DNA from: Candidatus Magnetocorallium paracelense
Lineage (GTDB): Bacteria; Nitrospirota; Thermodesulfovibrionia; Thermodesulfovibrionales; Magnetobacteriaceae
Assembly: GCA_029001845.1 (NCBI GenBank)
Contig: JAREWP010000033.1
Location: 186,001-250,000, forward strand
Direction of reading: 5' to 3'
Length of the DNA stretch: 64,000 bases
Part shown: positions 1 to 64,000 of the stretch, one piece after another
How the letters are laid out: every line of letters begins with the position of its first letter
Position numbering within the stretch: the first letter of the stretch is position 1
Made by a program: the position numbers and the translations under genes
The notes under the pieces: model-generated
The model's input: the letters and a program-made list of their open reading frames with translations, nothing else
What the model was told of the DNA's origin: nothing
Databases searched by the model: none

Positions 1-514
1 ATGGTGGCCTGTATGGGCCGGTATTGCCTTTGCTTTGGTCGAGCTGCTCTCTTTTTATCTGTGCGAAAGACCTTTGGGAGCATCAAGAGGCTATGCCACC
101 ATGGGATCTATACTTGAGTATGTCTTTTTCCCGGAACATGCGGAAACAGTCGCATATTGGACAATATACGAACCCTATGTGGAATGGACGATGGCTGTAT
201 TGCTCGGCATTCTCTGCGGGAGTTTTTTCTCTTCCATTCTTTCCGGTGAATTTAAGATAAGAGCTATACCGAGATTATGGAGGGTATGCCAGGGGCCTTC
301 GATCGTTTCGAGATGGTTTTGGGCGTTGATAGGCGGAGTTCTGATAGGTTTTGGCGCCAGACTCTCCCTTGGTTGCACTCTTGGAGCACTAATCGGAGGA
401 GTGGTGCAACTGGCTCCGGGGGGATTCGTTTTTATGATGCTTCTGTGGATGGGAGCAGTTTCTACGACAATCCTTTTTTACAGGACCAAAACATTCATAC
501 CTGGCAGGGAGTAA
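1..514 (+). CDS. YeeE/YedE-family sulphur transport protein, N-terminally truncated by window edge
   Basis: The reading frame is open from base 2, so the gene begins outside the window; about 170 residues are visible. The protein is hydrophobic, with several membrane segments and the family-type segment GARLSLGCTLGALIGG carrying the conserved cysteine typical of YeeE/YedE sulphur (thiosulfate or sulfide-derived) transport proteins. It stops four bases before the next gene, which encodes a second half-size YeeE protein. The two probably form one transporter, as is common for split YeeE pairs. Substrate is inferred from the family only. Confidence 0.8.
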   Translation, partial: WWPVWAGIAFALVELLSFYLCERPLGASRGYATMGSILEYVFFPEHAETVAYWTIYEPYVEWTMAVLLGILCGSFFSSILSGEFKIRAIPRLWRVCQGPSIVSRWFWALIGGVLIGFGARLSLGCTLGALIGGVVQLAPGGFVFMMLLWMGAVSTTILFYRTKTFIPGRE

Positions 515-518
515 GGAT

Positions 519-1166
519 ATGGAAGAGATATTTTTAAGAATACAGGAAACATTCGATCCCTATACGATCGAGACACTCACCGGCCCCTTTAGTCTGTACG
601 GGGGATTTATCGTGGGCACACTGTTGGGCATCGTTCTTCAGAAAGGCAGATTGTGCAAATATGATGTGATATCCGGTCTTTTCAGGATGCAGGATTTTAC
701 TTTTTTCCGTGTGGGCACTCCGTTGTTGATCACGGCTATGGTCTTAATCTACCTTTTCAGGGACTTCGGACTGGTCTCTCTTTATGTGCCGAAAACCGTT
801 TTGCCTGCCCAGATTATAGGCGGTATAATGTTTGGCGCCGGTCTTGCCATAGCGGGCTATTGTCCGGCCATAGCAATGGGAGCTCTCGGAGAAGGGGCTC
901 TTGACGCGATTCCTACCATCATCGGAATGATCGGCGGTTCGATTTTATATGCTGAATTTTTCCACGGCACATGGAAAGACGACATTATTCAATACATCGA
1001 TCTTGGAAGGGTAACTTTTCCCGACTTATTTCTTATTTTTAACCATTGGTTCTTCATCTTCGCCTTTGCCTTTATGTGCACAATGTTTCTGATAGGCATA
1101 TCAATGTATGATTCTTTTTTGAATTATTCTTTAAAGTTTCTGGGGGTTTTCAGGAAGAAAGATTAA
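519..1166 (+). CDS. YeeE/YedE-family sulphur transport protein (second half-size subunit)
   Basis: A 215-residue multi-spanning inner-membrane protein. The segment GYCPAIAMGALGEGALDA (about residues 119-136) is the conserved Cys-containing motif of the YeeE/YedE family, thought to relay sulphur species across the membrane. The ATG lies four bases after the upstream YeeE stop, with GGA directly in front, so the two are translationally coupled. Around 200 residues is normal for a half-size member. A palindromic repeat follows, then a convergent gene. Confidence 0.82.
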   Translation: MEEIFLRIQETFDPYTIETLTGPFSLYGGFIVGTLLGIVLQKGRLCKYDVISGLFRMQDFTFFRVGTPLLITAMVLIYLFRDFGLVSLYVPKTVLPAQIIGGIMFGAGLAIAGYCPAIAMGALGEGALDAIPTIIGMIGGSILYAEFFHGTWKDDIIQYIDLGRVTFPDLFLIFNHWFFIFAFAFMCTMFLIGISMYDSFLNYSLKFLGVFRKKD

Positions 1167-1184
1167 CTACGCCTTATGCAATGT

Positions 1185-1306
1185 CATTAACTTAAGGGGT
1201 GAAGCACCTTCCGCCTTCAGCGGCTAAACTCGAGGGCTCCGCTTCGCTGCGCCTTCTCAAACATGACCCGCTTCCGTCGGAAGGTGCTTCACCCCTTAAG
1301 TTAATG
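1185..1306. repeat. 122-bp palindromic interspersed element, copy A1
   Basis: Begins CATTAACTTAAGG and ends with its inverse CCTTAAGTTAATG; the inside holds further GC-rich complementary arms and a conserved asymmetric core. Three other copies of the same length lie at 26241, 45407 and 48692. The right end overlaps the 3' end of cbiE and supplies its stop codon. Small non-autonomous (MITE- or REP-like) element; no transposase inside. Confidence 0.9.
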
Positions 1307-1981
1307 GTTGTTAAGAATAATTACTATGTTGGGGTCTGAAAAGGAGAGTCCTTCTATTTCTTCAGGTGATCCTGTAGTTATTTTTTCATCTTCATAACCA
1401 AGTCTCTCGCATACGTAGAAAATCGGTTTCACCTTTGAAACCAATTCTGCCGACCTGAATATTCCGGCTATGGTTGGAGGATTACTTACTCTGTCAGTGA
1501 GTATGGCTATCTTTCCGTGCCTTTCAAGGAGCAGGGGGATATCTTCAGGTGAGTACTCTGTTTTTCGTCTTTTTGCAGGGTCCGGACCTCCGTGCAAGCT
1601 CATGAGCAGGGCATTATCCCAAGGTTCTTTAATGCGCGAAAAAGCGACCTGCATACTTGACAGATCGGGTATTATCATTACAGAGTCCTTGCCGAACTCT
1701 CTGGCGATTCTCCTTCCTATTCCACAGAACAGCGGATCTCCCGATGCAAGAACAGTAATCTTTAAAGCGGTATGATTATTATGAAGAAATTCAAGGGTAT
1801 TGTCGACATTATTAATGACCCTCACTCTGTCAGTAACCTGCTCATATTCCCTGTACCTCATAAATACGTCATTAAGCCTTTTCGAAACCAGAATAGCATC
1901 GGAATCAAAAACAATTCCCGAAGCTTCCTCGGACAATGGTGTATACCCGACACCGATTACATAGATTATATTCGAAGCCAT
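1301..1981 (-). CDS. cbiE: Cobalt-precorrin-7 (C5)-methyltransferase CbiE
   Basis: 226 residues, the usual size of stand-alone CbiE (not fused to CbiT). The tetrapyrrole methylase fold is shown by the N-terminal VIGVGY loop, the SAM-binding ASGDPLFCGIGRR (about 79-91) and the downstream SSMQVAFSRI...WDNALLMSLHG segment characteristic of CbiE/CobL-N. It methylates C5 of the corrin ring during cobalamin synthesis; the CbiE type points to the anaerobic pathway. No other cob/cbi gene is in the window. The last codons (N-N-H-stop) lie in or against the terminal repeat of element A1, so the original C-terminus was probably altered by the insertion. Confidence 0.88.
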   Translation of the reverse strand: MASNIIYVIGVGYTPLSEEASGIVFDSDAILVSKRLNDVFMRYREYEQVTDRVRVINNVDNTLEFLHNNHTALKITVLASGDPLFCGIGRRIAREFGKDSVMIIPDLSSMQVAFSRIKEPWDNALLMSLHGGPDPAKRRKTEYSPEDIPLLLERHGKIAILTDRVSNPPTIAGIFRSAELVSKVKPIFYVCERLGYEDEKITTGSPEEIEGLSFSDPNIVIILNNH

Positions 1982-2032
1982 AATTAGGATTTTATTATTT
2001 TTTACCTTATTAAATCAAATTCAAAATTTATC

Positions 2033-2202
2033 GTAACCGTTCACAGGGATCGGGGATCTGAGGTCTGTTTTTGTAAATAGTTGTAGTGGAGATATGTTAA
2101 GCATTTTATCGGGGCATAGCAGTTTATACTCTGTTAAAAAAGCAGCAAAACAGTCTCTTGCCTTACACTGACCTCTGACCTCTGATCTCTGTGAACAGAG
2201 AC
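2033..2202. repeat. Palindrome-ended intergenic element, family B copy 1
   Basis: Left end GTAACCGTTCACAGGGATC; right end is its approximate inverse, GATCTCTGTGAACAGAGAC. About 170 bp. The same ends recur at 12605-12771, and partial copies occur near 13740-13868 and 16007-16040. It fills most of the cbiE/DUF1648 intergenic space. Confidence 0.75.
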
Positions 2203-2228
2203 AATTTATCTAAAGATTTTCGGTCTGC

Positions 2229-3023
2229 TTATTGAAAACTTATCGAAAATTTTTTCTCCAATATCTTTTCTCCGTCAATAAAAACATTGACAAGCCACTG
2301 ACCGGGCATTATATTATGGATATTATTTTTAATGTAAATAAAGGACCATCGATAATAATACTTGGCTAACATTTTGCGTGGCGTATTTCTCTCGTCAATA
2401 TAATGCTCTTTTCCTTCAGGATTTAGCCATACCATTTTAACCAAATGGCTTTTCTTGACGTTTTTGAGTTTTAAAAAGAGTGTTGCATATGCATCGCTCG
2501 AATAAAACGTATCTCTCACATCGCCTGGAATCATATTTTCCAATTTAGCGCACATAACCGCTTCCGGAATTTCAGGTTTGGAAGGGACAAAAGGAAGAGC
2601 TATCAATAAAAGACTCGACAGGGAGAGCAAAATTGTCGCCTTACCTGTTTCGGGCCAGGTGCTCTTAATTTCTCCTGTTGAGTAACGGATCATACCTGTT
2701 TGGGTTTTGTACAACAGATAGGTCAGGGAAAATGTAAAAAACCACAACGCAAAATTGAAGTCATCCGGCAGAGGGCCTGTTTCCTTGTATATAAAGATCA
2801 TCATTCCGCACATCATTGCAAATATGCATGTATTTAACCAGGGCATTGCGTATACTGCCGGTTTACTCTTTTTACACCATTTGTCTGCCTGACCTTTGAT
2901 ATTAAAATGTACAGGCAACTTGTCCGGCAGTCGATTATAGTTCTCCGACGATATCTTAAATGTTCTTAAACAGATAAAAAAGGTGAATAAATAGAGATAA
3001 GGAATAATCTCTTCAAAGGCCAT
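2229..3023 (-). CDS. DUF1648-domain membrane protein with extracytoplasmic C-terminal domain
   Basis: 264 residues. The N-terminus is membrane-embedded (about 5-22), followed by the DUF1648 signature YNRLPDKLPVHFNIKGQ (29-45) and three more predicted TM segments (about 55-80, 90-108, 130-148). The C-terminal ~110 residues are soluble and end in a beta-rich segment, GQWLVNVFIDGEKILEKKF, of the type seen in small Ig-like extracytoplasmic domains. DUF1648 occurs in SdpI-like immunity and sensor membrane proteins, but the tail differs from SdpI. Function unknown. Single gene between repeats. Confidence 0.6.
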   Translation of the reverse strand: MAFEEIIPYLYLFTFFICLRTFKISSENYNRLPDKLPVHFNIKGQADKWCKKSKPAVYAMPWLNTCIFAMMCGMMIFIYKETGPLPDDFNFALWFFTFSLTYLLYKTQTGMIRYSTGEIKSTWPETGKATILLSLSSLLLIALPFVPSKPEIPEAVMCAKLENMIPGDVRDTFYSSDAYATLFLKLKNVKKSHLVKMVWLNPEGKEHYIDERNTPRKMLAKYYYRWSFIYIKNNIHNIMPGQWLVNVFIDGEKILEKKFSISFQ

Positions 3024-3155
3024 ATCGACTCCTTACAATTTTCATAACAGTACAAACAAACGGATTTTCACATTCATTCATTGCCTGGTCCATTACTGCC
3101 GAATTTTGCCCGTCAACAAGATGGAACGGTAAGGAATTAAAAATCGGCAGTTACA

Positions 3156-4808
3156 CTATAGCGGGAAAAAGAGTTCGAAAGTCGTTCCCGGCTCTTCCGT
3201 ACTCTTCAGCCTGATAAATCCCCCATGATCTTCAACGATTTTTTTACAAATAGAGAGTCCTAATCCGGTGCCGTGACCGGTCACTTTTTTTGTAAAAAAA
3301 GGTTCAAAAATGACTTCCCGTTCGTTTCCCGGTATCCCTTCGCCCGAATCGGTTACCTTCACGATGACATAACGCTTCTCTTTAATAATTTCACAGGAGG
3401 TTTCTATCGATATAATACCACCATTGGAGATTGAATCGATTGCATTCGATATGAGGTTATCGAAGACCTCTCTGATTTGATTTCGATCCAGCTCTATTGG
3501 AGGCAGATCGGTATAAGTAATTATTTGTTCAATATCCTTTTCCTGGCAAAGAAGCTCATAGTTTCTCAACGATTCTTTGAGGATATCGTTTATATTGGCT
3601 TTTTCCAGCTTTAGGTCGGACTCCTTTGAGTAGGTCAAAACACTTCTCAAGATGATTTCCAGTCTGTTAACTTCAGAGCCGATAATTTCGGCGTACTCTT
3701 TCCCCTTACTATCTCCGGAAACCTGTTTGTTTAATCTCCTTGCAAACCCGCCTATAATTGTAAGGGGAGTTCTGATTTCGTGGGCGACATTTGCAGTGAG
3801 TCTGCCCAGAGCGGAAAGCTTCTCGAATTGAGCAAGCTGCTCTTTGAGTTTTTGTTTCTCCTTTTCAGTTTTTTTATGTTCTATTATACCGGCTATGGAA
3901 TTCGCCACAGCTGACAGAAATTCCTGCTCTCCCTGATCGCTGATATGACCTTCGCGTACATATAAATTCAGGACACCGTATAACGTATCGCCTGACAGGA
4001 TGGGAAGTGTATAATGACCATGTGGGATCATGCCATCGTATTTAATATCATGTTGCCCGTTAATATGATCGGTGAAAAGAGCTTTCCGTGACAATGCCGT
4101 CCTTCCGCAAAGACATTTGCCAAAGGGAATTTCTTTACAACCTTTCAATATCTTTTCAGACAGACCGAGTTGGGTTTTCATTACCAATATATCTTCGTTT
4201 TCTTCGATAAGAAAAATACAGCCCTGCGACTTTAATGAAAGCCAGGGGATGGCGAGGATGACCTTTAACACACGTTCCAATTGATCTTCCAGAGAAACGG
4301 GCTCCAGTGCGATTTTTAAAATCGAATTAATGGTGCGCTGGATTTGATAATTTCTTTTTAATCTCTCTTCCTCCTTTTTCTTCTGCTCTGTCTCGTCCTT
4401 TGAAATACCGAATGTTCCGATAATTTCTCCTTTTTCATTAAGCCAGGGCACTTTAGAAACAGACACCCAGGACCAGGAACCGTTTTTTCGCCAGAGCTTT
4501 TCGGTTTTGCCTTTTATGGCCTTCCCTGTGCTGACGATGCTCTCATCGTCCGAAAAACTCATTTTTGCCTGTTCTTCAGGCAAAAAATCGAAATCGGTTT
4601 TTCCTTTCATTCCTTCGGGAGTAGTATTTGAGTGATCGGCTTTTGCTTTGTTTACCATTACAAAGCGGTTTTCCCTGTTTTTGAAATATATGGAATCAGG
4701 AATATTATCCATCAATGTTTGAAGCACGCTTTCAAAGGACTGATGATTTTGACGCAATGCCTTTAATTCTTCGAGTAATTGCTTTTTTGTCTTATCCTCG
4801 TCTTTCAT
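3156..4808 (-). CDS. Cytoplasmic PAS-GAF sensor histidine kinase
   Basis: 550 residues, no TM segment. Order: short coiled coil; PAS (about 27-145, with DNIPDSIYFKNRENRF); GAF (about 155-310, with PFGKCLCGRTAL); HisKA with the phospho-acceptor in VAHEIRTPL (His343); HATPase_c with N-box NLISNAIDS (451-459), G1 DSGEGIPG and G2 GHGTGLGLS. All catalytic motifs are intact, so it should autophosphorylate. No response regulator is adjacent, so the partner is unknown. Its PAS and GAF modules are closely similar to those of the diguanylate cyclase at 6488, but in the opposite order. Confidence 0.9.
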   Translation of the reverse strand: MKDEDKTKKQLLEELKALRQNHQSFESVLQTLMDNIPDSIYFKNRENRFVMVNKAKADHSNTTPEGMKGKTDFDFLPEEQAKMSFSDDESIVSTGKAIKGKTEKLWRKNGSWSWVSVSKVPWLNEKGEIIGTFGISKDETEQKKKEEERLKRNYQIQRTINSILKIALEPVSLEDQLERVLKVILAIPWLSLKSQGCIFLIEENEDILVMKTQLGLSEKILKGCKEIPFGKCLCGRTALSRKALFTDHINGQHDIKYDGMIPHGHYTLPILSGDTLYGVLNLYVREGHISDQGEQEFLSAVANSIAGIIEHKKTEKEKQKLKEQLAQFEKLSALGRLTANVAHEIRTPLTIIGGFARRLNKQVSGDSKGKEYAEIIGSEVNRLEIILRSVLTYSKESDLKLEKANINDILKESLRNYELLCQEKDIEQIITYTDLPPIELDRNQIREVFDNLISNAIDSISNGGIISIETSCEIIKEKRYVIVKVTDSGEGIPGNEREVIFEPFFTKKVTGHGTGLGLSICKKIVEDHGGFIRLKSTEEPGTTFELFFPL

Positions 4809-4921
4809 AGGGTTTTACCTCTATATACAGACTCAGGGTCAAGTCAGAAATAAGTTGTGATTTAAAGGTTACACATTGACATCATTACTGAATCAAGTTC
4901 AGTTCAGGCTTCGATCAAACC

Positions 4922-4977
4922 TCAATTGCAAAAACCCTCAGCGCAGCTCTGCTGCGCCTGCGGTTTTGCTCAATTGG
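4922..4977. repeat. Short palindromic hairpin element
   Basis: Outer arms CAATTG...AAAAACC and GGTTTTGCTCAATTG flank a GC-rich inner palindrome around CAGCGCAGCTCTGCTGCGCCTG. It abuts the 5' side of the Hsp20-like remnant and may mark its break point. Confidence 0.6.
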
Positions 4978-5140
4978 TTTAACCAAATATGTTGCGAACC
5001 GGGCCTTTTACTCACCGGTCTCGGCGGAAAAAAGCGAAGCAAAATATAAAAACGGGCTCTTTACTATTCATGCGCCATTTAAGGATCCCATGGACGATGC
5101 AGTAAAAGTAAAGTACAGATACAGTGATCCCCGGGACTAA
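4970..5140 (+). pseudogene. C-terminal remnant of an Hsp20/alpha-crystallin-type small heat-shock protein
   Basis: An open frame ending at the TAA at 5138 encodes ...AEKSEAKYKNGLFTIHAPFK..., which matches the C-terminal part of the alpha-crystallin domain (the 'Y-x-NG-x-L-T-I-x-P' strand). No start codon with a ribosome-binding site and no upstream domain half are present; a palindromic hairpin sits immediately upstream. Read as a 5'-truncated relic. The family call is from motif recognition and is moderate. Confidence 0.5.
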
Positions 5141-5142
5141 AA

Positions 5143-5203
5143 GGAAGGGGTCAAATATTTTATACTGAAGTTGTATGCCAATATGAAATATTCGACCCCT
5201 TCC
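5143..5203. repeat. Imperfect inverted repeat (AAGGGGTC/GACCCCTT hairpin)
   Basis: Arms GGAAGGGGTCAAATATTTTA and TGAAATATTCGACCCCTTCC are complementary with few mismatches around a ~16-nt loop. It lies between the Hsp20 remnant and the 3' end of the convergent gene at 5215. It could act as a terminator-like structure, but there is no clean U-tract, and it resembles the other palindromic elements of this region. Confidence 0.6.
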
Positions 5204-5214
5204 CTAATATAAGG

Positions 5215-5919
5215 CTAATCTAATCCCAAATCCTTGTACAGTGTAACCAAATCGCTGTTTACAATCTGATCCGCTCTCAGCATGGCCATACAGCGCCTGG
5301 CGAAGTGATCGTCATTATTGATAAGATTAATTAAATGTTCTTTCGCTGTTTCTGTTGTTATCTCCTGAGGAATATAAAGTCTGTCGACATCCTCTTTGCT
5401 GCGATGAACGTAATGATCCATATGACCGGCTTCATCTTCATACAAAATCTCTTTACTTACCCACTCCCAGTCAATGCGCTGTATCCAGATTTTTTCTTCT
5501 GAAAAAACCGTATTAATATTAAGCGTTAAATCGTCAGTAACCCAGTAATAATTATTGGGGTCGTAGTAAATATCGCCGTCAACGCTGTTTGGCAGGGTGA
5601 CATGATTTCCCGAAAGAGTACGGATATTGGCGTTTGCATTGGCAGTGGTGCGGTAGGCCATACCCAATCTAAGATAGAGACCCTCTTTTTCATATTTGTC
5701 TTTTTTAGGGAGAATACTGCGAAAGCAGAGTGCAGGGCCGGCATCATAAATTTCTATCAGGTTTTGTTCATAGTCAAAGTGCCAGTTAGGGCCGTAAATT
5801 TCAGCCTGAGCAGCCCATGCGCTGCCGCTGTGTCCCAGGACGTCAGTCTCTTTCATATAAACAGGCCTGGGCATGATCGTTTTTTTCACAGATTGAAAAA
5901 ATTCTCTCTGATACTCCAT
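5215..5919 (-). CDS. Hypothetical protein, 234 residues
   Basis: No family recognised. The protein is soluble, acidic and aromatic-rich, without signal peptide or TM segment, with a beta-rich middle (LTLNINTVFSEEKIWIQRID). The start is supported by an AGGAGG-type ribosome-binding site just upstream (tcaatg complement, AAGGAGG). It is isolated between palindromic repeats on both sides, so no functional context is available. The unbroken frame and normal codon use indicate a real gene. Confidence 0.6.
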   Translation of the reverse strand: MEYQREFFQSVKKTIMPRPVYMKETDVLGHSGSAWAAQAEIYGPNWHFDYEQNLIEIYDAGPALCFRSILPKKDKYEKEGLYLRLGMAYRTTANANANIRTLSGNHVTLPNSVDGDIYYDPNNYYWVTDDLTLNINTVFSEEKIWIQRIDWEWVSKEILYEDEAGHMDHYVHRSKEDVDRLYIPQEITTETAKEHLINLINNDDHFARRCMAMLRADQIVNSDLVTLYKDLGLD

Positions 5920-5941
5920 TGAACCTCCTTTGAATGTACTT

Positions 5942-6001
5942 AGGGTCGAGTCAGAAATAACTTGGTATTTAAAAGTGACAACTTATTTCTGACTCGACCC
6001 T
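5942..6001. repeat. Near-perfect 23-bp-arm inverted repeat, family F
   Basis: AGGGTCGAGTCAGAAATAAC... pairs with ...GTTATTTCTGACTCGACCCT-type sequence with a single mismatch around a 14-nt loop. One arm of the same sequence (AGGGTCAAGTCAGAAATAAG) occurs alone at about 4829-4850, upstream of the histidine kinase. It stands between the start of the 5215 gene and the region upstream of the 6488 gene. Confidence 0.8.
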
Positions 6002-6017
6002 TTGGTTTTTATTATAC

Positions 6018-6135
6018 AAGGCTGAAGACGGAAGGCTGAAGCAAAAAATAGAATATTTTCGGTTTGTTGGCAATATATATGTGCTTGTTTTTACCTGAAA
6101 GCAATCAGCCTTTGTCTATTCTCCTGAGTAGTTAC
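6018..6135. repeat. Interspersed element, family E copy 1
   Basis: Contains GGCTGAAGCAAAAAAT near the left and ends CCTGAGTAGTTAC. Similar ~120-135 bp blocks occur at 31547-31685 and 56769-56901, sharing the 'GGCTGAAG..AAAAAATCAAAT' core and GTAACTA(C/T)..AGG ends. Confidence 0.6.
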
Positions 6136-6224
6136 AAAAGCTATTATAACCCTTATTCCTGTTTTTTGCATATACCTGCAATTCGGCAAATTGACATTTC
6201 CAACTGTTTGTGTTAACGTTTTAC

Positions 6225-6256
6225 TTGCATTTAAAGCGTTCCGGCCCTATTATAAT
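6225..6256 (+). promoter_or_regulatory. Candidate sigma-70 promoter upstream of the diguanylate cyclase
   Basis: TTGCAT, a 17-base spacer, then TATTAT running into TATAAT. It lies about 230 bases before the start at 6488, with palindromic elements in the 5' leader. Plausible but unproven. Confidence 0.35.
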
Positions 6257-6307
6257 TGTGTAGGAATTTTCATTTTTTTATGCAGCTTTGCGAGACACCG
6301 GCGAAAA

Positions 6308-6369
6308 ATGTAGCCGCAGGCTTTAGCCTGCGAGAACCCTTGGTTTACCGATGTAGTCTGCGGCTGCAT
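6308..6369. repeat. Palindromic element with GCAGGCT/AGCCTGC core
   Basis: Outer arms ATGTAGCCGCAG and CTGCGGCTGCAT, with an inner hairpin GCAGGCTTTAGCCTGC on the left arm. Such 'tagccgcaggctttagcctgcg' elements are widespread dispersed repeats in bacteria of this type. Confidence 0.65.
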
Positions 6370-6409
6370 TCATGACGTACAGGAATTTCATAGAAATTCC
6401 CTTGAAGTC

Positions 6410-6439
6410 TCCTTTCCCCCTTCAAAGGGGGAGAGGGAG
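6410..6439. repeat. CCCCCTTCAAAGGGGG hairpin, family C copy 1
   Basis: CTCCTTTCCCCCTT followed by its inverse AAGGGGGAGAGGGAG with a 3-nt loop. Related sequences lie at 22984-23027 and 28180-28304. It stands in the leader of the gene at 6488. Confidence 0.7.
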
Positions 6440-6487
6440 TAAGAGAAAAATCGCTGCTTTAGCAGCTTAACCTGACGTTTATAACGT

Positions 6488-9184
6488 ATGTATAATACAG
6501 AAGAGAAGCAGGAAGTGATTAGAAAAAGAGCAGGCGCCTCATTCTTAAGACTCACGCCCTTAACCGTGAAGGTTCTCATTATGGTCGGGCTTGTGGTAAC
6601 ACTGATATGGCCTCTTCTCGATTATTATCAAAGCAAAAGATTGAAAGAAGTCTTTCTCTCCCAACTTTCCAAAAAGCTCAAATATCAGGCTCACCATGGA
6701 AGAATTGAGCTGGATTCATATATTAAAAGATATCATCAGGCAGTTAAGGTATTTACGGTTCTCGAATCGTTTATTGCATATCTCAATTCCATGGAAGGAA
6801 GAGAGGAAGAGGAGCCTCCTCTGATATACGATCAACCTCCCCCCTGGTATCCAAGACGAACAATAGCCCGCTCCTTTGTATTGCCACGATTTGCAATATT
6901 GATTAATGATAGGGGTAAAGTTCTGGAAATCTACAGGACCAGACAGGAAGAAATCCCGGATTCGCTGATAAATCCCGATGCCATCATCCTCCAGTTAAGC
7001 ATTGATCAGAATTACATGACCACTTTAAACGGGCAGCCTTTTTTGTTGACATCAAAGAGAACGGCAGCAACCAAAAGCGGGGAATCTTATGTTCTCATGC
7101 TCGCATCTCCATTGGACCAGGAGTTTCTGGTCAGAGCTCTGGGCCATCATGACCAGGAACAGAGAGTCGCTTTAATAACAGGAGAGAATCCCTACATATT
7201 GGCGAGTAACAATCCCGATAAGCTGACCAAAGGCGCTCTGCTGAACGATCTGGAGGATAAATTCCTTATAGAGGGGAAATCTTTCTTTGACTATGGCTCT
7301 TCGGACCTGATGCTCCAGTTCGTTTCATTTATTCCTTTGGACGAAGTAAGAATCATGACTGAAGAGATGCTCTCCTCAAACAGGCAGCGGAGCGCTGTAG
7401 TCGTTTTTGTGATCGTTGTTGCTCTGCTTCAGATAATGGGATGGATTACTCACAGGATTGCGATCCTGACTAAGCTGGTAATGGGCTTTTCCGAAGAGAT
7501 TCTGGGCAAAAAAATGGAAGGGAACCTGAGAGGGGATAAGCTGTTTATACTTGAGCAGAGATTTTCCGAACTCATTGAAGATGTTATCTCTTCTCGTAAG
7601 GGGATGGAAAAAAAGGCTATCGAACTGCAAAAGGCAAAGGATGAGTTGGAAGATAAAGTGACCGAACGTACTAAGGAGTTAAGCAGTACGAATGTGCAGC
7701 TTCTGACAGAGGTCAGAGAGAGGAAGAAAGCGGAGAGAAAGATAGAATTCAATTATAATGTTCAGCGAGTGATAAGTTCCGTTTTGAGAGTCTCCCTGGA
7801 ACAGACAACTCTTAAAAAACTGCTTGAGCGTACAATCGATTTTATTAAAAGCGTACCGGAGATTTCCTTTAAATCCAACTGCGCCATTTTTATTACAGAT
7901 GAAGGGGGCGACAGAGATGGAGAGAACAACAGACATCTTATTTTAAAGGCTGAAAGCGGTTTTGACTCGTCGTTGATAGAGAAGTGCTCCATTGTACCCT
8001 TTGGAAAATGTTTATGCGGGAAAGCCGCTTTGTCCGGAGAGATTGTATTTGTCGACAGGGTCGATCACAAACACGAACCATTGTCCGATTCCGCGCCCGA
8101 TCACGGCCACTATTGCGTTCCCATTAAATCCGGCGATAATGTAACAGGCGTTATAGCGATATATCTTGAAAAGGGACATATAAGAAATCCAATGGAAGAA
8201 GATTTTCTGCAGTCCCTTGCAGATACGCTTGCAGGTATTATAGAGCGGAAAAGGATCGAAGCCGAACTCAATGCTTCAAACGAACTTTTTCAAACATTGA
8301 TCGATAACATTCCCGACTCCATCTATTTTAAGGATATGGAGAATCGATTTGTGAAGGTAAATCGAGCGAAGGCCGTGAATTCGAGTACAACGATAGATGA
8401 TATGACCGGAAAAACCGATTACGATTATCTTCCCGACGATCAGGCCGAAGGAGCCTTTAAAGACGACGACCTGGTAAAGGAGACCGGTCAACCTATTATA
8501 GATAAGGTGGAACGTATATCGCACAAAGAGGGCATCGAGAAGTGGGTTTCCGTTGTAAAAATACCGTGGTACGGTAAAAATCGGGAGATTATTGGAACAA
8601 TCGGTATTTCCAGGGATATCAGCAAACTCAAAGCTACTGAAGACAAACTCAGAGACAGTGAACAAAAACTGAAATACCTTGCCCACCACGATGCACTGAC
8701 AGGACTCCCCAATCGACTGCTTTTTAATGACAGAATAAAACAGGTTCTTTCCTATTCAAGGAGAAACAACAAGATGTTTGCCGTTATGTTTCTCGATCTC
8801 GACCATTTTAAGGATATTAATGACACTCTCGGCCATGACGCCGGTGACGATTTACTTAAAGAAGTGGCGGAGAGACTCAAAGGATGTGTGCGCGGAAGCG
8901 ATACTGTCGCTCGTCAGGGTGGGGACGAATTTATCGTTCTCCTGATCGATATTAACGGTATCGACGTTGTTAAGCTTGTGGCAGGTAAAATTGTCGAACT
9001 TCTAAGCAAGAGCTTTACTCTAAAAGGAGAAGAGCGTTTTATCTCTACCAGCATCGGGATAAGTGTTTTCCCGGACAACGGTGACGATGTAGAAGAACTG
9101 GTAAAAAAAGCCGATATTGCTCTCTATGATGCAAAGAGCAAGGGAAGAAAGAACTATAAATTTTATAAGGCCGGGGATCGGTGA
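6488..9184 (+). CDS. Membrane-bound sensor diguanylate cyclase (periplasmic sensor, GAF, PAS, GGDEF)
   Basis: 898 residues. TM1 (about 27-46), a ~250-residue extracytoplasmic region of Cache-like length, TM2 (302-320), a HAMP-like/coiled-coil linker (about 321-425), GAF (about 430-590, with PFGKCLCGKAAL), PAS (about 600-715, with DNIPDSIYFKDMENRF) and GGDEF (about 730-895). The active site GGDEF is intact at 811-815, and an RxxD product-inhibition site (R802, D805) lies five residues upstream. It should therefore make c-di-GMP from two GTP with feedback inhibition. No EAL domain. The periplasmic ligand is unknown. Its GAF and PAS are paralogous to those of the kinase at 3156. Confidence 0.92.
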   Translation: MYNTEEKQEVIRKRAGASFLRLTPLTVKVLIMVGLVVTLIWPLLDYYQSKRLKEVFLSQLSKKLKYQAHHGRIELDSYIKRYHQAVKVFTVLESFIAYLNSMEGREEEEPPLIYDQPPPWYPRRTIARSFVLPRFAILINDRGKVLEIYRTRQEEIPDSLINPDAIILQLSIDQNYMTTLNGQPFLLTSKRTAATKSGESYVLMLASPLDQEFLVRALGHHDQEQRVALITGENPYILASNNPDKLTKGALLNDLEDKFLIEGKSFFDYGSSDLMLQFVSFIPLDEVRIMTEEMLSSNRQRSAVVVFVIVVALLQIMGWITHRIAILTKLVMGFSEEILGKKMEGNLRGDKLFILEQRFSELIEDVISSRKGMEKKAIELQKAKDELEDKVTERTKELSSTNVQLLTEVRERKKAERKIEFNYNVQRVISSVLRVSLEQTTLKKLLERTIDFIKSVPEISFKSNCAIFITDEGGDRDGENNRHLILKAESGFDSSLIEKCSIVPFGKCLCGKAALSGEIVFVDRVDHKHEPLSDSAPDHGHYCVPIKSGDNVTGVIAIYLEKGHIRNPMEEDFLQSLADTLAGIIERKRIEAELNASNELFQTLIDNIPDSIYFKDMENRFVKVNRAKAVNSSTTIDDMTGKTDYDYLPDDQAEGAFKDDDLVKETGQPIIDKVERISHKEGIEKWVSVVKIPWYGKNREIIGTIGISRDISKLKATEDKLRDSEQKLKYLAHHDALTGLPNRLLFNDRIKQVLSYSRRNNKMFAVMFLDLDHFKDINDTLGHDAGDDLLKEVAERLKGCVRGSDTVARQGGDEFIVLLIDINGIDVVKLVAGKIVELLSKSFTLKGEERFISTSIGISVFPDNGDDVEELVKKADIALYDAKSKGRKNYKFYKAGDR

Positions 9185-9254
9185 CTCAAGGTTGGAAGTC
9201 GGATAACAATGGTATTGAGTCGGATAAGATAAGCGACCGATTCTGAAACAGCCC

Positions 9255-9405
9255 TAGTGTCGTGTCAAGCCTGATCTGTCATTTCGACCAGAGGGAGAAA
9301 TCTTTAACCCTTGGCTTCTATCTCAGCATTTTAGATTTCTCTCTTCGCTTCGCTACGTTCGAAATGACAGATTGCTTACGTCGATTAATGCTTAACATGA
9401 CACTA
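9255..9405. repeat. Terminal-inverted-repeat element, family G
   Basis: Ends TAGTGTCGTGTCAAG and CTTAACATGACACTA are inverse of each other with two mismatches. Inside, CTGTCATTTCGAC pairs with GTTCGAAATGACAG, and TTTCTC-rich arms pair again. About 151 bp, no coding capacity: MITE-like. It ends two bases from the rfbB stop codon. Confidence 0.75.
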
Positions 9406-9406
9406 T

Positions 9407-10531
9407 CTACCTGTTTTTATATTGCAGATCGATCCACTTCCTGTAAGTACCGTCCATTACAGAACGCCACCACAGCTCATTGTCAAGCATCCACTCTATG
9501 GTTCTGACAATACCTGTATCAAAGGACTCCACAGGCGAGTAACCGAGTTCTCTTTTCGATTTCCCTGGATCTATTGCATATCTTGCATCATGCCCCGGTC
9601 TGTCTTTGACAAAGGTGATCAGGCTCTCCGCCTTAATGCCTCGCCCCGGGGGGGCATCGGGAAAGCGAAAGGACAAAGATTTATCTTTCCTGAATTTATC
9701 GTCTGTTATCCTGCAAATCCGCTTTACAATATCTATGTTCCTCCACTCGTTATTACCGCCAATATTATAAACTTCTCCAACTTCACCCATATTAAGTATC
9801 AGCTCTATAGCACGGCAATGATCCTCGACATAGAGCCAGTCACGAATATTCAGCCCCTCTCCATAGACCGGGATTTCTCTGTTTTCCAGTATGTTAACAA
9901 TTGTCAAAGGGATAAGCTTTTCCGGAAACTGGTAAGGACCGTAATTATTTGAGCAATTACTCATAGTTACCTGAAGACCATAGGTGTGACAGTAAGCACG
10001 CACCAGATGATCGGAGGCGGCTTTAGCCGCTGAATAAGGCGAATTGGGGGCATAGGGGGTTTTTTCCGAAAATGGAGGGTCCGTCGGACCGAGAGAGCCG
10101 TAAACCTCATCAGTGGAAATGTGATGGAACCTGTGAGATGCTTTAAAATCACTGTCCAGCCAGACCGATTTGGCTGCCTTAAGAAGTGTATGAGTGCCGA
10201 TGACATTCGTCTCGATAAATGCGTCCGGTTCATGAATCGCCCTGTCTACATGGGACTCGGCGGCAAAATGGACTATTGTGTCGATTTGTTCCTCTCTAAG
10301 CAATACCATTAACAGGGTGTCATCAAGGATATTGCCGTGAACGAAACGAAAGTTGTTATTGCTAAAAAAAGGTTCAATACCGGCGAGATTCCCTGCATAA
10401 GTAAGAGCGTCTAAAACAACGATCCTCTCATCTGGGTGATGCGTAAGTCTGTGTCGAACAAAGTTGGTCCCGATAAAACCGGCGCCCCCTGTAATCAGCA
10501 GTTTTTTTGAAAAATCTTTTTTCATCGTCAT
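9407..10531 (-). CDS. rfbB: dTDP-glucose 4,6-dehydratase
   Basis: 374 residues, extended short-chain dehydrogenase fold. NAD-binding GGAGFIG at 15-21, catalytic STDEVYG (Asp141, Glu142) and the YxxxK pair Tyr166/Lys170. It converts dTDP-glucose to dTDP-4-keto-6-deoxyglucose for surface polysaccharide (rhamnose-type) precursors. The partners rfbA/C/D are not in the window, so it is an isolated gene here. Slightly longer than the usual ~355 residues through a short N-terminal extension and insertions. Confidence 0.93.
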   Translation of the reverse strand: MTMKKDFSKKLLITGGAGFIGTNFVRHRLTHHPDERIVVLDALTYAGNLAGIEPFFSNNNFRFVHGNILDDTLLMVLLREEQIDTIVHFAAESHVDRAIHEPDAFIETNVIGTHTLLKAAKSVWLDSDFKASHRFHHISTDEVYGSLGPTDPPFSEKTPYAPNSPYSAAKAASDHLVRAYCHTYGLQVTMSNCSNNYGPYQFPEKLIPLTIVNILENREIPVYGEGLNIRDWLYVEDHCRAIELILNMGEVGEVYNIGGNNEWRNIDIVKRICRITDDKFRKDKSLSFRFPDAPPGRGIKAESLITFVKDRPGHDARYAIDPGKSKRELGYSPVESFDTGIVRTIEWMLDNELWWRSVMDGTYRKWIDLQYKNR

Positions 10532-10732
10532 TTTAAAAAAATACTGAAGGTCTCGTTTGAAATAAGTTGTGTAGTTACTAAATATTTAAAGAAAAAAAGA
10601 CAATTATTTTGCTAATATAACAGAAAGACGCTGTTTTTTGCCTTTCTCATTTTCGTGAATTTTACGTCAACCGGAGCCTGAGTAATCGATAATGCTGCAA
10701 GCGGCGAATTCAATGCGGAGCGGACCATCTCA

Positions 10733-11440
10733 ATGGATAGTAACACCAATATCACCGACAGTTTAAGAAGGTTTCCATGCCTTAGTTTTTTAGAAGATAA
10801 CGAGCTTTCCGATTTACGCCAAAGGGCTGTTCAAAGGACGATTAATAAGGGAGATATTCTTTTTACCGAAACTGAACCGGTTAAAAATTTTTATTTAATC
10901 AATAACGGCCTGATAAAGCTTTATAAAAGCTCGATAGAGGGTAAAGAGCTGATAATAAATTTTCTCTCCGGCGGAGATCATTTCTGCCTGCCCTTTAAAA
11001 GAGAGAAGGAGACCAACCTTGTCAGCGCCGTTGCCCTTGAAAAAACGTCTCTTATTTCATTACCGAGCCGTGAGTTGCACAAACTCCTTACAAAAACGCT
11101 TAACGCCACGGGAATAAGGATTATAGAGGGACTTTGCAACAAGATAGGAGCACTTTCCGAGATGGTGGAGGACCTCGCCTTCAGAGACGTGGAAACGAGA
11201 GTCCTGAAGACCATTTTCAGGCTCTGCGAGCAGTCAGGTGACAAAGAAGACGCCATTGTTCTCATGTTAACGCATCAGGATATTGCATCTATGACCGGAA
11301 CGGTTAGAGAGCTGGTCTCCAGGGTGATTTCAAAGTTAAAGAAAGAAAAGATTGTTTTAAGTAGTAATGTCAAAGGATTGAGAATCGATAAGAGAAAACT
11401 GGAATTGTTTTTGTCCGATAAATATCCTGTCGGGATTTAA
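10733..11440 (+). CDS. Crp/Fnr-family transcriptional regulator
   Basis: 235 residues. N-terminal cyclic-nucleotide-binding-like beta barrel (about 15-125), a dimerisation helix, and a C-terminal winged helix whose recognition region reads LTHQDIASMTGTVRELVSRVI. There is no N-terminal four-cysteine cluster, so it is not a classical Fe-S FNR. The phosphate-binding cassette of true cAMP receptors is not evident, so the effector is unknown (NO, redox or another ligand are possible). Convergent with pyrD, with two bases between the stop codons. Confidence 0.85.
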   Translation: MDSNTNITDSLRRFPCLSFLEDNELSDLRQRAVQRTINKGDILFTETEPVKNFYLINNGLIKLYKSSIEGKELIINFLSGGDHFCLPFKREKETNLVSAVALEKTSLISLPSRELHKLLTKTLNATGIRIIEGLCNKIGALSEMVEDLAFRDVETRVLKTIFRLCEQSGDKEDAIVLMLTHQDIASMTGTVRELVSRVISKLKKEKIVLSSNVKGLRIDKRKLELFLSDKYPVGI

Positions 11441-11442
11441 TA

Positions 11443-12522
11443 TTACAATCCTGAACCTGTCGCCTCATGTATCGTTGAAAAACCATGGCGGTCCAACAAT
11501 TCGATAAGCCCCCTGTTTATTCTCTCCACGATACCGGGCCCTTCATAAATCAGCCCTGTATAGATTTGCACAAGGGAGGCTCCCTTTCTGATCTTTTCGA
11601 ATGCGTCTTCAGGGGAAAAAATGCCTCCAAGACCAATGATAAAGGAGTTGTTGAGTTGCCTGTGAGTATAGGCTATTAAATCTGTAGACCTCTCTCTTAT
11701 CGGCTTTCCGCTCAATCCGCCCTTTCCGATTTCCGAAATCTTTTTCGTACATGTGTTAAGATCCTTTCTGGAAGAAGAGGTATTTGAGATAATATATCCT
11801 TTAATACCTTTTGCATCTGCTGTATCGAGAATATCGTCCAGTCTTTTATATGAGATATCAGAGGATATCTTTAAAAACAAAGGCTTTACAGGCAAAAATT
11901 CCTCCTCTGCCTCTTTAAGCGTTGAAAGGAGCTCTTCAAGAGGCTGTTTCTCTTCGAATGTCCTGCCTTCCTCCGTATTGGGGCAACTTATATTAATCGC
12001 CATATAATCACCAATATTGTAGAGCTTTTTAAAAGATTGAAGGAAATCCTCTATCGCCTTGTCTCCTGAGAGAGTTTTATCATTGGTTTTAACGATATTG
12101 ACGCCAAGAGGCGTTTTAAAGCTTTTTTCATTTAACCGCTCATATATTTCATCGGCGCCGTTATTATTAAGTCCCATTCTGTTGATAATGGCGTTGTCCT
12201 CAGGCAGTCTGAAAAGTCTTGTGCCGGGATTACCGGATGACGGTTTTGCCGATATAGAGCCTATCTCTATAAATCCGAAACCCAGGGAGGAAAGAAAGTC
12301 TATGGCAGTTCCGTTTTTATCGAATCCCGCAGCCAGTCCGACAGGATTATCAAATCCGATGCCTGAGACATTTGTATGAAGTCTCTTGTCATGAAAGCCA
12401 AAAAACGATCCCGCCAGGTCCGCAACAACTGTATCGGAAAAAAAATTACCCAAAGTCAATGCATGATCGTGAATGCTTTCGGGATCCAAGGTAAAAAGAA
12501 AATTTCTGATTAATTTATACAT
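11443..12522 (-). CDS. pyrD: Dihydroorotate dehydrogenase, class 2 (quinone-linked)
   Basis: 359 residues with the N-terminal membrane-association helix of class 2 enzymes (YKLIRNFLFTLDPESIHDHA). FMN-barrel motifs: GFDNPVGLAAGFDKNG, GVNIVKTND, NISCPNTEEGR and the C-terminal IGLGGIFSPEDAFEKI...YEGPGIV. It oxidises dihydroorotate to orotate in pyrimidine synthesis, feeding electrons to quinone. The loop residue that is the catalytic Ser in E. coli-type class 2 enzymes (SSPNT) is Cys here (SCPNT), as in class 1 enzymes. No other pyrimidine gene is adjacent. Confidence 0.92.
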   Translation of the reverse strand: MYKLIRNFLFTLDPESIHDHALTLGNFFSDTVVADLAGSFFGFHDKRLHTNVSGIGFDNPVGLAAGFDKNGTAIDFLSSLGFGFIEIGSISAKPSSGNPGTRLFRLPEDNAIINRMGLNNNGADEIYERLNEKSFKTPLGVNIVKTNDKTLSGDKAIEDFLQSFKKLYNIGDYMAINISCPNTEEGRTFEEKQPLEELLSTLKEAEEEFLPVKPLFLKISSDISYKRLDDILDTADAKGIKGYIISNTSSSRKDLNTCTKKISEIGKGGLSGKPIRERSTDLIAYTHRQLNNSFIIGLGGIFSPEDAFEKIRKGASLVQIYTGLIYEGPGIVERINRGLIELLDRHGFSTIHEATGSGL

Positions 12523-12604
12523 GGTTTTTCATTTCAGATTCGTTAAGATAATCAGGAATTAATAAATAGACCTTTTATAGCTCAATGAAATTGAAAAAAA
12601 ATTC

Positions 12605-12771
12605 GTAACTGTTCACTGTGATCTGAGATCAGTTGAAAGTAAAAGGGACTTTTTTTATTGAATTTCACGAGCATTATTGGCGTTTCCACCCTTTTTAGGA
12701 GTTCTTAGCATAAAAAATCAGGCAAATTTCTTTAAAGAGATCACCGATCTCTGAACTCTGTGAACAGTTAC
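12605..12771. repeat. Palindrome-ended intergenic element, family B copy 2
   Basis: Begins GTAACTGTTCACTGTGATC and ends ACTCTGTGAACAGTTAC, its inverse. 167 bp, filling the pyrD/fumarase gap. Best-preserved copy of the family. Confidence 0.8.
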
Positions 12772-12831
12772 AAAGATTCTTTTAATTGCAGCGGATACAT
12801 TGAGGAAATAAAGGAGAGAGGATACCTTTTA

Positions 12832-13680
12832 CTAACTCCAGATGAGTCTTCCCCTTCGTGTCGCCCAACAGGAAAAGGAGATATCGACGAAAAAAGAGGC
12901 GGGATGCCTGTGATTGGCGGCGATCCTGACCCCCAACAGGGTAGAAGCGCCTCCCAGACCTATCGGGCCGATGCCCAGTCGATTGATTTCCTGAAAAAGT
13001 CGCTCTTCAAGCTCTCTCAACTGAGGGACGGGATTTGTCTCAGTGATCTTTTTAAAGAGCTGCTTTTTTGCGAGGACAGCCACCTGATCCTTTGTGGCGC
13101 CTATACCTACACCGAGAATATAAGGCGGACAGGCTTTTCCCTGGGCCTTATGTACAGAGTCGATAATACACTTTCTGACTCCGTCGAGGTCTCTCTCCGC
13201 TTTAAGGTCCAAATCGGGAAGCTTATAAGTCAATCCTGCGTTTTCGCATCCTGCGCCTTTAAGCATTAAATCGATTACCAGTGATGACCCGGCGGATTCT
13301 TCATAATATATGACGGGAAACCCTTCACCTGTATTATTACCGGAATTTTTATCTTCCATTATATCCACGGCGTTGGCCCTGAGAGGAACTTTAACTGTGG
13401 CGTAAGCCGTTGCCTCGCGAACTATCTCGTTTATATCTTTCTGACTAATCCCATTGGGCAGTTTAATCATAAATACAGGCACTCCCGTGTCCTGGCACAC
13501 CGGTTTATTCGTTTTTCTGGCCTTTGTAATATTTTCAAGAATAATGCTCAGAGAGTTAAAAGCTCTTGAATCGGGAGATTCCAAAGTTAAGGCGTTTTTC
13601 AGCGAATTTTCCACATCAGGCGGTATTGAAGTGGCGACCTTCTTATAAAGTTCAATTATACCGTCTCGTAGTTTAAGCAT
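12832..13680 (-). CDS. Class I fumarate hydratase, alpha subunit (N-terminal half type)
   Basis: 282 residues, the usual size of the separate alpha subunit of two-subunit Fe-S fumarase/L(+)-tartrate dehydratase. Three cysteines in the conserved contexts KPVCQDTG (Cys62), GAGCENAG (Cys145) and KACPPYILGVGIG (Cys184) are the [4Fe-4S] ligands. The C-terminal GLGGASTLLGV...ANHRHPASFFVDISFSCWA is typical. It catalyses fumarate/malate interconversion together with a beta subunit, but none is adjacent: the gene stands alone between repeats. The 3' end may have been separated from its partner by rearrangement. Confidence 0.85.
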   Translation of the reverse strand: MLKLRDGIIELYKKVATSIPPDVENSLKNALTLESPDSRAFNSLSIILENITKARKTNKPVCQDTGVPVFMIKLPNGISQKDINEIVREATAYATVKVPLRANAVDIMEDKNSGNNTGEGFPVIYYEESAGSSLVIDLMLKGAGCENAGLTYKLPDLDLKAERDLDGVRKCIIDSVHKAQGKACPPYILGVGIGATKDQVAVLAKKQLFKKITETNPVPQLRELEERLFQEINRLGIGPIGLGGASTLLGVRIAANHRHPASFFVDISFSCWATRRGRLIWS

Positions 13681-13737
13681 AACTATTTATGTATCTGTTT
13701 ATTGAGCTTTGTGGTCAGAACTCGGTTAACAGATAAA

Positions 13738-13868
13738 GAGTACTTTTGTATAATAGTTACCCGGACATGGTATTCAAGACATCGGTTTAAATTCGGTTTA
13801 AATAAGGTCATTTAAAAGTACTTGAGACATACATTTAAAGAGACCTCCGATCCTTGTGAGCGGGTAAG
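13738..13868. repeat. Degenerate palindromic element related to family B
   Basis: GAGTACTTTT and AAAAGTACTTG form an inner inverted pair. The right end GACCTCCGATCCTTGTGAGC resembles the inverted end of family B. A short tandem TCGGTTTAAAT duplication is inside. It lies between the divergent fumarase and hemL genes. Confidence 0.45.
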
Positions 13869-13895
13869 ATTATTTTAACAGATTGCAGGGCTTTT

Positions 13896-13925
13896 TTGAC
13901 AATAACAAAGATAATATGGTAAATT
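13896..13925 (+). promoter_or_regulatory. Candidate promoter for hemL
   Basis: A perfect TTGACA at 13896, then an 18-base spacer and TAAATT. The -10 match is weak. About 60 bases upstream of the hemL ATG. Confidence 0.3.
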
Positions 13926-13987
13926 TTTAAAACTTTAATATTTTACAGCAACAAAAAAACATAAAAAAATGAGGGGAAGAGGGGAAT

Positions 13988-15268
13988 ATGAGTAATAAAT
14001 CCCGGAAACTTTTTGAAGAAGCCTGCGCAGTAATTCCCGGTGGCGTAAACAGTCCTGTAAGGGCCTTTAAGGCTGTTGGCGGAAATCCCGTTTTTATTGA
14101 AAAAGCGGAGGGATCGAAAATTTACGATGTCGATGGCAAAGAATACATAGACTACGTACTCTCATGGGGACCTCTTATTTTAGGCCATTCTCATCCCAAC
14201 GTTCAGGCGGCCTTACAGAAAGCTCTGGAAAAGGGAACAAGTTACGGCGCGAGTACTGCTCTTGAAACGGAACTGGCAAGAATGATTTTGAATGCCTGTC
14301 CATCAATGGATAAGGTAAGAATGGTTAACTCCGGTACGGAAGCCGTGATGAGCGCAATAAGGGCAGCCAGAGCATATACAAAGAGAGACAAAATAATTAA
14401 GTTCGAAGGATGTTATCACGGGCACGCAGACGGATTGTTGGCAAAAGCAGGTTCCGGTGCGGCGACTCTCGGTATTCCCACAAGTCCCGGCGTACCTGAA
14501 TCATACGCGAAAAATACTCTCACATTATCTTTTAATGATTTAGAAGCACTTAACTCCCTTGTAGAAGAAGAGAGTGAAAGTATCGCCTGCGTAATAACGG
14601 AACCTGCAGCAGGTAATATGGGATGCGTTCTTCCTGAAACAGGCTTTCTCGAAGGATTGAGAGCTTTAACGGAAAAACACGGTATCGTACTGATTTTCGA
14701 TGAAGTAATGACCGGCTTCAGGGTGGCCTACGGAGGCGCGCAGGAAGCATACGGCATTAAACCGGATATGACATGTTTGGGAAAAATAATAGGAGGGGGC
14801 CTTCCGGTAGGCGCTTATGGCGGAAAGGAAGATATCATGTCCATGATAGCTCCCGAAGGTCCGGTGTATCAGGCCGGAACCCTGTCCGGCAATCCCCTTG
14901 CCATGACTGCCGGTATCGAGACATTGAAAGTACTTTCAGAGGAAGGGACATACGAAAATCTCAATAATAAAACCGATATGCTTACCGAGGGGCTAAGGGA
15001 CGCCGCAAAAAGGGCGAATGTAAAATCGAAACTATACAGCCTGGGTTCAATGTTCTGCAGCTATTTCACCGATAAGGAAATAGTCGATTTCAAATCCGCT
15101 CAACAATCGGATACCGAAACATTTGCAAGATATTTTCAGGGAATGCTCGAAAGGGGAATCTACATCGCTCCATCCCAATTCGAAGCAGGCTTTCTCTCTA
15201 TACAACACACCGCGAAAGACATTGAAAAGACCATATCCTCTTCTTACGATGTCCTGAAAACCCTGTAA
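13988..15268 (+). CDS. hemL: Glutamate-1-semialdehyde 2,1-aminomutase
   Basis: 426 residues, full length. PLP-dependent class III aminotransferase fold with FDEVMTGFR and the Schiff-base lysine in [14 protein letters not shown] (Lys266); N-terminal [16 protein letters not shown] is diagnostic. It converts glutamate-1-semialdehyde to 5-aminolevulinate, the first committed tetrapyrrole precursor of the C5 pathway, which also feeds the cobalamin route represented by cbiE. A purine-rich GAGGGGAAGAGGGG ribosome-binding site precedes the ATG. Single-gene unit. Confidence 0.96.
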
Positions 15269-15441
15269 TTCCTCTTGTAAATCTTCTTTTACCTTACACC
15301 AAAGATGATAATTACCATGGGATTGTGCTTTTTTGATTATGCTATAATCTGGTATAATAAATCTTGGCATACGTCGTGTTTAAAAAGTATTTAGACATAT
15401 ATCAATAATCAAACCCCTTTTTATAGAGCCGGGAGGTAAAA

Positions 15442-16002
15442 ATGGATTCAAAAGTCAATGTGGTTTTGGGTATGGACTGCTTAAACGTCGATTGTCCGGG
15501 AGATGACGGAGATAGAAGTAAGTGCTGTATGGCCTTTGTAGAACTGGAAAACGGCTCCTACGCCGTGGGCGCCGGTCTTGGCGATGTGGGGCTGGATCTG
15601 CAAGACTACTCCCAATCCTGCCCAAAGAGTTATAAAGAAATCAGATTTTATAACAACTATTCCGAAGCGCTCGAGGCTTGGGATAACTACGTTTTGGACA
15701 GAATGAACGATGGCACGTCTCAGAAAAGCGATACAACGGCCAAGGCTGTTGCTCCTGCCACACCCCATGAGGAAGAGATTACGATTAAATGCCGAGCATG
15801 TAAGAAAAAACTCTCTGTCTCAAAAGATCATATAGATGAAATGATCAAAGCCTGCAAAAAGGACATCAGTTGCGATGACTGTGACAAACACTGTCATGTC
15901 GTTGTCGTCATGGCCTGTGATAAGTGCAAGAGTGTTACCATGAGCAATGTGGCGGATATTTTATTCAGAGAATACGGAGCCGAGGCGATTGGCTTAAAAT
16001 AA
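15442..16002 (+). CDS. Cysteine-rich hypothetical protein with zinc-ribbon-like C-terminus
   Basis: 186 residues, unrecognised. The N-terminal domain (about 1-85) has cysteines in MDCLNVDCPGD and KCCMAF. A low-complexity linker follows (about 86-110). The C-terminal part has paired cysteines CRAC, CDDCDKHC and CDKC, spaced as in metal-binding ribbons. No signal peptide. A clear GGGAGG ribosome-binding site precedes the ATG. Function unknown; zinc or Fe-S binding is an inference from the cysteine pattern. Confidence 0.65.
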   Translation: MDSKVNVVLGMDCLNVDCPGDDGDRSKCCMAFVELENGSYAVGAGLGDVGLDLQDYSQSCPKSYKEIRFYNNYSEALEAWDNYVLDRMNDGTSQKSDTTAKAVAPATPHEEEITIKCRACKKKLSVSKDHIDEMIKACKKDISCDDCDKHCHVVVVMACDKCKSVTMSNVADILFREYGAEAIGLK

Positions 16003-16006
16003 GAGA

Positions 16007-16040
16007 GTGTTCACAGAGGTCAGGGATCGGCAGACGGTTA
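16007..16040. repeat. Single end of family B element
   Basis: GTGTTCACAGAGGTCAGGGATCGGCAG matches the terminal part of the family B repeats at 2033 and 12605. No second end is seen, so this is a partial copy immediately after the 15442 gene. Confidence 0.5.
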
Positions 16041-16075
16041 CATATGTCACATTCAATACCATTAACCCTAAAAAA

Positions 16076-16217
16076 AAAGCATCTGGCAGTCATCTGTCAG
16101 CTTTTTAATTACAACAGTTTATGGCTGATATTATACTCACCCCTAAGGTGAAGCTTTTTTTTGCATAATGTCAGATATTTCCTTAGCTGAAGGCTGACAG
16201 CTGTTTTTAGTTAACAG
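16076..16217. repeat. Interspersed palindromic element, family D copy 1
   Basis: GCATCTGGCAGTCATCTGTC at the left is the inverse of sequence in the block at 51841-51996, and both blocks end in GCTGTTTTTAGTTAA. The ends of this copy are themselves inverse (TGTCAGCTT...GCTGACAGC). It lies just downstream of the sthA stop codon. Confidence 0.6.
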
Positions 16218-16221
16218 ATGC

Positions 16222-17613
16222 CTATCCCTGACAGGAATCTTTCTTACCTGCGACGTCCAGTTGGTTAAGGACGTCCAGAGCTGCTACTTTATATGCCTCC
16301 GCCAAGGTGGGGTAATTAAAAACCGTATATACAAAGTGCTCAATCGGAGTGCAGAGAGAGAGGGCCATTTGTCCGATATGAACCAGTTCGGTAGCTCCTC
16401 TTCCTATAATATGCACCCCCAATATTTTATGTGTCTCCCTGTGGACATGAATTTTTAAAAAACCATACTTCTCTCCCGATATTTGTCCTTTGGCAAGTTC
16501 TTTATACTTTGCCCTGCCGGTGACAAAGGGAATCCCCTTTTTAATCAATTCCAGCTCATCTTCCCCAACCCAGGATATCTCGGGGATAGTATATATTCCA
16601 AAGGGGAAGTGTGGTGGAAAGCTTCCCCCTTCAAGGCAAAATGCATGTCTTGCGCAGATTCTGCCCTGTTCGAAAGAAGAGGCGGCCAGCGAAGGAGCGC
16701 CAATGACATCTCCTGCCGCATAAATATGCGGTACAGTTGTTTGAAAGTTGTCATTCACCTTAATCAGTCCTCTTTTGTCCGCCTCGATTCCCGCTCTTGC
16801 GAGATTCAGCTCCGAAACATTTCCCTGACGTCCCATGCTGATTAAGGCTGCGTTAAAATCGACGTCTTTACCGTTTATGTTAATAGTAACCGCACCATTT
16901 CCCGGAGTGTTGTTTTGGAGTTTTATCTCTCCCACTGTATCTCCGATAAACAGATCGACTCCCTGATCTTCAAATTGTTGTATTAAAGCGTTCACGACCT
17001 CATTGTCCACACCGCGGAGAAGTGATTTTCTCCTGTCTATAAGACTCACTTTTACGCCGAGCCTGTTAAAAATACTGGCATATTCGGTTCCGATGACACC
17101 TGCTCCCAGAACTGCGAGAGTATTCGGCAGGGCAGTTAATGTTAAAATTGAGTCGCTGGTAAAGATTTGTCTATGGTCAAAAGGGACATCGTCCTTTTGC
17201 AGCGGAGACGCACCGGTGGCAATAACATAAAAATCCGACTCAATTGTCAAAATTTCATCGCCATGTACAATATTTATTTCTCTGTCATTTATAAAAGAGG
17301 CCAATCCCTGAATGATCTGCACTCCGTTTCTATGGAGCTGATCTGTTGTGACGGCCACTTCCCTTTTAATCACTTCCTCCTTTTTCTGCATAGCCCATTC
17401 CAGGGTATTACCATTTAAGTTGTTATTGGAAGTAATCGCAGCTTCCCGCAGAGTTTTACTCGGTATGGTGCCTTTATGCACACAGGCGCCCCCGACAAAT
17501 TCCTTTTCAACGATCAATACTCTTTTATTTAATTTAGCTGCCTGTATGGCAGCCCTCTGCCCGGCAGGGCCGGAGCCTATAACTGTCATATCGAATTTAG
17601 ATGATCCCGCCAT
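16222..17613 (-). CDS. sthA: Soluble (Si-specific) NAD(P)+ transhydrogenase-type flavoprotein
   Basis: 463 residues of the pyridine-nucleotide-disulfide oxidoreductase fold: FAD motif GSGPAG (13-18), NAD(P) motif GAGVIGTEYAS, and C-terminal FNYPTLAEAYKVAALD. The redox-active CxxxxC is not intact: the site reads GGACVHKGTIPSK, so the second cysteine is Thr49. This is the same replacement as in E. coli SthA (CTHWGT) and distinguishes it from dihydrolipoamide dehydrogenase. It probably balances NADH and NADPH in the cytoplasm. Isolated gene. Confidence 0.85.
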   Translation of the reverse strand: MAGSSKFDMTVIGSGPAGQRAAIQAAKLNKRVLIVEKEFVGGACVHKGTIPSKTLREAAITSNNNLNGNTLEWAMQKKEEVIKREVAVTTDQLHRNGVQIIQGLASFINDREINIVHGDEILTIESDFYVIATGASPLQKDDVPFDHRQIFTSDSILTLTALPNTLAVLGAGVIGTEYASIFNRLGVKVSLIDRRKSLLRGVDNEVVNALIQQFEDQGVDLFIGDTVGEIKLQNNTPGNGAVTININGKDVDFNAALISMGRQGNVSELNLARAGIEADKRGLIKVNDNFQTTVPHIYAAGDVIGAPSLAASSFEQGRICARHAFCLEGGSFPPHFPFGIYTIPEISWVGEDELELIKKGIPFVTGRAKYKELAKGQISGEKYGFLKIHVHRETHKILGVHIIGRGATELVHIGQMALSLCTPIEHFVYTVFNYPTLAEAYKVAALDVLNQLDVAGKKDSCQG

Positions 17614-17781
17614 AAAACGTCACCTCTGGTATTCTCATGTGAGAGAATCACGGTATACATTAAATGAAGTATACCACAACCACCGGCCGAAGGCAAAGAC
17701 GAAACAATGAGGTTGATCCTGGATATCTATTCTTCCTGACAAGCCTGATTTGGGATCACGTTTTTTTGCTTTTCAAGTATC

Positions 17782-17809
17782 CGGGAATTGATTGTTTTAG
17801 TCAATCCCG
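17782..17809. other. Small hairpin in the sthA/channel divergent spacer
   Basis: CGGGAATTGATT pairs with AGTCAATCCCG around a TTTT loop. No U-tract follows on either strand, so terminator function is uncertain. The rest of the 293-base spacer holds the promoter candidate at 17851 and nothing else recognised. Confidence 0.4.
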
Positions 17810-17850
17810 TCTCTAACTGTGCGGCAATTGGCGTCATCCTGTCTGTTTCT

Positions 17851-17880
17851 TTGACTCTTTTTTTTATTTTCTGTTAGTAT
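17851..17880 (+). promoter_or_regulatory. Candidate sigma-70 promoter of the ion-channel/cyclase cluster
   Basis: TTGACT, an 18-base T-rich spacer and TAGTAT end 26 bases before the ATG of the ligand-gated channel gene. Position and spacing fit a short-leader promoter for the downstream five-gene cluster. The first ATG has no clear Shine-Dalgarno sequence. Confidence 0.45.
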
Positions 17881-17906
17881 TTCTACCGTTATTTATGTAA
17901 CCGATT

Positions 17907-20012
17907 ATGAAAAAAACAATCTCTTTAATTCTTGTCATCCTTTCCCTCTCCTACTTCGGACTTGAATTTTTCTTTAGCGGAAAGAAAGATATCTATTATA
18001 TCGGAATAACAGGGCCAATGGGAGGAAAAGCGGGAAATGACGGTATCTCCATGAAGCGCGGAGCCGAGATGGCTCTTAAGGAGATTCAACGACAGGGAAA
18101 ACTCAAGAACATCGAGCTCCAACTATTAATCCATGACGATCAAAGCGATTACAGCTCAAAATACGGCCCTATAGAAATCGCCAGAAAAATTTCTCAAAAT
18201 AAAAAGGTTCTTGCCGTTATTGGCCATAAATTCAGCGTACCTACTATTGCGGCGGCGCCCATATACGCCAAGCACCAAATCCCTCTCATCTCTCCAACGG
18301 CCACGGCCCCTGAAGCAACTGCCGTTAGTGAATGGGCCTTTAGCATGATTTGCAATGATCTTTATCAAAGCAGGTTTTTAGCCAACTATGTGGTCCATGC
18401 ATTGAATAAAAAAAGAATTGCCATAATTCATTCCGAAGACGGTTACGGAAAATCTTTAAAAACTCATTTTATCCGGGAGCTGCAAAAAAATAAAGTAATT
18501 CCCCACACTGTCATTGAGCTACCTGAAAAAGATATGGAACCTGTTCATTTGAAGGTGCATTTGGAACATCTGAAAAAGGCCGACATCATTTTTCTGGCCA
18601 TGCTTAGCGATAATGCCGCTAATGTTTTGAAATACTTAAAAAACAAACAGGTTCAAACCGATTTTATCGGAAACGAGGTATTGGGAAATCCAAAGTTTAT
18701 TCATGATGCAGGCGTTTATTCGGAAAATGTATATGCCGTTACCTCCTTTCTTCAAAACCTTTTGGGCATTGATGCGCGCCTCTATGCACAGCAATACAGG
18801 AAAACCTATTTAAAAGAGCCTGACTGGATTTCTTCTCACAGTTATGAGGCTGTTCAGCTTATTGCCAATGCCATTGAAAAAGTAGGCCCCGATCGTTTTT
18901 CCATCAAAGATTACCTTAAACAAATCCGAAGCCCCCATGAATCGGTAAAAGGTATTGGAGGAAACATTTACTTTGACCGATACGGGTCGAATCAAAGAGC
19001 CATCTATATCGGGCAGGTAAAAAACGGGAGGTTCATCTCTTCCGAATTTCAACTCATCCAGGCGCCCTACCCGGAACTTCTGCCTGCCGGTGAGCAAAAA
19101 GAGTTGGTTCATTTTTACAAACAGGCTCTCAAACGTACAACCATTGTTTTTACAGGGGTTCATATCAAAGAGATTAAAGAAATCAATATTGATGAATCCT
19201 ACTATACCGCTGATTTTAATTTGTGGTTTCGCTGGAACGGTAAAGACGAAAAAAATTTGGACTTTGAACTGCTCAACGGGCAAATCGAAAATCAGGCAAT
19301 TCTGGAAAAATATGAAAATCCCGAAACCGGGGAGCATTTCATCTCCTATGAAATCAAAGCAACCCTTAAAGAAGAATTCCCCTTACACGATTATCCCTTT
19401 GATAAACAAATTCTAGGCATTCAGGTGAAACCATTAAAAGCCCCGACTACGGAAATTCTTTTGGTAGCCGATTTGGATGAGAGTGAAGGATTTCTGCCTA
19501 TCGATCTGGGCATTTGGAGGGAGAGCCTCCATCTTCAGTATGTAGACCTGAAAGAATTCCTTTACAGCTTTCGGAATCCTCAATTCGATCAAAAAATGTA
19601 CACATTGGATTACTCCCTTTTTCACTATGAAATTCGCATGGCACGTGAAGTTTCCGACTATCTCCTCAAAATGATTCCTTTGCTGTTTATGTTGATAATA
19701 GTAGGAATATCCTTTTTCATGGATATCACCCGCAACTCAGGCGCGCGTTTCGATATCGGTTTACTGGGATTGCTTACGGCCGTGGCTTTTCACCAGACGG
19801 TGATCAGTGTGGGATATCTCATTCGGGCGGACTTTTTCTTTATCTGCACTTATTTTTTAATCTCCCTCATCATTGTAGAAACGGTCATTGTAGATCATTT
19901 TTATCACTCTCAAAGGGAGAAACTGGCTTTGGCAATTGATCGATATTCCTTTTCAGGATTTGTAATGATTATTGTGGGACTTGCCATTGCACTTTTTGGC
20001 GATTTTATATAA
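17907..20012 (+). CDS. Periplasmic-binding-protein / pentameric ligand-gated ion channel fusion
   Basis: 701 residues. An N-terminal signal/anchor segment (1-24) is followed by a LivK-type type I periplasmic-binding fold (about 29-385: YIGITGPMGG..., ...LIHDDQSD, PLISPTATAPE, IAIIHSEDGYG). A Cys-loop-receptor-type extracellular domain follows (about 410-575): YTADFNLWFRW and the Pro-loop signature LHDYPFDKQILGIQV (493-507), without the eukaryotic cysteine pair. Four TM segments follow (about 586-606, 614-636 pore-lining M2, 643-664, 682-700) with a short M3-M4 loop, as in prokaryotic channels. It is probably an inner-membrane homopentamer gated by a small molecule (amino-acid-like, by analogy with LivK). 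A TTGACT/TAGTAT promoter lies upstream. First gene of the signalling cluster. Confidence 0.85.
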   Translation: MKKTISLILVILSLSYFGLEFFFSGKKDIYYIGITGPMGGKAGNDGISMKRGAEMALKEIQRQGKLKNIELQLLIHDDQSDYSSKYGPIEIARKISQNKKVLAVIGHKFSVPTIAAAPIYAKHQIPLISPTATAPEATAVSEWAFSMICNDLYQSRFLANYVVHALNKKRIAIIHSEDGYGKSLKTHFIRELQKNKVIPHTVIELPEKDMEPVHLKVHLEHLKKADIIFLAMLSDNAANVLKYLKNKQVQTDFIGNEVLGNPKFIHDAGVYSENVYAVTSFLQNLLGIDARLYAQQYRKTYLKEPDWISSHSYEAVQLIANAIEKVGPDRFSIKDYLKQIRSPHESVKGIGGNIYFDRYGSNQRAIYIGQVKNGRFISSEFQLIQAPYPELLPAGEQKELVHFYKQALKRTTIVFTGVHIKEIKEINIDESYYTADFNLWFRWNGKDEKNLDFELLNGQIENQAILEKYENPETGEHFISYEIKATLKEEFPLHDYPFDKQILGIQVKPLKAPTTEILLVADLDESEGFLPIDLGIWRESLHLQYVDLKEFLYSFRNPQFDQKMYTLDYSLFHYEIRMAREVSDYLLKMIPLLFMLIIVGISFFMDITRNSGARFDIGLLGLLTAVAFHQTVISVGYLIRADFFFICTYFLISLIIVETVIVDHFYHSQREKLALAIDRYSFSGFVMIIVGLAIALFGDFI

Positions 20013-20299
20013 ACATGTCAATAACACGAAGACAAAGGGCGCGAAGAAAATAAAGAAATTTTTTTGGTAACTATTCAGCGAATTTTTTTTGACAAGATTA
20101 ACAGGATAGAACAAGATTCATAAATCCTGTTGATCACGAACTTTTTCCTGTTCAGTTTTTTTTACTTTTTTTTTGTTTATCCTGTAATCCTGTCTGAATA
20201 ATTACTTATTTTTTTACTTCGTCATCTTCGTGGTAAAAAATATGTTTGGTTCCGGTTCGCCGGGTCAGGTAGCATTGAAATTCTAATGGAGGTTGAATT
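20013..20299. other. Intergenic spacer with AACAGGAT/ATCCTGTT repeats
   Basis: 287 bases without a gene. It contains AACAGGATAGAACAAGATTC...AATCCTGTTGATC and later TTATCCTGTAATCCTGTCTGA, i.e. several inverted AGGATTAACAGG-like pieces typical of degenerate dispersed repeats, plus long T-tracts that could end the channel transcript. A good TGGAGG ribosome-binding site for the next gene is at its end. No clear promoter seen. Confidence 0.4.
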
Positions 20300-21808
20300 A
20301 TGTCCAATTGGATAAAAAAAACAAAATTGAGTACGCGAATTTTTATATTGGTTTCATTTTTACTTACCATGATAATCGCGACGAGTTCTTTCGCGCTGTT
20401 AAAAGTTCACCATTTGGGAATGGAAATCGATGAAATCGCCCATGAAGAGATTCCATTGGCCAGGATTGTAACCAAGCTGACGGAATATATGTTGGATCAG
20501 GCCATGCGTTTTGGGGAAATCCTGCAATATGGAAGTCTGGGCGTCAAAGAAAAATTTGAAGAGGAAGTCCATGATTTTATCGATGCCGGAGAGCGGATTA
20601 ATGATGTGATCAGAGAGGGAAGGAAAATAGCCGAACACAGTATCGAAATTATTCATGATGAGACAAAGAAAAAAGAGCTGGAGCATATCAAACAAATTTT
20701 GGGACAAATCGAAAAAGAGCATGGCGATTATGAACATCACAGCGAAGAGTTGTTTCGAGAAGTTGCTTTAATCAATTTTGGAGAAGAGAGCTCGGAAAGT
20801 AGGGCTCATCGAATAGAAGCGCTCGAGAGGATGGAAAAGGAAACCAAACATCTTGAAGAACTTATTGAGGAAATTTTAGAGGTGATTGATAATTTGACAA
20901 TGCAAATCACCCATGAAGCAGAGACAGAGCAAAGGGAAGCCTTTATTTATCTGATTCTTTTAATCATTTTTTCTATCACTTCGGGATTGGCCTTGAGTTT
21001 ATTTATTATTAGAAATACAGTGCTTCCTTTGAAGGAGTCCATCCTCCAGTTGCTTCAGGGGGCTCAGGAATTTCAGGCAGCCTCCCTGCAAATAGCCAAT
21101 GGCAGTACGTCCCTATCCTATGAATCGGAAAAACAGGCATCCGCCGTTGATAACACCACACATATCATAGACAGCATAAACGATCTTGCCGGGACCAGCG
21201 TGTCTTTGGCGGACCGTCAGGAGCAGCTTATAAAGGAAACCACCACTATTTCCAACACGACTCACGCCAATATCAATGAGATTATGAGCAGCAGCCGTGA
21301 AGTCGCAGATTTTGGAGAGAAAATTGGACCATTAATTAAATCCTTAAATGATATGGCGATGCAATTAAATATGCTGGCCACAAATATCTCTGCCGAGGTA
21401 ACACGCACTCAGGTCGCCCAAAGCATCGTCGTTTTCACTGACGAGATGAGAAGTTTGGCGAAAGAAACCGTTAACCTGGCCCGTGAGGCCGATGAACTGA
21501 CAATGAAATCGGGGATGAATATTCGAAAAGGTTTGGAACTGGCCATGAACACACAGGAAGCCTACAACGAAATTATGGATATTATGCAAAGGCTGAACAA
21601 AGCATGCGATGAGAGTTTGGAAACTTCCAGGCTGGGACAGGAAAAGATCACCGGTGCAAACGGAGCAATCAATCAAATCAATGAGGCCATTCAGAACAAT
21701 GCATCCGTATCGGAGCAAAACGCTGCGGCCAGTGAAGAGTTGAGCGCTCAGGCCCAGGCTCTACTGGATGTTGCAGAGAGCTTAAGGGTTCTTGTGGGGA
21801 AATCATAA
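20300..21808 (+). CDS. Two-TM chemoreceptor-like protein with degenerate signalling tip
   Basis: 502 residues. TM1 (about 12-34), a helical extracytoplasmic domain (35-213; four-helix-bundle type, rich in Glu, His and Lys), TM2 (about 215-237) and a long cytoplasmic coiled coil. The hairpin region NMLATNISAEVTRTQVAQSI (357-376) aligns with the NLLALNAAIEAARAGE tip of chemoreceptors and is followed by a recognisable TDEMRSLAKETV. The Glu and Arg of the tip remain, but the GE-G-RG segment is lost. The C-terminus SVSEQNAAASEELSAQAQ is MCP-like. It lacks a clear HAMP domain. Coupling to CheA/CheW is therefore uncertain. It may serve the neighbouring channels as sensor or clustering scaffold (inference from context). 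Confidence 0.75.
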   Translation: MSNWIKKTKLSTRIFILVSFLLTMIIATSSFALLKVHHLGMEIDEIAHEEIPLARIVTKLTEYMLDQAMRFGEILQYGSLGVKEKFEEEVHDFIDAGERINDVIREGRKIAEHSIEIIHDETKKKELEHIKQILGQIEKEHGDYEHHSEELFREVALINFGEESSESRAHRIEALERMEKETKHLEELIEEILEVIDNLTMQITHEAETEQREAFIYLILLIIFSITSGLALSLFIIRNTVLPLKESILQLLQGAQEFQAASLQIANGSTSLSYESEKQASAVDNTTHIIDSINDLAGTSVSLADRQEQLIKETTTISNTTHANINEIMSSSREVADFGEKIGPLIKSLNDMAMQLNMLATNISAEVTRTQVAQSIVVFTDEMRSLAKETVNLAREADELTMKSGMNIRKGLELAMNTQEAYNEIMDIMQRLNKACDESLETSRLGQEKITGANGAINQINEAIQNNASVSEQNAAASEELSAQAQALLDVAESLRVLVGKS

Positions 21809-21864
21809 ATTAGTTAATACAATAACCGTTTATTTCAATACCATCATCCGTTATCGAGAACTAT

Positions 21865-22932
21865 ATGATTCGCTTTAGTCAAAGAATTGTTAATCACAAA
21901 CTATTTGAGCCATTCATCATTGGTGTCATTATCCTGTGCGGGATTATTGTGGGTCTGGAAACGTCTGAATCATTCGTAGGACAGTATGGTCAATTGTTCT
22001 ATGTGTTCTACAGCATTATCCTGGTAATATTCATTTTGGAAGCGCTGTTAAAGATGACTGCTTTGGCGCCCGATTCTTTTAGATATTTTAAAAACGGCTG
22101 GAATCTTTTTGATTTTTTCGTAATTATTATCGCCCTCATTCCAAACACCGGACAATTCGCTATGGTAGCCAGATTGGTCCGTTTATTAAGAGTTCTCCGT
22201 CTGATTTCCGCCGTTCCGGAGATACGGCTCATTGTCAATACTCTGCTCCGTTCTATTCCAAGCCTGGCCAATATACTTGTGCTGTTATTTTTATTATTTT
22301 ACATCTATGGCGTTACCGGTTATTTTCTATACCACACACATGACCCACTCCATTGGGAGACTCTCGGAATGAGCATGATTACCCTTTTTCGAGTGCTCAC
22401 GTTGGAAGACTGGACCGATATCATGTATAAGGCCATGGAGCTGAATTTCTATCATTGGACCTATTTTGTAAGCTTTGTGATCATCACGACATTCGTTGTG
22501 ATCAATATGTTTGTTGCTATTATTCTTAACAATCTGGACGAAACCAAAAAAGAACACAGCCAGGAAAAACATGAGCTTAGGCAATTAGAAGAAGTTCTCT
22601 CTTCCAAGCAAATACGCGTACAATGTCAACTGCCGGCAACGATAAAAACAGAGGAACTTACGGCAAAAACCGTTATCAGGAATATCAGCATAAAGGGATG
22701 TCGTGTATTATTCCGCAATAAAGACGCCTTGATAAATAAATTTGCAATAGGTGAAAATATATCTTTAACAAGCGTCCTTCCCTTTGCCGAATCGGAGATA
22801 AATTTCTCCGGTGAAATTCGAAGTAAAAATGAAGGGAAGTATATAGCGTCTCTTGGAATTGAATTTGGTGAGGTTAATAAGGAAACACTCAAAACTTTAA
22901 CGAATTTTATCGTTTCCAAATTGAATGTCTGA
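21865..22932 (+). CDS. NaChBac-type voltage-gated cation channel with C-terminal PilZ-like domain
   Basis: 355 residues. Single-repeat 6-TM channel: S1 (about 13-32), S2 with the charge-transfer motif F56-x-x-E59-x-x-x-K63, S3 with N80/D83, S4 with four Arg at three-residue spacing (R103, R106, R109, R112), S5, a pore helix with selectivity filter TLEDWTD (179-185), S6 (203-222) and a short coiled coil. The remainder (about 250-352) looks like PilZ: an LPATI strand, then R-NISIKGCRVLF (272-282) and LGIEF. The first PilZ arginine motif RxxxR is incomplete, so c-di-GMP binding is uncertain. The filter has Asp at the two positions where engineered CavAb gained Ca2+ selectivity, so Ca2+ or mixed permeation is inferred. 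56 bases after the chemoreceptor-like gene. Confidence 0.85.
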   Translation: MIRFSQRIVNHKLFEPFIIGVIILCGIIVGLETSESFVGQYGQLFYVFYSIILVIFILEALLKMTALAPDSFRYFKNGWNLFDFFVIIIALIPNTGQFAMVARLVRLLRVLRLISAVPEIRLIVNTLLRSIPSLANILVLLFLLFYIYGVTGYFLYHTHDPLHWETLGMSMITLFRVLTLEDWTDIMYKAMELNFYHWTYFVSFVIITTFVVINMFVAIILNNLDETKKEHSQEKHELRQLEEVLSSKQIRVQCQLPATIKTEELTAKTVIRNISIKGCRVLFRNKDALINKFAIGENISLTSVLPFAESEINFSGEIRSKNEGKYIASLGIEFGEVNKETLKTLTNFIVSKLNV

Positions 22933-22983
22933 TGTTTAGCCTTGTCCGAAATCAAGCTGCCGCAGGCAGCAATTTTTTTCATA

Positions 22984-23027
22984 CTCCCTCTCCCCCTTTG
23001 AAGGGGGAGAGAGTTGGGGTGAGGGGG
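22984..23027. repeat. CCCCCTTTGAAGGGGG hairpin, family C copy 2
   Basis: CTCCCTCTCCCCCTTTGAAGGGGGAGAG is a perfect-type hairpin followed by a G-rich tail, GTTGGGGTGAGGGGG, that ends two bases before the ATG of the cyclase gene. The repeat therefore forms the whole translation-initiation leader of that gene. Confidence 0.7.
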
Positions 23028-23029
23028 TA

Positions 23030-24928
23030 ATGACGCTTCTAAAGAATATTATCGATTCTTTCACATGGCAGTTGTTGCTGATTGCGGCAACTCTATACAC
23101 AGTGTTCGGTATTCCCCTGTATATGCTCTCCCTTCCCGGTAAGCTTAACGATTTACCTTATATTGTCATAATATCTGTTGTATTTATTATCTTTGTACTG
23201 GATTGTATTTCCAGAGTCGTTGTTTACAGATGGGTTTATATAAAAACATTAGGCTTTTGGCTGGATTTTCTTTCCATCGTGTTTCTTATTCTGGGGACAC
23301 CGGGTTTGTTATATTATTTCTTCTCTTATACAAACGATAATTTATTGATTAACCCGCGAGTCTTCCGTCTTACCAGATTAATCATCAGACTTACTCCTGT
23401 CGGCAGATTACCAAGGTTTATCAATAAGGAGGAAGAATTCAATCATCAATCGGAAACCGGGATATATGAACAGCAGGCAAGTACTTTACAAATGCAAATA
23501 AACGAGAGATTCAGTACGCTTGTTATTATTTTTGTTATTTTGGCCATTCTGATTGTCCCTGTTACAAATATTATACTGATTACGAACCCTTATCAAAAAA
23601 TATTGAATAATTTAACAAAGATCGATAAAAACGAAAAACTGTTGCATCATTATTTGGAAGTAATTAAATTTGACAAAAGCATATTGCAGGTTAAACGCAC
23701 CGGCAAAGGGGACGCGACAATTTTATTGGATAATAACAATCCTCAAATACAGGCATATGAACGATTGTTTTATACAAATAACAATTTCAGGTTAATTGTA
23801 TCGAATCGGGCAATACAAGCAAAATACGCCATATCGGACTGTATTATGGCGCTGTTCATAATAATGATTACCATTGTATTTAATCTTAGATTGTCAGTTG
23901 TAACCAAAAGGATTCTCATCGATCCCTTACATAAACTAAAAAGCCTCATTAATAATGCGATTCGTCAAAATAAGGAATTAACCTTTCTGGAAAACATCCG
24001 CGATACTGAACCGATCGTATTTTTGGAAAAGGTTTTTATTCCACTACTCCAAAGGGTGATTGCCGCAGTAAATACAGAGTCAAAGGAATCGATACTGGAA
24101 TTAGACGAATCAAAGCAGAATATTATCAAGAAAAGAGATTGGGCTATTTTATTTTCCGATGTCGAGGGATACGTTACAATCACCGAAACATTCCAATCAG
24201 AATCTTTTAAAATTATGAATAAATATTTCGAACACTGCTCTAAGGTTGTTTTTAAGTATAAAGGAGATATCTTTGAAACCACCGGTGATGGCTTGATTAT
24301 CACTTTCGATGGTGAGGAGAAAGAGAAACGCGCTTTTCTTGCCGCCATAGAGATCATCGAAACATTGGACAGAGATATAAAGAATCACAAATGGAATAAC
24401 ATTATCGATCATCCTGAATGGACAGAAGAGTGGACAAAAAGGATTCGTACCAGATTGGGTATTCATGTCGGTTCTGTTTCAACAGGAAGAATCGGAACGG
24501 ACAAAATTTTTCGATACGGAATGGTAGGTGAAACAGCCGGCTTGTCTGCGCGATTGGAATCGGCAAATAAACACTATGGTACTTACCTCCTATTCTCCGA
24601 TAAAATATTTACTTTCGTGCCTGCCGATTATATTGAATTTGTCAGGCAGGTGGACTATGCAAATGTCGTAGGTAAAAATAAGCCCATTGCTATTTACACA
24701 TATGATTTTAATCGCTCCGCCAATTATCATGACTTCAGAAAAGACTATAATTCAGGCATCTACGACTATTTAGCAGGAAAATGGGATGTAGCCTGCAAGC
24801 ATCTGACCAAAGCCCATAATTTATGGCCTGACGAAAGGGCTACTTTAAATTTATTGGAAAGAATGAATGAGAATAACTCGATATGCCCTCCTGATTGGGA
24901 TGGCTCGGTTCAATTGAAAAAGAAATAA
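23030..24928 (+). CDS. Class III nucleotide cyclase with N-terminal voltage-sensor-like domain
   Basis: 632 residues. S1-S4-like bundle: S2 with F55-x-x-D58-x-x-x-R62 and S3 with Asp79 match the charge-transfer centre of voltage sensors; S4 has R110, R113, R116 and R120. A fifth TM (161-183), an extracytoplasmic domain (~184-266), TM6 (268-287) and a HAMP-like linker lead to the cyclase domain (about 368-545): metal Asp377 in FSDVEGY and Asp420 in TTGDGL, then HVGSVSTGRIG and SARLES with Arg508. The purine-specificity lysine is Glu416, as in guanylyl cyclases; the second specificity position is Gly497, and the transition-state Asn is Gly504. Product (cGMP or cAMP) and activity are therefore open. 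The tail ends PPDWDGS, as in many bacterial adenylate cyclases. Confidence 0.8.
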   Translation: MTLLKNIIDSFTWQLLLIAATLYTVFGIPLYMLSLPGKLNDLPYIVIISVVFIIFVLDCISRVVVYRWVYIKTLGFWLDFLSIVFLILGTPGLLYYFFSYTNDNLLINPRVFRLTRLIIRLTPVGRLPRFINKEEEFNHQSETGIYEQQASTLQMQINERFSTLVIIFVILAILIVPVTNIILITNPYQKILNNLTKIDKNEKLLHHYLEVIKFDKSILQVKRTGKGDATILLDNNNPQIQAYERLFYTNNNFRLIVSNRAIQAKYAISDCIMALFIIMITIVFNLRLSVVTKRILIDPLHKLKSLINNAIRQNKELTFLENIRDTEPIVFLEKVFIPLLQRVIAAVNTESKESILELDESKQNIIKKRDWAILFSDVEGYVTITETFQSESFKIMNKYFEHCSKVVFKYKGDIFETTGDGLIITFDGEEKEKRAFLAAIEIIETLDRDIKNHKWNNIIDHPEWTEEWTKRIRTRLGIHVGSVSTGRIGTDKIFRYGMVGETAGLSARLESANKHYGTYLLFSDKIFTFVPADYIEFVRQVDYANVVGKNKPIAIYTYDFNRSANYHDFRKDYNSGIYDYLAGKWDVACKHLTKAHNLWPDERATLNLLERMNENNSICPPDWDGSVQLKKK

Positions 24929-24940
24929 CACTGTAAACAT

Positions 24941-26164
24941 ATGCAATATAAGATTGAAAATTATCTTATGGACCAGACCATATTTAAAGAAGGCGATGTG
25001 GCGAATCATGCCTATCTCATCAAAAGGGGATCAGTAAGAATCTTTAAACACATAAATGATGTTCACGTCCACCTGACCGATTTATTGGGAGGAGATGTAT
25101 TTGGAGAGCTAAGCGTACTCAGAAAAGAGACTCGAACTGCCTCTGCAATGGCGATTGAGTATACCGAGCTTGTGGTAATTAATCAATCAACGCTGCTCAC
25201 GCATATCAAAAAAAGTTCTCCAGTTATCAGATCCATTTTTAGAAAATTGATGAGCAGGGTTGTCGATTTAACGGGAAGATTATCTGAAACGCAAACACAG
25301 ACCAATGATCAGAGTACATTTATGGCTATATGCAACATTTTGGAAATGATGCATACCATACACCTTCATGCACCTGTAAGCGATCGCTCTTCAGATCACG
25401 ATTTGGGAATCAATTACCTCAATCTGTCAAAGAAAATCAGGGATATCATGCCGATCTCTCAATACGATATCGGTGAGACCATAAAAAAACTTCATGAAAT
25501 CGAGATTATAGAGGTGCAATACAAAAAGTCTGCTTCAACAGATAAATCTTCCGAACCGGTTAAGGGGAACACCAGGGAGCATAAGAACGATTCCGCCGAA
25601 AAATTCATCAAAATTTTGTACCCCGATAACTTTCTCCACTTTACAAAAAAGTTCTATAGTGAGTTGCAAGAATTCCAACCTGACCCGGTGGCAGATGAGA
25701 TCGACTTTATCGATATCGATGATTTTGCAAGTATTGTCAAAACCAGTTCCAAAATAATCTACAAAAAAATTTGCGCCGGAGAGATACCGGAGAGTATTTT
25801 TTGTATAAACAGGCCTGAGGCTGTCGAATGGGCAAGCGAGATGGGAGAGGATTATTTTAAAAAAGCAGGAAAGCCGCAGGTAGAGCTCGAGGATATCGAG
25901 TGTATTGATGACATTGTCTATGTGAAAGATGTCATCCTTCAGGAAGCGTTAAGCAGAGTTGGACATAATAAATTATGCACCCTCACGTTAATGGCGGACG
26001 AGAACGCCAGGTCAATTATATTCAGAAATATCTCCTCCAAACTGGCGACAATCATTAAAGAAGAGATGGAAACAAAGGTAATCATCGATAAGGTGGAGGC
26101 TTACGATATAGAAGAGGAGTTCATTGAAAAGATAAAGGAACTTGTGAACGAGTCATGTGAATGA
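24941..26164 (+). CDS. Cyclic-nucleotide-binding protein with HTH-like and FliG-C-like domains
   Basis: 407 residues, soluble. CNB domain (about 5-110) with an intact phosphate-binding cassette GDVFGELSVLRKETRTASA (51-69): Glu56, Arg65 and, right after it, Thr66, the 'RTA' form found in cGMP-dependent kinases and in many bacterial CNBs. A helical middle region follows, then an excisionase-like helix-turn-helix (about 256-300, DIDDFASIVKTSSKIIYKKI). The C-terminus (about 318-402) resembles the FliG C-domain: DDIVYVKDVILQEALSRV and FRNISSKLATIIKEEM. Twelve bases after the cyclase, so it is the obvious reader of that enzyme's product. The output may be a protein scaffold or motor-like partner rather than DNA; no flagellar genes are near. 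Confidence 0.72.
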   Translation: MQYKIENYLMDQTIFKEGDVANHAYLIKRGSVRIFKHINDVHVHLTDLLGGDVFGELSVLRKETRTASAMAIEYTELVVINQSTLLTHIKKSSPVIRSIFRKLMSRVVDLTGRLSETQTQTNDQSTFMAICNILEMMHTIHLHAPVSDRSSDHDLGINYLNLSKKIRDIMPISQYDIGETIKKLHEIEIIEVQYKKSASTDKSSEPVKGNTREHKNDSAEKFIKILYPDNFLHFTKKFYSELQEFQPDPVADEIDFIDIDDFASIVKTSSKIIYKKICAGEIPESIFCINRPEAVEWASEMGEDYFKKAGKPQVELEDIECIDDIVYVKDVILQEALSRVGHNKLCTLTLMADENARSIIFRNISSKLATIIKEEMETKVIIDKVEAYDIEEEFIEKIKELVNESCE

Positions 26165-26240
26165 ATATCGTTGTACACATCGAAACCGCGAATCTGGATA
26201 GCTATAATTACATGGTTTGTCAGAATACACAACTCAATAC

Positions 26241-26362
26241 CATTAACTTAAGGGCTAAAGCACCTTCCGACGGTAACGGGTCATGTTTGAGAAGGCGCAG
26301 CGAAGCGGTGCCTTCGAGTTTAGCCGCTGAAGGCGGATGATGCTTTGCTCCTTAAGTTAATG
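26241..26362. repeat. 122-bp palindromic interspersed element, copy A2 (inverted relative to A1)
   Basis: CATTAACTTAAGG... to ...CTTAAGTTAATG, same length as A1, with the asymmetric core in reverse orientation. It lies between the end of the signalling cluster and the convergent radical SAM gene, so it may also terminate transcription. Confidence 0.9.
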
Positions 26363-26394
26363 ACCTTGATACACAACTATGAAAAATGCACTTT

Positions 26395-27696
26395 CTACCG
26401 GGCTCTCGAATTATTATAAGCCTTTACTTCCTTTTTTAAGACACTTATTTCATGTCGGTCATAGCCGCTGTACAGACAGGAAAAGACCGTATTATTGGTT
26501 AGCAGCGGATCTATATCCTCCGGTATGACACCCTTTGAAACGAGTCGGTTAAAATCTCGCGTTCCCGGTATTGGGGAGTATTCGGTGAGGTAGACAGAGA
26601 TATCCAGAGATTTTAAAAACTCCACGCCTGCCCTGACCTCCTCAAAAGCCTGGTCAGGAAGGCCGTACATCAGGTATGCCCCTGTCTCTTCCTTTGAAAA
26701 TCCGTTTCTTTTTAAATGGGAAACAGCTTCTTTAAAAGAGTCGTTACTGACCTTTCCTCCTGTTCCTCTCTGTCTCTCCTCGTTTACTGTCTCAAGGCTG
26801 AGCCTCAGAGTCCTGAATCCTGCCTTTTTCATAAGACAGGCGATATCGTTGTCAATAAGAGTGGCATGAAGACCGTTGGGAGTGTGAAATCTGACGTTTA
26901 TCCCCCTTTTTACAACTCCTTCAAGAAGAGGGATAAGATGAGAGGAAGGATTTACAAGGAGAGCATCGTCATAAAAAGCAAAATCCTTTACACCGAGTTT
27001 ATAAAGGTCCAGGATCTCTTTAATTACTTCGTCGGGATTTCTCTGAGAGAAAGAACGGTTTAGAATTCCGGAGGCGCAGTAAGAACAATGAAAGGGGCAG
27101 CCTGTGGATGTTAACAGCGGGGCATAGGGAAGACTTTTATAGAGGGCGGACTTATAATAAGGCCTGAACTCTCTTATTTCACTCATTGAAGAGGTAAATG
27201 GAAAATCAAAATCTCCATCACCCAGAGGGCCTCTGTGTATGTAGTCCGGTTCTACTGTCAGAGCTGCATGTTCGGTAAAAAGCGTGGCGTATATCCCGCC
27301 AAGTATCACCTTGGAACAGGGGGAAAGTTTTCTTATTATATTGACAGCCTCTTTTACTCCGGGATACCAGTAAGACATGAGGGAGGTAATAAAGACCGCA
27401 TCCAAAGGGAGAGACTCTTTGACTCCCATAACGAATTCGTCTGTGGAGATACCGTATCTGCTGTATTCCCTGGAAATGTCATTTACGATTGCCGGTTTCT
27501 TAACGAGAGTTCTGCGATATTTTCCTCTGTTATATCTCTTCGGGAAATAGTGGTCCGTGCAGTCTATAAAGAATATATCGACATCAAAGGAACTGAGAAA
27601 CTCGGCTACCTTTAACAAACCCAGTGGTCTTGACCACATGTTAAAGGCGGCAAAATCGTATATCCAGGGATTGACCAGCAGAACTCTCGCAGGCAT
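26395..27696 (-). CDS. B12-binding-type radical SAM protein
   Basis: 433 residues. The N-terminal part (about 1-150) has a B12-binding-like Rossmann layout (VLLVNPW...FFIDCTDHY... VILGG). The radical SAM core starts at STGCPFHCSYCAS, with the Fe-S cluster cysteines at 200, 204 and 207, and continues with typical barrel strands (FAFYDDALLV, LRLSLETV). B12-binding radical SAM enzymes perform methyl transfers or other radical chemistry; the substrate cannot be read from sequence. The classical DxHxxG cobalamin motif is not clearly present, so cobalamin binding is uncertain. 22 bases downstream of the zinc-ribbon gene at 27719, on the same strand. Confidence 0.8.
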   Translation of the reverse strand: MPARVLLVNPWIYDFAAFNMWSRPLGLLKVAEFLSSFDVDIFFIDCTDHYFPKRYNRGKYRRTLVKKPAIVNDISREYSRYGISTDEFVMGVKESLPLDAVFITSLMSYWYPGVKEAVNIIRKLSPCSKVILGGIYATLFTEHAALTVEPDYIHRGPLGDGDFDFPFTSSMSEIREFRPYYKSALYKSLPYAPLLTSTGCPFHCSYCASGILNRSFSQRNPDEVIKEILDLYKLGVKDFAFYDDALLVNPSSHLIPLLEGVVKRGINVRFHTPNGLHATLIDNDIACLMKKAGFRTLRLSLETVNEERQRGTGGKVSNDSFKEAVSHLKRNGFSKEETGAYLMYGLPDQAFEEVRAGVEFLKSLDISVYLTEYSPIPGTRDFNRLVSKGVIPEDIDPLLTNNTVFSCLYSGYDRHEISVLKKEVKAYNNSRAR

Positions 27697-27718
27697 TTGA
27701 GAGACAAATCCGGTTTTT

Positions 27719-28003
27719 CTATTCTTCTATAATCTGCCCGGTAAGAGCTTCCGGCGTATATACGGCAATCGTATCCATTACACCGTTATCGGGATAACAC
27801 ATACATCTGTAAGAGGCTGTCTTACCGTAATTGTTCATCAGATTCGCCCAGCCGCTTACATATAATCGACAGTCATTATTAAAACAAACATAAAAATAGG
27901 GCACTCCCCATCCAAGACCGTCGGCAAAGTTAAAGGGAGGCGTTTCGCATTTACTCATCTTATGCCCGCAGTGAGGGCAGTCCGGTGCTTCCTTTATTTT
28001 CAT
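27719..28003 (-). CDS. Small zinc-ribbon protein
   Basis: 94 residues. CPHCGHKM near the N-terminus pairs with later cysteines (VCFNNDCRLYVSGW, CMC), forming a zinc-ribbon. Similar short 'CPHCG...YVCFN..C' proteins recur in Geobacter-like and Desulfobacterota genomes, but I know no function for them. It precedes the radical SAM gene in the same operon, and the ATG has an AGGAGGTTT-type ribosome-binding site. Confidence 0.65.
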   Translation of the reverse strand: MKIKEAPDCPHCGHKMSKCETPPFNFADGLGWGVPYFYVCFNNDCRLYVSGWANLMNNYGKTASYRCMCYPDNGVMDTIAVYTPEALTGQIIEE

Positions 28004-28179
28004 CTGTTAAACCTCCAAACAGAATGTGGGTCAACGTGAATCGATATGGTTTGCTGTGATATAAAAAACGAATATCGAAAATGATCTTTATTATACCTTA
28101 AATAACTTAAAAATTTATGCTTCATCATAATAAGAAGCCATTTTCAGTAGATATTACTGATATTACACCTTTTCTCTTA

Positions 28180-28304
28180 CTCCCTCTCCCCCTTTGAATG
28201 GCTTATAATCGCTTAAATAAGGAGAAAATTTGATAAGGAAAAGGCTTTGAATATTGAATATTTTATCTCTTTTTTAAGCGCTTATGCCCTCAAGGGGAGA
28301 GGAG
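28180..28304. repeat. Long imperfect palindrome with family C ends
   Basis: CTCTCCCCCTTTGAATGGCT... pairs with ...CCCTCAAGGGGAGAG, and further in CGCTTAAA pairs with TTTAAGCG around a ~55-nt centre. The outer ends match the hairpins at 6410 and 22984. It occupies the middle of the 440-base divergent spacer 28004-28445; no clear promoter was identified in the rest. Confidence 0.65.
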
Positions 28305-28445
28305 ACTTACATACGATAAGAGCCACAAAGGAGTTTCTTAAACAGAGTGTCTGAATGACAGTTGCTTTTAATGACTTCTTGTGATTTTAATTGTTGCTGT
28401 GTTATATTCCACATTGAAAATCCCTTAGATCGGTGTCGGTAGTTC

Positions 28446-29552
28446 ATGAAATCATACGATACAAATGTATTAATAGTAGGAGGAGGGCCGGCAGGCGCCC
28501 ATACGGCGAAACGCCTGTCCCAGGCGGGTATAGACAATATTCTTGTCGAACGGGACTGTAATTACTGCAAGCCCTGCGGCGGTGGCGTCAATCCGCTTGC
28601 CTTTGACGAGTTTGATATTCCCAAAAACCTGATTAAAAAGCGCGTTTCGTCAATAAGGATTGTCTCACCTTCAAAACGATCTGTCCACATCCCTCTTGCC
28701 GGAGGATATCTGGCTATAGTTGACAGATACCGATTTGATGCGACTTTAAGAGAGCTTGCCGTCAGAGAAGGAACAAACTTAATTGAGGGAAGTTTCAGGG
28801 GATTGGTCTACACAAAAGGCGGCCCTGTTGCAACAGTACAGACAAAGGACGGAACAAAAGAGATAAGAGCCGGATATGTAGTGGCGGCAGACGGCGTGAA
28901 CTCCATATTAAGAAAAAGCGCGCCAACACCGGCAAGACCCCATGTTTTTACGTTGTCAACCATATTGCCCGATAAGGATACGGAAACCTGCGAGTTTTGG
29001 TTTGGTTCGTCATGGTCATCGGGATTTTACGCCTGGGTTTTCCCACATCACAACGGACTCTCTATCGGAATATCCACATTGAATTACGGCATTGCAAATG
29101 AGCTCTTCCAATCATTCCTTCAGGCAAGAGGTATCGATGCTGTCAGAAGAGCAAGAGGGTATTATATCCCTGTATGGGATGACAAAATCTATTATCACAA
29201 CAAAATCTTTTTTGTCGGCGATGCAGCCGGTCAAGTACTTCCCATGAGTCTTGAAGGCATCTATTACGCTCTGAGCTCTGCAGAATCGGTTGTCCATGCC
29301 GTTAAAACGAATAAACCTCACAGTTACAGGTCCCATTGGCGATCAAAGCATAAACTGAGATTTCTGATAATGACGCTGTTACATCGAATATATTTAAGGA
29401 ATGACAGAACAGCGGAGAAACTAATCTCAATGCAGACCCATACGGATATACAGAGAGACGCAATGGGGATATGGTTGAGAAAGTTCCCGAAAAATGAGAA
29501 TCTCTTTGGCTACTTATATCTTATGGCTAAATTTATCGGCAGGTCTTTGTAA
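28446..29552 (+). CDS. Geranylgeranyl-reductase-family FAD-dependent oxidoreductase
   Basis: 368 residues. FAD-binding GGGPAGAHTAKRL at the N-terminus, followed by the family's substrate-site motif KPCGGGV (about 41-47) and FVGDAAGQVLPMSLEGIYYAL near 257-277, the second FAD motif. The family reduces isoprenoid double bonds (chlorophyll side chain, archaeal lipids, menaquinone side chains). In a non-phototrophic bacterium a quinone or polyprenyl substrate is more likely. This is inference. Confidence 0.82.
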   Translation: MKSYDTNVLIVGGGPAGAHTAKRLSQAGIDNILVERDCNYCKPCGGGVNPLAFDEFDIPKNLIKKRVSSIRIVSPSKRSVHIPLAGGYLAIVDRYRFDATLRELAVREGTNLIEGSFRGLVYTKGGPVATVQTKDGTKEIRAGYVVAADGVNSILRKSAPTPARPHVFTLSTILPDKDTETCEFWFGSSWSSGFYAWVFPHHNGLSIGISTLNYGIANELFQSFLQARGIDAVRRARGYYIPVWDDKIYYHNKIFFVGDAAGQVLPMSLEGIYYALSSAESVVHAVKTNKPHSYRSHWRSKHKLRFLIMTLLHRIYLRNDRTAEKLISMQTHTDIQRDAMGIWLRKFPKNENLFGYLYLMAKFIGRSL

Positions 29553-29608
29553 ACTGTTTTTCCGGCAAATATTCCCACATTCGTATTCCGAACCGACTTA
29601 GGAATTCA

Positions 29609-30658
29609 ATGTCAAAGTCATTCAAACTCTATATTGCTGTTTCTTTAATCGTGCATATTGTTTTAATTCTCTTTTTGAGTCGCACGAAGCGGGAAATGAC
29701 CTTTGAGCAAAGAGAATCGCGTCCTTTGGTGGCCAGAATCATCGAACCCGACAGAGCTTTTGAGGGAGCGATGATTCCAAAAGCAGAAAAATCGTTTGAT
29801 TCCGAGGATTTAAAACCCGATAATAAGCTTGATTTGGATGAACAGGAAAGCATGCCGGAGGAAATGGATACACCTCAAAAAAGTGAAGAGGTAACTCAGG
29901 AGGTATTCGATTCAACAGGTATAACCGTAATAGAAGAGCAAGGGGATACGCCTTTATTAAAGGAGAAACAGTTGGAGCCGGAAAAGCCGGTTTTGGCAAA
30001 GACCAAGGCGCCTGAAGTGAAAAAAGAGAAGAAAAAAGAGAAAAAGATATTTAAGAAAGCAAAAGTTAAAAGAGCGACGAAATCTGCCGGAAAAAGTAAA
30101 GCAAACACCGGGAATAGTATTTCCGGTGTTAAAAGGCCCGATAAAATCAAAGAGCTGCCCGCTTTAAATGAGGGTGTATCAAAATCTTCCACTCCTCCGG
30201 TTGTTCAACCGGGTAATATGCTTGGTAAGCTTTTTGACAGCGATATTATAGCAAAACATTCATTAAACCCCGGAAAGAAAGATGACTCTCCTGTTGCATT
30301 GAACAAGATGAAAAGGGAGAAAAAGATGTCTATCGATCTGGAATTCGATAATTTAAAATATTACAGCTATATGAAAAGACTGAAGGAAAGCATTGTGAGC
30401 GTATGGGAATATCCGCAAAGCGAGGCGATGAGCGGTGTCTTTGGAGATTTAATTATCAGCTTTACAATAAAAAGCGATGGCGGGCTCGGCGCTGTTGAGA
30501 TAGTAAGGACCTCCGGGCACAGGAACCTGGATGCAGCCGCTGAGAGGGCCTTGCGCGAAGCCGCTCCTTTTTGGCCCCTGCCGGAAAGCTGGGGCGTTAA
30601 CGCCTTTACGATCACAGGACACTTTGTATACAACCTCTATGGTAATTATTTAAATTAG
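29609..30658 (+). CDS. TonB-family energy-transducing protein
   Basis: 349 residues. One N-terminal TM helix (about 7-24, LYIAVSLIVHIVLILFLS) with a His in it as in TonB/TolA, a long charged Glu/Lys/Pro periplasmic linker (about 35-245), and a C-terminal TonB-type domain (about 255-345): YMKRLKESIVSVWEYP... GDLIISFTIKSDGGL... EIVRTSGHRNLDAAAERALREA. It transfers proton-motive energy to outer-membrane receptors. No ExbB/ExbD or receptor is adjacent, so partners are unknown. 56 bases after the reductase gene. Confidence 0.85.
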   Translation: MSKSFKLYIAVSLIVHIVLILFLSRTKREMTFEQRESRPLVARIIEPDRAFEGAMIPKAEKSFDSEDLKPDNKLDLDEQESMPEEMDTPQKSEEVTQEVFDSTGITVIEEQGDTPLLKEKQLEPEKPVLAKTKAPEVKKEKKKEKKIFKKAKVKRATKSAGKSKANTGNSISGVKRPDKIKELPALNEGVSKSSTPPVVQPGNMLGKLFDSDIIAKHSLNPGKKDDSPVALNKMKREKKMSIDLEFDNLKYYSYMKRLKESIVSVWEYPQSEAMSGVFGDLIISFTIKSDGGLGAVEIVRTSGHRNLDAAAERALREAAPFWPLPESWGVNAFTITGHFVYNLYGNYLN

Positions 30659-30682
30659 AGGTAACGGTGTTATCTGGCTTTA

Positions 30683-31453
30683 CTAAACCTGAGAATAAAT
30701 AATCCTTTCACTATGGGTATAAATATTAAAGCGTCTTCCTCTTAGAAATCCGATCATCGTTACCCCCTGCTCCTGTGCAAGATTTATTGAAAGCAGGGTT
30801 GGCGCCGTTCTGCTGGCAACAACAGGTATGCCCCAACGCGCGCATTTAGAACTGATCTCCGACGAGAGTCTTCCGCTTACAAGAAGAACTTTATCATCAA
30901 ATGCAATATCCTCTATAATGCAGCGACCGATGACCTTGTCAACGGCATTATGCCTGCCAATGTCGTCGGCAAAGGCCAATATCTCCTTTTTGTCAGATAT
31001 GGCTGCGCTGTGAATACAGCCTGTAGATTTATAGGGTTCCGAAATATCTTGAAATTTCCTGAAAATCTCTGTCAGTTCCTCTCTGGTAACTCTGAAATTC
31101 TCCGATTTAATTCTTTTTTCCAGCTTTTTTTCAAAGGTTATTCCACCGATACAACCTGACGTAATGACCTTGCCTTCCATAGAGAGCTCACCGTCAGAGG
31201 GGATGTCGACTTTGATTTCGTCTCCTTCGGAAAGGACCATTTTTTCAAAACACCAACCACCTTTAATCACTTCCGATGTCATAATAAACCCAACAATGAG
31301 TTCTTTAATCATTACAGGTGTGCAGTAGAGACTCAGAATTTCTTCGCCATTTACAGAGAGACGAAGTCTCTTTTCAATGGCTATGGGATCGTCGATCTCC
31401 TCCACATCTCCTTCACGTACCTTTAATATTCTTTTACTAACGTAATGTTCCAT
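30683..31453 (-). CDS. fdhD: Formate dehydrogenase accessory sulfurtransferase FdhD
   Basis: 256 residues. Family features: the ITSGCIGGITF loop containing the persulfide-carrying cysteine; GCIHSAA; FADDIGRHNAVDKVIG; LLVSGRLSSEISSKC; and the SRTAPTLLSINLAQ tail. FdhD carries sulfur from a cysteine desulfurase to the molybdenum cofactor of formate dehydrogenase. Only the first cysteine of the usual CxxC is present (C-I-G-G). No fdh gene is in the window, but the enzyme implies one in the genome. Confidence 0.92.
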   Translation of the reverse strand: MEHYVSKRILKVREGDVEEIDDPIAIEKRLRLSVNGEEILSLYCTPVMIKELIVGFIMTSEVIKGGWCFEKMVLSEGDEIKVDIPSDGELSMEGKVITSGCIGGITFEKKLEKRIKSENFRVTREELTEIFRKFQDISEPYKSTGCIHSAAISDKKEILAFADDIGRHNAVDKVIGRCIIEDIAFDDKVLLVSGRLSSEISSKCARWGIPVVASRTAPTLLSINLAQEQGVTMIGFLRGRRFNIYTHSERIIYSQV

Positions 31454-31546
31454 AACCTCTATACTTTAACCTCGATATTTTCTATACTGTGAATCAATGG
31501 TATTATACTGTGAATGGTTACTGCTTCATGGTATAATAAATTTTCT

Positions 31547-31685
31547 GTAACTATCAGGTATTTTGCTAAAGACTGAAGGCTGAAGTAAAAAATCAAATGA
31601 CCTGTGAGTGTTGGGCAATAAAAAACTCAACGTTTATCAATAACAAATCTTTTACCTAATAGTCTTCAACCTTAAGTCTGTATCA
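31547..31685. repeat. Interspersed element, family E copy 2
   Basis: Starts GTAACTATCAGGTA, contains GACTGAAGGCTGAAG with AAAAAATCAAATGA, and ends with a partly inverted AGTCTTCAACCTTAAGTCT. Matches the blocks at 6018 and 56769. Confidence 0.6.
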
Positions 31686-31716
31686 AACTCTATTTTAACA
31701 TAAGGAGGTGTTTTAC

Positions 31717-31938
31717 GTGGACATTCATCAATATCATGAAGTATGCCGGAAGATCGATGAGGAAGGAAAGGCGGAAATAGATGTGAAAAACAAAAAAGGA
31801 GAAGTTGAAAGGGTTGTCGTTACAGAGTACTTAAGCAGAATGAAGCAGTTTGCCTTTAAAGAAGACCGTGACAGATCCGCTATATCATTTAGAAATGCTT
31901 TTATTGTTGCAAACGAAGATTCTTCCGGGAAGGAGTGA
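31717..31938 (+). CDS. Small hypothetical protein, 73 residues
   Basis: A perfect AAGGAGG (31702-31708) is eight bases before the GTG at 31717, which fixes the start; an upstream in-frame GTG overlaps the ribosome-binding site and is unlikely. The protein is charged, with no TM segment. The middle (IDVKNKKGEVERVVVTEYLSR) looks like a beta hairpin plus helix. Family not recognised. A strong terminator follows directly. Confidence 0.65.
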   Translation: MDIHQYHEVCRKIDEEGKAEIDVKNKKGEVERVVVTEYLSRMKQFAFKEDRDRSAISFRNAFIVANEDSSGKE

Positions 31939-31947
31939 ACAACAATT

Positions 31948-31998
31948 ATAATAAGGCAGGAATTCACTGTGACCTGCCTTATTATTTTGTTGTCTTTT
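31948..31998 (+). terminator. Rho-independent terminator after the 73-residue gene
   Basis: Perfect 13-bp stem ATAATAAGGCAGG/CCTGCCTTATTAT with a 12-nt loop, followed by TTTGTTGTCTTTTT. Confidence 0.85.
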
Positions 31999-32000
31999 TG

Positions 32001-32032
32001 TTAAAGGTCTCCCTTTTTTAATAGACCTTTAA
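32001..32032 (-). terminator. Hairpin downstream of the HU gene, possible terminator
   Basis: Perfect 10-bp stem TTAAAGGTCT/AGACCTTTAA. It lies 42 bases past the HU stop codon. The U-tract on the minus strand is poor, so activity is uncertain. Confidence 0.45.
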
Positions 32033-32074
32033 CACCATTGTCTTTTGCAGATTCGATTGTTTGGCAGAGTACTG

Positions 32075-32353
32075 TTATGTTGCAGCGATGACTTCTTTTA
32101 ACTGCTTACCTGCCTTAAATTTCGGTACTTTTCTTGCAGGAATTTTTATGGTTTCGCCTGTTTGAGGATTTCTCCCTTCTCTTGCTGCCTGCTCTGAAAC
32201 ACTGAACGTCCCAAAACCGACCAGAGTAAATGAGTCACCCTCTTTAAGTGTTTCGGTAATAGCGTCAAAGGTCGCTTTAATGGCCTTTGTGGCGTCGCTC
32301 TTAGAGATTCCGGACTCTGTAGAAACAAAATCAATAAGTTCAGCCTTAGTCAT
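32075..32353 (-). CDS. hup: HU-family DNA-binding protein
   Basis: 92 residues, standard HU size. MTKAELIDFV N-terminus, GFGTFSVSEQAAREGRNPQTG DNA-binding arm and KVPKFKAGKQLKEVI C-terminus are diagnostic. A nucleoid-associated homodimer that bends DNA. An AGGAGGAG ribosome-binding site precedes the ATG. Monocistronic, bounded by the hairpin at 32001. Confidence 0.95.
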   Translation of the reverse strand: MTKAELIDFVSTESGISKSDATKAIKATFDAITETLKEGDSFTLVGFGTFSVSEQAAREGRNPQTGETIKIPARKVPKFKAGKQLKEVIAAT

Positions 32354-32894
32354 AACTCCTCCTCCTTATTAGAGATGCTTTATTAATAATTTCTTTTAAA
32401 TAGAATTTCGTTTAAAATTTTTGACAGGTTTTGTCACAGAAATACTTATATATGGGAATTTATAATAATTTAATAAAAAAAATCCTGCGAAAGCGAATAA
32501 TAATCTTTTTACTTACCCTTAAAGCGTTTTTTCAACAGTTAGACAGCTTTGAGCCGGAATAATGTTAACCCTAAAGAGTATACATTAAATCTTTTTTTTT
32601 GTGCAAGAGCATATTTAATTCTTCAGAAAAAAATTCCCCCTTGGAAATTCATGGGCAAAAGAGGTTTTCTTACTGCAACAGGATTGTATTTCGGATATCC
32701 CGCCTTTACAAAATGTCATTATTAAGCGTATATTATATTGATACGTTACTTACCTGTTTGTGTTACCACCATTAGCTTCCAATTCCGGGTGCAGCTATTT
32801 CAAGTAATACATTCCCGGGTCAGTAATATATCTATTAAAATCTGCAACCTGAGGGGTTGCTTATATTCAGTATAATTAATAAGGAGGACTTTCC
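32354..32894. other. 541-base divergent spacer between HU and thiol peroxidase genes
   Basis: No coding capacity recognised. It must carry the promoters of both flanking genes. A TTGACA at about 32421 with a TTATAT 19 bases on is the only near-consensus pair seen. A small GCAACCTGAGGGGTTGC hairpin (around 32845) lies in the tpx leader just before an AAGGAGG ribosome-binding site. Nothing else could be assigned. Confidence 0.4.
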
Positions 32895-33395
32895 ATGGAC
32901 AGAACAGGAGTTATCACTTTTCAGGGGAACGGGCTGACGCTGACAGGTAATGAAGTCAAAACAGGGGATAAGGCTCCGGACTTTACAGTTCTTGACAACG
33001 AGCTCAATCCGGTTGGTTTAAAAGACCTTTCAGGCAAAACAAAAGTAATAAGCGTTACTCCCTCTCTTGACACGCCTGTATGCGATGAACAGTTGAGGAA
33101 ATTTAACGAAAAGGCAGCCAATATGGGCGACAATGTTGTAGTATTAAACATAAGCATGGACTTACCCTTTGCAAACGGCAGATTTTGTTCAACAGCAGGT
33201 ATAGACAAGGTAAAAACGCTCTCTGACCACAAAGATGCGTCATTTGGCTCTGCCTATGGTTTGCTTATAAAGGAACTGAGACTTCTAACCAGAGCAATAA
33301 TCATTGTTGACGGTAATGACTCGATTAAATATTTGGAGGTCGTACCTGAAATCACCAATCATCCCGATTATGATAAAGCTCTCGCTGCGATATAA
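32895..33395 (+). CDS. tpx: Thiol peroxidase (Tpx, atypical 2-Cys peroxiredoxin)
   Basis: 166 residues. Peroxidatic Cys63 in TPSLDTPVCDEQ and resolving Cys98 in GRFCSTAGI have the spacing of Tpx. It reduces peroxides in the periplasm/cytoplasm with thioredoxin as reductant. An AAGGAGG ribosome-binding site precedes the ATG. It implies some oxygen exposure in an otherwise anaerobe-like genome. Confidence 0.94.
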   Translation: MDRTGVITFQGNGLTLTGNEVKTGDKAPDFTVLDNELNPVGLKDLSGKTKVISVTPSLDTPVCDEQLRKFNEKAANMGDNVVVLNISMDLPFANGRFCSTAGIDKVKTLSDHKDASFGSAYGLLIKELRLLTRAIIIVDGNDSIKYLEVVPEITNHPDYDKALAAI

Positions 33396-33422
33396 GCCCT
33401 GCTTATAATTAGAATTATTTTT

Positions 33423-33476
33423 TGAAACCGCAGAAGACACTGATTTTACATAAAACAGAGGTAACCTGCGGTTTCA
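33423..33476. terminator. Inverted repeat after tpx
   Basis: TGAAACCGCAG and CTGCGGTTTCA form a perfect 11-bp stem with a 32-nt loop. There is no U-tract on the plus strand. Terminator or small dispersed repeat. Confidence 0.45.
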
Positions 33477-33498
33477 GACGAAATCGGATTATCGCCTG

Positions 33499-34632
33499 AT
33501 GTTGAAAAATATCGAACCCTGGTGTAGTAAACCTCCCGACAAAATCCGCAGTTTTTTGCTCTCTCCCTCTCTTTTATCTGTACTTCTTGACGAAAGCAAT
33601 GACAATGAAGAGAAGTTCATAAGCGATGTGAAAAAGAGATTGAACAAAACACCCAGAAATCTTGATGTCATTTTCGATGCGCCTCCTTTTCCTTTCGATC
33701 ACACAGAATTCGAAGATCCCTTTTGCCTGGTCGAGGATGTGTCCGACGAAGTTGTTGATATCCAGGGTCTTGAAGAGCTGTCAGACAGTGAGATTGAAAT
33801 AGGATTGAGAGAGTTGTACGCCAGATTCACTTATGGAAATCAGGCAAAGAGAAGAATAAAAAAAAAAGAGCTCCTCTCCTTTGTAAGCAGACAATTTTTT
33901 ATTGAAATGACTTCTCACGATGGTTTTAGAAAGGAGGCGCGAAAGCTTGGCATTAAGTTGAAAAAAGATTTCGCCCTCGTTAAAAAGGGTTCGCCTTTTA
34001 ATATAAACATTCCGGCGACTATAAGGAAAAGCATTCTCAGGAGAAAGATCGTAAAGGGAGGATCACTGATAGCCCATGAAGACATTGTAAATTTTAAGAA
34101 AAAAGCAGTGGAAAACATAAATATATTGGTTGCCATAGACAGCAGCAAATCGATGGACCAGGATGGTAAACTGGAGCGGGCGAAAAAAGCCGCCCTCTCA
34201 TTTTATTATTATAAGTCAAATTACTTTAACGATACGCGAGTAGATTTTGTCTCCTTTAATGAGACAATAAAGAAGATTAACCCAATAGACATACTCTCTG
34301 AGGTTCCATACGGTATGACGCATACCGCCGAACTTCTGACTTTTGTATTTAATCATTTTAACAGAGGGGCCAAAGACATCTCCGAACTATATCTTATAAC
34401 TGACGGCTATCCGCAACACAGAGAAATGGAAGACAGGGTTTATCACGGAGTGACTCTGAAAAGCGCCGAAAAATTAAAAAACCTTAATGTTAAGACAAAG
34501 ATAATAATTTTGAATTCCTCAGATGAAGAGAAGAACAGAAAAAATATCGAATACAACTCAATGATAACAAACACATTAAAGGGCGAACTCTATAATGTAG
34601 ATATTTCGGAAATCGAAAGAGTCATGGTATAG
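33499..34632 (+). CDS. von Willebrand factor type A domain protein
   Basis: 377 residues. An uncharacterised helical N-terminal part (about 1-200) precedes a VWA fold with the MIDAS metal site D214-x-S216-x-S218 (VAIDSSKSMD), a Thr in GMTHTAE and Asp302 in LITDGYP. Cytoplasmic, no signal peptide. Proteins of this layout (N-terminal helical part plus VWA) often work with an AAA ATPase of the MoxR type, but none is adjacent. Function unknown. Confidence 0.75.
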   Translation: MLKNIEPWCSKPPDKIRSFLLSPSLLSVLLDESNDNEEKFISDVKKRLNKTPRNLDVIFDAPPFPFDHTEFEDPFCLVEDVSDEVVDIQGLEELSDSEIEIGLRELYARFTYGNQAKRRIKKKELLSFVSRQFFIEMTSHDGFRKEARKLGIKLKKDFALVKKGSPFNINIPATIRKSILRRKIVKGGSLIAHEDIVNFKKKAVENINILVAIDSSKSMDQDGKLERAKKAALSFYYYKSNYFNDTRVDFVSFNETIKKINPIDILSEVPYGMTHTAELLTFVFNHFNRGAKDISELYLITDGYPQHREMEDRVYHGVTLKSAEKLKNLNVKTKIIILNSSDEEKNRKNIEYNSMITNTLKGELYNVDISEIERVMV

Positions 34633-34730
34633 TAATTTCGAAGATATTAGGTATTTAGAGCTGATAAATCCAGGTTCTCAGGGGAGGACTGACAGAGGAG
34701 CTTTTCTAACAGATAACAGAGGAGGTTTTA

Positions 34731-36179
34731 ATGGCATATAAAGATATGAGAGGATTTATTAAGATACTTGAAAACAGAGGTCTCCTTATAAGGATTAATA
34801 AGGAAGTCGACCCTGTATTGGAAATAGCAGAGATTAATGACCGTGTAGTAAAGCACGGAGGACCTGCTCTTTATTTTGAAAACTGTAAAGATGCTCGATT
34901 TCCCTGCGTCGTAAACCTCTTCGGTTCATATGAAAGAATGCACCTGGCTCTTGAGGTTGACAACCTGGACGACATAGGAGAAACGATGCTTGAGTTTCTT
35001 GAACCGGATATACCAACCAACCTGATAGAAAAATTAAAGGCCCTGCCAAAACTTAAACGATTAGCTGATTTTATTCCAAAACATGTAAAAAACGGGCCCT
35101 GCAAAGAAGTCATTGTCACTGATTCTCCCAATCTTGGTATATTCCCTATATTAAAGACATGGCCTGATGACGGAGGTAAATTCATTACCCTGCCAATGGT
35201 ATTTACGAAAGACCCTGAAACAGGCGAAAGGAATTGCGGTATGTACAGGATGCAGGTTTATGACGGCAGCACGACAGGCATGCACTGGCATATGCACAAA
35301 GACGGAGCGAGACATTACAGAAAGGCTGAGCAAAGAGGAACTCGTCTTGAAGTGGCAGTCGCCATAGGCGCCGATCCTTCTGTAATGTATTCTTCCACTG
35401 CACCGTTACCTGAGGGCATTGATGAGATGCTCTTTGCCGGATTTCTAAGGAAATCACCTGTGGAGCTGATTAAATGCGAGACTGTCGATATAGAAGTACC
35501 TGCCTGTTCCGAGATTGTACTTGAGGGATATGTAGAGCCCTATGAGAGACGTGTTGAGGGTCCCTTTGGAGACCACACGGGGTATTACTCATTAAAGGAC
35601 GAATTCCCGGTTTTTCACATAACCTGTATCACACACAGAAAAGATGCAATTTACCCTGCCACAATTGTAGGCAAGCCTCCAATGGAGGATTGTTTTATTG
35701 CAAAAACAACGGAAAGGATATTTCTGCCCCTTTTGAAAAAGCAGCTTCCCGAAATAATCGATATGAACCTCCCAATAGAAGGTGTTTTTCACAACATCGC
35801 CCTTATTTCGATAGACAAACGCTACCCCGGGCATGCCAGAAGGATTATGTACGCTCTATGGGGAATGGGACAAATGAGCTTTACAAAGATGATTGTCATT
35901 GTAGATAAATGGGTGGATGTTCAGAAGCCTTCTGAAGTTGTTTGGAGAATAGGAAACAATGTTGATCCGACGCGTGATGTCGTTATACTGGAGGGACCAC
36001 TGGATGTACTTGAGCACGCATCAAAAATTCCTGCCTATGGGGGCAAAATGGGGATCGACGCAACAAAAAAACTCCCTTCAGAGGGATTCACTAGGGAGTG
36101 GCCCGACGATATAGAGATGTCCGGGGAGATTAAAGATATTGTCGATAGAAGATGGAAGGAGTATGGAATTTCACTATAG
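34731..36179 (+). CDS. ubiD: UbiD-family prenylated-FMN decarboxylase
   Basis: 482 residues, full UbiD length. RGFIKILENRGLLIRI at the N-terminus, GMYRMQVYDG with the prFMN-contacting Arg, the catalytic E-x-x-x-E region YVEPYERRVEGPFGDHTGYY, and KPPMED. It decarboxylates an aromatic or quinone-precursor acid (4-hydroxybenzoate-derived ubiquinone or futalosine-route menaquinone are the usual roles). The prenyltransferase UbiX that makes its cofactor is not in the window. A GAGGAGG ribosome-binding site precedes the ATG. It starts a five-gene run on the same strand that ends at 40339. Confidence 0.9.
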   Translation: MAYKDMRGFIKILENRGLLIRINKEVDPVLEIAEINDRVVKHGGPALYFENCKDARFPCVVNLFGSYERMHLALEVDNLDDIGETMLEFLEPDIPTNLIEKLKALPKLKRLADFIPKHVKNGPCKEVIVTDSPNLGIFPILKTWPDDGGKFITLPMVFTKDPETGERNCGMYRMQVYDGSTTGMHWHMHKDGARHYRKAEQRGTRLEVAVAIGADPSVMYSSTAPLPEGIDEMLFAGFLRKSPVELIKCETVDIEVPACSEIVLEGYVEPYERRVEGPFGDHTGYYSLKDEFPVFHITCITHRKDAIYPATIVGKPPMEDCFIAKTTERIFLPLLKKQLPEIIDMNLPIEGVFHNIALISIDKRYPGHARRIMYALWGMGQMSFTKMIVIVDKWVDVQKPSEVVWRIGNNVDPTRDVVILEGPLDVLEHASKIPAYGGKMGIDATKKLPSEGFTREWPDDIEMSGEIKDIVDRRWKEYGISL

Positions 36180-36218
36180 TTGAGTGTTTAAAATTCTAAA
36201 CACCTCCTTTAATAATAA

Positions 36219-37580
36219 ATGAGAAAATCTGTTAAGAAATTTCTTGCTTATACCTCAAGACCTGCTTTTTATGCTCTCTCTTTGAATCTGTTTATTCTGT
36301 TCGTACTCTTTTCGTGCACGAATGATCGGGATAGTGACAGGAGAAAGAACAGGATCAGACTGCTTGGCAGTTCATCGTCGGTAAAAGAAAGCGCCCATAA
36401 AGGAGATATGGACAGCCTGGATAAAAACGGAGACGGCGTTTTATCTGTCAATGAATTTAAAGATACAGAGAAATTCCTCCTCCTCGACATAGACGGCAAC
36501 CAAATTATAACACAGGACGAACTCAGGCGTATGCAGATAGTTCATGCTGATAAGTCCCCAAAAAAGATAAAAAAGGACGCTCCGTTACCTGCCGTTATAA
36601 CAGAAACCAAAATCGCAAAAAAAACGTTGCAAGAAGTCTCTACAGGTATCAATATGACAGCAAAAGCATTTAAAAAAGGCTCTGCGCCTCTGAAAAAACT
36701 GGGAGTGAAAATCGTCAGGATACCAATTCTTTGGAAGTGGATAGAACCAATGGACGGAATATTTGACTGGCAACAGGTTGAACCGCTCCTTGAAGAGGCT
36801 GAGAAAAACGGCATAGAGGTGCTCTTTTTAATAAAAACGATCTCCAACTGGGGCACAGGCGGATCGACAAAGCAGAGTTTGCCCTATAATACGGCCTCTA
36901 TGCCCAATGACATTACAAAATGGAAACGATTTCTAATGGTACTGGCGAACAGATATAAGAGTAAGAGCGTATACTTCGAAATAGAATACAAAGTGAGTTC
37001 CCCTGCTTTTTGGAGCGGGTCGGTAGATGAGTACAAGAATCTGATCTCAGCCAGCTATTCCGCTATAAAAGAGGTGGCTCCCCATGCCAAAATTCTTCAT
37101 TCCTCAGTTCCCTGCGGCACAATACCTTCATTTATTGGTGAAGATCCCTATGCTTTCGAAAAAAGCCACGATCTCTGGCTCAGAGAGATATTGTCTGCCC
37201 GGCATTATGATATAATCAACATAAACAACTACTACTTTCCCTCTGACATTACAATAAACGGATTTACATTTAGCGATTATATTAAGTATATTCAGGCAAT
37301 TCTGAAGGAGTTGAAAATAGACGACAAACCTCTCTGGATAACGGAATCCGGTTTTTTCAGCGAAGATACAGACATAGGAGTGAAAAAATATATGTCAACT
37401 CCGAGCAGGCAGGCGAAGTGGATGGAAGAGGCATACAAACAGGCTTCCGAGCTTGGGGTAAAGAGAATATTCTGGTATCTCCTTAAGGACAATACAGAGG
37501 ATTTTTATGGATCTATGGGACTTATCGACATAGAGGGCAAAAAAAGACCTGCATGGAAATTGGTAAAGAAAATGTTATGA
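36219..37580 (+). CDS. Lipoprotein with EF-hand pair and glycoside-hydrolase-like TIM barrel
   Basis: 453 residues. A signal peptide ends in the lipobox LFSC (lipidated Cys33). Two EF-hand loops follow: D68-N70-D72-E79 (DKNGDGVLSVNE) and D90-D92-N94-E101 (DIDGNQIITQDE), as in dockerin/calcium-binding segments. From about 150 to the end it resembles clan GH-A barrels: WKWIEPMDGIFDWQQVEP, then ...LWITESGFF with the presumed nucleophile Glu. The acid/base 'NEP' motif of strand 4 is not found: the equivalent segment reads YFEIEYKVSS. It is therefore either a divergent glycosidase or a binding protein. It overlaps the next gene by ATGA. Confidence 0.7.
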   Translation: MRKSVKKFLAYTSRPAFYALSLNLFILFVLFSCTNDRDSDRRKNRIRLLGSSSSVKESAHKGDMDSLDKNGDGVLSVNEFKDTEKFLLLDIDGNQIITQDELRRMQIVHADKSPKKIKKDAPLPAVITETKIAKKTLQEVSTGINMTAKAFKKGSAPLKKLGVKIVRIPILWKWIEPMDGIFDWQQVEPLLEEAEKNGIEVLFLIKTISNWGTGGSTKQSLPYNTASMPNDITKWKRFLMVLANRYKSKSVYFEIEYKVSSPAFWSGSVDEYKNLISASYSAIKEVAPHAKILHSSVPCGTIPSFIGEDPYAFEKSHDLWLREILSARHYDIININNYYFPSDITINGFTFSDYIKYIQAILKELKIDDKPLWITESGFFSEDTDIGVKKYMSTPSRQAKWMEEAYKQASELGVKRIFWYLLKDNTEDFYGSMGLIDIEGKKRPAWKLVKKML

Positions 37581-38671
37581 CGAAAAAAAAATATGGACAT
37601 GTGGAAATTCCCTTACAAAGAGTACATATCGAACTCACCAATATATGTGACTTTAACTGCACCTTTTGTCCTAAATCGGAGATGAAAAGAAAATACGGTC
37701 ACATGGAGACCTCTCTTGCCAAGAAGACGATCAGCGAGATCGGTTCTGAGGGGATTTGCGAAAAAATAACTTTTCATGTCATGGGAGAACCGACTCTTCA
37801 TCGGGACTTTTTTGAAATACTCGAACATGCAAACAAAGAGGGCGTTAATGTCGGGCTGACGACAAACGGAGGCGGGTTGAGCGGAAAGACCGGCATCAGA
37901 CTAAATGATTTTCCTCTTCATCAGATCGACATTTCCCTTCAGACACCGGATGCAGGATCATATGAGTTGAGAAAAGCCTCCATACCCTTTGACAATTACT
38001 ACAAAGGGATTATGGATTTTTTCTCTTCCTACACAGCCAGGCACAGAGATACGATATTTAAATTCAGATTCTTAAATACAAGGTTCAAAAAGAGGGATAT
38101 GGAAAAGAGAACCGGGCCGGTAGATGTGATATCATCGACTCGAGAACTGCGGGAAACATTTCAAAAATGGGCGGAAGAAATTTATGACATACTCAAAGTA
38201 GACAGCGATACACGAAAAAAAGCAATAAAAAAGATAAATAAGTTGGTTTCATATAAATGGAACGTAGTAGAGATATATCGTAACATTTTTTTTGAGACAT
38301 ACATTTTGGACAACTGGGGGCATGCCTTTGACGACATAGAAATTCATGATGCCTGGGCCGGTTACTGTTTCGGTATGAGGGACCATTTCAGTATATTGCA
38401 CAACGGGGATGTCACACTTTGCTGCATAGATTTCGACGGCCGCACGGGAATCGGCAATCTCCATGAAAAACCATTACTGGAAATACTCTCCTCAGAGGAG
38501 CTGGGCAGGATAATCGACGGCTTCAAAAGGTTTAAACCTGTCCATCCCTTTTGTAAAAAATGCCTTGGAAGCACATCCAGGATCAACCGCCTCTTTAAAC
38601 CCTTCCTTTCAGTGGCCGGACTAAAAATACTAAAACCTTTCTTCTATTCGCAGACGAAGATTTATAGTTGA
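37577..38671 (+). CDS. Radical SAM protein with SPASM-like C-terminus
   Basis: 364 residues from the ATG at 37577, which overlaps the previous stop (ATGA). Cluster motif CDFNCTFC (Cys24, Cys28, Cys31), followed by HVMGEPTLH and LTTNGGG typical of the radical SAM barrel. The C-terminal part has further cysteines (TLCCIDFDGRTGIGNL and FCKKC), as in SPASM or twitch auxiliary-cluster domains. Proteins of this layout modify peptides or act on polysaccharide-associated substrates. Substrate unknown; the tight coupling to the lipoprotein gene suggests a cell-envelope role (inference). Confidence 0.78.
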   Translation: MTKKKYGHVEIPLQRVHIELTNICDFNCTFCPKSEMKRKYGHMETSLAKKTISEIGSEGICEKITFHVMGEPTLHRDFFEILEHANKEGVNVGLTTNGGGLSGKTGIRLNDFPLHQIDISLQTPDAGSYELRKASIPFDNYYKGIMDFFSSYTARHRDTIFKFRFLNTRFKKRDMEKRTGPVDVISSTRELRETFQKWAEEIYDILKVDSDTRKKAIKKINKLVSYKWNVVEIYRNIFFETYILDNWGHAFDDIEIHDAWAGYCFGMRDHFSILHNGDVTLCCIDFDGRTGIGNLHEKPLLEILSSEELGRIIDGFKRFKPVHPFCKKCLGSTSRINRLFKPFLSVAGLKILKPFFYSQTKIYS

Positions 38672-38681
38672 TTTTTAACAA

Positions 38682-39407
38682 TTGAAAAAAGATAACTTTG
38701 CTTTTATCCTTGTAGAACCAAGGGAGGGCGGGAATATCGGGGCTGCCGCCAGAGCGATTAAGAATATGGGCTTTACATCGCTTGAACTGGTCAATCCTGC
38801 AGATCACCTGACAGCCGAAGCCTATGCCTTTGCTCACGGTGCAGAGGAAATACTGGAAGGCGCCTTAGTTTTTGACGATTTTGACGAGGCAGTCGGGGAC
38901 AAATCGATTATTGTGGGAACATCCAGAAGAAGAGGGAAAACAAGGGGCGTCATACTACCGGTAAAAGAAGGTGTCTCACGTATAGTGAGTTTCTCTGCTA
39001 ATAATAAAGTGGGAATTCTTTTTGGAAATGAAAAGAACGGACTTATAAAAGCGCATGTTGACAGGTGCGGTCTGATTATGAATATTCCGACCGATACATC
39101 CCATCCCTCTCTGAACCTCGGTCAAGCGGTACTGATTACGGCATATGAGATATCTCAACACTTTATCGACGATATGACAGACATTCCCGAACTGCTTCCA
39201 CAGGAGGCCATAGAGCCTTTGTATTTTCATATCAGGGAGACATTAAAACTTCTCGATTACGGTTTCCGAGGTTCTGAAGACCTGGAATCCGCTGTAATGA
39301 GAAACCTCCGTCATCTGGTTGGCAGATACGGTCTCACAAATTGGGAAGCCAACATGCTTCACGGATTATGCACACAGATAGAAAAAAAGTTGTCGGAAAA
39401 AGTATAA
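38682..39407 (+). CDS. trmJ: TrmJ-type tRNA 2'-O-methyltransferase (SpoU superfamily)
   Basis: 241 residues from a TTG start 10 bases after the previous stop. SPOUT knot motifs: FILVEPREGGNIGAAARA (motif 1), LFGNEKNGL (motif 2) and IPTDTSHPSLNLGQAVLI (motif 3). The helical C-terminal extension matches TrmJ, which methylates the ribose of residue 32 in tRNA anticodon loops. Its stop overlaps the start of the next gene by one base. Confidence 0.86.
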   Translation: MKKDNFAFILVEPREGGNIGAAARAIKNMGFTSLELVNPADHLTAEAYAFAHGAEEILEGALVFDDFDEAVGDKSIIVGTSRRRGKTRGVILPVKEGVSRIVSFSANNKVGILFGNEKNGLIKAHVDRCGLIMNIPTDTSHPSLNLGQAVLITAYEISQHFIDDMTDIPELLPQEAIEPLYFHIRETLKLLDYGFRGSEDLESAVMRNLRHLVGRYGLTNWEANMLHGLCTQIEKKLSEKV

Positions 39408-40339
39408 TGAGGGGGATCATGCATATTCGTTTATTCTTTATTTTTTTAATTATCTTTTTTACCTCCTCTCAAAAAACGGTTTATCCTTCAGGCGCCTTCC
39501 CCATGGACGACAGTGATAAATCGATAATCGGGATTAATCAAAACTATCGGATCAAAGTGAATGATACTCTCATCGATCTGGCCAGACGTTTCGATGTGGG
39601 ATACAATGAAATTGTTATGGCCAACCCGGAAGTAGATCCCTGGGTGCCGGAAGAGGATAAAAATATAATAATCCCGACAAGCTGGATCGTCCCGGATTTG
39701 ACCGGAGAAGGGGTGTTGATCAATCTTCCGGAAATGAGGTTATACTTTTTCTTCAAAATCGATGACAAAAGGTTTGTTAAGACCTTTCCTCTCGGAATAG
39801 GCAGAAAAGGTTTTAATACTCCCACAGGAACATTTCACATAACAGCCAAAGTGGAAGAGCCGGTATGGGGAGTTCCGGAGACTATAAGAAAAAAGAATCC
39901 CGAACTGCCCTTATTCGTACCGCCGGGGATCGACAACCCTCTTGGGAAATACTGGATAGAGCTTTCGATAGAGGGGTATGGTATTCACGGCACGAACAGG
40001 CCTTACGGAATTGGCAGAAAGGTCAGCCACGGCTGCATAAGGCTTTATCCCGAAGATATTGAAGTCTTGTTCAAATTCGTTAAAACAGGGACAACGGTGA
40101 TGATCGTCGATCAACCTGTAAAGATAGGAGAAAAAAACGGTAAGGTTTATATCGAGGTTCACGGAGAGGGTATTTCCCGTCGAGATCTGATTTCCAAGGC
40201 CGTAAAAAAGACAGGCGAGAAGAGACTGTTGGATCGTATAGAGACAATGCTGCTTTACAAGGCAGTCGAGAGCTCAACAGGCCTTCCCACCCCGGTTTCG
40301 AAAAAAACTACTTCCTTTGTTTCATCTCAAAAGCCCTGA
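39407..40339 (+). CDS. L,D-transpeptidase with LysM-like domain
   Basis: 311 residues from the ATG at 39407; the ATG at 39419, behind GAGGGGG, is an equally good start. A signal peptide (IRLFFIFLIIFFTSS) is followed by a LysM-like domain (YRIKVNDTLIDLARRF...) and a YkuD domain with the catalytic SHGCIRL cysteine and an upstream IHGTN histidine. It forms 3-3 peptidoglycan cross-links or attaches lipoprotein to peptidoglycan in the periplasm. Its 3' end overlaps the convergent Lpp-like gene by 32 bases, and the two products are a plausible enzyme/substrate pair. Confidence 0.88.
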   Translation: MRGIMHIRLFFIFLIIFFTSSQKTVYPSGAFPMDDSDKSIIGINQNYRIKVNDTLIDLARRFDVGYNEIVMANPEVDPWVPEEDKNIIIPTSWIVPDLTGEGVLINLPEMRLYFFFKIDDKRFVKTFPLGIGRKGFNTPTGTFHITAKVEEPVWGVPETIRKKNPELPLFVPPGIDNPLGKYWIELSIEGYGIHGTNRPYGIGRKVSHGCIRLYPEDIEVLFKFVKTGTTVMIVDQPVKIGEKNGKVYIEVHGEGISRRDLISKAVKKTGEKRLLDRIETMLLYKAVESSTGLPTPVSKKTTSFVSSQKP

Positions 40340-40592
40340 CACACTTCTCGGCAGCTCTCTCGGCTTTATCCGCCGCGATTTCAGCTCTGTCAGCGGCATT
40401 GTCGCACTTACGCGCCGATCTGTCAGCTTTATCGGCTGAAGTTTTCGCTGCGTCAGCATAGGCTTTTGCATCCTTAGCCGATTGGATAGCACTGTCTAAT
40501 AGCGCTTTGTCCTCGTCTTTAAAGACGTAAGTCGTTGTACACCCTACGGCAGAGAGAGAGAGAGCGATTAATAATACTATTAATAATCTCAT
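40308..40592 (-). CDS. Braun-lipoprotein-like (alanine-zipper) lipoprotein
   Basis: 94 residues. A lipoprotein signal with lipobox AVGC (Cys18) precedes a ~65-residue heptad-patterned Ala-rich helix (SAIQSAKDAKAYADAAK...), and the protein ends in a C-terminal lysine (KQRK). This is the layout of E. coli Lpp, whose terminal lysine is covalently joined to peptidoglycan by L,D-transpeptidases. The convergent, overlapping L,D-transpeptidase gene supports that role. Two internal cysteines in the helix are unusual for Lpp. Probably periplasmic/outer-membrane anchored trimer; family level call. Confidence 0.75.
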   Translation of the reverse strand: MRLLIVLLIALSLSAVGCTTTYVFKDEDKALLDSAIQSAKDAKAYADAAKTSADKADRSARKCDNAADRAEIAADKAERAAEKCVRAFEMKQRK

Positions 40593-40796
40593 TATTTTCC
40601 TCCTTTCTTAAATTGTTTAAAAAATCTTTGAATAATAATATATTATATTCCAAAATTTCAAGTTTCACATATGACGATCTCTTTATATGCTTTTATCCGG
40701 CTCATTCGTCGCCGATAAGTTAAATCCTTCACAAAAGGTTTTACTTATGCATGACCCCCTGTTTAGTGTCCCCTTGCCGGGTTTTGAGTATTCTGA

Positions 40797-42806
40797 CTAT
40801 TTAATCATCTCCTTTGCGTAGGCAAGATAGTCGTCGTCTCTATTCAATTTACCGTGCCATTTCACAAAAAAACCGATATTCGATTTCCATTGCATGTTAT
40901 GGTAATGATTATCGTGCAGCCCTGCATTGATTTGTTTCATAGTCCCCCTTCTGTAGACAAGGGCCAGACAATCATCAAGATATTTGACATGATAACCCAT
41001 CTCTTTGGCTGACAGACAAATATCGATCAGATAGGCTATCTCCTCATCGAAACCGTTAAGAGATTTAAAAACCTCTCTGTCGATACCAATTAAGGCGGTG
41101 CCAAGGGTTTCGGGTTTTTTATCTTCGTTTATAATTACATAAGGCGTGAAATTGAAATCAAAACCGATCCCGAGGCAGAAGGGTGAAAGATCCGAATTTC
41201 GTAAAGGCATACCGGCCATGCCTCCCTTTATGGCCTCTAAAAAACCATCGCTTTTAAACCATATAATGCCGGGGAGCATAAAAATAAGATATTCGCCCGA
41301 CGAAACTTCCGCCCCTTCATTGTAAATTTTTGAAAGTTTGTCGCCTTTTGCCTCAATAATCTTCACATCTCCCGAAAGACCTGAAAGCAATGGTTTCGTT
41401 TCTTCATCTGTAGCAATGATAATCAGCTCCCAATCTTTGTAATGGACATGATTTGAAAGCGATGTCAGTGTCGCCATTAGAGTGGGAATATTGTCGCCCG
41501 ATGGCAGAATAAAGCTCACTTTTCCAGGTACGCTTTCTTTATCGAATCGGTGATTTTCGGTTTTTCCCTTTTGATTGATTAGATCGGCCTTAGTACGAAA
41601 GATAAAGTCCAACACATCGAGAGCTCTATCGGTGGATTTCCCGTCGAGCCTGTAAAAAATTTTTTTAAGATGCTCACTTACATTGATTCTTATTTGCTCG
41701 GGAATGCCATTTTGCATTGTTTTAAAAAGAACGTTCCAGTTGCCGGCTGGCGAAACGGACTGAGCGACTCCGATATCTTTATAATACTCCTCTCCATCAA
41801 TAATATTATAAAGACAAAAAAGAGGCTTATCAAAGGCCAGAGCCTCTACTCCTAAAGTTGTTTTGCCCATTACTATACAATAATCGGATACCGCTATCAA
41901 ACGGTACGGGTCCTCACTGAAAAACACAAGTGCATCGGGCAGTATATTTTTTATTATCTTCTTAATCTCTTCATAAGTAGCAAAGGCAACCTGGGGATGC
42001 CATTTGAAAATACATAGTATGTCCTTACGTTTAAGGTCCTTTAGGAGAGACTGCCATATCGATTTTTCGGTAACTGTTCCCCAATAAACATTGAACATAA
42101 AGGTAACGACTTTTTTCCCCTGAGGAATCGAATAATCATGTTTTAATCTCCTTTTTGCGGTTCTGGAGGAATATTGTTTTACAGCTTCGTCAATGTGAGT
42201 GTTACCGATAATAACGGTTTTGTTGATACTGCACTTATGCCCTCTGAGCATTTCAGTGGCTGCGCTGCCCCACACAAGGGAAGCTGTGGAATACTCTGTG
42301 CCTACACTGAAATTTATAACGCCTGTATGGTAATCTCCCTCTTGGAGAGAGACATAAGGTATGGCGTACTTACTGCAAAAATAGCCAATCTGCTTCCCCC
42401 ATGGATTCATCTCATGGAGTACGACAAACATGTCAGGCTTTTCTTTCTTAATCAACTCTTCGAGGCATATGAAGTCTTCGATATTTCTTCTCAGTGCTCT
42501 GTCCTGATTAAATAACGACCACTGACGAAATCCCTGCCAGCTGAAACTGACCTCGGTCCACTCTTCGAGAAGCGTATTAAATTTATTCTGTATTTTATCT
42601 TTTGTCTCCTTATCGGCATACTCTATAAGAAACTTGTATCTGTATTTTCTTTTTATGAAATCTATTTCATAAGGATAATCCACCAATGTCGTAAAAAAAA
42701 GAAGCTCCGCTCCCCGTTCTTTTGCTAAGTCGGCGACAGGGAAAAGAAAACGGCTGTGATGGGGCAGCGCTACAAAGAATGCGATTTTTTTACCTTTTAA
42801 GTTCAT
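40797..42806 (-). CDS. Two-domain glycosyltransferase-like protein (GT-B-type plus GT2-type)
   Basis: 669 residues. The N-terminal ~400 residues look like a GT-B or CDP-glycerol-phosphotransferase-like fold (IAFFVALPHHSRFLFPVADLA; FKWHPQ; GKTTLGVEALAF). From about 425 a GT-A/GT2-type domain follows (VSFILPSGDNIPTLMATLTSL; WELIIIATDEE; GFDEEIAYLIDICLSAKEMGY). Such bifunctional proteins build capsule or surface polysaccharide. The GT2 part lacks a clear DxD motif, so its activity is uncertain. No signal peptide. No other polysaccharide gene is adjacent. Confidence 0.7.
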   Translation of the reverse strand: MNLKGKKIAFFVALPHHSRFLFPVADLAKERGAELLFFTTLVDYPYEIDFIKRKYRYKFLIEYADKETKDKIQNKFNTLLEEWTEVSFSWQGFRQWSLFNQDRALRRNIEDFICLEELIKKEKPDMFVVLHEMNPWGKQIGYFCSKYAIPYVSLQEGDYHTGVINFSVGTEYSTASLVWGSAATEMLRGHKCSINKTVIIGNTHIDEAVKQYSSRTAKRRLKHDYSIPQGKKVVTFMFNVYWGTVTEKSIWQSLLKDLKRKDILCIFKWHPQVAFATYEEIKKIIKNILPDALVFFSEDPYRLIAVSDYCIVMGKTTLGVEALAFDKPLFCLYNIIDGEEYYKDIGVAQSVSPAGNWNVLFKTMQNGIPEQIRINVSEHLKKIFYRLDGKSTDRALDVLDFIFRTKADLINQKGKTENHRFDKESVPGKVSFILPSGDNIPTLMATLTSLSNHVHYKDWELIIIATDEETKPLLSGLSGDVKIIEAKGDKLSKIYNEGAEVSSGEYLIFMLPGIIWFKSDGFLEAIKGGMAGMPLRNSDLSPFCLGIGFDFNFTPYVIINEDKKPETLGTALIGIDREVFKSLNGFDEEIAYLIDICLSAKEMGYHVKYLDDCLALVYRRGTMKQINAGLHDNHYHNMQWKSNIGFFVKWHGKLNRDDDYLAYAKEMIK

Positions 42807-42897
42807 TGCAAAGGATTTTCATTTTTTTATGCGGGTTTACGGGCCGGCAGTTTTAAATTTATTTTTTAATTATTGAACACTAATTGACCGGAAATTG

Positions 42898-44649
42898 TCA
42901 ATCAGCGCATACTTTATTTCTTCCGCTCTGCTTTGCTTTATACAGGGCGACATCGGCTCGTTCTATCGTTTCTTCCAACGTCTCTCCCTGAATATGCAAG
43001 GTTACGCCTGAGCTGATTGTAACGCCAACACTTTCCATTGGTTTATCGAAAACCGTTTCAGACACTTTTCTTCGAATTTTTTCCGCATAATTCAGCGTTT
43101 CGTCGGATTTCGATTCCACGATGAATACGGCGAACTCCTCTCCGCCGAATCTTACGGGAAAATCACTGGTCCTGGAATTATCCAATATAATACCTGCGAC
43201 TCTCTTTAAAACCACATCTCCAATGTTGTGGCCAAAGGTGTCATTAATCTTTTTAAAAAAATCTATGTCCAACAGTGCAAGTCCTATTTTGGCGTCTTCA
43301 TTTCTGTTATGCACATCAAACATTCTCTGCACGATATCGTACATATAAACGCGGGTAAACAGTTTGGTTAAAGGGCATTTGATGGATTTCTCGAAGTATT
43401 TTTGACGTTCTTCTTCAATAATATGGAACGTCACCTCTCGTTCAAGCGCCACCTGAAGAGGTGCGCTTATTTGTGACATCAGTTGTTTAAGCTCTGTCTT
43501 ATTGTCTATTTCCCTGGACAGAGACAAAATGGCAAGAGCGTTGATTACCTGACGATCAGGAGAAAAGAGGGGTATCAATAAAGCCCTTCCCCTTTCATTT
43601 TCAACGTAGAGATAATGTTCCTCAAATCTACTGTCCCATGTTTTTATATCAATATTTAAATAGCTGTCGTACATCGTCGGCTCTAATTGGGGTTTTCCCC
43701 TGTAACGACTCTCTTTGTTAAACAAAAGCTTCATATCTTCATGAATTGCAATAAACTCGATATCCTTTGCAGAGGATATAATATTTCTTATATTCTGTAA
43801 AAGACTATTTGCAATAATCCTGAAATCGCGATATATGATCATGCTGTTGGAAATCGCTCTGAGAGTTTTGTTAAAGAGAGATAAACGTTTTATGTCCACA
43901 TCTTTGCGAGCCATCAGAAACAAACCGCACTCCAGGCCGGTCAGCTTCTCGATCATCGTACCGATCAACCATTTTTCGATGATAGAGCCATGCTGAGGAG
44001 CAATCAGATTCACAGGGTACTCTTGTATCTTATTAAGACTGTATTGCAGCAATTCGCGACTGGGCATGTAGTGTTCGTGAAAGGGGCGAAGTGATTCGAA
44101 ATACCCTTCATCATTTGCGTAAAGCTGAAAATCCTCTGTAAACCCGCCAAACAAATCACTTGAAAATAAAACTCCGCTCTCGTTGTCAAAGGTGCAAAAG
44201 GCGCCGGGGAAGTGTAAATAAGGAGTAAATATGAAGTTCAGCAGCCTCCCTCCCAAATCGAGTTTCCAGTTGTTTTCCTCGATCAACCAAAAAGGAGTTT
44301 TCAGATCATAGTGTTTTATTAAAGCCTCGGCCCTCCAGTGAGAAACGATATATGCGTCTTCTCTGGTAATCATATTGTCTATCGTCGTTAAAGAAGAGGT
44401 TATGTCAGGGTCCTGATGGTGGCAGATAAAATAGCGTATATTGGTGAAAGGAGTAACGGTTTCTATTTTTTTTAAGGTGTCACTGAAAGTTATATTCGAT
44501 CCCGGATCGAGGAGTACAGAGTTGTCTCCCTGTTCGATAAGATAGACATGGCATTGAAAGGACTCTTCAGGCAGATAGGAACCGACCCACCAGATACGAT
44601 CGGCAATCTCTATCGCCTTGTCTTTGTCTATACTCTTATTACGCTCCAT
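42898..44649 (-). CDS. Diguanylate cyclase with N-terminal di-iron MBL-fold (oxygen-sensor-like) domain
   Basis: 583 residues. N-terminal metallo-beta-lactamase fold (about 10-245) with metal ligands CHHQDPD (77-82), a distal His in YLHFPGAF, Asp in FSSDLFGG and PQHGS. This is the flavodiiron-like pattern without the flavodoxin domain, as in oxygen-binding di-iron proteins. A GAF-like region (about 255-405) and an intact GGDEF domain (FGGEEFAVF) follow. It probably makes c-di-GMP in response to O2 or NO. It starts three bases after the Sua5-like gene, so the two are co-transcribed. The GGDEF call is firm; the ligand is inference. Confidence 0.85.
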   Translation of the reverse strand: MERNKSIDKDKAIEIADRIWWVGSYLPEESFQCHVYLIEQGDNSVLLDPGSNITFSDTLKKIETVTPFTNIRYFICHHQDPDITSSLTTIDNMITREDAYIVSHWRAEALIKHYDLKTPFWLIEENNWKLDLGGRLLNFIFTPYLHFPGAFCTFDNESGVLFSSDLFGGFTEDFQLYANDEGYFESLRPFHEHYMPSRELLQYSLNKIQEYPVNLIAPQHGSIIEKWLIGTMIEKLTGLECGLFLMARKDVDIKRLSLFNKTLRAISNSMIIYRDFRIIANSLLQNIRNIISSAKDIEFIAIHEDMKLLFNKESRYRGKPQLEPTMYDSYLNIDIKTWDSRFEEHYLYVENERGRALLIPLFSPDRQVINALAILSLSREIDNKTELKQLMSQISAPLQVALEREVTFHIIEEERQKYFEKSIKCPLTKLFTRVYMYDIVQRMFDVHNRNEDAKIGLALLDIDFFKKINDTFGHNIGDVVLKRVAGIILDNSRTSDFPVRFGGEEFAVFIVESKSDETLNYAEKIRRKVSETVFDKPMESVGVTISSGVTLHIQGETLEETIERADVALYKAKQSGRNKVCAD

Positions 44650-44652
44650 AAA

Positions 44653-45267
44653 CTAAAACACCAACTCCCCCTTTCCCTCTCTTACTATCTCTATCTCATC
44701 GCCGGTGCAGTCCACTACCGTTGAAGCCATATTCCCTCCATATCCGCCGTTTATAACAATATCCACCGAGTTACGGTATTTTTCATGGATAAGTTCAGGG
44801 TCGGTTGTATACTCTACGATCTCGTCATCATCATGAATCGAAGTCGACATGATGGGATTTCCCAATTGACGGACGATCTCGCGGGCGATATTGCAGTCGG
44901 GGATTCTGATGCCAACCGTTTTTTTTCTCGTTCTTAAAAGTTTTGGAATATTGCCAACAGCGGGAAGTATAAAAGTGAAAGGTCCGGGCAGATTTTTTTT
45001 CATTAGTTTAAATACAGTGTTGTTAACATGGTGTGCATAATCAGACAAAAGAGACAAATCGTGGCAGACAAGTGAGAAAAAAGCGTTTTTAAGATCCAGG
45101 CCCTTGATTAATGCAATCTTCTCAACAGCTTTCGGTTGTATTATATCACAGGCAAGACCATATACCGTGTCAGTAGGATAAATAATGCATCCGCCTCTTT
45201 GCAGTATGGATACAACCTTCCCTATGTCTCTCGGGTTCGGATTTTCTCTGTATATTTTCAGTAACAT
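44653..45267 (-). CDS. Sua5/YciO/YrdC-family protein (threonylcarbamoyl-AMP synthase type)
   Basis: 204 residues. The YrdC fold is shown by GGCIIYPTDTVYGLACD, the lysine in IKGLDLKN, LPGPFTFIL, VGIRIPD and PIMSTSIH. Members make threonylcarbamoyl-AMP for the t6A37 modification of tRNA. The IKGLDLKNAFF segment (rather than KxR) and the length fit the YciO branch, whose exact role is less certain. It is the first gene of a two-gene operon with the MBL-GGDEF gene. Confidence 0.85.
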   Translation of the reverse strand: MLLKIYRENPNPRDIGKVVSILQRGGCIIYPTDTVYGLACDIIQPKAVEKIALIKGLDLKNAFFSLVCHDLSLLSDYAHHVNNTVFKLMKKNLPGPFTFILPAVGNIPKLLRTRKKTVGIRIPDCNIAREIVRQLGNPIMSTSIHDDDEIVEYTTDPELIHEKYRNSVDIVINGGYGGNMASTVVDCTGDEIEIVREGKGELVF

Positions 45268-45406
45268 AGCCTTTACTCATATTTGATATGTTCTAAATAG
45301 TCTGCTTAAAAGACCGGTTTTAAACTTAACCCCTTGGGGAGCCCGTATCGTCATTTTTTGTAGACCTAAATACCTGCGTAGTTACTCATTATCAATAATT
45401 CAATGT

Positions 45407-45528
45407 CATTCACTTAAGGAGCAAAGCACCATCCGCCTTCAGCGGCTAAACTCGAAGGCTCCGCTTCGCTGCGCCTTCTCAAACATGACCCGCTTCCGTC
45501 GGAAGGTGCTTCACCCCTTAAGTTAATG
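45407..45528. repeat. 122-bp palindromic interspersed element, copy A3
   Basis: CATTCACTTAAGG... to ...CTTAAGTTAATG, same orientation and length as A1. Just left of it, TACCTGCGTAGTTAC (about 45370-45384) matches the end of family E, so two elements sit side by side in the spacer between the Sua5-like and lexA genes. Confidence 0.9.
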
Positions 45529-45658
45529 GTATTGATCAATAATTATTAATTGATATTCCTTAAATCGTCAATTGTCAATCGAAAATCGTCAATTAAAATA
45601 TAGGTTATTATACCATTAATGCTGATTGATAGGGCAATTTATTAATCCCTTTTCCCTG

Positions 45659-45688
45659 TTGACAAATACTATACATTTGACTATAGTA
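45659..45688 (+). promoter_or_regulatory. lexA promoter with overlapping LexA-type operator
   Basis: TTGACA (45659-45664), a 17-base spacer and TATAGT (45682-45687). A perfect dyad TACTATA-N8-TATAGTA (45667-45688) covers the spacer and the -10 box. Autoregulation of LexA by an operator over its own promoter is the rule, so this is the likely SOS box of this organism. Confidence 0.7.
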
Positions 45689-45760
45689 GTATATTTACAT
45701 AACCGGTAAGCCGGCTGCCCGCCATCGGCTAACACTACAGATTTCGGTTCAACCCTGTTA

Positions 45761-46363
45761 ATGAAGCTAACACACAGACAGAGACAAGTTCTGGAGTTCA
45801 TACAAACCCATATACTGGAAAAAGGATTTCCTCCTACAATCAGAGAGATATGCGATTACTTTGGATTTGCCAGTCCTCTCTCGGCAAAACAACATGTTGA
45901 CGCACTTGAAAAAAAGGGGTACATTACCAAGTCTCCTTCAAAGCAACGTTCCATTGAGGTGTGCGGCGCAAGAGCAGCACAATCGATGAGTTTTCCCCTT
46001 CTCGGTAAAATCAGGGCAGGCAAGCCTGTTCTCGCAATAGAAGAAATTGAGGAACACATAACGGTAGACAGTAACATCTTCAGGATTAAAAACGGATTTG
46101 CTCTTAGAATCGTGGGCAACAGCATGATAGACGCAGGTATTTTGGAAGGGGACATAGCTCTTGTCGACCCTGTTAAATCTGTTAAAAACGGCGATATAGT
46201 GGTTGCGCTTCTGGGAGATGAGGCTACAATAAAAAGATTTTTCAAAAAGGACAGAGTCATTACCCTTGCACCCGAAAATAAAGAGATGGAACCAATAACG
46301 GTAAAACCATCGGATATCCATGTTCTGGGAAGACTTAAGGGGATAATGAGGAAAATATATTGA
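45761..46363 (+). CDS. lexA: LexA repressor
   Basis: 200 residues. An N-terminal winged helix (THRQRQVLEFIQTHILEKGFPPTIREI), the self-cleavage site Ala86-Gly87 in RAGKP, catalytic Ser121 in GNSMID and Lys158 in ATIKRF. It represses SOS genes and is cleaved in the presence of RecA filaments. The start is about 73 bases after the promoter/operator at 45659. No SOS effector genes follow directly. Confidence 0.96.
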   Translation: MKLTHRQRQVLEFIQTHILEKGFPPTIREICDYFGFASPLSAKQHVDALEKKGYITKSPSKQRSIEVCGARAAQSMSFPLLGKIRAGKPVLAIEEIEEHITVDSNIFRIKNGFALRIVGNSMIDAGILEGDIALVDPVKSVKNGDIVVALLGDEATIKRFFKKDRVITLAPENKEMEPITVKPSDIHVLGRLKGIMRKIY

Positions 46364-46531
46364 AGATTATAAGCTGACTATATTCAGGATAAACTTCCAT
46401 AAACCGACGGTTCACCCCAAAGCATGAAAATATATAGTGATTGAAGAATATGGTATCTTTAACAACGAAGCTACCAAGGACTTATTTTCGGGATAAAGAA
46501 TAAATTAGGGAATTTGAATATATAATAAATC

Positions 46532-47251
46532 ATGGCTGAAACGAATTTAAATCAATACCTAACCTTCAGGCTTTCCGAGGAGACCTTCGGCATCGAGATA
46601 TCGAAGATACACGAAGTATTGGAAGTGCCGGCAATAACCAGGATGCCGCAAATGCCCGATTATGCCTGCGGAGTGATTAACCTTCGGGAAAAAGCTGTGT
46701 GTGTACTGGATTTAAGACTGACACTGGGAATGTCGCAGATTGAAAGAAGTGTAAACACCTGTATCATAATTACAGAGATACAGACTGACAACGGAGTGGC
46801 TGTTATCGGAAATCTTGTAGACAATGTGCAGGAAGTGATTGAACTTAATCCCGACGATATAGAACCTGTACCTGAAATAACAGGTGACAGGCAAAATAAT
46901 TTTATAAAGGGAATAGGTAAACAGGAGGATGAGTTCATCATTATCCTCGATATGGACAAAGTAGTTGCCCTTCATGATGCCGTTGAGTACATGGTAAATA
47001 AAAGGGAGCAGATTATCCACAGCCCGAAGAGTCTGACAAACAGAGAAATACTTGAAAAGATCGTTGAAATTGAAGAACGTCTTATAAGAATGGAAGAACG
47101 AATATCCAATCTTGAAAAAGAAGGCCTGTCCGTCCCGCAAATGAGTGTATTAAGCAGAGAAACAGGGGAGATGATAAACAGAAAGAAAGCGATACTGAGT
47201 GAACTGATAAAAGACAATCTCTTAATAAAAAGGTCGAGAAAAAAAAGATAA
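46532..47251 (+). CDS. CheW-like coupling protein with C-terminal coiled-coil extension
   Basis: 239 residues. A CheW domain (about 6-150) has YLTFRLSEETFGIEISKIHEVL, GVINLREKAVCVLDLR, and VVDNVQEVIEL-type strands. The extra ~85 residues hold a coiled coil (LEKIVEIEERLIRMEERISNLEKE) and a basic tail (KRSRKKR), beyond the ~160 residues of ordinary CheW. It would link chemoreceptors to CheA in arrays. The next gene on the same strand encodes a MamK-like actin, suggesting that the array and a filament are connected. Confidence 0.86.
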   Translation: MAETNLNQYLTFRLSEETFGIEISKIHEVLEVPAITRMPQMPDYACGVINLREKAVCVLDLRLTLGMSQIERSVNTCIIITEIQTDNGVAVIGNLVDNVQEVIELNPDDIEPVPEITGDRQNNFIKGIGKQEDEFIIILDMDKVVALHDAVEYMVNKREQIIHSPKSLTNREILEKIVEIEERLIRMEERISNLEKEGLSVPQMSVLSRETGEMINRKKAILSELIKDNLLIKRSRKKR

Positions 47252-47362
47252 AAACCGAGTCCTGAATTTAATAATAAATCAAAATTATGATGTCAAAACC
47301 GGAATCTTTCAGTATTCACGGTAATGCAGCAAAGGCCTTGACTTCATATCAGGAGGGAATAA

Positions 47363-48442
47363 ATGGCAGACCAAAGGACATTGAACATAGGAATAGATTT
47401 GGGTACATCCAGGAGCGTAATAACCTGTGATAACGGAGTAAAAACCTTTACGCCAAGCTATGTGGGATTCCCCAAAGATGCAATAGCCAAAAAGTTTTTT
47501 GGCAGAGATATCGTATTTGGCGAAGAAGCCATAGAACACAGGATGTCTCTCGAACTCTATAAACCACTGGAAAAGGGAGTCTTAAAATACTCTGACGACC
47601 CGGAAAAAAACAAAGAGGGATATGCAAAGACAATATATGCAGCAAAAGAGCTTCTGAAGCATCTTATAGCGCTTGTCAAGGTCGAAGACAGAAACAAAAC
47701 CGTAATAAGAGCAGTAATAGGAGCACCTGCCCTTGCAGGCATGCAAAACAAGCAGGCATTGTTCGAGATATCGGAAGGTGTCATTGACGATGTAATGATT
47801 GTATCGGAGCCCTTTGCAGTGGCTTACGGTTTAAACATTTTGACCAATGCTCTTGTAATAGACATCGGCGCAGGATCTGTGGATCTTTGCAGGATGCACG
47901 CCACAATACCGTCGGAAGAAGATCAGATAACAACATTTAAGGCGGGAGATCACATAGATGAAATGCTTTTAAAATCCATAAAGGACAAACATAAAGATGT
48001 AAATATTTCCGCCCTCATGATGAAAAGGTTTAAAGAAGAAAATGCGATCGTCTCCGAGCATGGTGAAAAGCTGTTTATAACCATTCCCGTAGATGGTACT
48101 CCCGTTAGCACAGATGTTACAAAAGAATTGAGAGAGGCATGCAGGACGATAGTGCCCGATATTGTGGAAGGAATAAAAAAGTTGATAGCCCCTCTTGAGC
48201 CGGAGTTTCAGGAAAAATTTAAAGCAAACATATTGCTTGCCGGGGGAGGCAGTCAGATAACCGGTTTGAAAAAAGAGATAGAGACTTATATGAAGGGAAA
48301 GCTCGGAAGCGGTAAGGTGACAAAAGTGGAAGACCCCTTGTATGCCGGAGCTTACGGTGCATTGATGCTGTGCAGGGATATGACAGAGGAGCAGTGGCGG
48401 GAACTAAAAAACGAAGCTGAAGATAATCAAACAGTTACATAA
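47363..48442 (+). CDS. MamK-like bacterial actin
   Basis: 359 residues. Actin-fold phosphate and adenosine motifs: NIGIDLGTSRSVI, VIGAPALAGMQNKQAL, LVIDIGAGSVDLC and ILLAGGGSQITGL. The segments SYVGFPKDAIAKKFFG and TIPSEEDQITTFKAGDHIDE match MamK of magnetotactic bacteria more closely than MreB or ParM. MamK forms filaments that position magnetosome chains and contact chemoreceptors. No other magnetosome gene is in the window, so a general cytoskeletal role is equally possible. An AGGAGG ribosome-binding site is present; 111 bases after the CheW gene. Confidence 0.85.
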   Translation: MADQRTLNIGIDLGTSRSVITCDNGVKTFTPSYVGFPKDAIAKKFFGRDIVFGEEAIEHRMSLELYKPLEKGVLKYSDDPEKNKEGYAKTIYAAKELLKHLIALVKVEDRNKTVIRAVIGAPALAGMQNKQALFEISEGVIDDVMIVSEPFAVAYGLNILTNALVIDIGAGSVDLCRMHATIPSEEDQITTFKAGDHIDEMLLKSIKDKHKDVNISALMMKRFKEENAIVSEHGEKLFITIPVDGTPVSTDVTKELREACRTIVPDIVEGIKKLIAPLEPEFQEKFKANILLAGGGSQITGLKKEIETYMKGKLGSGKVTKVEDPLYAGAYGALMLCRDMTEEQWRELKNEAEDNQTVT

Positions 48443-48691
48443 ATGAATTAATCTAAATACTTTGCAAAACGAAAGGATAAAAATATTAAAGATAAAGAGA
48501 AGAAAGTAAAATGTATTGTTCAGGTTTGACCCCGAATCCTCTCTTTTTTGCCCTCTGCCAAGATACCCCTCAAATTTTGACTCAGGCCCTGATCAATTCA
48601 AGAGGATATGATTTCTATATCCTTAATTTGTTAAAATAGATGCTGTTTGCAAATAACATGTACAAACCGCTTAAAATGTAACGTCCAACAC

Positions 48692-48813
48692 CATTAACTT
48701 AAGAGGTGAAGCACCTTCCGACGTAAGTGGGTCATGTTTGAGAAGGCGCAGCGAAGCGGCGCCTTCGAGTTTAGCCGCTGAAGGCGGAAGGTGCTTTGCT
48801 CCTTAGGTGAATG
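48692..48813. repeat. 122-bp palindromic interspersed element, copy A4 (orientation of A2)
   Basis: CATTAACTTAAGAGG... to ...CCTTAGGTGAATG. Same 122-bp length and reversed core as A2. The rest of the 48443-48850 spacer shows no gene and no strong promoter. Confidence 0.88.
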
Positions 48814-48850
48814 ACATTGATGTAACATCTGAAAAGTAAACCTATTATTA

Positions 48851-51733
48851 TTGAAATCCACTATTCTTAACGTGACAGAATCTTATCGGGATACGATTCA
48901 AGAAGCCCTTGAAGTTTTACATAAAAGGGATTTGGTCTTAACTATACACGCCAGGAATCTACCGGACAGACATGAAATATACGGCAGTCCCTATTCTGAC
49001 GACACACGGGAATTTCTCCAATTTCTGGCTGACAACGGAGTCACCATATTACAACTCGGCCCTCTTGGTCCCCATATGACTCCCATACTTCCTTCCGATT
49101 ATGAAACGTGTACTCTCTTTTTAAGCCCCTTCTATTTTCCCCTTGAAAAACTTTCTACCAGCGAATATGCAAACCTTCTTCCAAAGGAGCAGTTGTCCGA
49201 AATAGCCAAAAGGTTCTTTCATAAGAGAGTGAAATATAATGATATTACAGACCTGCCATGTTATCTGCCCAAAAGGGATTATGTAACGCAATTTTATTTT
49301 ATTGCTGAAATAATGGAGGCAGTGTATAGAAATTTTTCAGAAAACGACAATCGCGATATCGAAAAGATTAAAAAGGGGCTTGAAGCATATAAATCACGAG
49401 TGGACATACAGGAGGACCTTGAAAAGGCTTCCCTCTATTACGCCCTGTCCAAGTATTACGGTGGTATGGATTACTGGCCTCTATGGGGCTGTTATAGCGA
49501 AGAATTCGGAGAATTTATACAGATAACCGCCCCTGATCCGGGGTCATATGAAGGCCGGATAACCAGGATTTATGCAGATGAGATCAAATCCATATTCACC
49601 GATCAGATCGTTAACAGCGATCGGGAATTGGATGTAATAATAAAGGTATTTCATGAAATATCAAAAAAATCGCAAAGAGGATACTTTAAAGAGGTCTACA
49701 GCTATCTGCTTGGCGCCGACTCCAATGGAGAAGAAATATGGAGGACATTGATCAAGGCAGAAGAAAAGCTTAAGACTTTCCAACACCAACAAGGTTACAG
49801 AGATGCAAAAACAGCGGACGCCATCTACGCCTTAGGTAAATTAACCGATTTCTTCAGCGATCCCGCCAAAAGAGAGGGGCTCGAGAAATTTCTCGACAAG
49901 GTCGATTTGGATCAGCGTTTGTTTGCACAAAAAACATTGCCTGAAAAAGCGGATGCCCGGATTTCAGAAATAAAGCTAAACAGCGAATATATGCGAGAAG
50001 GAAAGAAATTTCTGCTTTTTCAATATTTCCTCAGCCTTGAGCATCAAAGTTTTCTGGATTTCGCCCATTCTCTGAATATGACGATTTCCGGTGATTTGCC
50101 TGTCGTTATTCCTCCGCTGGAAGTATGGATGAATCCCGATGCAATGGACGAGGACCTGAGACTGGGCGCTCCGCCGGGAAGGTCGGTCCCCGACGCAGGT
50201 CAGTCCTGGGGATTTCGAATGTTTAAAGAACTTATCGACATCAGCGGACACACCACCTTTGCCGGAAAAGTATTTCAGAAAAAAATCGCCTGCTTTATGA
50301 ACCTCTTCGATCACATGCGTACCGATCATGCAAAGAGATATATGAATCCCTGGTGTTACCGAACAGGGGAGAGCGCCGATCCGAACTCAAAACCCCACTT
50401 AACAGCTTTTAATCTCCACTCCTCTCCTCACCTGGTTCACCTGCTTAAACTGATCGATCCTGACTTTGCAAAAAAGCTTTGGGACGAAGAATCTCCCGAA
50501 ATATTAGGATTGGACTCTGTATCACAGTGGGAGGCAAAAAATTTTAGAGAGGAGTTGCACGAGATATTCACAGGCGCCACTCCCTATAAGGAGTTATCGT
50601 TTGTCCTTTCTAAAGTATTTGAGCTCGAAAAAGAAGAGGCCCTTAAAATGGCTTTTTACATCGAAGAAAAGACATTTATAAGCTGCGCTTCTCTAAACCG
50701 GGATGCTCTCAGTGAAATCAGAAAGGCTTTACTAAGATCACTGAAGCAGGGCTCCTTAGTTCCCTTTGACGAACTTTGGAAAGGAAAGGATATATTCGAA
50801 GCGAACCCCATCATCATCGGCTGGGAGACAGCCATAAAAAACGATCCACTCAATAAGTCTCAACTGGAAAGATACACTACGGAACTGAAGTTATTGATGG
50901 AGATACAAAGAATGGTTTGCTCCGGAAGAAATATTACGCCCTATCTCTTTCTTGAGGATTTAGGGAATTTTACCGAGATCGGAAAGCAGGTAATCAATAC
51001 TCTCGGACTTACAGGGATATCTACAGTCAGCAGATTCAGGACCGATGAAGGCGAGCGTGACAGATATTTTACTCTAAATCATCCTGAAGCCAATCAGGTA
51101 ACGATCGGCACTCATGACCATGCCACTTCGGACCTTGTTTTTTACGATATGAATCGGGAAGGCAGGGAGAAATGGGCCTTTTTTACATCGAAGTCCCTGT
51201 TGCAAAGGAGAGATCGTATAACTATACCAACGGCAAAGGGGAAAAAAAAGGGTCTGACACAAGAGAATCTCGCTTCGCTGTTGTCTCAGGATCCACAATC
51301 ATTAATCGAAGGCGTTATGGTCAGTATGTTTGCGTCCAGTCCCGCCGCTATTGTTAACCTCTTCTGGCCCGAAGCGTTCAGGCACCCTGTTTTTTTAAGG
51401 GAAGTATACAATAAAGTGGGAACCAATAAACCGGAGAATTTTTCGCTTTCTCTGCCAGGAAGTTATATAAAGGCAGGGACAAAAGAAATGCCTGCCTATG
51501 AATTGCTTTTTGGGAACTCCTCTCTGATTAAGAATTTCAGGGGATTTAATTTGCCAAGAATTTTGTATATTTCCTTGCTTTTTAAAGATTTCACCGACAA
51601 ACAAGATGCCTTGGCAAAAAGGTTGCTGGATTACGCAAGGGAGACCGAAGAGAAAGCATCAAGGATAATGGCGGATCCGGAAAAAAACGTCACGGCATTG
51701 GGAATTTTCCTGGAAGTCGATCTTGCGGATTGA
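48851..51733 (+). CDS. Divergent GH77 4-alpha-glucanotransferase (amylomaltase-like)
   Basis: 960 residues from a TTG start with no strong ribosome-binding site. GH77 landmarks appear in order: GVTILQLGPLGP; YYGGMDYWPLW; GDLPVVIPPLEVWMNPD; GAPPGRSVPDAGQSWG; the nucleophile region MRTDHAKRYMNPW (Asp492); LFLEDLGNFTEIG (acid/base Glu702); and GTHDHATSDL (Asp756). The catalytic triad is therefore preserved, though the protein is much longer than the usual 500-730 residues because of an insertion between the nucleophile and the acid/base. It would rearrange glycogen or maltodextrin. No other glycogen gene is adjacent. Confidence 0.72.
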   Translation: MKSTILNVTESYRDTIQEALEVLHKRDLVLTIHARNLPDRHEIYGSPYSDDTREFLQFLADNGVTILQLGPLGPHMTPILPSDYETCTLFLSPFYFPLEKLSTSEYANLLPKEQLSEIAKRFFHKRVKYNDITDLPCYLPKRDYVTQFYFIAEIMEAVYRNFSENDNRDIEKIKKGLEAYKSRVDIQEDLEKASLYYALSKYYGGMDYWPLWGCYSEEFGEFIQITAPDPGSYEGRITRIYADEIKSIFTDQIVNSDRELDVIIKVFHEISKKSQRGYFKEVYSYLLGADSNGEEIWRTLIKAEEKLKTFQHQQGYRDAKTADAIYALGKLTDFFSDPAKREGLEKFLDKVDLDQRLFAQKTLPEKADARISEIKLNSEYMREGKKFLLFQYFLSLEHQSFLDFAHSLNMTISGDLPVVIPPLEVWMNPDAMDEDLRLGAPPGRSVPDAGQSWGFRMFKELIDISGHTTFAGKVFQKKIACFMNLFDHMRTDHAKRYMNPWCYRTGESADPNSKPHLTAFNLHSSPHLVHLLKLIDPDFAKKLWDEESPEILGLDSVSQWEAKNFREELHEIFTGATPYKELSFVLSKVFELEKEEALKMAFYIEEKTFISCASLNRDALSEIRKALLRSLKQGSLVPFDELWKGKDIFEANPIIIGWETAIKNDPLNKSQLERYTTELKLLMEIQRMVCSGRNITPYLFLEDLGNFTEIGKQVINTLGLTGISTVSRFRTDEGERDRYFTLNHPEANQVTIGTHDHATSDLVFYDMNREGREKWAFFTSKSLLQRRDRITIPTAKGKKKGLTQENLASLLSQDPQSLIEGVMVSMFASSPAAIVNLFWPEAFRHPVFLREVYNKVGTNKPENFSLSLPGSYIKAGTKEMPAYELLFGNSSLIKNFRGFNLPRILYISLLFKDFTDKQDALAKRLLDYARETEEKASRIMADPEKNVTALGIFLEVDLAD

Positions 51734-51840
51734 AGTAAAAAATTGTGGGTCAACCGGAATTGATGCGGATTTTTTCAGATATTTTTTAACGCAGAGGACG
51801 CAGAGAGGATCATTCTTTGTTGTTCATTTAAACCTAAATA

Positions 51841-51996
51841 CAGCAGTCAGCTATCAGCGGTCAACCCTAAGGAAAGAATTGATGTTATGCCAATAATAAG
51901 CTTTACCTTATGGGTGAATTTGTTTTGAAACATAAAGTGTTGCGATTAAAGAGCTGACAGATGATGGCTGGCAGCTAAATGCTGTTTTTAGTTAAA
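51841..51996. repeat. Interspersed palindromic element, family D copy 2
   Basis: Contains GAGCTGACAGATGATGGCTGGCAG, the inverse of the left part of the block at 16076, and ends GCTGTTTTTAGTTAAAC like that block. It occupies most of the spacer in front of the flavoprotein gene at 52016. Confidence 0.55.
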
Positions 51997-52015
51997 CTGT
52001 TTATATGGAGGAGAT

Positions 52016-53929
52016 ATGAGTTTTTCTACTCTCTTTACACCTGTAAATATTGGATCCTGTAGTTTAAGGAACCGGATCATAATGCCGCTCTTTCCTACTA
52101 AATATATGGAAGACAGCATGGTAACCGAGAGGATGACCGAGTTTTATCGCCTTAGAGCCGAGGGGGGCGCCGCTTTGATCGTACTTGACTGTCCCTGCCT
52201 CGATTTTCCAAGAGCATATAAAGGGAAAAAAGAGTTACGTATGGACCGACCGGAATATCGGAAAGGGATAAAGGGGCTTGTAAAAGCAGTTCAAAATGAA
52301 GGCGCCAGGGCCTTTATGCATCTTAACTATCCTATTATGAAAGAGTACGATCATAAAGTAAAGGACGCAACCCAAGAGGGCGATAAATGGGTTGTAAAGC
52401 TTACTAACCATATGTCCTTAAAAGAAGCGGACGAGATAGTGGAAATAATGGCTTCAGGCGCCATACAAGCCGGTGAACTTGGTTATGACGGTGTAGAAAT
52501 ACAGGCAAGTTACGGCGCCCTTATTGCACAAATACTTTCGCCTCTCTTTAATAAACGCAGCGACGAACTGGGAGGAAACACGGAAAAGAGGGCGAGGTTT
52601 CTCATAAAGCTGATTAAAAGGGTGAAAGAGAGCGCAGGAGAGGATTTTCCTGTAATGGTCAAGCTTGTGTGCGACGAATTTACCTCGGGCGGTTTAAATA
52701 CAGATGAAGGCCTTGAGATCGCAAAGCTTGTAGAAAAGGCGGGAGCGGACGCCATCGTTGCAAACGGCGGTAATAAAAAGACCCGATATATGACAATTCC
52801 TCCCCATGACGTTCCCCAAGGCGCTCTTTCCGATCTCTCGGCAAAGATAAAAGGCGCCGTGAATATTCCTGTCGCAGCCATAGGTAAAATAAACTCACCT
52901 GTCATCGCCGAACAAATACTCACCAACGGCAAGGCGGATTTAGTCGCCATGGCGAGACCCCTGGTTGCGGACCCCGATTTTCCGATAAAAGCAGGTAAAG
53001 GAAATATTGAGGATATTAGGAGCTGTGTCTGCTGCCTTGAAGACTGCTCCCAAAAAGGAGCCCCCGGAATCGGAAGGTGTTGCTCTGTAAACCCCTTTGC
53101 AGGAAGTGAATATAAGTGGAAGATTGAACCTGCCAAAGAAAAAAAGAAAGTGCTCGTTATAGGAGGAGGTCCCTGCGGTATTCAGGCTTCAATAATCGCA
53201 AGCCGGAGAGGCCATGACGTAGAATTGTGGGAGCAGTCCGATGAATTGGGTGGCCAGGGCAGGCTTATGCATATAGCGCCTTTTAAAGAAGAGATGAAAG
53301 ACGTGTTACGCTATCTGACATGTTCCCTTGGTAAAACCGATGTCATCGTCAGAAGGGGTGTTAGAGCCGATTCGATAAAGATAGTCGATCATAAACCCGA
53401 TGTTGTGTTGCTTGCAACAGGTTCAGAGACAAGACCGTTTCCAATTCGGGGTATAGAGTCCGAAGCAGTAATCGATGCAAGGGAACTCTATGAAAGGGAG
53501 ACAGAGACAGGAGAGAGGGTTGTAATTTTAGGAGGAGGCGATATAGGATGCGAGACAGCCGACTGGCTCGCAACAGGTAGCCGAAAGGTTTCCATTGTAG
53601 AAATTTCGGGAAATCTCCTGAGCAGAATGAAGAGAATTCCCCGTGAACGTATTCTTGCGCGTCTTCGGGAAAAAGGTGTCGAGATGTTAACAGACACAGA
53701 GGTGAAATTTATAGAAGAGAGCCGGGTGTATCTAAGAGACAAGGGAGGCAGGGAGTTCATAATAGATGCAGACTCGATCATACTTGCCACCGGGTCCGTA
53801 CCTGAAAACTCTTTACAAAAGAAACTCTCCAATAAAATAAAAGCCGTAATTCCCATAGGAGACGCAGATTCTCCGGGTAATATCGGCTCGGCTTTGAGAA
53901 GCGCCGTTGAAGCGGTATTGAGGATATAA
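52016..53929 (+). CDS. Enoate-reductase/2,4-dienoyl-CoA-reductase-type flavoprotein
   Basis: 637 residues. The N-terminal old-yellow-enzyme barrel (about 1-340) has LFTPVNIGSCSLRNRIIMP and QILSPLFNKRSDELGG, then a four-cysteine [4Fe-4S] site (CVCCLEDCSQKGAPGIGRCC). The C-terminal half (about 380-637) has two Rossmann folds (VLVIGGGPCGIQAS and VVILGGGDIGCE). Layout and length match FadH/BaiCD-type NAD(P)H:enoate reductases that reduce activated double bonds. The usual HxxH/N substrate-contact residues of the barrel are not obvious, so the substrate is uncertain. A GGAGGAG ribosome-binding site is present. Confidence 0.86.
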   Translation: MSFSTLFTPVNIGSCSLRNRIIMPLFPTKYMEDSMVTERMTEFYRLRAEGGAALIVLDCPCLDFPRAYKGKKELRMDRPEYRKGIKGLVKAVQNEGARAFMHLNYPIMKEYDHKVKDATQEGDKWVVKLTNHMSLKEADEIVEIMASGAIQAGELGYDGVEIQASYGALIAQILSPLFNKRSDELGGNTEKRARFLIKLIKRVKESAGEDFPVMVKLVCDEFTSGGLNTDEGLEIAKLVEKAGADAIVANGGNKKTRYMTIPPHDVPQGALSDLSAKIKGAVNIPVAAIGKINSPVIAEQILTNGKADLVAMARPLVADPDFPIKAGKGNIEDIRSCVCCLEDCSQKGAPGIGRCCSVNPFAGSEYKWKIEPAKEKKKVLVIGGGPCGIQASIIASRRGHDVELWEQSDELGGQGRLMHIAPFKEEMKDVLRYLTCSLGKTDVIVRRGVRADSIKIVDHKPDVVLLATGSETRPFPIRGIESEAVIDARELYERETETGERVVILGGGDIGCETADWLATGSRKVSIVEISGNLLSRMKRIPRERILARLREKGVEMLTDTEVKFIEESRVYLRDKGGREFIIDADSIILATGSVPENSLQKKLSNKIKAVIPIGDADSPGNIGSALRSAVEAVLRI

Positions 53930-54074
53930 TAAAACTTGGAAGGTTGTTACTGAAACGTCTTAAAAGCGCCCTGTTGTTGAGGTACGAGCTTTTCTTTAAG
54001 ATTCTTTATAAAAAGGAAAAAAGGATTGTGATTACAATTTTCTTCATAGTTTGATCTTAACAACTTCAAACCGC

Positions 54075-55088
54075 TTAAGTCAAATTGTTGATATAACTCA
54101 GTACATCCCCTCTCACTTCCTCGTTATATACAACTTTTAAGTGATTTAATTCATATTTGAGATGAATATCGGCAAAGGGCATTATTGAGCTTTCCCCGCT
54201 TACAAGGCCGTCGCCAAGACCTTCTACTATTTCAGGAGGAATTAACCGCTTTGATATTAATGACTCGAATATCCCCGGAAAGGAGAGAATTTTTTTGTAC
54301 CTTACGATGTATGTGCTCTCTTGTCCATCCATTTTACTTACCTTTGTTTTGTATAGGGAAAAGAGGGTAGATGCCGTTCCTCCCAGAGATAGTTTGAAAA
54401 TATTTTTATCCGGCCGATTTTCGTTTAACGAAGCGATAAAGTCAGACTCCGGGAGCAGCTCTCTAATAGCGTCGCATTGCAGAAACATGAGAGTCCTCTT
54501 AATTGCATTCGATACCGTACCTTTTTCCGAGTCGCCGAACATGGAAGAGATAACCGATGCATAAGGCGCAATCGTGGTTCCCAACTTCGCTATATTCGAT
54601 CCTCTGTGAGGAGTCGAGAGTGTAATCAGGGCTCTTACATCAGGACGTTCCTGTTCCAGAAATTTTCTTGCAATAAGGCCGCCTCTGCTGTGACATATAA
54701 AGATCAAACCATTTTTTGTCTTCTCTTTGTAAGCGTCCAATATCTCCTTTAATTCATCTATTGCATACTCAATAAAACCGGCAGGCCTTTTCTGACTCCA
54801 GGCAAGAGAGGGATATCCTCTGGCTGTAAGATCATGGAAGAGTGTTCGGAAAGATTTCTTTTTTATGCCTGTAGAAATATGTTTTACTTCCGGCATAACA
54901 GCCGACTTAACGATTTCCTCTCTTAAATCTTCCGACAGCATTATATCGACAGACGCTCTTCCTGCAAAAACTTTTGCCTCGTCAGGTGAAACCCAGAGAT
55001 TCATGTTCATGGCAAGGCCGTGAATAAACAGGCAAAGAGGGTAGGAAGCGATTCCGTCTTTAAAAAGAAGGGTGGATTTATCTGACAT
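54075..55088 (-). CDS. Alpha/beta hydrolase, lipase-like
   Basis: 337 residues. The nucleophile elbow CHSRGG (in GLIFICHSRGGLIARKFL) and PGAP1/lipase-like surroundings (FIHGLAMNMNLW, LITLSTPHRGSNIAKLGT) indicate an intracellular esterase or lipase with a cap domain. The acid and His of the triad are likely in the C-terminal third (GDGLVSGESS...LNHLKV). No signal peptide. It runs convergent to the flavoprotein gene and is followed on the same strand by nothing close. Confidence 0.72.
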   Translation of the reverse strand: MSDKSTLLFKDGIASYPLCLFIHGLAMNMNLWVSPDEAKVFAGRASVDIMLSEDLREEIVKSAVMPEVKHISTGIKKKSFRTLFHDLTARGYPSLAWSQKRPAGFIEYAIDELKEILDAYKEKTKNGLIFICHSRGGLIARKFLEQERPDVRALITLSTPHRGSNIAKLGTTIAPYASVISSMFGDSEKGTVSNAIKRTLMFLQCDAIRELLPESDFIASLNENRPDKNIFKLSLGGTASTLFSLYKTKVSKMDGQESTYIVRYKKILSFPGIFESLISKRLIPPEIVEGLGDGLVSGESSIMPFADIHLKYELNHLKVVYNEEVRGDVLSYINNLT

Positions 55089-55186
55089 TTTTACTATAGC
55101 AGGATCAATATTATTAACTTGTGCCTGTTGCCTTATACCTTGATCTGCCTTTGGTTCCGGCTTGTCGGGTCAGGTTGACAATACTA

Positions 55187-56731
55187 CTATTGCCAGATAC
55201 TCAGGAGCTCGTCTTTAAGGGAAGAGAAGAAGTGGTTTATATCGACATCCGGCAGAATCTGACTTTTATTGTAGAGTCTCAAAAAAACTTCCGTTATATC
55301 AGGATCGAATTGTTTTAACGTGAACTTTCTGATTTCATCGACAGCCTTTTCCGGCGCAAAGCTCTTTCTGTATGGTCTGTCAGAAGTCATGGCGTCATAT
55401 GTATCCGCTACTGCAAGAATTCGCGCCGTAAGAGGGATGTCGTTCCCCTTTAGTCCGGAAGGGTAACCTGATCCGTCGAACTTCTCATGGTGGTATTTAA
55501 CTGCGCTTGTTACATCTTCGATATTTTTTATATTTTCGATAATCTCCACGCCCCTTACAGGATGAGCCTTAACTTGTTCAAACTCCTTGTCGCTGAGTTT
55601 GCCGTTTTTCAGGAGTATCTTCTCTTCCACTCCGATCTTTCCGATGTCATGAAGTAGTCCGCTCAAATGCAGTACAGCCAGCATTTTACTTGGCAGATCC
55701 AGTCCCTTACCTATACAGAGTGCATATGACGCAACCCTGTCGGAGTGTCCGCTTGTGTATTTATCCTTTGCTTCTATCGCCTTGATCAGACTCCTTATGG
55801 TACCCATAAAGAGAGAGGAAATATTGTCCATCAGAGTTATCTTTTCGATAGCCGTACCGGTGTGTAAGGCGATCGAGCCGATCATCTCCATATCGTTTTC
55901 ACAGAAAATCCCCTCAACCTGCCTTGAATCAATATAAACGGCTCCCATAATCTTTCCTTCGCTCTCCATGGGAACACACATAACCGATTTTATGCTCTGC
56001 ATAAAAATACTGTCGCCAGAAAGGAATCTTTCGTCCCCCATGGCGTTAGATGTCAAAATAACCTCTCTTTTCTTTAGGGCTTCATCAAGAACAGTCGAGG
56101 ATATCTCGATATTTTCGGAGCTGAGAGTTCTGGATGCAACAATATCATAGCTTCCTTTCTTAAGGAGAAGTACAGCTCCTCTCTCTGCGCCACTAAGCTT
56201 GAATATGCTGTCCAGCACAAAGGAGGTCATGGATTTGATATCACCGTCGGAGTGGATACGGCTGAAAATATTATGGAGTATTCTGAGCTTATCGAAAGTG
56301 GGATCTATGTCGAGATCAGCGGAACTGCGGGACTTTATTTCATCGATGTTAAGCCTTTTTTGTACATCTGTCTCTCTTATTGATTCAGGTATTTTTTCCT
56401 GTATCACATGAGGTTCGAAGATTTCCTCCCCTTCTTCGGAATCCACTTGAAAGAGTATCTCCGTTTTTCCCACACTGATAATGTCACCGTTTGTAAGTTC
56501 TACTCTGGCGACCTTCTCTTCATTTACATAAGTTCCGTTACTGCTTGACAAGTCATATAGTACAGGGACGCCGCTTTTAATCTCTATCTTACAGTGTTTT
56601 CTGGATATAAGCGCTTCCATAACCGAAATATCGGCCTTTATGGACCTCCCTATAGTGTAAGAGGAGTTGTCTTTGAGCTTGAAAACTTCACCCGCCGACT
56701 CACCGGAGGTTATTCTAAGTACAAATGGCAT
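55187..56731 (-). CDS. FHA-GAF-HD-GYP cyclic-di-GMP phosphodiesterase
   Basis: 514 residues. FHA domain (about 20-98) with the phosphothreonine-binding GRS, SRKH and SSNGTYVN residues. GAF (about 150-300). HD-GYP (about 315-505) with HSDRVA, LLHDIGKIGV and HHEKFDGSGYP, all metal ligands present. It should degrade c-di-GMP under control of a phosphorylated partner (FHA) and a small ligand (GAF). A Ser/Thr kinase partner is not in the window. Opposes the two GGDEF cyclases at 6488 and 42898. Confidence 0.93.
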   Translation of the reverse strand: MPFVLRITSGESAGEVFKLKDNSSYTIGRSIKADISVMEALISRKHCKIEIKSGVPVLYDLSSSNGTYVNEEKVARVELTNGDIISVGKTEILFQVDSEEGEEIFEPHVIQEKIPESIRETDVQKRLNIDEIKSRSSADLDIDPTFDKLRILHNIFSRIHSDGDIKSMTSFVLDSIFKLSGAERGAVLLLKKGSYDIVASRTLSSENIEISSTVLDEALKKREVILTSNAMGDERFLSGDSIFMQSIKSVMCVPMESEGKIMGAVYIDSRQVEGIFCENDMEMIGSIALHTGTAIEKITLMDNISSLFMGTIRSLIKAIEAKDKYTSGHSDRVASYALCIGKGLDLPSKMLAVLHLSGLLHDIGKIGVEEKILLKNGKLSDKEFEQVKAHPVRGVEIIENIKNIEDVTSAVKYHHEKFDGSGYPSGLKGNDIPLTARILAVADTYDAMTSDRPYRKSFAPEKAVDEIRKFTLKQFDPDITEVFLRLYNKSQILPDVDINHFFSSLKDELLSIWQ

Positions 56732-56768
56732 GATTGTGCTTTACCGCATTATAATTCTATTTCGTGCT

Positions 56769-56901
56769 GTTAAGGTATCTATGCTAAAGGCTGAAGCAAA
56801 AAATCAAATGAATTTGGTGCGTTGACAAACAAAGAGCTTAAATTTTATCAATAACGCATGTTTAACCCAAGCAGACTTCAGTCTATACACCTAAGTAGTT
56901 A
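56769..56901. repeat. Interspersed element, family E copy 3
   Basis: Contains CTAAAGGCTGAAGCAAAAAATC and ends AGACTTCAGTCT...CACCTAAGTAGTTA. Matches 6018 and 31547. Lies between the ATPase-like and HD-GYP genes. Confidence 0.6.
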
Positions 56902-57010
56902 TGTTCTTTCTATATTATAAAAATTATGAAATTAAGAGCAACAGCCGACCTCTTTCTTCATTAGAGAGGGATAAACAGCACATGAGCCGAGAGAACTCAA
57001 AGGTTCACCC

Positions 57011-58105
57011 CTATGAAATATTCTCCATGACCCACACCCTCTTGCCGTCAAAGGTAACACCCAGTATTATTATATCTTTCACTCCCTGATCTCTTAACTC
57101 CACTTCATATCTCTTCTCCTCTATCTGCTTAAGCGCCCTGTTCAGGGCGATCTCCTTATCCTCTCCCTCAAAATCGTCAATGGTCTTCAGCTCCATCACT
57201 ATGCCCTTGTCTCTCTTATCTCTGGGAATTATCATGATATCGTCTCTCCCGAATCCGCTCTCCCTGTTCGACCTCACATGGTGGGTTGTCAGGTTAACAA
57301 GTAATCCGAGAATTTGATCTTCCATATCAAAGTCTCGTAACATCTCCTTTACTTCACTATCCCTGAATCCAAACATAGTACTGTACTCTTCTCTTAAAAC
57401 AGAATAAACGACCAGGTTATTTAAACCGCTCAATATCGACTCCCTGGCAACTCGTAGGATACCTGTCAACATCGCCTTAAATATATAGGGATTATCCTTA
57501 AGAGCAGGAGAGAGGATGTTTTTCAGAAACTTAATCATCTCATCGTAATACACTTCCGAAAAGGCAGTGTGAATCGGAGTATCATACTCGTCTATTAGTA
57601 ATACTACCTTTTGATTGTGACGTTCGTTGAGGAGTCTTGTTAATAAGGGCAGGGCATTTTCATAATCTGTTCTCTCTGCTTCCCTTTTTAGTATCCTTCT
57701 GTACATTTCCCTGTCCTCATCGTCTGTGAGGTTGTCTAAAAGGTATTTGCACCTCCTGAATTCATCGGATATAAGATATTCAATCTTTTTTACACTTGAA
57801 TCGAAATCTGAATCTTTTAAATCCTTAAAGGTCAGAAATACTACAGGATATCTCCCCTGATATGCCTGAAACAGCTCCTCATCGTATATCTTAAGTCCCT
57901 TAAAAAGCTTCCTATATTCCGAATTGCCAAAGAAGCACCACAGCATAGAGAGATTAAGTGTCTTGCCGAATCTTCTCGGTCTCGGCAAAAGGATGATATC
58001 TCCATTATCCTCGATAATCTCCTTTATTAAAAGGCTTTTATCGATATAATAGAGTTCTTCTTCCCTTAATGATTTGAAGTCGCTTCTGCCTATCGGTAAT
58101 TTCAT
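57011..58105 (-). CDS. AAA-ATPase-like/PD-(D/E)XK nuclease-like protein, internally deleted
   Basis: 364 residues from the ATG at 58105 (MKLPIGRSDF); an upstream TTG adds eight residues. The N-terminal AAA-ATPase-like domain has YYIDKSLLIKEI, the Walker A-like RPRRFGKTLNLSM and the Walker B-like VVLLIDEYDTPI. The C-terminus is the PD-(D/E)XK part: SNRESGFGRDDIMIIP...KGIVMELK. The family is normally ~520-560 residues. The stretch between them (YDGYRFG...YNPWS...) is missing, so ~170 residues were lost in frame. The gene may be non-functional. Such genes are multicopy in many Desulfobacterota and Bacteroidota genomes. Confidence 0.7.
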   Translation of the reverse strand: MKLPIGRSDFKSLREEELYYIDKSLLIKEIIEDNGDIILLPRPRRFGKTLNLSMLWCFFGNSEYRKLFKGLKIYDEELFQAYQGRYPVVFLTFKDLKDSDFDSSVKKIEYLISDEFRRCKYLLDNLTDDEDREMYRRILKREAERTDYENALPLLTRLLNERHNQKVVLLIDEYDTPIHTAFSEVYYDEMIKFLKNILSPALKDNPYIFKAMLTGILRVARESILSGLNNLVVYSVLREEYSTMFGFRDSEVKEMLRDFDMEDQILGLLVNLTTHHVRSNRESGFGRDDIMIIPRDKRDKGIVMELKTIDDFEGEDKEIALNRALKQIEEKRYEVELRDQGVKDIIILGVTFDGKRVWVMENIS

Positions 58106-58151
58106 GGTAAAATAATACACACAAAACAAACCTGAAAAGGAGTCCTTTACT

Positions 58152-58289
58152 ATGTCAAATTATAAAAGATTCAGAGGAGAAATTGAAAGTTATTTGAATG
58201 AGGAAGCGGACAGATATATTGCAGAGATGGAGTCGCCTGAGTACCGGTTTTTGGAAAGCAATTGGAAGAGAACAAAGCATAACCAATGA
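58152..58289 (+). CDS. Small ORF, 45 residues, good ribosome-binding site
   Basis: Starts ATG at 58152, nine bases after AAGGAG, and stops at 58287. MSNYKRFRGEIESYLNEEAD at the N-terminus is helical and charged. It is divergent from the ATPase-like gene and lies before a GGGCA...TGCCC hairpin (about 58311-58333). No family recognised; it may be a degraded gene fragment. Confidence rests on the ribosome-binding site only. Confidence 0.3.
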   Translation: MSNYKRFRGEIESYLNEEADRYIAEMESPEYRFLESNWKRTKHNQ

Positions 58290-58410
58290 CTGCTATTTTT
58301 GCTATAATTATGGGCAGACAAACAAATTTGCCCGTGTTAGAATTTTAGCGAGCTTCATATTCCATTTCTTCCTTGCTTATCAGTCTCGTCGATAACAATA
58401 TGTAAACAAT

Positions 58411-58641
58411 ATGCCGTTAAACGGAAATAAAGAGACGGTATGGATAAACTACCTGGAATATTGGATATATAACGTGAAAGGCAAAATAACATATCACAAC
58501 AGTTGGGTCAGTGATATTGAGATCGATGACAACAATGTAGAAGAGCTTGTCAGGATAGGGCGCAGCAGATGGAAGATAGAAAATGAAACATTTTGGGAAA
58601 CGTTGCTAATGCGGGTGCTAAAGCCTGAGGAGTTTTTGTGA
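58411..58641 (+). pseudogene. C-terminal transposase fragment
   Basis: KGKITYHNSWVSDIEIDDNN followed by VEELVRIGRSRWKIENETF matches the conserved C-terminal region of an IS4/ISNCY-type transposase whose usual continuation (NTLKNQGYHLEHN...) is replaced by unrelated sequence. The N-terminal three quarters are absent. The intergenic stretch 58642-59012 holds no other recognised gene. A relic of an insertion sequence. Confidence 0.65.
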
Positions 58642-59012
58642 GGAGATTTATTGTGAATGTTTGTATTGAAAGTCGGAAGCATTGTTTTAAAACTCTGCGA
58701 GTTTTACAGGGGAAGGTTTGCCGATTTGTCCCGGTTTCATGATCTTTTTATAATATTTGTCTTGTAAAAAAAACTGCCCCACCTTTTCAGGTTAATTTCG
58801 ATAGCCACCGAGAATTGCTGCTCAATTACCGGAGTGTTAGCATTTTCGGAGTGTATATTGTATAATGGTAGGTTCTTTAGATATCTGCTCCTCATTGAGT
58901 GGAATGGAAGTAGGGGAGAAGCTGCTTAATTAAATAAATACTGTACAACTCGAGTTTGTATAAACACTGCCAAGTTCATTCGTGGTTGCAATCATATTCC
59001 AGGAGGATCGTT

Positions 59013-60602
59013 TTGAAATCATCGGAGTTTAACAATAAAGAGATAATCGCAGCAATCGAGAAAAGAAAGCTCTGGCCCTATAAGGAGGCTGTAAAGGTTT
59101 TGAGAAGACATAGGTATGACAGGAATCATACATACACTTTTGAAACCGGCTTCGGCCCATCGGGCTTTCCCCATATAGGAACATTCGGAGAAGTTGTGAG
59201 GACAGAGTTCATTATTAACGCCATTAAGGAGTTTGGTTTCAATACCAGACTGATTGCGTTTTCCGACGATCTTGACGGATTGCGTAAAGTTCCGGAGGGC
59301 ATGCCCCGGTGGTTGACGGAGTATCTTGGCAAACCGGTTTCGTCCATACCCGATCCCTACGGTGACTGCTGCGCTTCTTTTTCCGATCATATGAATAAAA
59401 AACTAAGGGAAATGCTGGACTGGATGGATATATCGTACACATTTAAATCTTCGAAGGAGACATATGGAAGCGGCGAGTTCGATGATGCGCTGAAAATATT
59501 GCTGGCCAACTTTGAAACCCTTGAAGGAATCATAGCGCCTACTTTATCCGATGACACCCTTCGCAACTGGCATCCTTTTTTTCCCATTTGTCAGGAGTGC
59601 GGTAAGGTGTTGACAACAATTGTAGATGAAGTCAATATAGAGGACTTTACAGTTCGCTTCAGGTGCTCGAAAACCCATGGCGAAATCGAAGGGTGCGGGT
59701 ACGAAGGCGTTCAGAGCGCTTTAAAGGGCCATGGTAAAATGACATGGAGAGTAGACTGGCCAATGAGGTGGTATGCACTTGGAGTAGATTACGAGTTGTA
59801 CGGCAAGGATCTGATCGAGTCGTTTAAAATCGGCAAAAAAATTATGAACAGGATATATAAGACCAAAGAGACGGAAAATATGTTCTACGAGATGTTTCTC
59901 GACGACAGCGGGGCTAAGATATCGAAATCCAAAGGAAAGGGGCTCACTGTCGACGATTGGCTTACCTACGGAACGGTGGAGTCTATATATCTTTTAATGT
60001 ACAGAAAACCGAGACAGGCCAAGGAGCTGTCTTTCAGGATTATACCCAATTATGTAGATGACGTTGTATCACTCTCCACTGCCTGGCATTCATCTCCGAG
60101 AGCAGAGGAGCATGACTTTAACTTTGTCGCGGATTTCAAAGCGGAAGAGAAGAAATTTCCTAAAATCAGCTATATGTTGATCTGCAATCTTATGACAGCC
60201 CTTAAGTCCACGGAGAAAGATTTCATCAAAAGTTATCTGGCTAAGCAGAAGGATTTAACCGAAGAGGACCTGAATTCAGTTTTTTTTAACGAGCTTATCG
60301 CGAAGTCTGCTAAGTATTATGATGATTTTCTCATAGCAGGGAAGCCGGATTTGATTTTAACTGAAGAAGAGGTCGAGTTGCTCGGCAGGTTCAGGGAATT
60401 ATTACAGACTGAATTGACGGCCGAGGAGCTTCATAATCAGGTGTATGAAATAGCAAGGGAAAGTGATGTCAAACCGCAGTTTCTCTTTAAAATAATCTAC
60501 CAGGTGCTTATAGGTCAGGACAGAGGGCCGAGGCTGGGGAGTTTCGTTAAAATGATCGGCCAGAAAAAGACTATTGAGCTTATCGACAGCGCGATCAAAT
60601 AG
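59013..60602 (+). CDS. lysK: Lysyl-tRNA synthetase, class I
   Basis: 529 residues from the TTG at 59013, chosen because AGGAGG (59001-59006) is six bases upstream; a longer frame to 58956 lacks such a signal. Class I signature sequences: GPSGFPHIGTFGEV (HIGH-type) and KISKSKGKG (KMSKS), with a cysteine pair CQECGKVL. It charges tRNA-Lys. The class I form is less usual in bacteria than class II (it is found in archaea, spirochaetes and some proteobacteria). First of three plus-strand genes with def and rsmG. Confidence 0.93.
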   Translation: MKSSEFNNKEIIAAIEKRKLWPYKEAVKVLRRHRYDRNHTYTFETGFGPSGFPHIGTFGEVVRTEFIINAIKEFGFNTRLIAFSDDLDGLRKVPEGMPRWLTEYLGKPVSSIPDPYGDCCASFSDHMNKKLREMLDWMDISYTFKSSKETYGSGEFDDALKILLANFETLEGIIAPTLSDDTLRNWHPFFPICQECGKVLTTIVDEVNIEDFTVRFRCSKTHGEIEGCGYEGVQSALKGHGKMTWRVDWPMRWYALGVDYELYGKDLIESFKIGKKIMNRIYKTKETENMFYEMFLDDSGAKISKSKGKGLTVDDWLTYGTVESIYLLMYRKPRQAKELSFRIIPNYVDDVVSLSTAWHSSPRAEEHDFNFVADFKAEEKKFPKISYMLICNLMTALKSTEKDFIKSYLAKQKDLTEEDLNSVFFNELIAKSAKYYDDFLIAGKPDLILTEEEVELLGRFRELLQTELTAEELHNQVYEIARESDVKPQFLFKIIYQVLIGQDRGPRLGSFVKMIGQKKTIELIDSAIK

Positions 60603-60613
60603 AATAATCGATC

Positions 60614-61147
60614 ATGAGTGAAAAACCTGAAATATTACAGCTAGGAAATCCTCTTTTATACGAAAAGTCCAAGCCTGTCGAAGCGATTCAGAGCAGAGAG
60701 GCTTTATCTTTGATGGAGCTGCTGGCTTCTGTCTGCTCCGAGTCAAGAGGGGTAGGGCTGGCTGCGCCTCAAATAGGCTTGTCTAAACGAATGTTTATTG
60801 TGTCTTCCAAGCCGAATGCACGCTATCCCTCTGCTCCTTATCTGGAATCGGAGGTCATGATCAATCCTGTTATTACTGCTCGATCGGATGAGATGGAAAG
60901 GGGCTGGGAAGGATGTCTCAGCATTCCCGGTATCAGAGGCGCTGTGCCAAGGCATGCATGGATCAATATCGACTATTATAATAAAAAGGGGTCTTTTGTA
61001 TCACAGAGATTTAACGGATTTGTAGCAAGAATTATTCAGCATGAATATGACCACCTGGATGGACTCGTCTATTTGGATCGCATTGGAAATACAAGGGATA
61101 TAATTACAGAGAAGGAATATTATAAGATTGTTTTTAATAGCGGATAG
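60614..61147 (+). CDS. def: Peptide deformylase
   Basis: 177 residues. The three conserved motifs are present: GVGLAAPQ (46-53), EGCLSIPG with the metal-binding cysteine, and HEYDH with the metal-binding histidines and catalytic Glu. It removes the formyl group from nascent N-terminal methionine. 11 bases after lysK; an operon. Confidence 0.95.
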   Translation: MSEKPEILQLGNPLLYEKSKPVEAIQSREALSLMELLASVCSESRGVGLAAPQIGLSKRMFIVSSKPNARYPSAPYLESEVMINPVITARSDEMERGWEGCLSIPGIRGAVPRHAWINIDYYNKKGSFVSQRFNGFVARIIQHEYDHLDGLVYLDRIGNTRDIITEKEYYKIVFNSG

Positions 61148-61160
61148 TAGACGTTAAGAG

Positions 61161-61820
61161 GTGAAAAGCAATGACGAGCTGTTAAGGCAGGGACTCTCAT
61201 CGCTCTCTTTGCCCTGTTCAGAGGAGATTATCGAACGTTTTCTCCTTTACCTACATGAACTGCAAAAGTGGTCTCGCGTACACAACCTCACATCCATAAA
61301 GGAGCCGTCAGAGATTATAAGAAAGCACTTTTTCGATTCTCTGTTGTTTCTTCAAACCATTCCCCTTAACGCCTGTCATATCCTGGACATTGGCAGCGGC
61401 GCCGGTTTCCCCGGTTTACCTGTTAAAATTATCAGGCCAGATTTGAAGGTGACTCTCGTTGAGCCGAGACGGAAAAAAGCTTCTTTTCTCAGATATATAA
61501 CGAATAAACTGAAACCCACTTTAAGCGACGTTATTGTCGTGGAAGAGAGAGTTGAAAATTTAAAAGAGCGCATATCAGGCGTTCTGTATGACGCCGCAGT
61601 GGTAAGGGCGCTTTTTTCTGTAAAAGAGTTTATTAGTAGTGTCTCTTCCTGTGTGAAACCGGGAGGCATTATGGCGATGAGTAAGGTGCGGCATGTAGAA
61701 AGAGAACTGTCGTACCTTAATGAGTCGGAAAGAGCGGCAGTTACCGTTACATCAACCAAGATTCCGGGTACGGATATGAAACGGTATTTGGTGGTTATCA
61801 GGAAAGGAATAGAATACTGA
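61161..61820 (+). CDS. rsmG: 16S rRNA (guanine527-N7)-methyltransferase RsmG
   Basis: 219 residues from a GTG start 13 bases after def. SAM motif LDIGSGAGFPGLP, upstream RVHNLTSIKEPSEIIRKHF (NLT-x-I motif), and LVEPRRKKASFL. It methylates G527 of 16S rRNA. Third gene of the lysK-def-rsmG set, all in translation. Confidence 0.94.
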   Translation: MKSNDELLRQGLSSLSLPCSEEIIERFLLYLHELQKWSRVHNLTSIKEPSEIIRKHFFDSLLFLQTIPLNACHILDIGSGAGFPGLPVKIIRPDLKVTLVEPRRKKASFLRYITNKLKPTLSDVIVVEERVENLKERISGVLYDAAVVRALFSVKEFISSVSSCVKPGGIMAMSKVRHVERELSYLNESERAAVTVTSTKIPGTDMKRYLVVIRKGIEY

Positions 61821-62018
61821 ATTGGGGTAGTCACGATTTGGGTGTGAAAAATACACAAGCAAATTCCAGTTTAAAAATGTAAGCATGGGCAGGAAGGATT
61901 CTCAGAGAAAATAAGAATAATTTTTCGTAAAGATCATTTCTGAAGGTAGTCGGAGCCGGGTGTGTGACAAAATTTATCACTTCCAGATTTTTAAAATGGT
62001 TATATGTTATCCTGATCA

Positions 62019-62516
62019 ATGCATATCAAGAAGCATATAAGCTTTGGAAGTCTGAGAGCAAAGCTGTCTCAGAGATTTTTGGAGATATCTGATTGGCGAA
62101 AGAGCGAGAGCGTGAAATATGATATCCATGATGTATTAATGAGCGGCTTTGCGATGATGTATTTTCAGGATCCGTCGATATTGGAATTTCAGAAGAGATT
62201 TCAGGATGGAATTCAATGAAACAATCTTACCACCCTGTTTGGAGTAAAGGATATCCCTAAAGATAGCCAGATGAGGGATATAATAGATGAGATAGACAGC
62301 AGGGAGCTTGAGGGGTTGTTTGGAGAGTTCTTCAAGCCCCTTCAGAGGGGAAAGTACCTTGAGATGTACCATGTATTGGGCGGTAAATATGTAATAAGTA
62401 TAGACGGAACAGGTTATTTTGGTTCTGACAAGATACATTGTCCGGGTTGTTTAACGAAGACAACGAAGAAAGGGAAAGTAAGATATGGTTCGAACCTGGC
62501 GCTGGTTCATTGTTGA
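62019..62516 (+). pseudogene. Transposase N-terminal part with an in-frame stop codon
   Basis: HISFGSLRAKLSQRFLEI...DWRKSE...DVLMSGFAMMYFQDPS...FGVKDIPKDSQMRDI...GKYLEMYHVLGG...SIDGTGYFGS and CPGCLTK match the N-terminal ~165 residues of the same IS family as the 58411 fragment. A TGA at 62217-62219 interrupts the frame, which then continues unshifted. The frame ends at 62514, where homology to the full transposase breaks off, so the 3' part is missing. No terminal inverted repeats were identified. Confidence 0.72.
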
Positions 62517-62890
62517 GAGGGAGCGAGTAGAGCAAGCCCTCCCGGATAAGGAATAGTCAACTGTCCGGTAGTATACAATCCTACAAATAGGACGATATAC
62601 GAGTCTATCGAGGTGAAGGGTGTAGGCCCTGAATCTGCCCCACAGCTCCGAGAAACTTATATTTTGGGAGAGAGCCGATCCTTTCATATCAGGCGCAGGC
62701 AACACGGTGGGCGCGCTATAAAGACGAGTGTTCACTGCCCCCCGGGGTCTCAGACAGCATCGAGTAAGACAACGACAACGAAGTAACCGGGCAAGCATCG
62801 GAAAGGCCCAAAGGTTTTTGGCGAAACTTCCCGGATCGATGGGATAGTAGCCGAGTATGATTATCCGACGTAAAAGGAGGAGATCAAATT
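62517..62890. ncRNA. Structured noncoding stretch, possibly 5' part of a group II intron
   Basis: 374 bases with no real coding frame, GC-richer than its surroundings and full of paired-looking G/C blocks (GAGGTGAAGGGTGTAGGCCC, CCCCGGGGTCTCAGACAGC). It ends in GTAAAAGGAGGAGATC, which resembles a ribosome-binding site without its gene. It begins exactly where the transposase homology stops. That placement and texture fit a group II intron whose reverse transcriptase and 3' domains were deleted. I cannot fold it, and the 5' GUGYG consensus is not seen, so the call is tentative. Confidence 0.3.
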
Positions 62891-62915
62891 ATATACCTGC
62901 GATACCAGTACATAC

Positions 62916-64000
62916 CTAAAATCTTGCAACCCAAAACCGAGTGGAGGTGTCAAGAATATTCAATATAGCAGTAGGGTAGAAGCCGCCTATGATAATCAGG
63001 ACTGCGAATATGAATATGATGATATACTCACCTTTGCGTAAATCGATACTCTCCGCCACTACGGGGTTCGTGAGTGGTCCCATGAAACACTTTCTGTATA
63101 TCGTTACAAAATAGGCGGTCCCTAAAATGACCGTGGACAGAGCAGCCAGACCGGCGCCTGTATGATTATTTATAACGCTGAAGAGCAGTAAAAATTCAGC
63201 GGGGAAACCGCTTGTTCCCGGTATTCCCATGCTCGCCAGTCCGAAAAGAAGGAACATAGCGGACAATAAAGGCATTTTCTTTGCAACGCCGCCAAGGGAA
63301 AGAACATCTGTCGAGCCTGTACGCTGATGAAGAAAACCGGTTAACAGAAATAGTCCGCCTGCTACGACCACAAAGTTGAGTAATTGAAAAACTGCGCCCT
63401 GAAGTCCCTCCAGGCTCAATGTTGCAATTCCCAAAACCACAAGCCCCACATGGCTGATTCCGGAGAAGGCCAGCATTTGTCTTAAATTGGTCTGAGCCAG
63501 GGCGGCAATGGCGCCATAGAGAACTCCCGTTAAGCCTAATATTACCAAAAGCCACTGTAATTCGTTCGCCGCATTCGGTGCAAGGGGTAAAACGAAACGA
63601 ATCAGACCGTATACCCCAAGCTTCAAGCCGACAATAGTGGCGGCTACAGGAACGCAGCCTTCCAAAGTGATAACCGGCATCCAGGTATGTAAGGGCACGA
63701 CAGGCGTCTTTACTGCAAAACCAAGGAGGAGCAAAACAAATATCAATGTTTCCGTTTTATGATTTACAGGCGTATTAAACCAGGTCAGATAATCGAAAGT
63801 GAGGCCTTCCGGGAAATTTCCGGTATAGGCCGCATGATTGAGGGCAAGTAAAACGAAGCCGAACAAAAGAGGTACTCCGCCCACCATCATGAAGAGAGTG
63901 TATTTGACTGCCCCGTAACGACGGTTGGGGCCTGTTCCCCAAAGACTGTTCAGGAGAAAGAGAGGCAGAAGAATAAGCTCCCAGAAAAGGAAGAAAAGAA
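62916..64000 (-). CDS. nuoM: NADH-quinone oxidoreductase subunit M-like protein (5' end beyond window)
   Basis: The frame is open to the right edge, so about 360 C-terminal residues are seen; the apparent Met at 63890 is internal. FWELILLPLF near the edge corresponds to the conserved FFE/FWE glutamate segment of NuoM, and GFAVKTPVVPLHTWMPV carries the conserved lysine of the proton-channel helix. About ten TM segments are visible. It is an inner-membrane proton-pumping subunit of complex I or a related Na+/H+ antiporter-like complex. Divergence in ITLEGCVPVAATIVG suggests a non-canonical complex. Other nuo genes must lie outside the window. Confidence 0.85.
   Translation of the reverse strand, partial: LFFLFWELILLPLFLLNSLWGTGPNRRYGAVKYTLFMMVGGVPLLFGFVLLALNHAAYTGNFPEGLTFDYLTWFNTPVNHKTETLIFVLLLLGFAVKTPVVPLHTWMPVITLEGCVPVAATIVGLKLGVYGLIRFVLPLAPNAANELQWLLVILGLTGVLYGAIAALAQTNLRQMLAFSGISHVGLVVLGIATLSLEGLQGAVFQLLNFVVVAGGLFLLTGFLHQRTGSTDVLSLGGVAKKMPLLSAMFLLFGLASMGIPGTSGFPAEFLLLFSVINNHTGAGLAALSTVILGTAYFVTIYRKCFMGPLTNPVVAESIDLRKGEYIIIFIFAVLIIIGGFYPTAILNILDTSTRFWVARF

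Follow-up and report, generated by a model that had tools for sequence, protein, structure and literature searches.

The natural role of bacterial Cys-loop-type channels is still an open question, and a solute-binding domain whose ligand class is tractable, attached to such a channel, provides a direct route to its natural agonist. One gene in the 64,000-nucleotide stretch of DNA analysed here (the window) bears directly on this question. Its product was predicted from the sequence to join a LivK-like bilobal domain to a Cys-loop-type pentameric channel (pLGIC). We asked whether this PBP-pLGIC fusion is real, how it is related to other channels and what it might do together with the genes around it.

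A LivJ-class domain precedes a predicted complete pLGIC subunit

The fusion of a LivK-like domain and a pLGIC was confirmed and lies far beyond chance. Pfam Peripla_BP_6 matched residues 31-374 with an E-value of 6.4e-41 (score 141.6 bits, cut-off 31.7), and a profile of 46 homologues searched against the PDB matched GLIC-type channels at an E-value of about 1e-32, spanning the entire LBD and TMD. The channel half also matched the NCBIfam model LGIC_1 (E 3e-12, under the model's full-length cut-off of 500 bits) and, by phmmer, solved structures of GLIC/GlyR and GABA-A chimaeras (E 1.8e-6). The original prediction had made the channel assignment depend on HMM detection of Neur_chan_LBD and Neur_chan_memb. 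The Pfam models themselves were negative, with no Neur_chan_LBD match to the 701-residue protein and a weak Neur_chan_memb match (E 0.84), whereas the NCBIfam, phmmer and homologue-profile searches were all positive. The same two Pfam models match 18 and 13 of the 46 homologues, respectively (E ≤ 0.01), and the profile reaches GLIC; the miss therefore reflects model sensitivity rather than absence of the domains. A Pfam Neur_chan match serves to detect pLGICs and does not define the family biologically.

An AlphaFold2 model of the full-length protein, built with 28 fused sequences, had a pLDDT of 84.5 and a pTM of 0.81. The channel part modelled alone (residues 401-701) reached a pLDDT of 90.1, with all four TM helices predicted well. 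Foldseek matched the binding domain to 4gnr (E 1.1e-25), and VIA-align gave Z scores of 43.0 for LivK (3td9), 42.6 for LivJ (4gnr) and 41.1 for a Leu complex (4q6b). Because VIA-align on the whole model had only binding proteins among its listed matches, the channel part was folded separately. For this part, pLGICs were all 50 of the Foldseek matches listed (E 5e-19 to 2.6e-17), and VIA-align matched GluCl (Z 23.9, 2.9 Å over 281 residues) and GABA-A β3 (Z 23.6). In the predicted model, residues 401-701 are a full pLGIC subunit, a β-sandwich followed by four TM helices. Since this β-sandwich is complete in the model, the LivJ domain precedes the channel's own ligand domain and does not replace it, which decides between the two arrangements that had initially been proposed. 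The intact Pro-loop and the four TM segments read from the sequence were likewise recovered, the former at residues 496-499 and the latter as helices between residues 582 and 698 of the model (Table 1).

Near the N-terminus, a hydrophobic run is followed by FFFSGKKD and an obvious AxA site is absent; homologues likewise begin with a hydrophobic leader. Residues 2-22 are probably an uncleaved signal anchor.

Table 1. Features of the PBP-pLGIC gene and of the MCP-like gene downstream of it
Feature	Position in window	Strand	Basis or remark
PBP-pLGIC gene	17907..20012	+	701 aa; ATG start, TAA stop
N-terminal hydrophobic helix, residues 2-22	17910..17972	+	Predicted model, pLDDT about 50 (low)
Type I periplasmic binding protein domain, LivJ/LivK class, residues 28-385	17988..19061	+	Pfam, Foldseek, VIA-align
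pLGIC extracellular β-sandwich (channel's own ligand domain), residues 401-580	19107..19646	+	Predicted model
Pro-loop YPFD, residues 496-499, without flanking cysteines	19392..19403	+	Sequence
M1, residues 582-604, with helix proline P591	19650..19718	+	Model, alignment
M2 pore helix, residues 607-632	19725..19802	+	Model; GLIC alignment by hand
M3, residues 640-667	19824..19907	+	Model
M4, residues 671-698	19917..20000	+	Model
MCP-like partner gene, 502 aa	20300..21808	+	MCPsignal 35.8 bits against cut-off 34.6
Hairpin tip of MCP-like protein, LNMLATNISAEVTRTQVAQSIVVFTDEM	21365..21448	+	One residue shorter than canonical tip

Residues of the binding cleft, pore and linker

In an alignment with LivJ, S110, T133, E257 and Y180 of the window protein fall at LivJ S79, T102, E226 and Y150, respectively. 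These four LivJ residues presumably anchor the amino-acid backbone by its α-amino and carboxylate groups or line the cleft. Two positions are changed, LivJ A100 to T131 and LivJ Y202 to Leu. An amino-acid-like ligand is plausible for the binding domain from this alignment.

Within the channel half, P497 and D522 are invariant across the 28 fused homologues and R580 is nearly so; the Pro-loop and the loop-C region are conserved within the clade. The missing Cys-loop cysteines are usual in bacterial pLGICs. The prime numbering of M2, taken from a hand alignment with GLIC, places R614 at 0', D616 at 2' and L623 at 9', and M2 is conserved throughout the Magnetococcales copies. Cation channels are usually marked by a Glu at -1' or -2', which this helix lacks; D616, the Asp at 2', might favour cations. 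The M2-M3 linker, through which gating is coupled in known channels, is about 4 residues shorter than that of GLIC in the window protein and 3 residues shorter in the Magnetococcales proteins, and GLIC's proline is absent.

Relatives and origin of the fusion

A scan for relatives with the single window protein as query found none, and a seven-sequence alignment was too diverse for searching; a genome scan with a two-sequence alignment as query named 80 loci. The binding domain is in the same chain as the channel, and in the same domain order, in at least 36 of them. Fused proteins occur in Magnetococcales, Desulfobacterota, Beggiatoa relatives, Cyanobacteria, Chloroflexota and Salinisphaeraceae, and Pfam searches confirmed the fusion on proteins from five of these six groups. 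A maximum-likelihood tree of the channel part placed the fused proteins on one side of a branch (98%), the exception being a protein from Electrothrix (L109). For the loci sampled, the simplest reading is that the fusion arose once. Within the fused group, the first branch joins the window protein to its Magnetococcales counterparts (100%); the window protein is 39% identical to its nearest relative and 37-40% identical to the two Magnetococcales proteins compared in full. No PBP-pLGIC was found elsewhere in the window's phylum, the window genome standing alone among 395 genomes searched. This lone occurrence, together with the tree position, suggests that the gene was acquired or passed on by lateral transfer. 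Phage records gave no match and single-protein patterns gave none in viral contigs; the matches in plasmids were limited to Azospirillum channels of the simple type and a single channel from Streptomyces.

Two candidates from the same family as the window genome were rejected. A 29% match in one genome (G001) is not a broken fusion, being an ordinary LivK gene beside LivHM, and the channels P0002-P0005 are not orthologues, being PBP-free and different channels. The latter (L024, L025, L026, L027, L028) carry a TM anchor at the N-terminus, lack a binding domain and have their Pro-loop changed to VPIED.

Several further architectures were seen among the loci. The gene of the cable bacterium Electrothrix (L109 5607-7921) has a frame break, either real or an assembly error, between binding domain and channel. 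Two Anaerolineae loci (L065 5690-9295 and L066 1-2961), cut by contig ends, encode proteins of about 1000-1200 aa in the order PBP-I (Peripla_BP_6), pLGIC and SBP_bac_1, that is, a Cys-loop-type channel between two different solute-binding domains. Loci L048, L050, L053, L055, L061, L069, L082, L083 and L091 cover Desulfobacterota and Beggiatoa relatives. In Desulfobacterota, PBP-pLGIC genes are found in tandem pairs, whose products could possibly form heteromers, and several adjoin a Band_7/SPFH gene and a gene encoding PBP-I fused to SBP_bac_5. In the Beggiatoa relatives, SBP_bac_5 stands alone. pLGICs of simple architecture are present in contigs labelled archaeal (L043, L047, L068 and L070; Thaumarchaeota, Diapherotrites and Methanobacteriaceae).

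An MCP-like gene is paired with the channel gene

The next gene (20300-21808), which the original prediction does not mention, is the only neighbour common to the window channel and its nearest relatives, and no other part of the locus is as informative. Its MCPsignal Pfam match is barely above the cut-off, and that of the partner in L040 lies exactly at 34.6. In two Magnetococcales genomes, the window gene best matches the channel-adjacent gene (E about 1e-32; next 7e-10). Among 48 Magnetococcales genomes, searched with thresholds of E ≤ 7.2e-45 for the channel clade and E ≤ 1e-15 for the MCP-like gene, 18 carry the channel clade and the identical 18 carry the MCP-like gene. The chance of identical genome sets is 1.4e-13 when phylogeny is ignored, and relatedness makes the true value larger. 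For 19 channel copies in 17 genomes, the partner lies directly downstream on the same strand, and in the eighteenth genome the two genes are on separate contigs. Two channels and two partners are present in each of G425 and G426, every channel lying beside its own partner. The channel and MCP-like gene pair is conserved in the window and in its sister clade in Magnetococcales. The spacing between alignment ends is 14-136 bases in Magnetococcales as against 291 in the window, and this larger gap makes co-transcription in an operon less certain there. A promoter scan gave results near chance level and a terminator scan exceeded chance only slightly, and neither is used as evidence here.

When compared with other MCPs from the window genome, its relatives and two Magnetococcales genomes, the MCP-like proteins fall into a single branch (100/100). 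The tip of the window protein, ATNISAEVTRT-QVAQSIVVF, is not the canonical MCP tip; that of the clade reads about LLATNASAEAxRSEATRGF and is shorter by one residue in nearly all members. We therefore name the protein MCP-like, and its contact with CheA/CheW is unsure for the same reason. CheA-type kinases are encoded in the window genome. Different genes adjoin the other fused channels, in Desulfobacterota and cyanobacteria, which confines the MCP link to this clade.

Other genes around the locus and in the host

A gene at 21865-22932 joins a PilZ domain to an Ion_trans channel of the voltage-gated type, with RLVRLLRVLRL as S4 and TLEDWTD as filter; its product is possibly a c-di-GMP-controlled cation channel. 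Homologues of its Ion_trans part occur in 9 of the 48 Magnetococcales genomes, and the 18 that carry the PBP-pLGIC pair gave none at E ≤ 1e-8; this gene was consequently left out of the module. Further on, a membrane adenylate/guanylate cyclase (23030-24928) is followed after 12 bases by a protein with cyclic-nucleotide-binding and FliG_C domains (24941-26164); the two might provide a cyclic-nucleotide link to the flagellar switch. Elsewhere in the same genome, contig C66 (L129 8711-11449, minus strand) encodes a 912-aa membrane chemoreceptor with a carbonic-anhydrase-like domain, recognised by eye. It has the canonical MCP tip, its cluster includes a CheA-type gene, and it may be a CO2/bicarbonate chemoreceptor. 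The host genome encodes magnetochrome domains and hence has magnetosome-type genes.

Possible mechanism and alternatives

From the observed domain make-up, the predicted fold, the deep kinship of the fusion and the conserved gene pair, we propose that the pore is gated when the LivJ domain closes on a periplasmic solute, and that the channel and its MCP-like partner use the signal for chemotaxis; we hold this proposal to be slightly on the probable side. One protein would be one subunit of a pentameric, probably homopentameric, inner-membrane channel, with the N-terminal helix anchoring the chain and the LivJ-class domain placed in the periplasm atop the β-sandwich. Binding of a small solute, for which an amino acid or a closely related compound is the likeliest candidate, would shut the two lobes of the binding domain, and lobe closure would alter the β-sandwich ring so that the M2 pore is opened or modulated. 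The resulting ion current or shift in voltage could then act on the chemotaxis machinery in concert with the MCP-like product of the downstream gene. Several features weigh against this proposal: the shortened M2-M3 linker, the non-canonical MCP-like tip, the wider gene spacing in the window and the different neighbours of other fused channels. We suggest only tentatively that the channel and the MCP-like protein are a dedicated two-component receptor, in which a diverged chemoreceptor reads solute-driven ion flow or voltage. If this is true, these bacteria would steer their swimming by a channel of the nerve-receptor type.

GLIC, ELIC and DeCLIC are gated through their own β-sandwich site or by pH or Ca2+. 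The main rival to gating by the binding domain is that the window channel is gated in these same ways, the binding domain being a modulator or solute concentrator and the MCP-like neighbour reading the solute independently. This arrangement, which we judge possible though rather unlikely, is consistent with the complete β-sandwich and its conserved Pro-loop and loop-C region, with DeCLIC, whose N-terminal domain influences gating kinetics and whose β-sandwich binds calcium (PMC9897478), and with the concentrating role of an extra domain proposed by Tasneem et al. (PMC549065). The residues aligned with the presumed LivJ anchors, however, are kept across a deep split, which suggests a true ligand site in the binding domain.

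A channel that has lost its gating or its conduction could also serve as a structural sensor that transmits closure of the binding domain mechanically to its MCP-like partner. Such a role would suit the shortened M2-M3 linker, its missing proline and the obligate MCP-like neighbour in Magnetococcales, but M2 keeps the pore-helix pattern (L at 9', R at 0') and is conserved across Magnetococcales, and the TM helices are well predicted; we regard the structural sensor as improbable. The single occurrence in 395 genomes of one phylum might point instead to a LivK gene and a channel gene joined in one genome by chance or in assembly. This is refuted by the recurring architecture, which at least 36 of the 80 loci share, as do 19 copies from Magnetococcales; the fused proteins also form one tree branch, with 39% identity between the window protein and its nearest relative, and we leave the chance fusion practically no probability.

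Comparison with known systems

PBP-I fusions to bacterial pLGICs (ART-LGIC) were described in Magnetospirillum magnetotacticum and Bradyrhizobium japonicum (Tasneem et al., 2004; PMC549065), in agreement with the statement in the original prediction that surveys of prokaryotic channels had noticed such proteins. Like the window protein, they have an amino-terminal PBP-I domain, a β-sandwich, four TM segments and no Cys-loop cysteines. A chemotaxis role for such channels was suggested already in 2004; the operons reported contain PBP-II and Cache genes and a Na+/H+ symporter, and an MCP is not among them (PMC549065). The MCP-like neighbour, found only in the window clade, sets the two apart, by published description rather than by sequence. 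Our search of the literature available without subscription found no report of a pLGIC with an MCP gene neighbour. The obligate MCP-like neighbour makes the 2004 suggestion a specific, directly testable two-gene question.

The Magnetococcales PBP-pLGICs (L040, L041, L130-L146), sister to the window protein with full support, share its architecture, short M2-M3 linker and MCP-like neighbour; they differ in having Ser/Thr at M2 2', where the window protein has Asp, a 3-residue rather than 4-residue linker deletion, and closer gene spacing. DeCLIC (6v4a, 9ev1) is likewise a bacterial pLGIC with a large periplasmic N-terminal domain and was, according to a 2025 paper, the sole bacterial channel with such a domain even partly characterised (PMC12664993). 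Its N-terminal domain consists of two jelly rolls without a LivJ fold, and the channel is Ca2+-inhibited. GLIC, sTeLIC and ELIC share the fold of window residues 401-701, but lack an N-terminal domain and have a different M2-M3 linker. The LivJ/LivK branched-chain amino-acid binding proteins share the fold of the window domain (Z about 40), and their presumed anchor residues align with identical residues in it; unlike them, the window domain is membrane-anchored and fused, with no LivHMGF transporter genes adjoining. Animal ionotropic glutamate receptors also have a LivJ-type domain before a channel, as had been pointed out from the sequence, whereas their channel is tetrameric and of unrelated fold, with the pore inserted in a PBP-II domain; the likeness is a parallel invention, not a homologous combination. 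The PBP-pLGIC architecture was thus already known, and what is new is the conserved pair of channel and MCP-like protein, with its altered linker and tip.

Follow-up and report, generated by a model that had tools for sequence, protein, structure and literature searches.

A BacNav-type channel gene whose C-terminal coiled coil is replaced by a PilZ domain

In a 64,000-nucleotide stretch of the genome of Candidatus Magnetocorallium paracelense (the window), one open reading frame joins a BacNav-type channel to a C-terminal PilZ domain, which occupies the position of the coiled coil of related channels (Table 1). Channel type, filter and PilZ domain are all known individually; within the genomes and literature examined, the new part is their fusion. 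The favoured reading, to which we give about an even chance, is a homotetrameric, Na+-preferring voltage-gated channel of the NavPp type in which a YcgR-type PilZ domain replaces the coiled coil and affects assembly or gating, with motility as the likely theme. What bacterial voltage-gated channels do physiologically is still largely open, and a natural channel whose gating tail is a second-messenger or motility domain would provide a direct link between membrane potential and intracellular signalling. As a natural chimera, the fusion would also help to find out how a ring in the cytoplasm influences a BacNav's S6 gate; even without c-di-GMP binding, the exchange of coiled coil for PilZ would test the need for a tail. 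The filter is less important, as TLEDWTD is known from native channels, one of which has been recorded.

Table 1. Features of the channel–PilZ gene and of the other genes discussed, in window positions
Feature	Position	Strand	Basis
Channel–PilZ fusion gene	21865..22932	+	ORF with ATG start, 355 aa, uninterrupted; Pfam Ion_trans and PilZ
Voltage-sensor and pore region, residues 11-230	21895..22554	+	Pfam Ion_trans; AlphaFold model; PDB matches
S4 segment, residues 102-114, with R103, R106, R109, R112	22168..22206	+	Arg invariant in 41 homologs
Selectivity filter TLEDWTD, residues 179-185 (T179-L-E181-D182-W-T-D185)	22399..22419	+	Sequence
Shortened helical neck, residues 231-247	22555..22605	+	11-column alignment gap; longer C-terminal coiled coil in relatives
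Degenerate c-di-GMP motif 1, S247-K-Q-I-R251 for RxxxR	22603..22617	+	Alignment with own-genome PilZ proteins
PilZ domain, residues 248-349	22606..22911	+	Pfam PilZ, 42.8 bits; own-genome PilZ comparison
Intact c-di-GMP motif 2, N273-I-S-I-K-G278 (D/NxSxxG)	22681..22698	+	Sequence
Periplasmic-binding/pentameric-channel fusion	17907-20012	+	Peripla_BP_6 E 6e-41; LGIC_1 E 1.4e-11; PDB GLIC-type chains
Chemoreceptor-like protein	20300..21808	+	Pfam MCPsignal 35.8 bits, cut-off 34.6
Terminator-like hairpin	22956..22970	+	24 bases past channel stop codon; consensus scan only
Putative voltage-sensor/class III cyclase fusion	23030-24928	+	Guanylate_cyc E 6.5e-10; S1-S4 motifs
cNMP_binding and FliG_C protein	24941-26164	+	E 5.7e-17 and 2.5e-8
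GAF/PAS-GGDEF gene	6488-9184		c-di-GMP enzyme, domain level
ODP-GGDEF gene	42898-44649	-	c-di-GMP enzyme, domain level
FHA-GAF-HD_5 (HD-GYP-like) gene	55187-56731		c-di-GMP enzyme, domain level

The channel part matches Pfam Ion_trans over residues 11-230 with E 1.8e-48 and has the six helices, S4 Arg repeat and pore loop of this family. Its S4 segment carries four Arg residues at three-residue spacing, all invariant across 41 aligned homologs. An AlphaFold model built from 41 aligned sequences gave pLDDT values mostly above 80 for the channel part; in Foldseek, this part was ranked closest to CavAb and NavAb (35-40% identity), and its fold matches NavAb, CavAb and NaChBac. By sequence, the best one-domain relatives in the PDB were chains of the NavCt type, of NaChBac and of NavAb/CavAb (PDB 4bgn is presumably NavCt). 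On these grounds, the 355-residue product is a BacNav-type channel, and the earlier note, made from the letters of the DNA, was right in this assignment: the Ion_trans match, the four S4 charges and the fit of the model to CavAb and NavAb all agree with it. Homologs of the channel were found in 18 of 295 Nitrospirota genomes (its own counted), 127 of 398 Pseudomonadota genomes and 5 of 247 Acidobacteriota genomes, the phylum names being inferred. At E 1e-20, none of the 99 other genomes sampled from the family and order has the channel, which suggests that it was gained from outside the lineage; a plasmid search returned distant channels only, none covering 80% of the query. Adjacent pairs of BacNav-type channel genes, possibly giving mixed channels, were observed at L171 (G420:C135), G357:C62, G396:C22, G508:C391 and L061.

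The filter named in the earlier note, TLEDWTD, is indeed encoded in this gene. In the 41-row alignment, T179 and E181-D185 are invariant and L180 nearly so. TLEDWTD was present in 117 of 132 homologous ORFs and TFEDWTD in three, in a sample that is biased towards the former (one search pattern was EDWTDIMY); whole-protein genome searches likewise gave many TLEDWTD-type sequences. Judged from these sequences, the filter is common in this branch of the BacNavs and nothing special. It is acid-rich, of the form TLExWxD, and distinct from TLESWSM. A tree of 111 sequences, NavPp and CavMr themselves not among them, groups the channel with TLEDWTD sequences and apart from TLESWSM with a support of 100/100; the channel forms a long branch (1.5 changes per column), and its placement inside the TLEDWTD group is loose. 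Ancestor-like BacNavs (AnclNavs) were described by Shimomura et al., with NavPp and CavMr as the two recorded members (PMC7041947). Membership of this NavPp-type group is the best explanation of the channel's sequence.

With regard to ion preference, the authors of the EukCat study consider the filter alone insufficient for reading selectivity (PMC8002053). The earlier note likened TLEDWTD to the filter by which NavAb was made Ca2+-selective (as in CavAb) and predicted either Ca2+ passage or poor selectivity. As a matter of sequence the analogy is sound: TLEDWSD renders NavAb, and TLEDWAD renders NaChBac, Ca2+-selective (PMC7041947), and it has been suggested that an Asp directly after the filter Glu promotes either Ca2+ selectivity or block by Ca2+ (PMC10120453). 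As a prediction it is contradicted by native NavPp, which, with the identical TLEDWTD filter, prefers Na+ (PCa/PNa 0.308) and undergoes low-affinity Ca2+ block; moreover, its T6S (TLEDWSD) and T6A (TLEDWAD) variants are still not Ca2+-permeable (PMC7041947). The Ca2+-selective channel CavMr (filter TLEGWVD) speaks for both sides: it has Gly at position 4, and the G4D exchange lowers PCa/PNa from 218 to 7.7, at which Ca2+ is still favoured (PMC7041947). Ca2+ selectivity was therefore given up as the leading prediction from the filter, and a native Ca2+-selective channel that gives the cell a Ca2+ signal is considered unlikely. By analogy with NavPp, the evidence points to passage mainly of Na+ rather than Ca2+; poor ion selectivity, the alternative in the earlier note, is possible, and what holds for NavPp may not hold for this channel, given its long branch. 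Elsewhere, a channel homolog in an Acidobacteriota genome (L159, G896:C111) was found to have TLEGWVD, the same filter as the Ca2+ channel CavMr.

The tail sets this protein apart from its relatives. PilZ (PF07238) matches residues 248-349 of the complete protein with 42.8 bits (E 7.3e-11) and the tail alone with 46.4 bits, both against a curated cut-off of 22.5, so the PilZ-like C-terminus suspected earlier is upheld by the profile search; a genome-wide PilZ search likewise placed the match at the channel tail above the cut-off. Related channels continue from S6 into a neck and a conserved, roughly 40-residue coiled coil, and the length after S6 is at most about 60 residues in all other ORFs that were read out. 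Here, a short neck with an 11-column gap in the alignment leads to PilZ from residue 248, and AlphaFold predicts S6 and the neck as a single helix (residues 195-254). Alignment and profile together show the PilZ domain replacing the C-terminal coiled coil, which is where the earlier note had located it. The coiled coil is common in BacNavs and was not taken as required for membership. In the AlphaFold model, the PilZ part, which no aligned row covers, has pLDDT mostly below 50. A direct sequence search of the tail against the PDB gave no match; a profile made from the tail and three PilZ domains of the same genome gave a weak match to VCA0042 in the PDB (E 0.0045). A search for PilZ relatives in viral contigs confirmed none. 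Within the genome itself, the tail is closest, at 24-30% identity, to PilZ domains of proteins that also have PilZNR, the YcgR architecture.

In the same searches of Nitrospirota, Pseudomonadota and Acidobacteriota genomes, no match outside the channel's own genome reached into the PilZ region, and nine longer homologous frames that were fetched contain no PilZ; the remaining homologs were judged by match range and frame length alone. Among the papers listed by the literature searches, which covered few subscription papers and preprints, none appears from its title to describe a fusion of PilZ with an ion channel. A fusion that occurs in one genome among those searched, on a long branch and with one degenerate motif, might be taken for a channel that works like the rest of its group and merely carries PilZ as a passive spacer or as a decaying, functionless domain. 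This appears very unlikely, as the frame is open, the score is well above the cut-off, and the core PilZ positions (R251, C254, P257, S275, G278, C279, and the G and F of LGIEF) agree with PilZ proteins of the same genome; in addition, the domain takes the very place of the missing tetramerising coiled coil. Scarcely credible is an artefact of assembly or sequencing that joined two genes. Only one genome of the genus was sampled, so no second copy serves as confirmation, and GC3 is 0.345 in the tail against 0.465 in the channel part; however, the frame is single and uninterrupted, the contig reaches well past the gene, PilZ follows directly after the neck with no separate start codon close to the join, and the neighbouring genes range in GC3 from 0.39 to 0.47.

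PilZ domains contact c-di-GMP via the motifs RxxxR and D/NxSxxG (PMC3131395, PMC10333796). The channel tail retains the second as NISIKG, and has SKQIR in place of the first, with Ser for the first Arg. In the Myxococcus protein PixA, Ala in place of this Arg left no detectable c-di-GMP binding (PMC8316039). The genome holds 15 PilZ matches, and RxxxR is at the expected place in 11 of the 14 others; hence, the loss is specific to the channel protein. The suggestion of the earlier note that the channel could respond to c-di-GMP is thereby weakened, and c-di-GMP gating was demoted from the leading reading on account of SKQIR. The three c-di-GMP enzymes that it counted in the window were confirmed at the domain level; they lend weak support, because the 15 matches indicate that this organism uses c-di-GMP signalling generally. 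One of these genes combines an ODP-type metallo-beta-lactamase domain with GGDEF and possibly encodes a redox- or oxygen-sensing diguanylate cyclase.

As far as the motifs allow a judgement, c-di-GMP control of the channel is doubtful. Nevertheless, a channel gated or modulated by c-di-GMP can be entertained as a tentative possibility: its PilZ ring would bind despite the missing Arg and shift voltage dependence or open probability, such that c-di-GMP sets excitability. This reading accords with the PilZ score above the curated cut-off, with the retained NISIKG and R251, with the enzymes and PilZ matches that indicate a system in use, and with the variation that the binding sites of some c-di-GMP receptors tolerate (PMC10333796). 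K248 and R251, which adjoin the site, may support some binding. The channel-specific loss of the Arg and the precedent of PixA speak against it. PilZ domains with weak or no c-di-GMP binding, such as XCC6012 and XAC1133, can act through protein contact or tetramerise (PMC3131395).

The favoured reading, a Na+-preferring channel of the NavPp type with a PilZ tail, starts from what is directly encoded: a single frame with both domains, the TLEDWTD filter, a charged S4, and a C-terminal part that has lost the long coiled coil and the first Arg of RxxxR. Four subunits would assemble into a homotetrameric voltage-gated cation channel, in which depolarisation would move S4 and open the pore. The influx would be mainly of Na+, with modest selectivity and with block by outside Ca2+. 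The four PilZ domains would form a cytoplasmic ring beneath the S6 bundle and could set assembly or gating via the helix of S6 and neck. An incomplete c-di-GMP site makes a high-affinity c-di-GMP switch a less likely role for the ring than an assembly or protein-docking module or a weak c-di-GMP sensor.

The channel gene is the third of five genes on a single strand, from 17907 to 26164. The first of them unites a Leu/Ile/Val-type periplasmic binding domain and a pentameric ligand-gated ion channel in one gene, its NCBIfam LGIC_1 match lying below the cut-off of that model. The chemoreceptor-like gene ends 56 bases upstream of the channel, and co-transcription of the two is possible. Downstream of the channel, the terminator-like hairpin probably ends the transcript, and a palindromic repeat, CTCCCCCTTTGAAGGGGGAG, is found at 22990-23009 and again at 6414-6433 (0 expected by chance). 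Since the hairpin and the repeat stand between the two genes, a channel–cyclase operon is not claimed. Further along the window, 62533-62757 (+) matches a group II intron domain with 50.9 bits (cut-off 49).

The putative cyclase has FVLDCISR in S2, an Asp in S3 and RVFRLTRLIIRL in S4 of its N-terminal membrane region, which by these motifs reads like an S1-S4 voltage sensor; its PDB match to S1-S2 of a KCNH channel is weak (E 0.035), with an AlphaFold pLDDT of 46. This N-terminus was found in no other genome among 315 sampled from the phylum. The usual segment of class III cyclases is GDxVNxAARLE; the catalytic segment here, GETAGLSARLE, departs from it, so activity and product are uncertain. 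The cNMP-FliG_C protein has two orthologs within the same taxonomic order (L199 5776-6906 and L198 6106-7284; 46-47% identity in the C-terminal part), both lying directly upstream of MotA_ExbB and MotB_plug/OmpA genes (motA-motB), and its torque-helix-like segment aligns with FliG. There is good evidence to tie this family to the flagellar stator, and the architecture suggests control of the stator by cyclic nucleotides; a literature search yielded nothing on the combination of cNMP-binding and FliG_C.

The five-gene set as a whole was not found in any other genome sampled from the phylum. Given this, and given the hairpin and the repeat, the tie of the channel to the stator theme is weaker. 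From the neighbouring genes and the YcgR-like PilZ domain, motility control is a plausible and likely theme. A far-reaching interpretation would make the locus a single electrical circuit acting on the flagellar motor, in which a Na+-type channel gated via a second-messenger- or motor-linked PilZ ring works with the ligand-gated channel, the chemoreceptor, the voltage-sensing cyclase and the cNMP-dependent FliG_C stator regulator; this is distinctly unlikely.

Among known systems, NavPp of Plesiocystis pacifica and the AnclNavs are the nearest: NavPp has the identical TLEDWTD filter, and the one-domain build and the S4 charges are shared (PMC7041947). Whereas the relatives that were read out end in a coiled coil, this channel ends in PilZ; NavPp itself is likened to it by filter and description. 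CavMr of Meiothermus ruber, a native Ca2+ channel, belongs to the same broad group and has an acid at filter position 7, as does this channel; unlike it, CavMr has Gly at position 4 of TLEGWVD, which matters for Ca2+ selectivity and is Asp here (PMC7041947). CavAb and NavAb are the closest solved structures of the channel part, and the engineered TLEDWSD of CavAb resembles TLEDWTD. However, CavAb is an engineered mutant from another BacNav branch with a coiled-coil tail, whereas this channel is native and has a PilZ tail. For the tail, the PilZ domains of its own genome that resemble it most are those of YcgR-type proteins (PilZNR plus PilZ, the flagellar brake), which have an N-terminal PilZNR and keep RxxxR; the channel tail has a channel as its partner and has lost RxxxR. 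Lastly, XCC6012, a tetrameric PilZ protein with a four-stranded coiled coil, shares with this channel the theme of four-fold PilZ and helices; unlike the channel–PilZ fusion, it is soluble, and its helices are inserted inside its PilZ domain (PMC3131395).

Follow-up and report, generated by a model that had tools for sequence, protein, structure and literature searches.

Pore-less voltage sensors that drive an enzyme, the voltage-sensing phosphatases (VSPs), are known from eukaryotes, and channel-linked cyclases are known from protozoa. The latter are adenylyl cyclases of Paramecium, Tetrahymena, and Plasmodium, and in Paramecium cAMP formation follows the membrane potential (Weber et al. 2004, as cited in the accessible text of PMC10651576 and PMC12414865). 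According to a 2025 viewpoint, cyclase/ion-channel fusions appear limited to protozoans (PMC12414865); in the accessible text of a 2023 review of reported VSD proteins, the only cyclase mentioned is that of protozoans, a protein bearing a K+ pore (PMC10651576). Our literature search turned up no voltage-sensor cyclase without a pore and, in bacteria, no voltage-sensor cyclase at all. A preliminary description of the locus treated here had called a bacterial voltage-controlled cyclase unknown, in agreement with the accessible text of both articles (PMC12414865 and PMC10651576). Sensor and enzyme are each of a known kind; the searchable literature contains neither their joining without a pore nor a bacterial host for it.

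The locus lies within a 64,000-nucleotide stretch of Candidatus Magnetocorallium paracelense DNA (here, the window; contig JAREWP010000033.1, positions 186,001 to 250,000). At 23030..24928 (+ strand), the window encodes a 632-aa fusion of a voltage-sensor-like domain to a class III nucleotidyl cyclase. We hold it to be about an even prospect that this protein works as a nucleotidyl cyclase under the control of membrane potential, with guanylyl cyclase the probable type. Like the protozoan channel-linked cyclases, it carries an N-terminal S1-S4 sensor and a C-terminal class III cyclase in a single chain, but those proteins are eukaryotic with a K+ pore after the sensor, whereas this one is pore-less, bacterial, and equipped with GTP-type purine residues. 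Like Ci-VSP, it links an S1-S4 sensor without a pore to an enzyme in the cytoplasm, and the sensor folds match in an alignment-informed model. Ci-VSP, however, is a lipid phosphatase, while the enzyme here is a class III cyclase preceded by two extra transmembrane (TM) helices and a HAMP-like linker; the Pfam scan gave a cyclase and no VSP-type, PTEN-like phosphatase domain. In the sperm exchanger SLC9C1 (sNHE), a voltage sensor likewise controls a nonchannel protein with a cyclic-nucleotide link, but SLC9C1 binds the nucleotide and transports ions, whereas nucleotide synthesis is the predicted role of the fusion protein. From residue 161 to its end, the protein shares the plan of bacterial TM-loop-TM-HAMP class III adenylyl cyclases, from which it differs by the four-helix sensor in front and by other purine residues.

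The reading frame is open for 662 codons and offers no upstream ATG, GTG, or TTG as an alternative start. The preliminary description had placed a 632-aa protein at these coordinates, as ORF analysis and translation reproduced, and its layout of sensor, TM helix, extracytoplasmic part, TM helix, and cyclase was borne out by domain and topology analysis. The four-helix voltage-sensor-like domain, delimited by sequence at aa ~10-126, consists of S1 (aa 12-33; 23063..23128; located by hydrophobicity), S2 (aa 43-64; 23156..23221; hydrophobicity and alignment), S3 (aa 76-97; 23255..23320; an invariant alignment column), and S4 (aa 104-124; 23339..23401; hydrophobicity, alignment, and topology), all on the + strand, as are the segments that follow. 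A 36-aa cytoplasmic linker (aa 125-160; 23402..23509), assigned from position and charge, is presumed to be the coupling element. Beyond it lie TM5 (aa 161-184; 23510..23581), an extracytoplasmic loop of ~80 aa without a Pfam family, pore, or selectivity filter (aa 185-266; 23582..23827), and TM6 (aa 267-289; 23828..23896), both helices being placed by hydrophobicity. The HAMP-like linker (aa 290-355; 23897..24094) is a sequence reading only, with no match to Pfam HAMP. The class III cyclase domain (aa 367-560; 24128..24709), identified by PF00211 and its catalytic residues, precedes a C-terminal tail (24737..24928) that resembles the tails of other cyclases in the same genome. Across the whole 632 aa, Pfam returned Guanylate_cyc as the one confident domain (PF00211, aa 370-514, E = 6.5e-10). 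G+C content is even across the gene except in the loop region, where it falls to 32%; an assembly error is a conceivable source of the fusion.

Searched alone, residues 1-135 matched the Pfam Ion_trans profile (PF00520) with an E value of 6e-6 and a score that barely exceeds the cutoff (26.1 versus 25 bits). The match spans aa 11-126 and profile positions 2-117, that is, S1-S4 only. No Ion_trans match was among those listed at E <= 1 when the full 632 aa was searched, and the best phmmer matches of the N terminus to solved structures were weak ones of S1-S2 to KCNH channels (E = 0.05-0.23). A score of just 26.1 bits, Foldseek E values that are weak throughout (>0.1; best, 0.13), and the ability of composition alone to make helical membrane proteins match would all suit an ordinary six-helix cyclase anchor whose likeness to a voltage sensor arose by chance. 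We consider such a coincidence very improbable. A hidden Markov model (HMM) of channel sensors, built with the fusion protein left out, gave it 12.8 bits; among 2000 shuffles per scheme, none that preserved hydropathy reached this score (0/2000), and 14/2000 did so when hydropathy was kept and charges were also fixed. The match also runs through four helices in order, its conserved residues are the functional ones, and no other cyclase fusion was found by a six-frame PF00520 scan of 40 and then 296 genomes.

The residues themselves were compared in an alignment of 14 sequences, namely, the fusion protein and 13 channel sensors from the same phylum. Only F55, D79, R110, and R116 are invariant in this alignment, the R113 column is at least 90% conserved, and D58 of S2 aligns with the Glu/Asp of the channel sensors. 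The preliminary description had read an F-x-x-D-x-x-x-R motif in S2, which corresponds to the charge-transfer Phe F55 with D58 and R62, and an S3 Asp in FWLDF (aa 76-80), which is D79. It had also read four S4 arginines at roughly every third residue. All four are present; strict three-residue spacing holds for R110, R113, and R116 alone, with R120 at +4. The other three keep the channel register, from which R120 is shifted by one residue, so that S4 is best described as three in-register arginines plus one. Overall, the earlier assignment of voltage-sensor homology stands on the PF00520 match, residue conservation, the shuffle nulls, topology, and the alignment-based AF2 model described below.

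The insertion energy of S4, from a re-implementation of the published scale, was 4.4 kcal/mol; the channel S4s of the same set mostly fell at 3.5-4.9. Six helices with the N terminus inside is the only topology that satisfies the positive-inside rule (14 K/R in, 6 out) with a cytoplasmic cyclase. A nontransmembrane S4, raised earlier as a counterindication, was not what we found: insertion energy, topology, and the AF2 helix all predict S4 to be transmembrane. With the alignment as input, AF2 gave a model (pLDDT 74.9, pTM 0.62) with helices at 11-34, 41-71, 74-89, and 103-121, matching S1 to S4. The best 50 structural matches listed for this model were all voltage-gated channels or the Ci-VSP sensor, and it fits voltage sensors at 2.4-2.9 A: CatSper (Z 11.4, 2.4 A over 119 residues), NavAb (Z 10.8, 2.7 A over 116 residues), and the Ci-VSP sensor (Z 10.2, 2.7 A over 123 residues). 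The structural comparison with channel and Ci-VSP sensors that had been proposed earlier thus gave matches to both; because channel sequences informed the model, it is a test of compatibility and not independent proof. The single-sequence AF2 model was poor (pLDDT 58.7, pTM 0.29), and its sole listed structural match, from this poor model, was a Nav1.5 sensor fragment covering residues 12-76 (Z 6.1).

No pore domain with a P-loop follows S4, where the PF00520 match ends, and no selectivity-filter motif was found in aa 185-266. TM5-TM6 as a decayed S5-S6 pore is conceivable but unsupported: the linker is much longer, the filter motif is absent, and the Pfam match stops at S4. The other matches in the PF00520 scan were pore-bearing channel-like frames or pore-region fragments, with the exception of one weak sensor-only fragment whose contig also carries an adjacent pore fragment. 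The complete TM5-loop-TM6-HAMP-like-cyclase unit after the sensor could work alone, and six-helix anchors of class III cyclases serve as receptors in other systems (according to the accessible text of PMC4821796). Together with the out-of-register S4 arginine, these points favor a true voltage-sensor homologue that is now a membrane anchor, or that senses lipid, pH, or a partner protein or channel, with the loop and HAMP-like linker controlling the cyclase. We judge this unlikely on balance, though a reading to be taken seriously, as the joint retention of F55, D58, D79, and R110/113/116 would be unexpected in a domain freed from voltage sensing.

The cyclase domain scored 39.3 bits against PF00211, above the curated cutoff of 21.9; both of its metal-binding Asp residues are kept (D377 and D420), as is R508, the transition-state Arg. 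Its purine-position residues are E416, R495, and G497. Most of the compared cyclases of the order instead have K/D/T, with Lys and Thr as purine residues and, two positions ahead of the Thr, a residue that is acidic or otherwise polar. In the alignment, the Cya2 structure 2w01 has E..K-Y-G, i.e., Glu, Gly, and Lys at the third position, and R495 occupies the position of the Lys in Cya2 and in bPGC. Cya2 carries the E-G purine pair (PMC4215837), its E488K substitution yields adenylyl cyclase activity (PMC5995499), and bPGC, a guanylyl cyclase obtained by engineering, carries K197E/D265K/T267G (PMC4569695). From the Cya2-type E416/G497 pair and these two precedents, GTP is the likelier substrate, and cGMP rather than cAMP the likelier product. 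The Synechocystis Cya2 is also a bacterial class III enzyme with Glu/Gly at the purine positions, and it too has a basic residue two places ahead of the Gly; it differs in having a CHASE2 sensor and the standard Asn, where the fusion protein has the voltage-sensor domain and Gly for Asn. A closer relative of Cya2 than the fusion is a second predicted guanylyl cyclase of the same genome (L107 1138-2619, contig C59 of G000), which is Cya2-like, with E-K-G and the usual Asn.

The transition-state Asn is replaced by Gly (G504), while the other compared cyclases keep the Asn, save one with Lys. This substitution could reduce or abolish activity and, with a catalytic domain ~30% identical at most to any relative found, would be in keeping with a weak or dead pseudo-cyclase that signals by nucleotide or partner binding. 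Membership in the class III family is not in doubt, and it is activity that G504 renders uncertain. A pseudo-cyclase nevertheless appears improbable to us: a dead enzyme need not keep both metal Asp residues, the Arg of the transition state, and a purine pair that is consistently of the GTP type, and Ma1120 is active with Ala at the Asn position (PMC4215837). This precedent leaves the expectation of activity lowered, not removed.

The fusion of sensor and cyclase was seen in one genome only, and the host genome is the sole representative of its genus among the genomes compared. For the sensor half (aa 1-359), a 396-genome sample of the phylum yielded no homologue, and the matches across the order, searched in all of its 176 genomes, did not rise above noise. 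A contig scan of the whole protein by short peptide patterns, a method that can miss distant relatives, retrieved none. In plasmids, tblastn found nothing that covers the sensor, with the best matches in the cyclase half.

A gene on the same strand begins 12 bp after the cyclase gene (24941..26164, +) and encodes a cNMP-binding domain (aa 7-89; cNMP_binding, 5.7e-17) and a FliG_C domain (aa 322-403; FliG_C, 2.5e-8). Full-length orthologues with ~40% identity occur in two genomes of another family in the order, where motA and motB follow immediately downstream and abut them (L243 7154-9784; L244 9276-11870). No cyclase or channel adjoins the orthologues in those two genomes, and the pairing of the voltage-sensor cyclase with the cNMP-binding FliG_C gene was seen in this genome only. 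Genome G006 encodes a shorter relative without FliG_C, near a gene that by eye reads as flagellin-like. The present genome has its own FliG and FliM. These arrangements hint that the flagellar motor is the destination of the cyclic nucleotide, and the cNMP-binding FliG_C protein is possibly a direct cyclic-nucleotide input to that motor. No earlier report of such a protein coupled to motA-motB was found in our literature search.

Upstream of the cyclase gene, 21865..22932 (+) encodes a six-helix voltage-gated Na+/Ca2+-type channel (PF00520, E = 1.8e-48) with a PilZ domain (PF07238, E = 7.3e-11). We note that its filter region, TLEDWTD, has extra acidic residues and may be Ca2+ permeable, and that its PilZ domain keeps NxSxxG with an RxxxR motif that looks degenerate. 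In 80 named loci with a related voltage-gated channel, phmmer found no PilZ-related tail and no cyclase, ligand-gated channel, or receptor resembling those of this cluster. A terminator-like hairpin followed by a T-run (22956..22970, +; consensus match only) lies between the channel and cyclase genes and speaks against their forming one operon. Because this hairpin separates the two, the firm gene pair is that of the cyclase and the cNMP-binding FliG_C protein. The hairpin, this partner with its motA-motB-linked orthologues, the guanylyl-cyclase-type purine residues, and the lack of the transition-state Asn had not figured in the preliminary description. Within 22956-23029, the hairpin is followed by a palindromic, C/G-rich, repeat-like stretch (CTCCCTCTCCCCCTTT...GAAGGGGGAGAG) that abuts the cyclase start codon; the ribosome-binding site of the cyclase gene may come from this stretch.

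Domain search placed a periplasmic binding domain joined to a Cys-loop-type ligand-gated channel still farther upstream, at 17907..20012 (+); fusions of periplasmic-binding domains to Cys-loop-type pentameric channels were noted earlier in proteobacteria (PMC549065). Between the two channel genes lies one for a methyl-accepting chemotaxis protein (MCP)-like protein (20300-21808, +) with a weak MCPsignal score, whose hairpin tip departs from the canonical kinase-binding tip and which may not couple to CheA. The window also encodes a CRP-type regulator with a cNMP-binding domain (10733-11440) and a GAF-PAS-GGDEF diguanylate cyclase (6488-9184). Contig C55 of the same genome (G000; L068 1474-2733) encodes a six-helix channel that ends in a C-terminal cNMP-binding domain and is CNG/SthK-like in sequence; through it, cyclic nucleotide could act back on the membrane potential. 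The cluster as a whole might form a bacterial electrical path in which the ligand-gated and PilZ channels shift the potential, the sensor cyclase reads the shift and responds with cGMP, and this nucleotide is handed directly to motor or stator by the cNMP-binding FliG_C protein; we regard this extended scheme as rather doubtful.

For a membrane-potential-regulated cyclase, we propose the following mechanism. A pore-less, ion-channel-type S1-S4 domain would have been put before a standard TM-loop-TM-HAMP-like-cyclase chain. On a change in membrane potential, the S4 arginines would move as gating charges past the charge-transfer center (F55, D58, and D79), and this movement would pull on the 36-aa cytoplasmic linker and TM5. 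Coupling through TM6 and the HAMP-like helices would then alter the geometry of a catalytically active cyclase homodimer, such that output of cGMP (less likely cAMP) follows voltage. The co-oriented downstream product would bind the cyclic nucleotide, with cGMP as its probable ligand, and could act on the flagellar motor or stator through FliG_C.

If this is true, the pore-less bacterial version would be the smallest known device converting membrane potential to a cyclic-nucleotide signal, would make bacterial reading of the cell's own electrical signals testable, and could be developed into a tool for making cGMP under electrical control. Action of the cNMP-binding FliG_C protein on the motor, should it occur, would give the flagellum a direct cyclic-nucleotide input, for which the c-di-GMP brake YcgR is the comparison. 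Given the sensor-cyclase fusion and a neighboring gene that links cNMP to the motor, this bacterium may convert an electrical change into a chemical signal that steers swimming.
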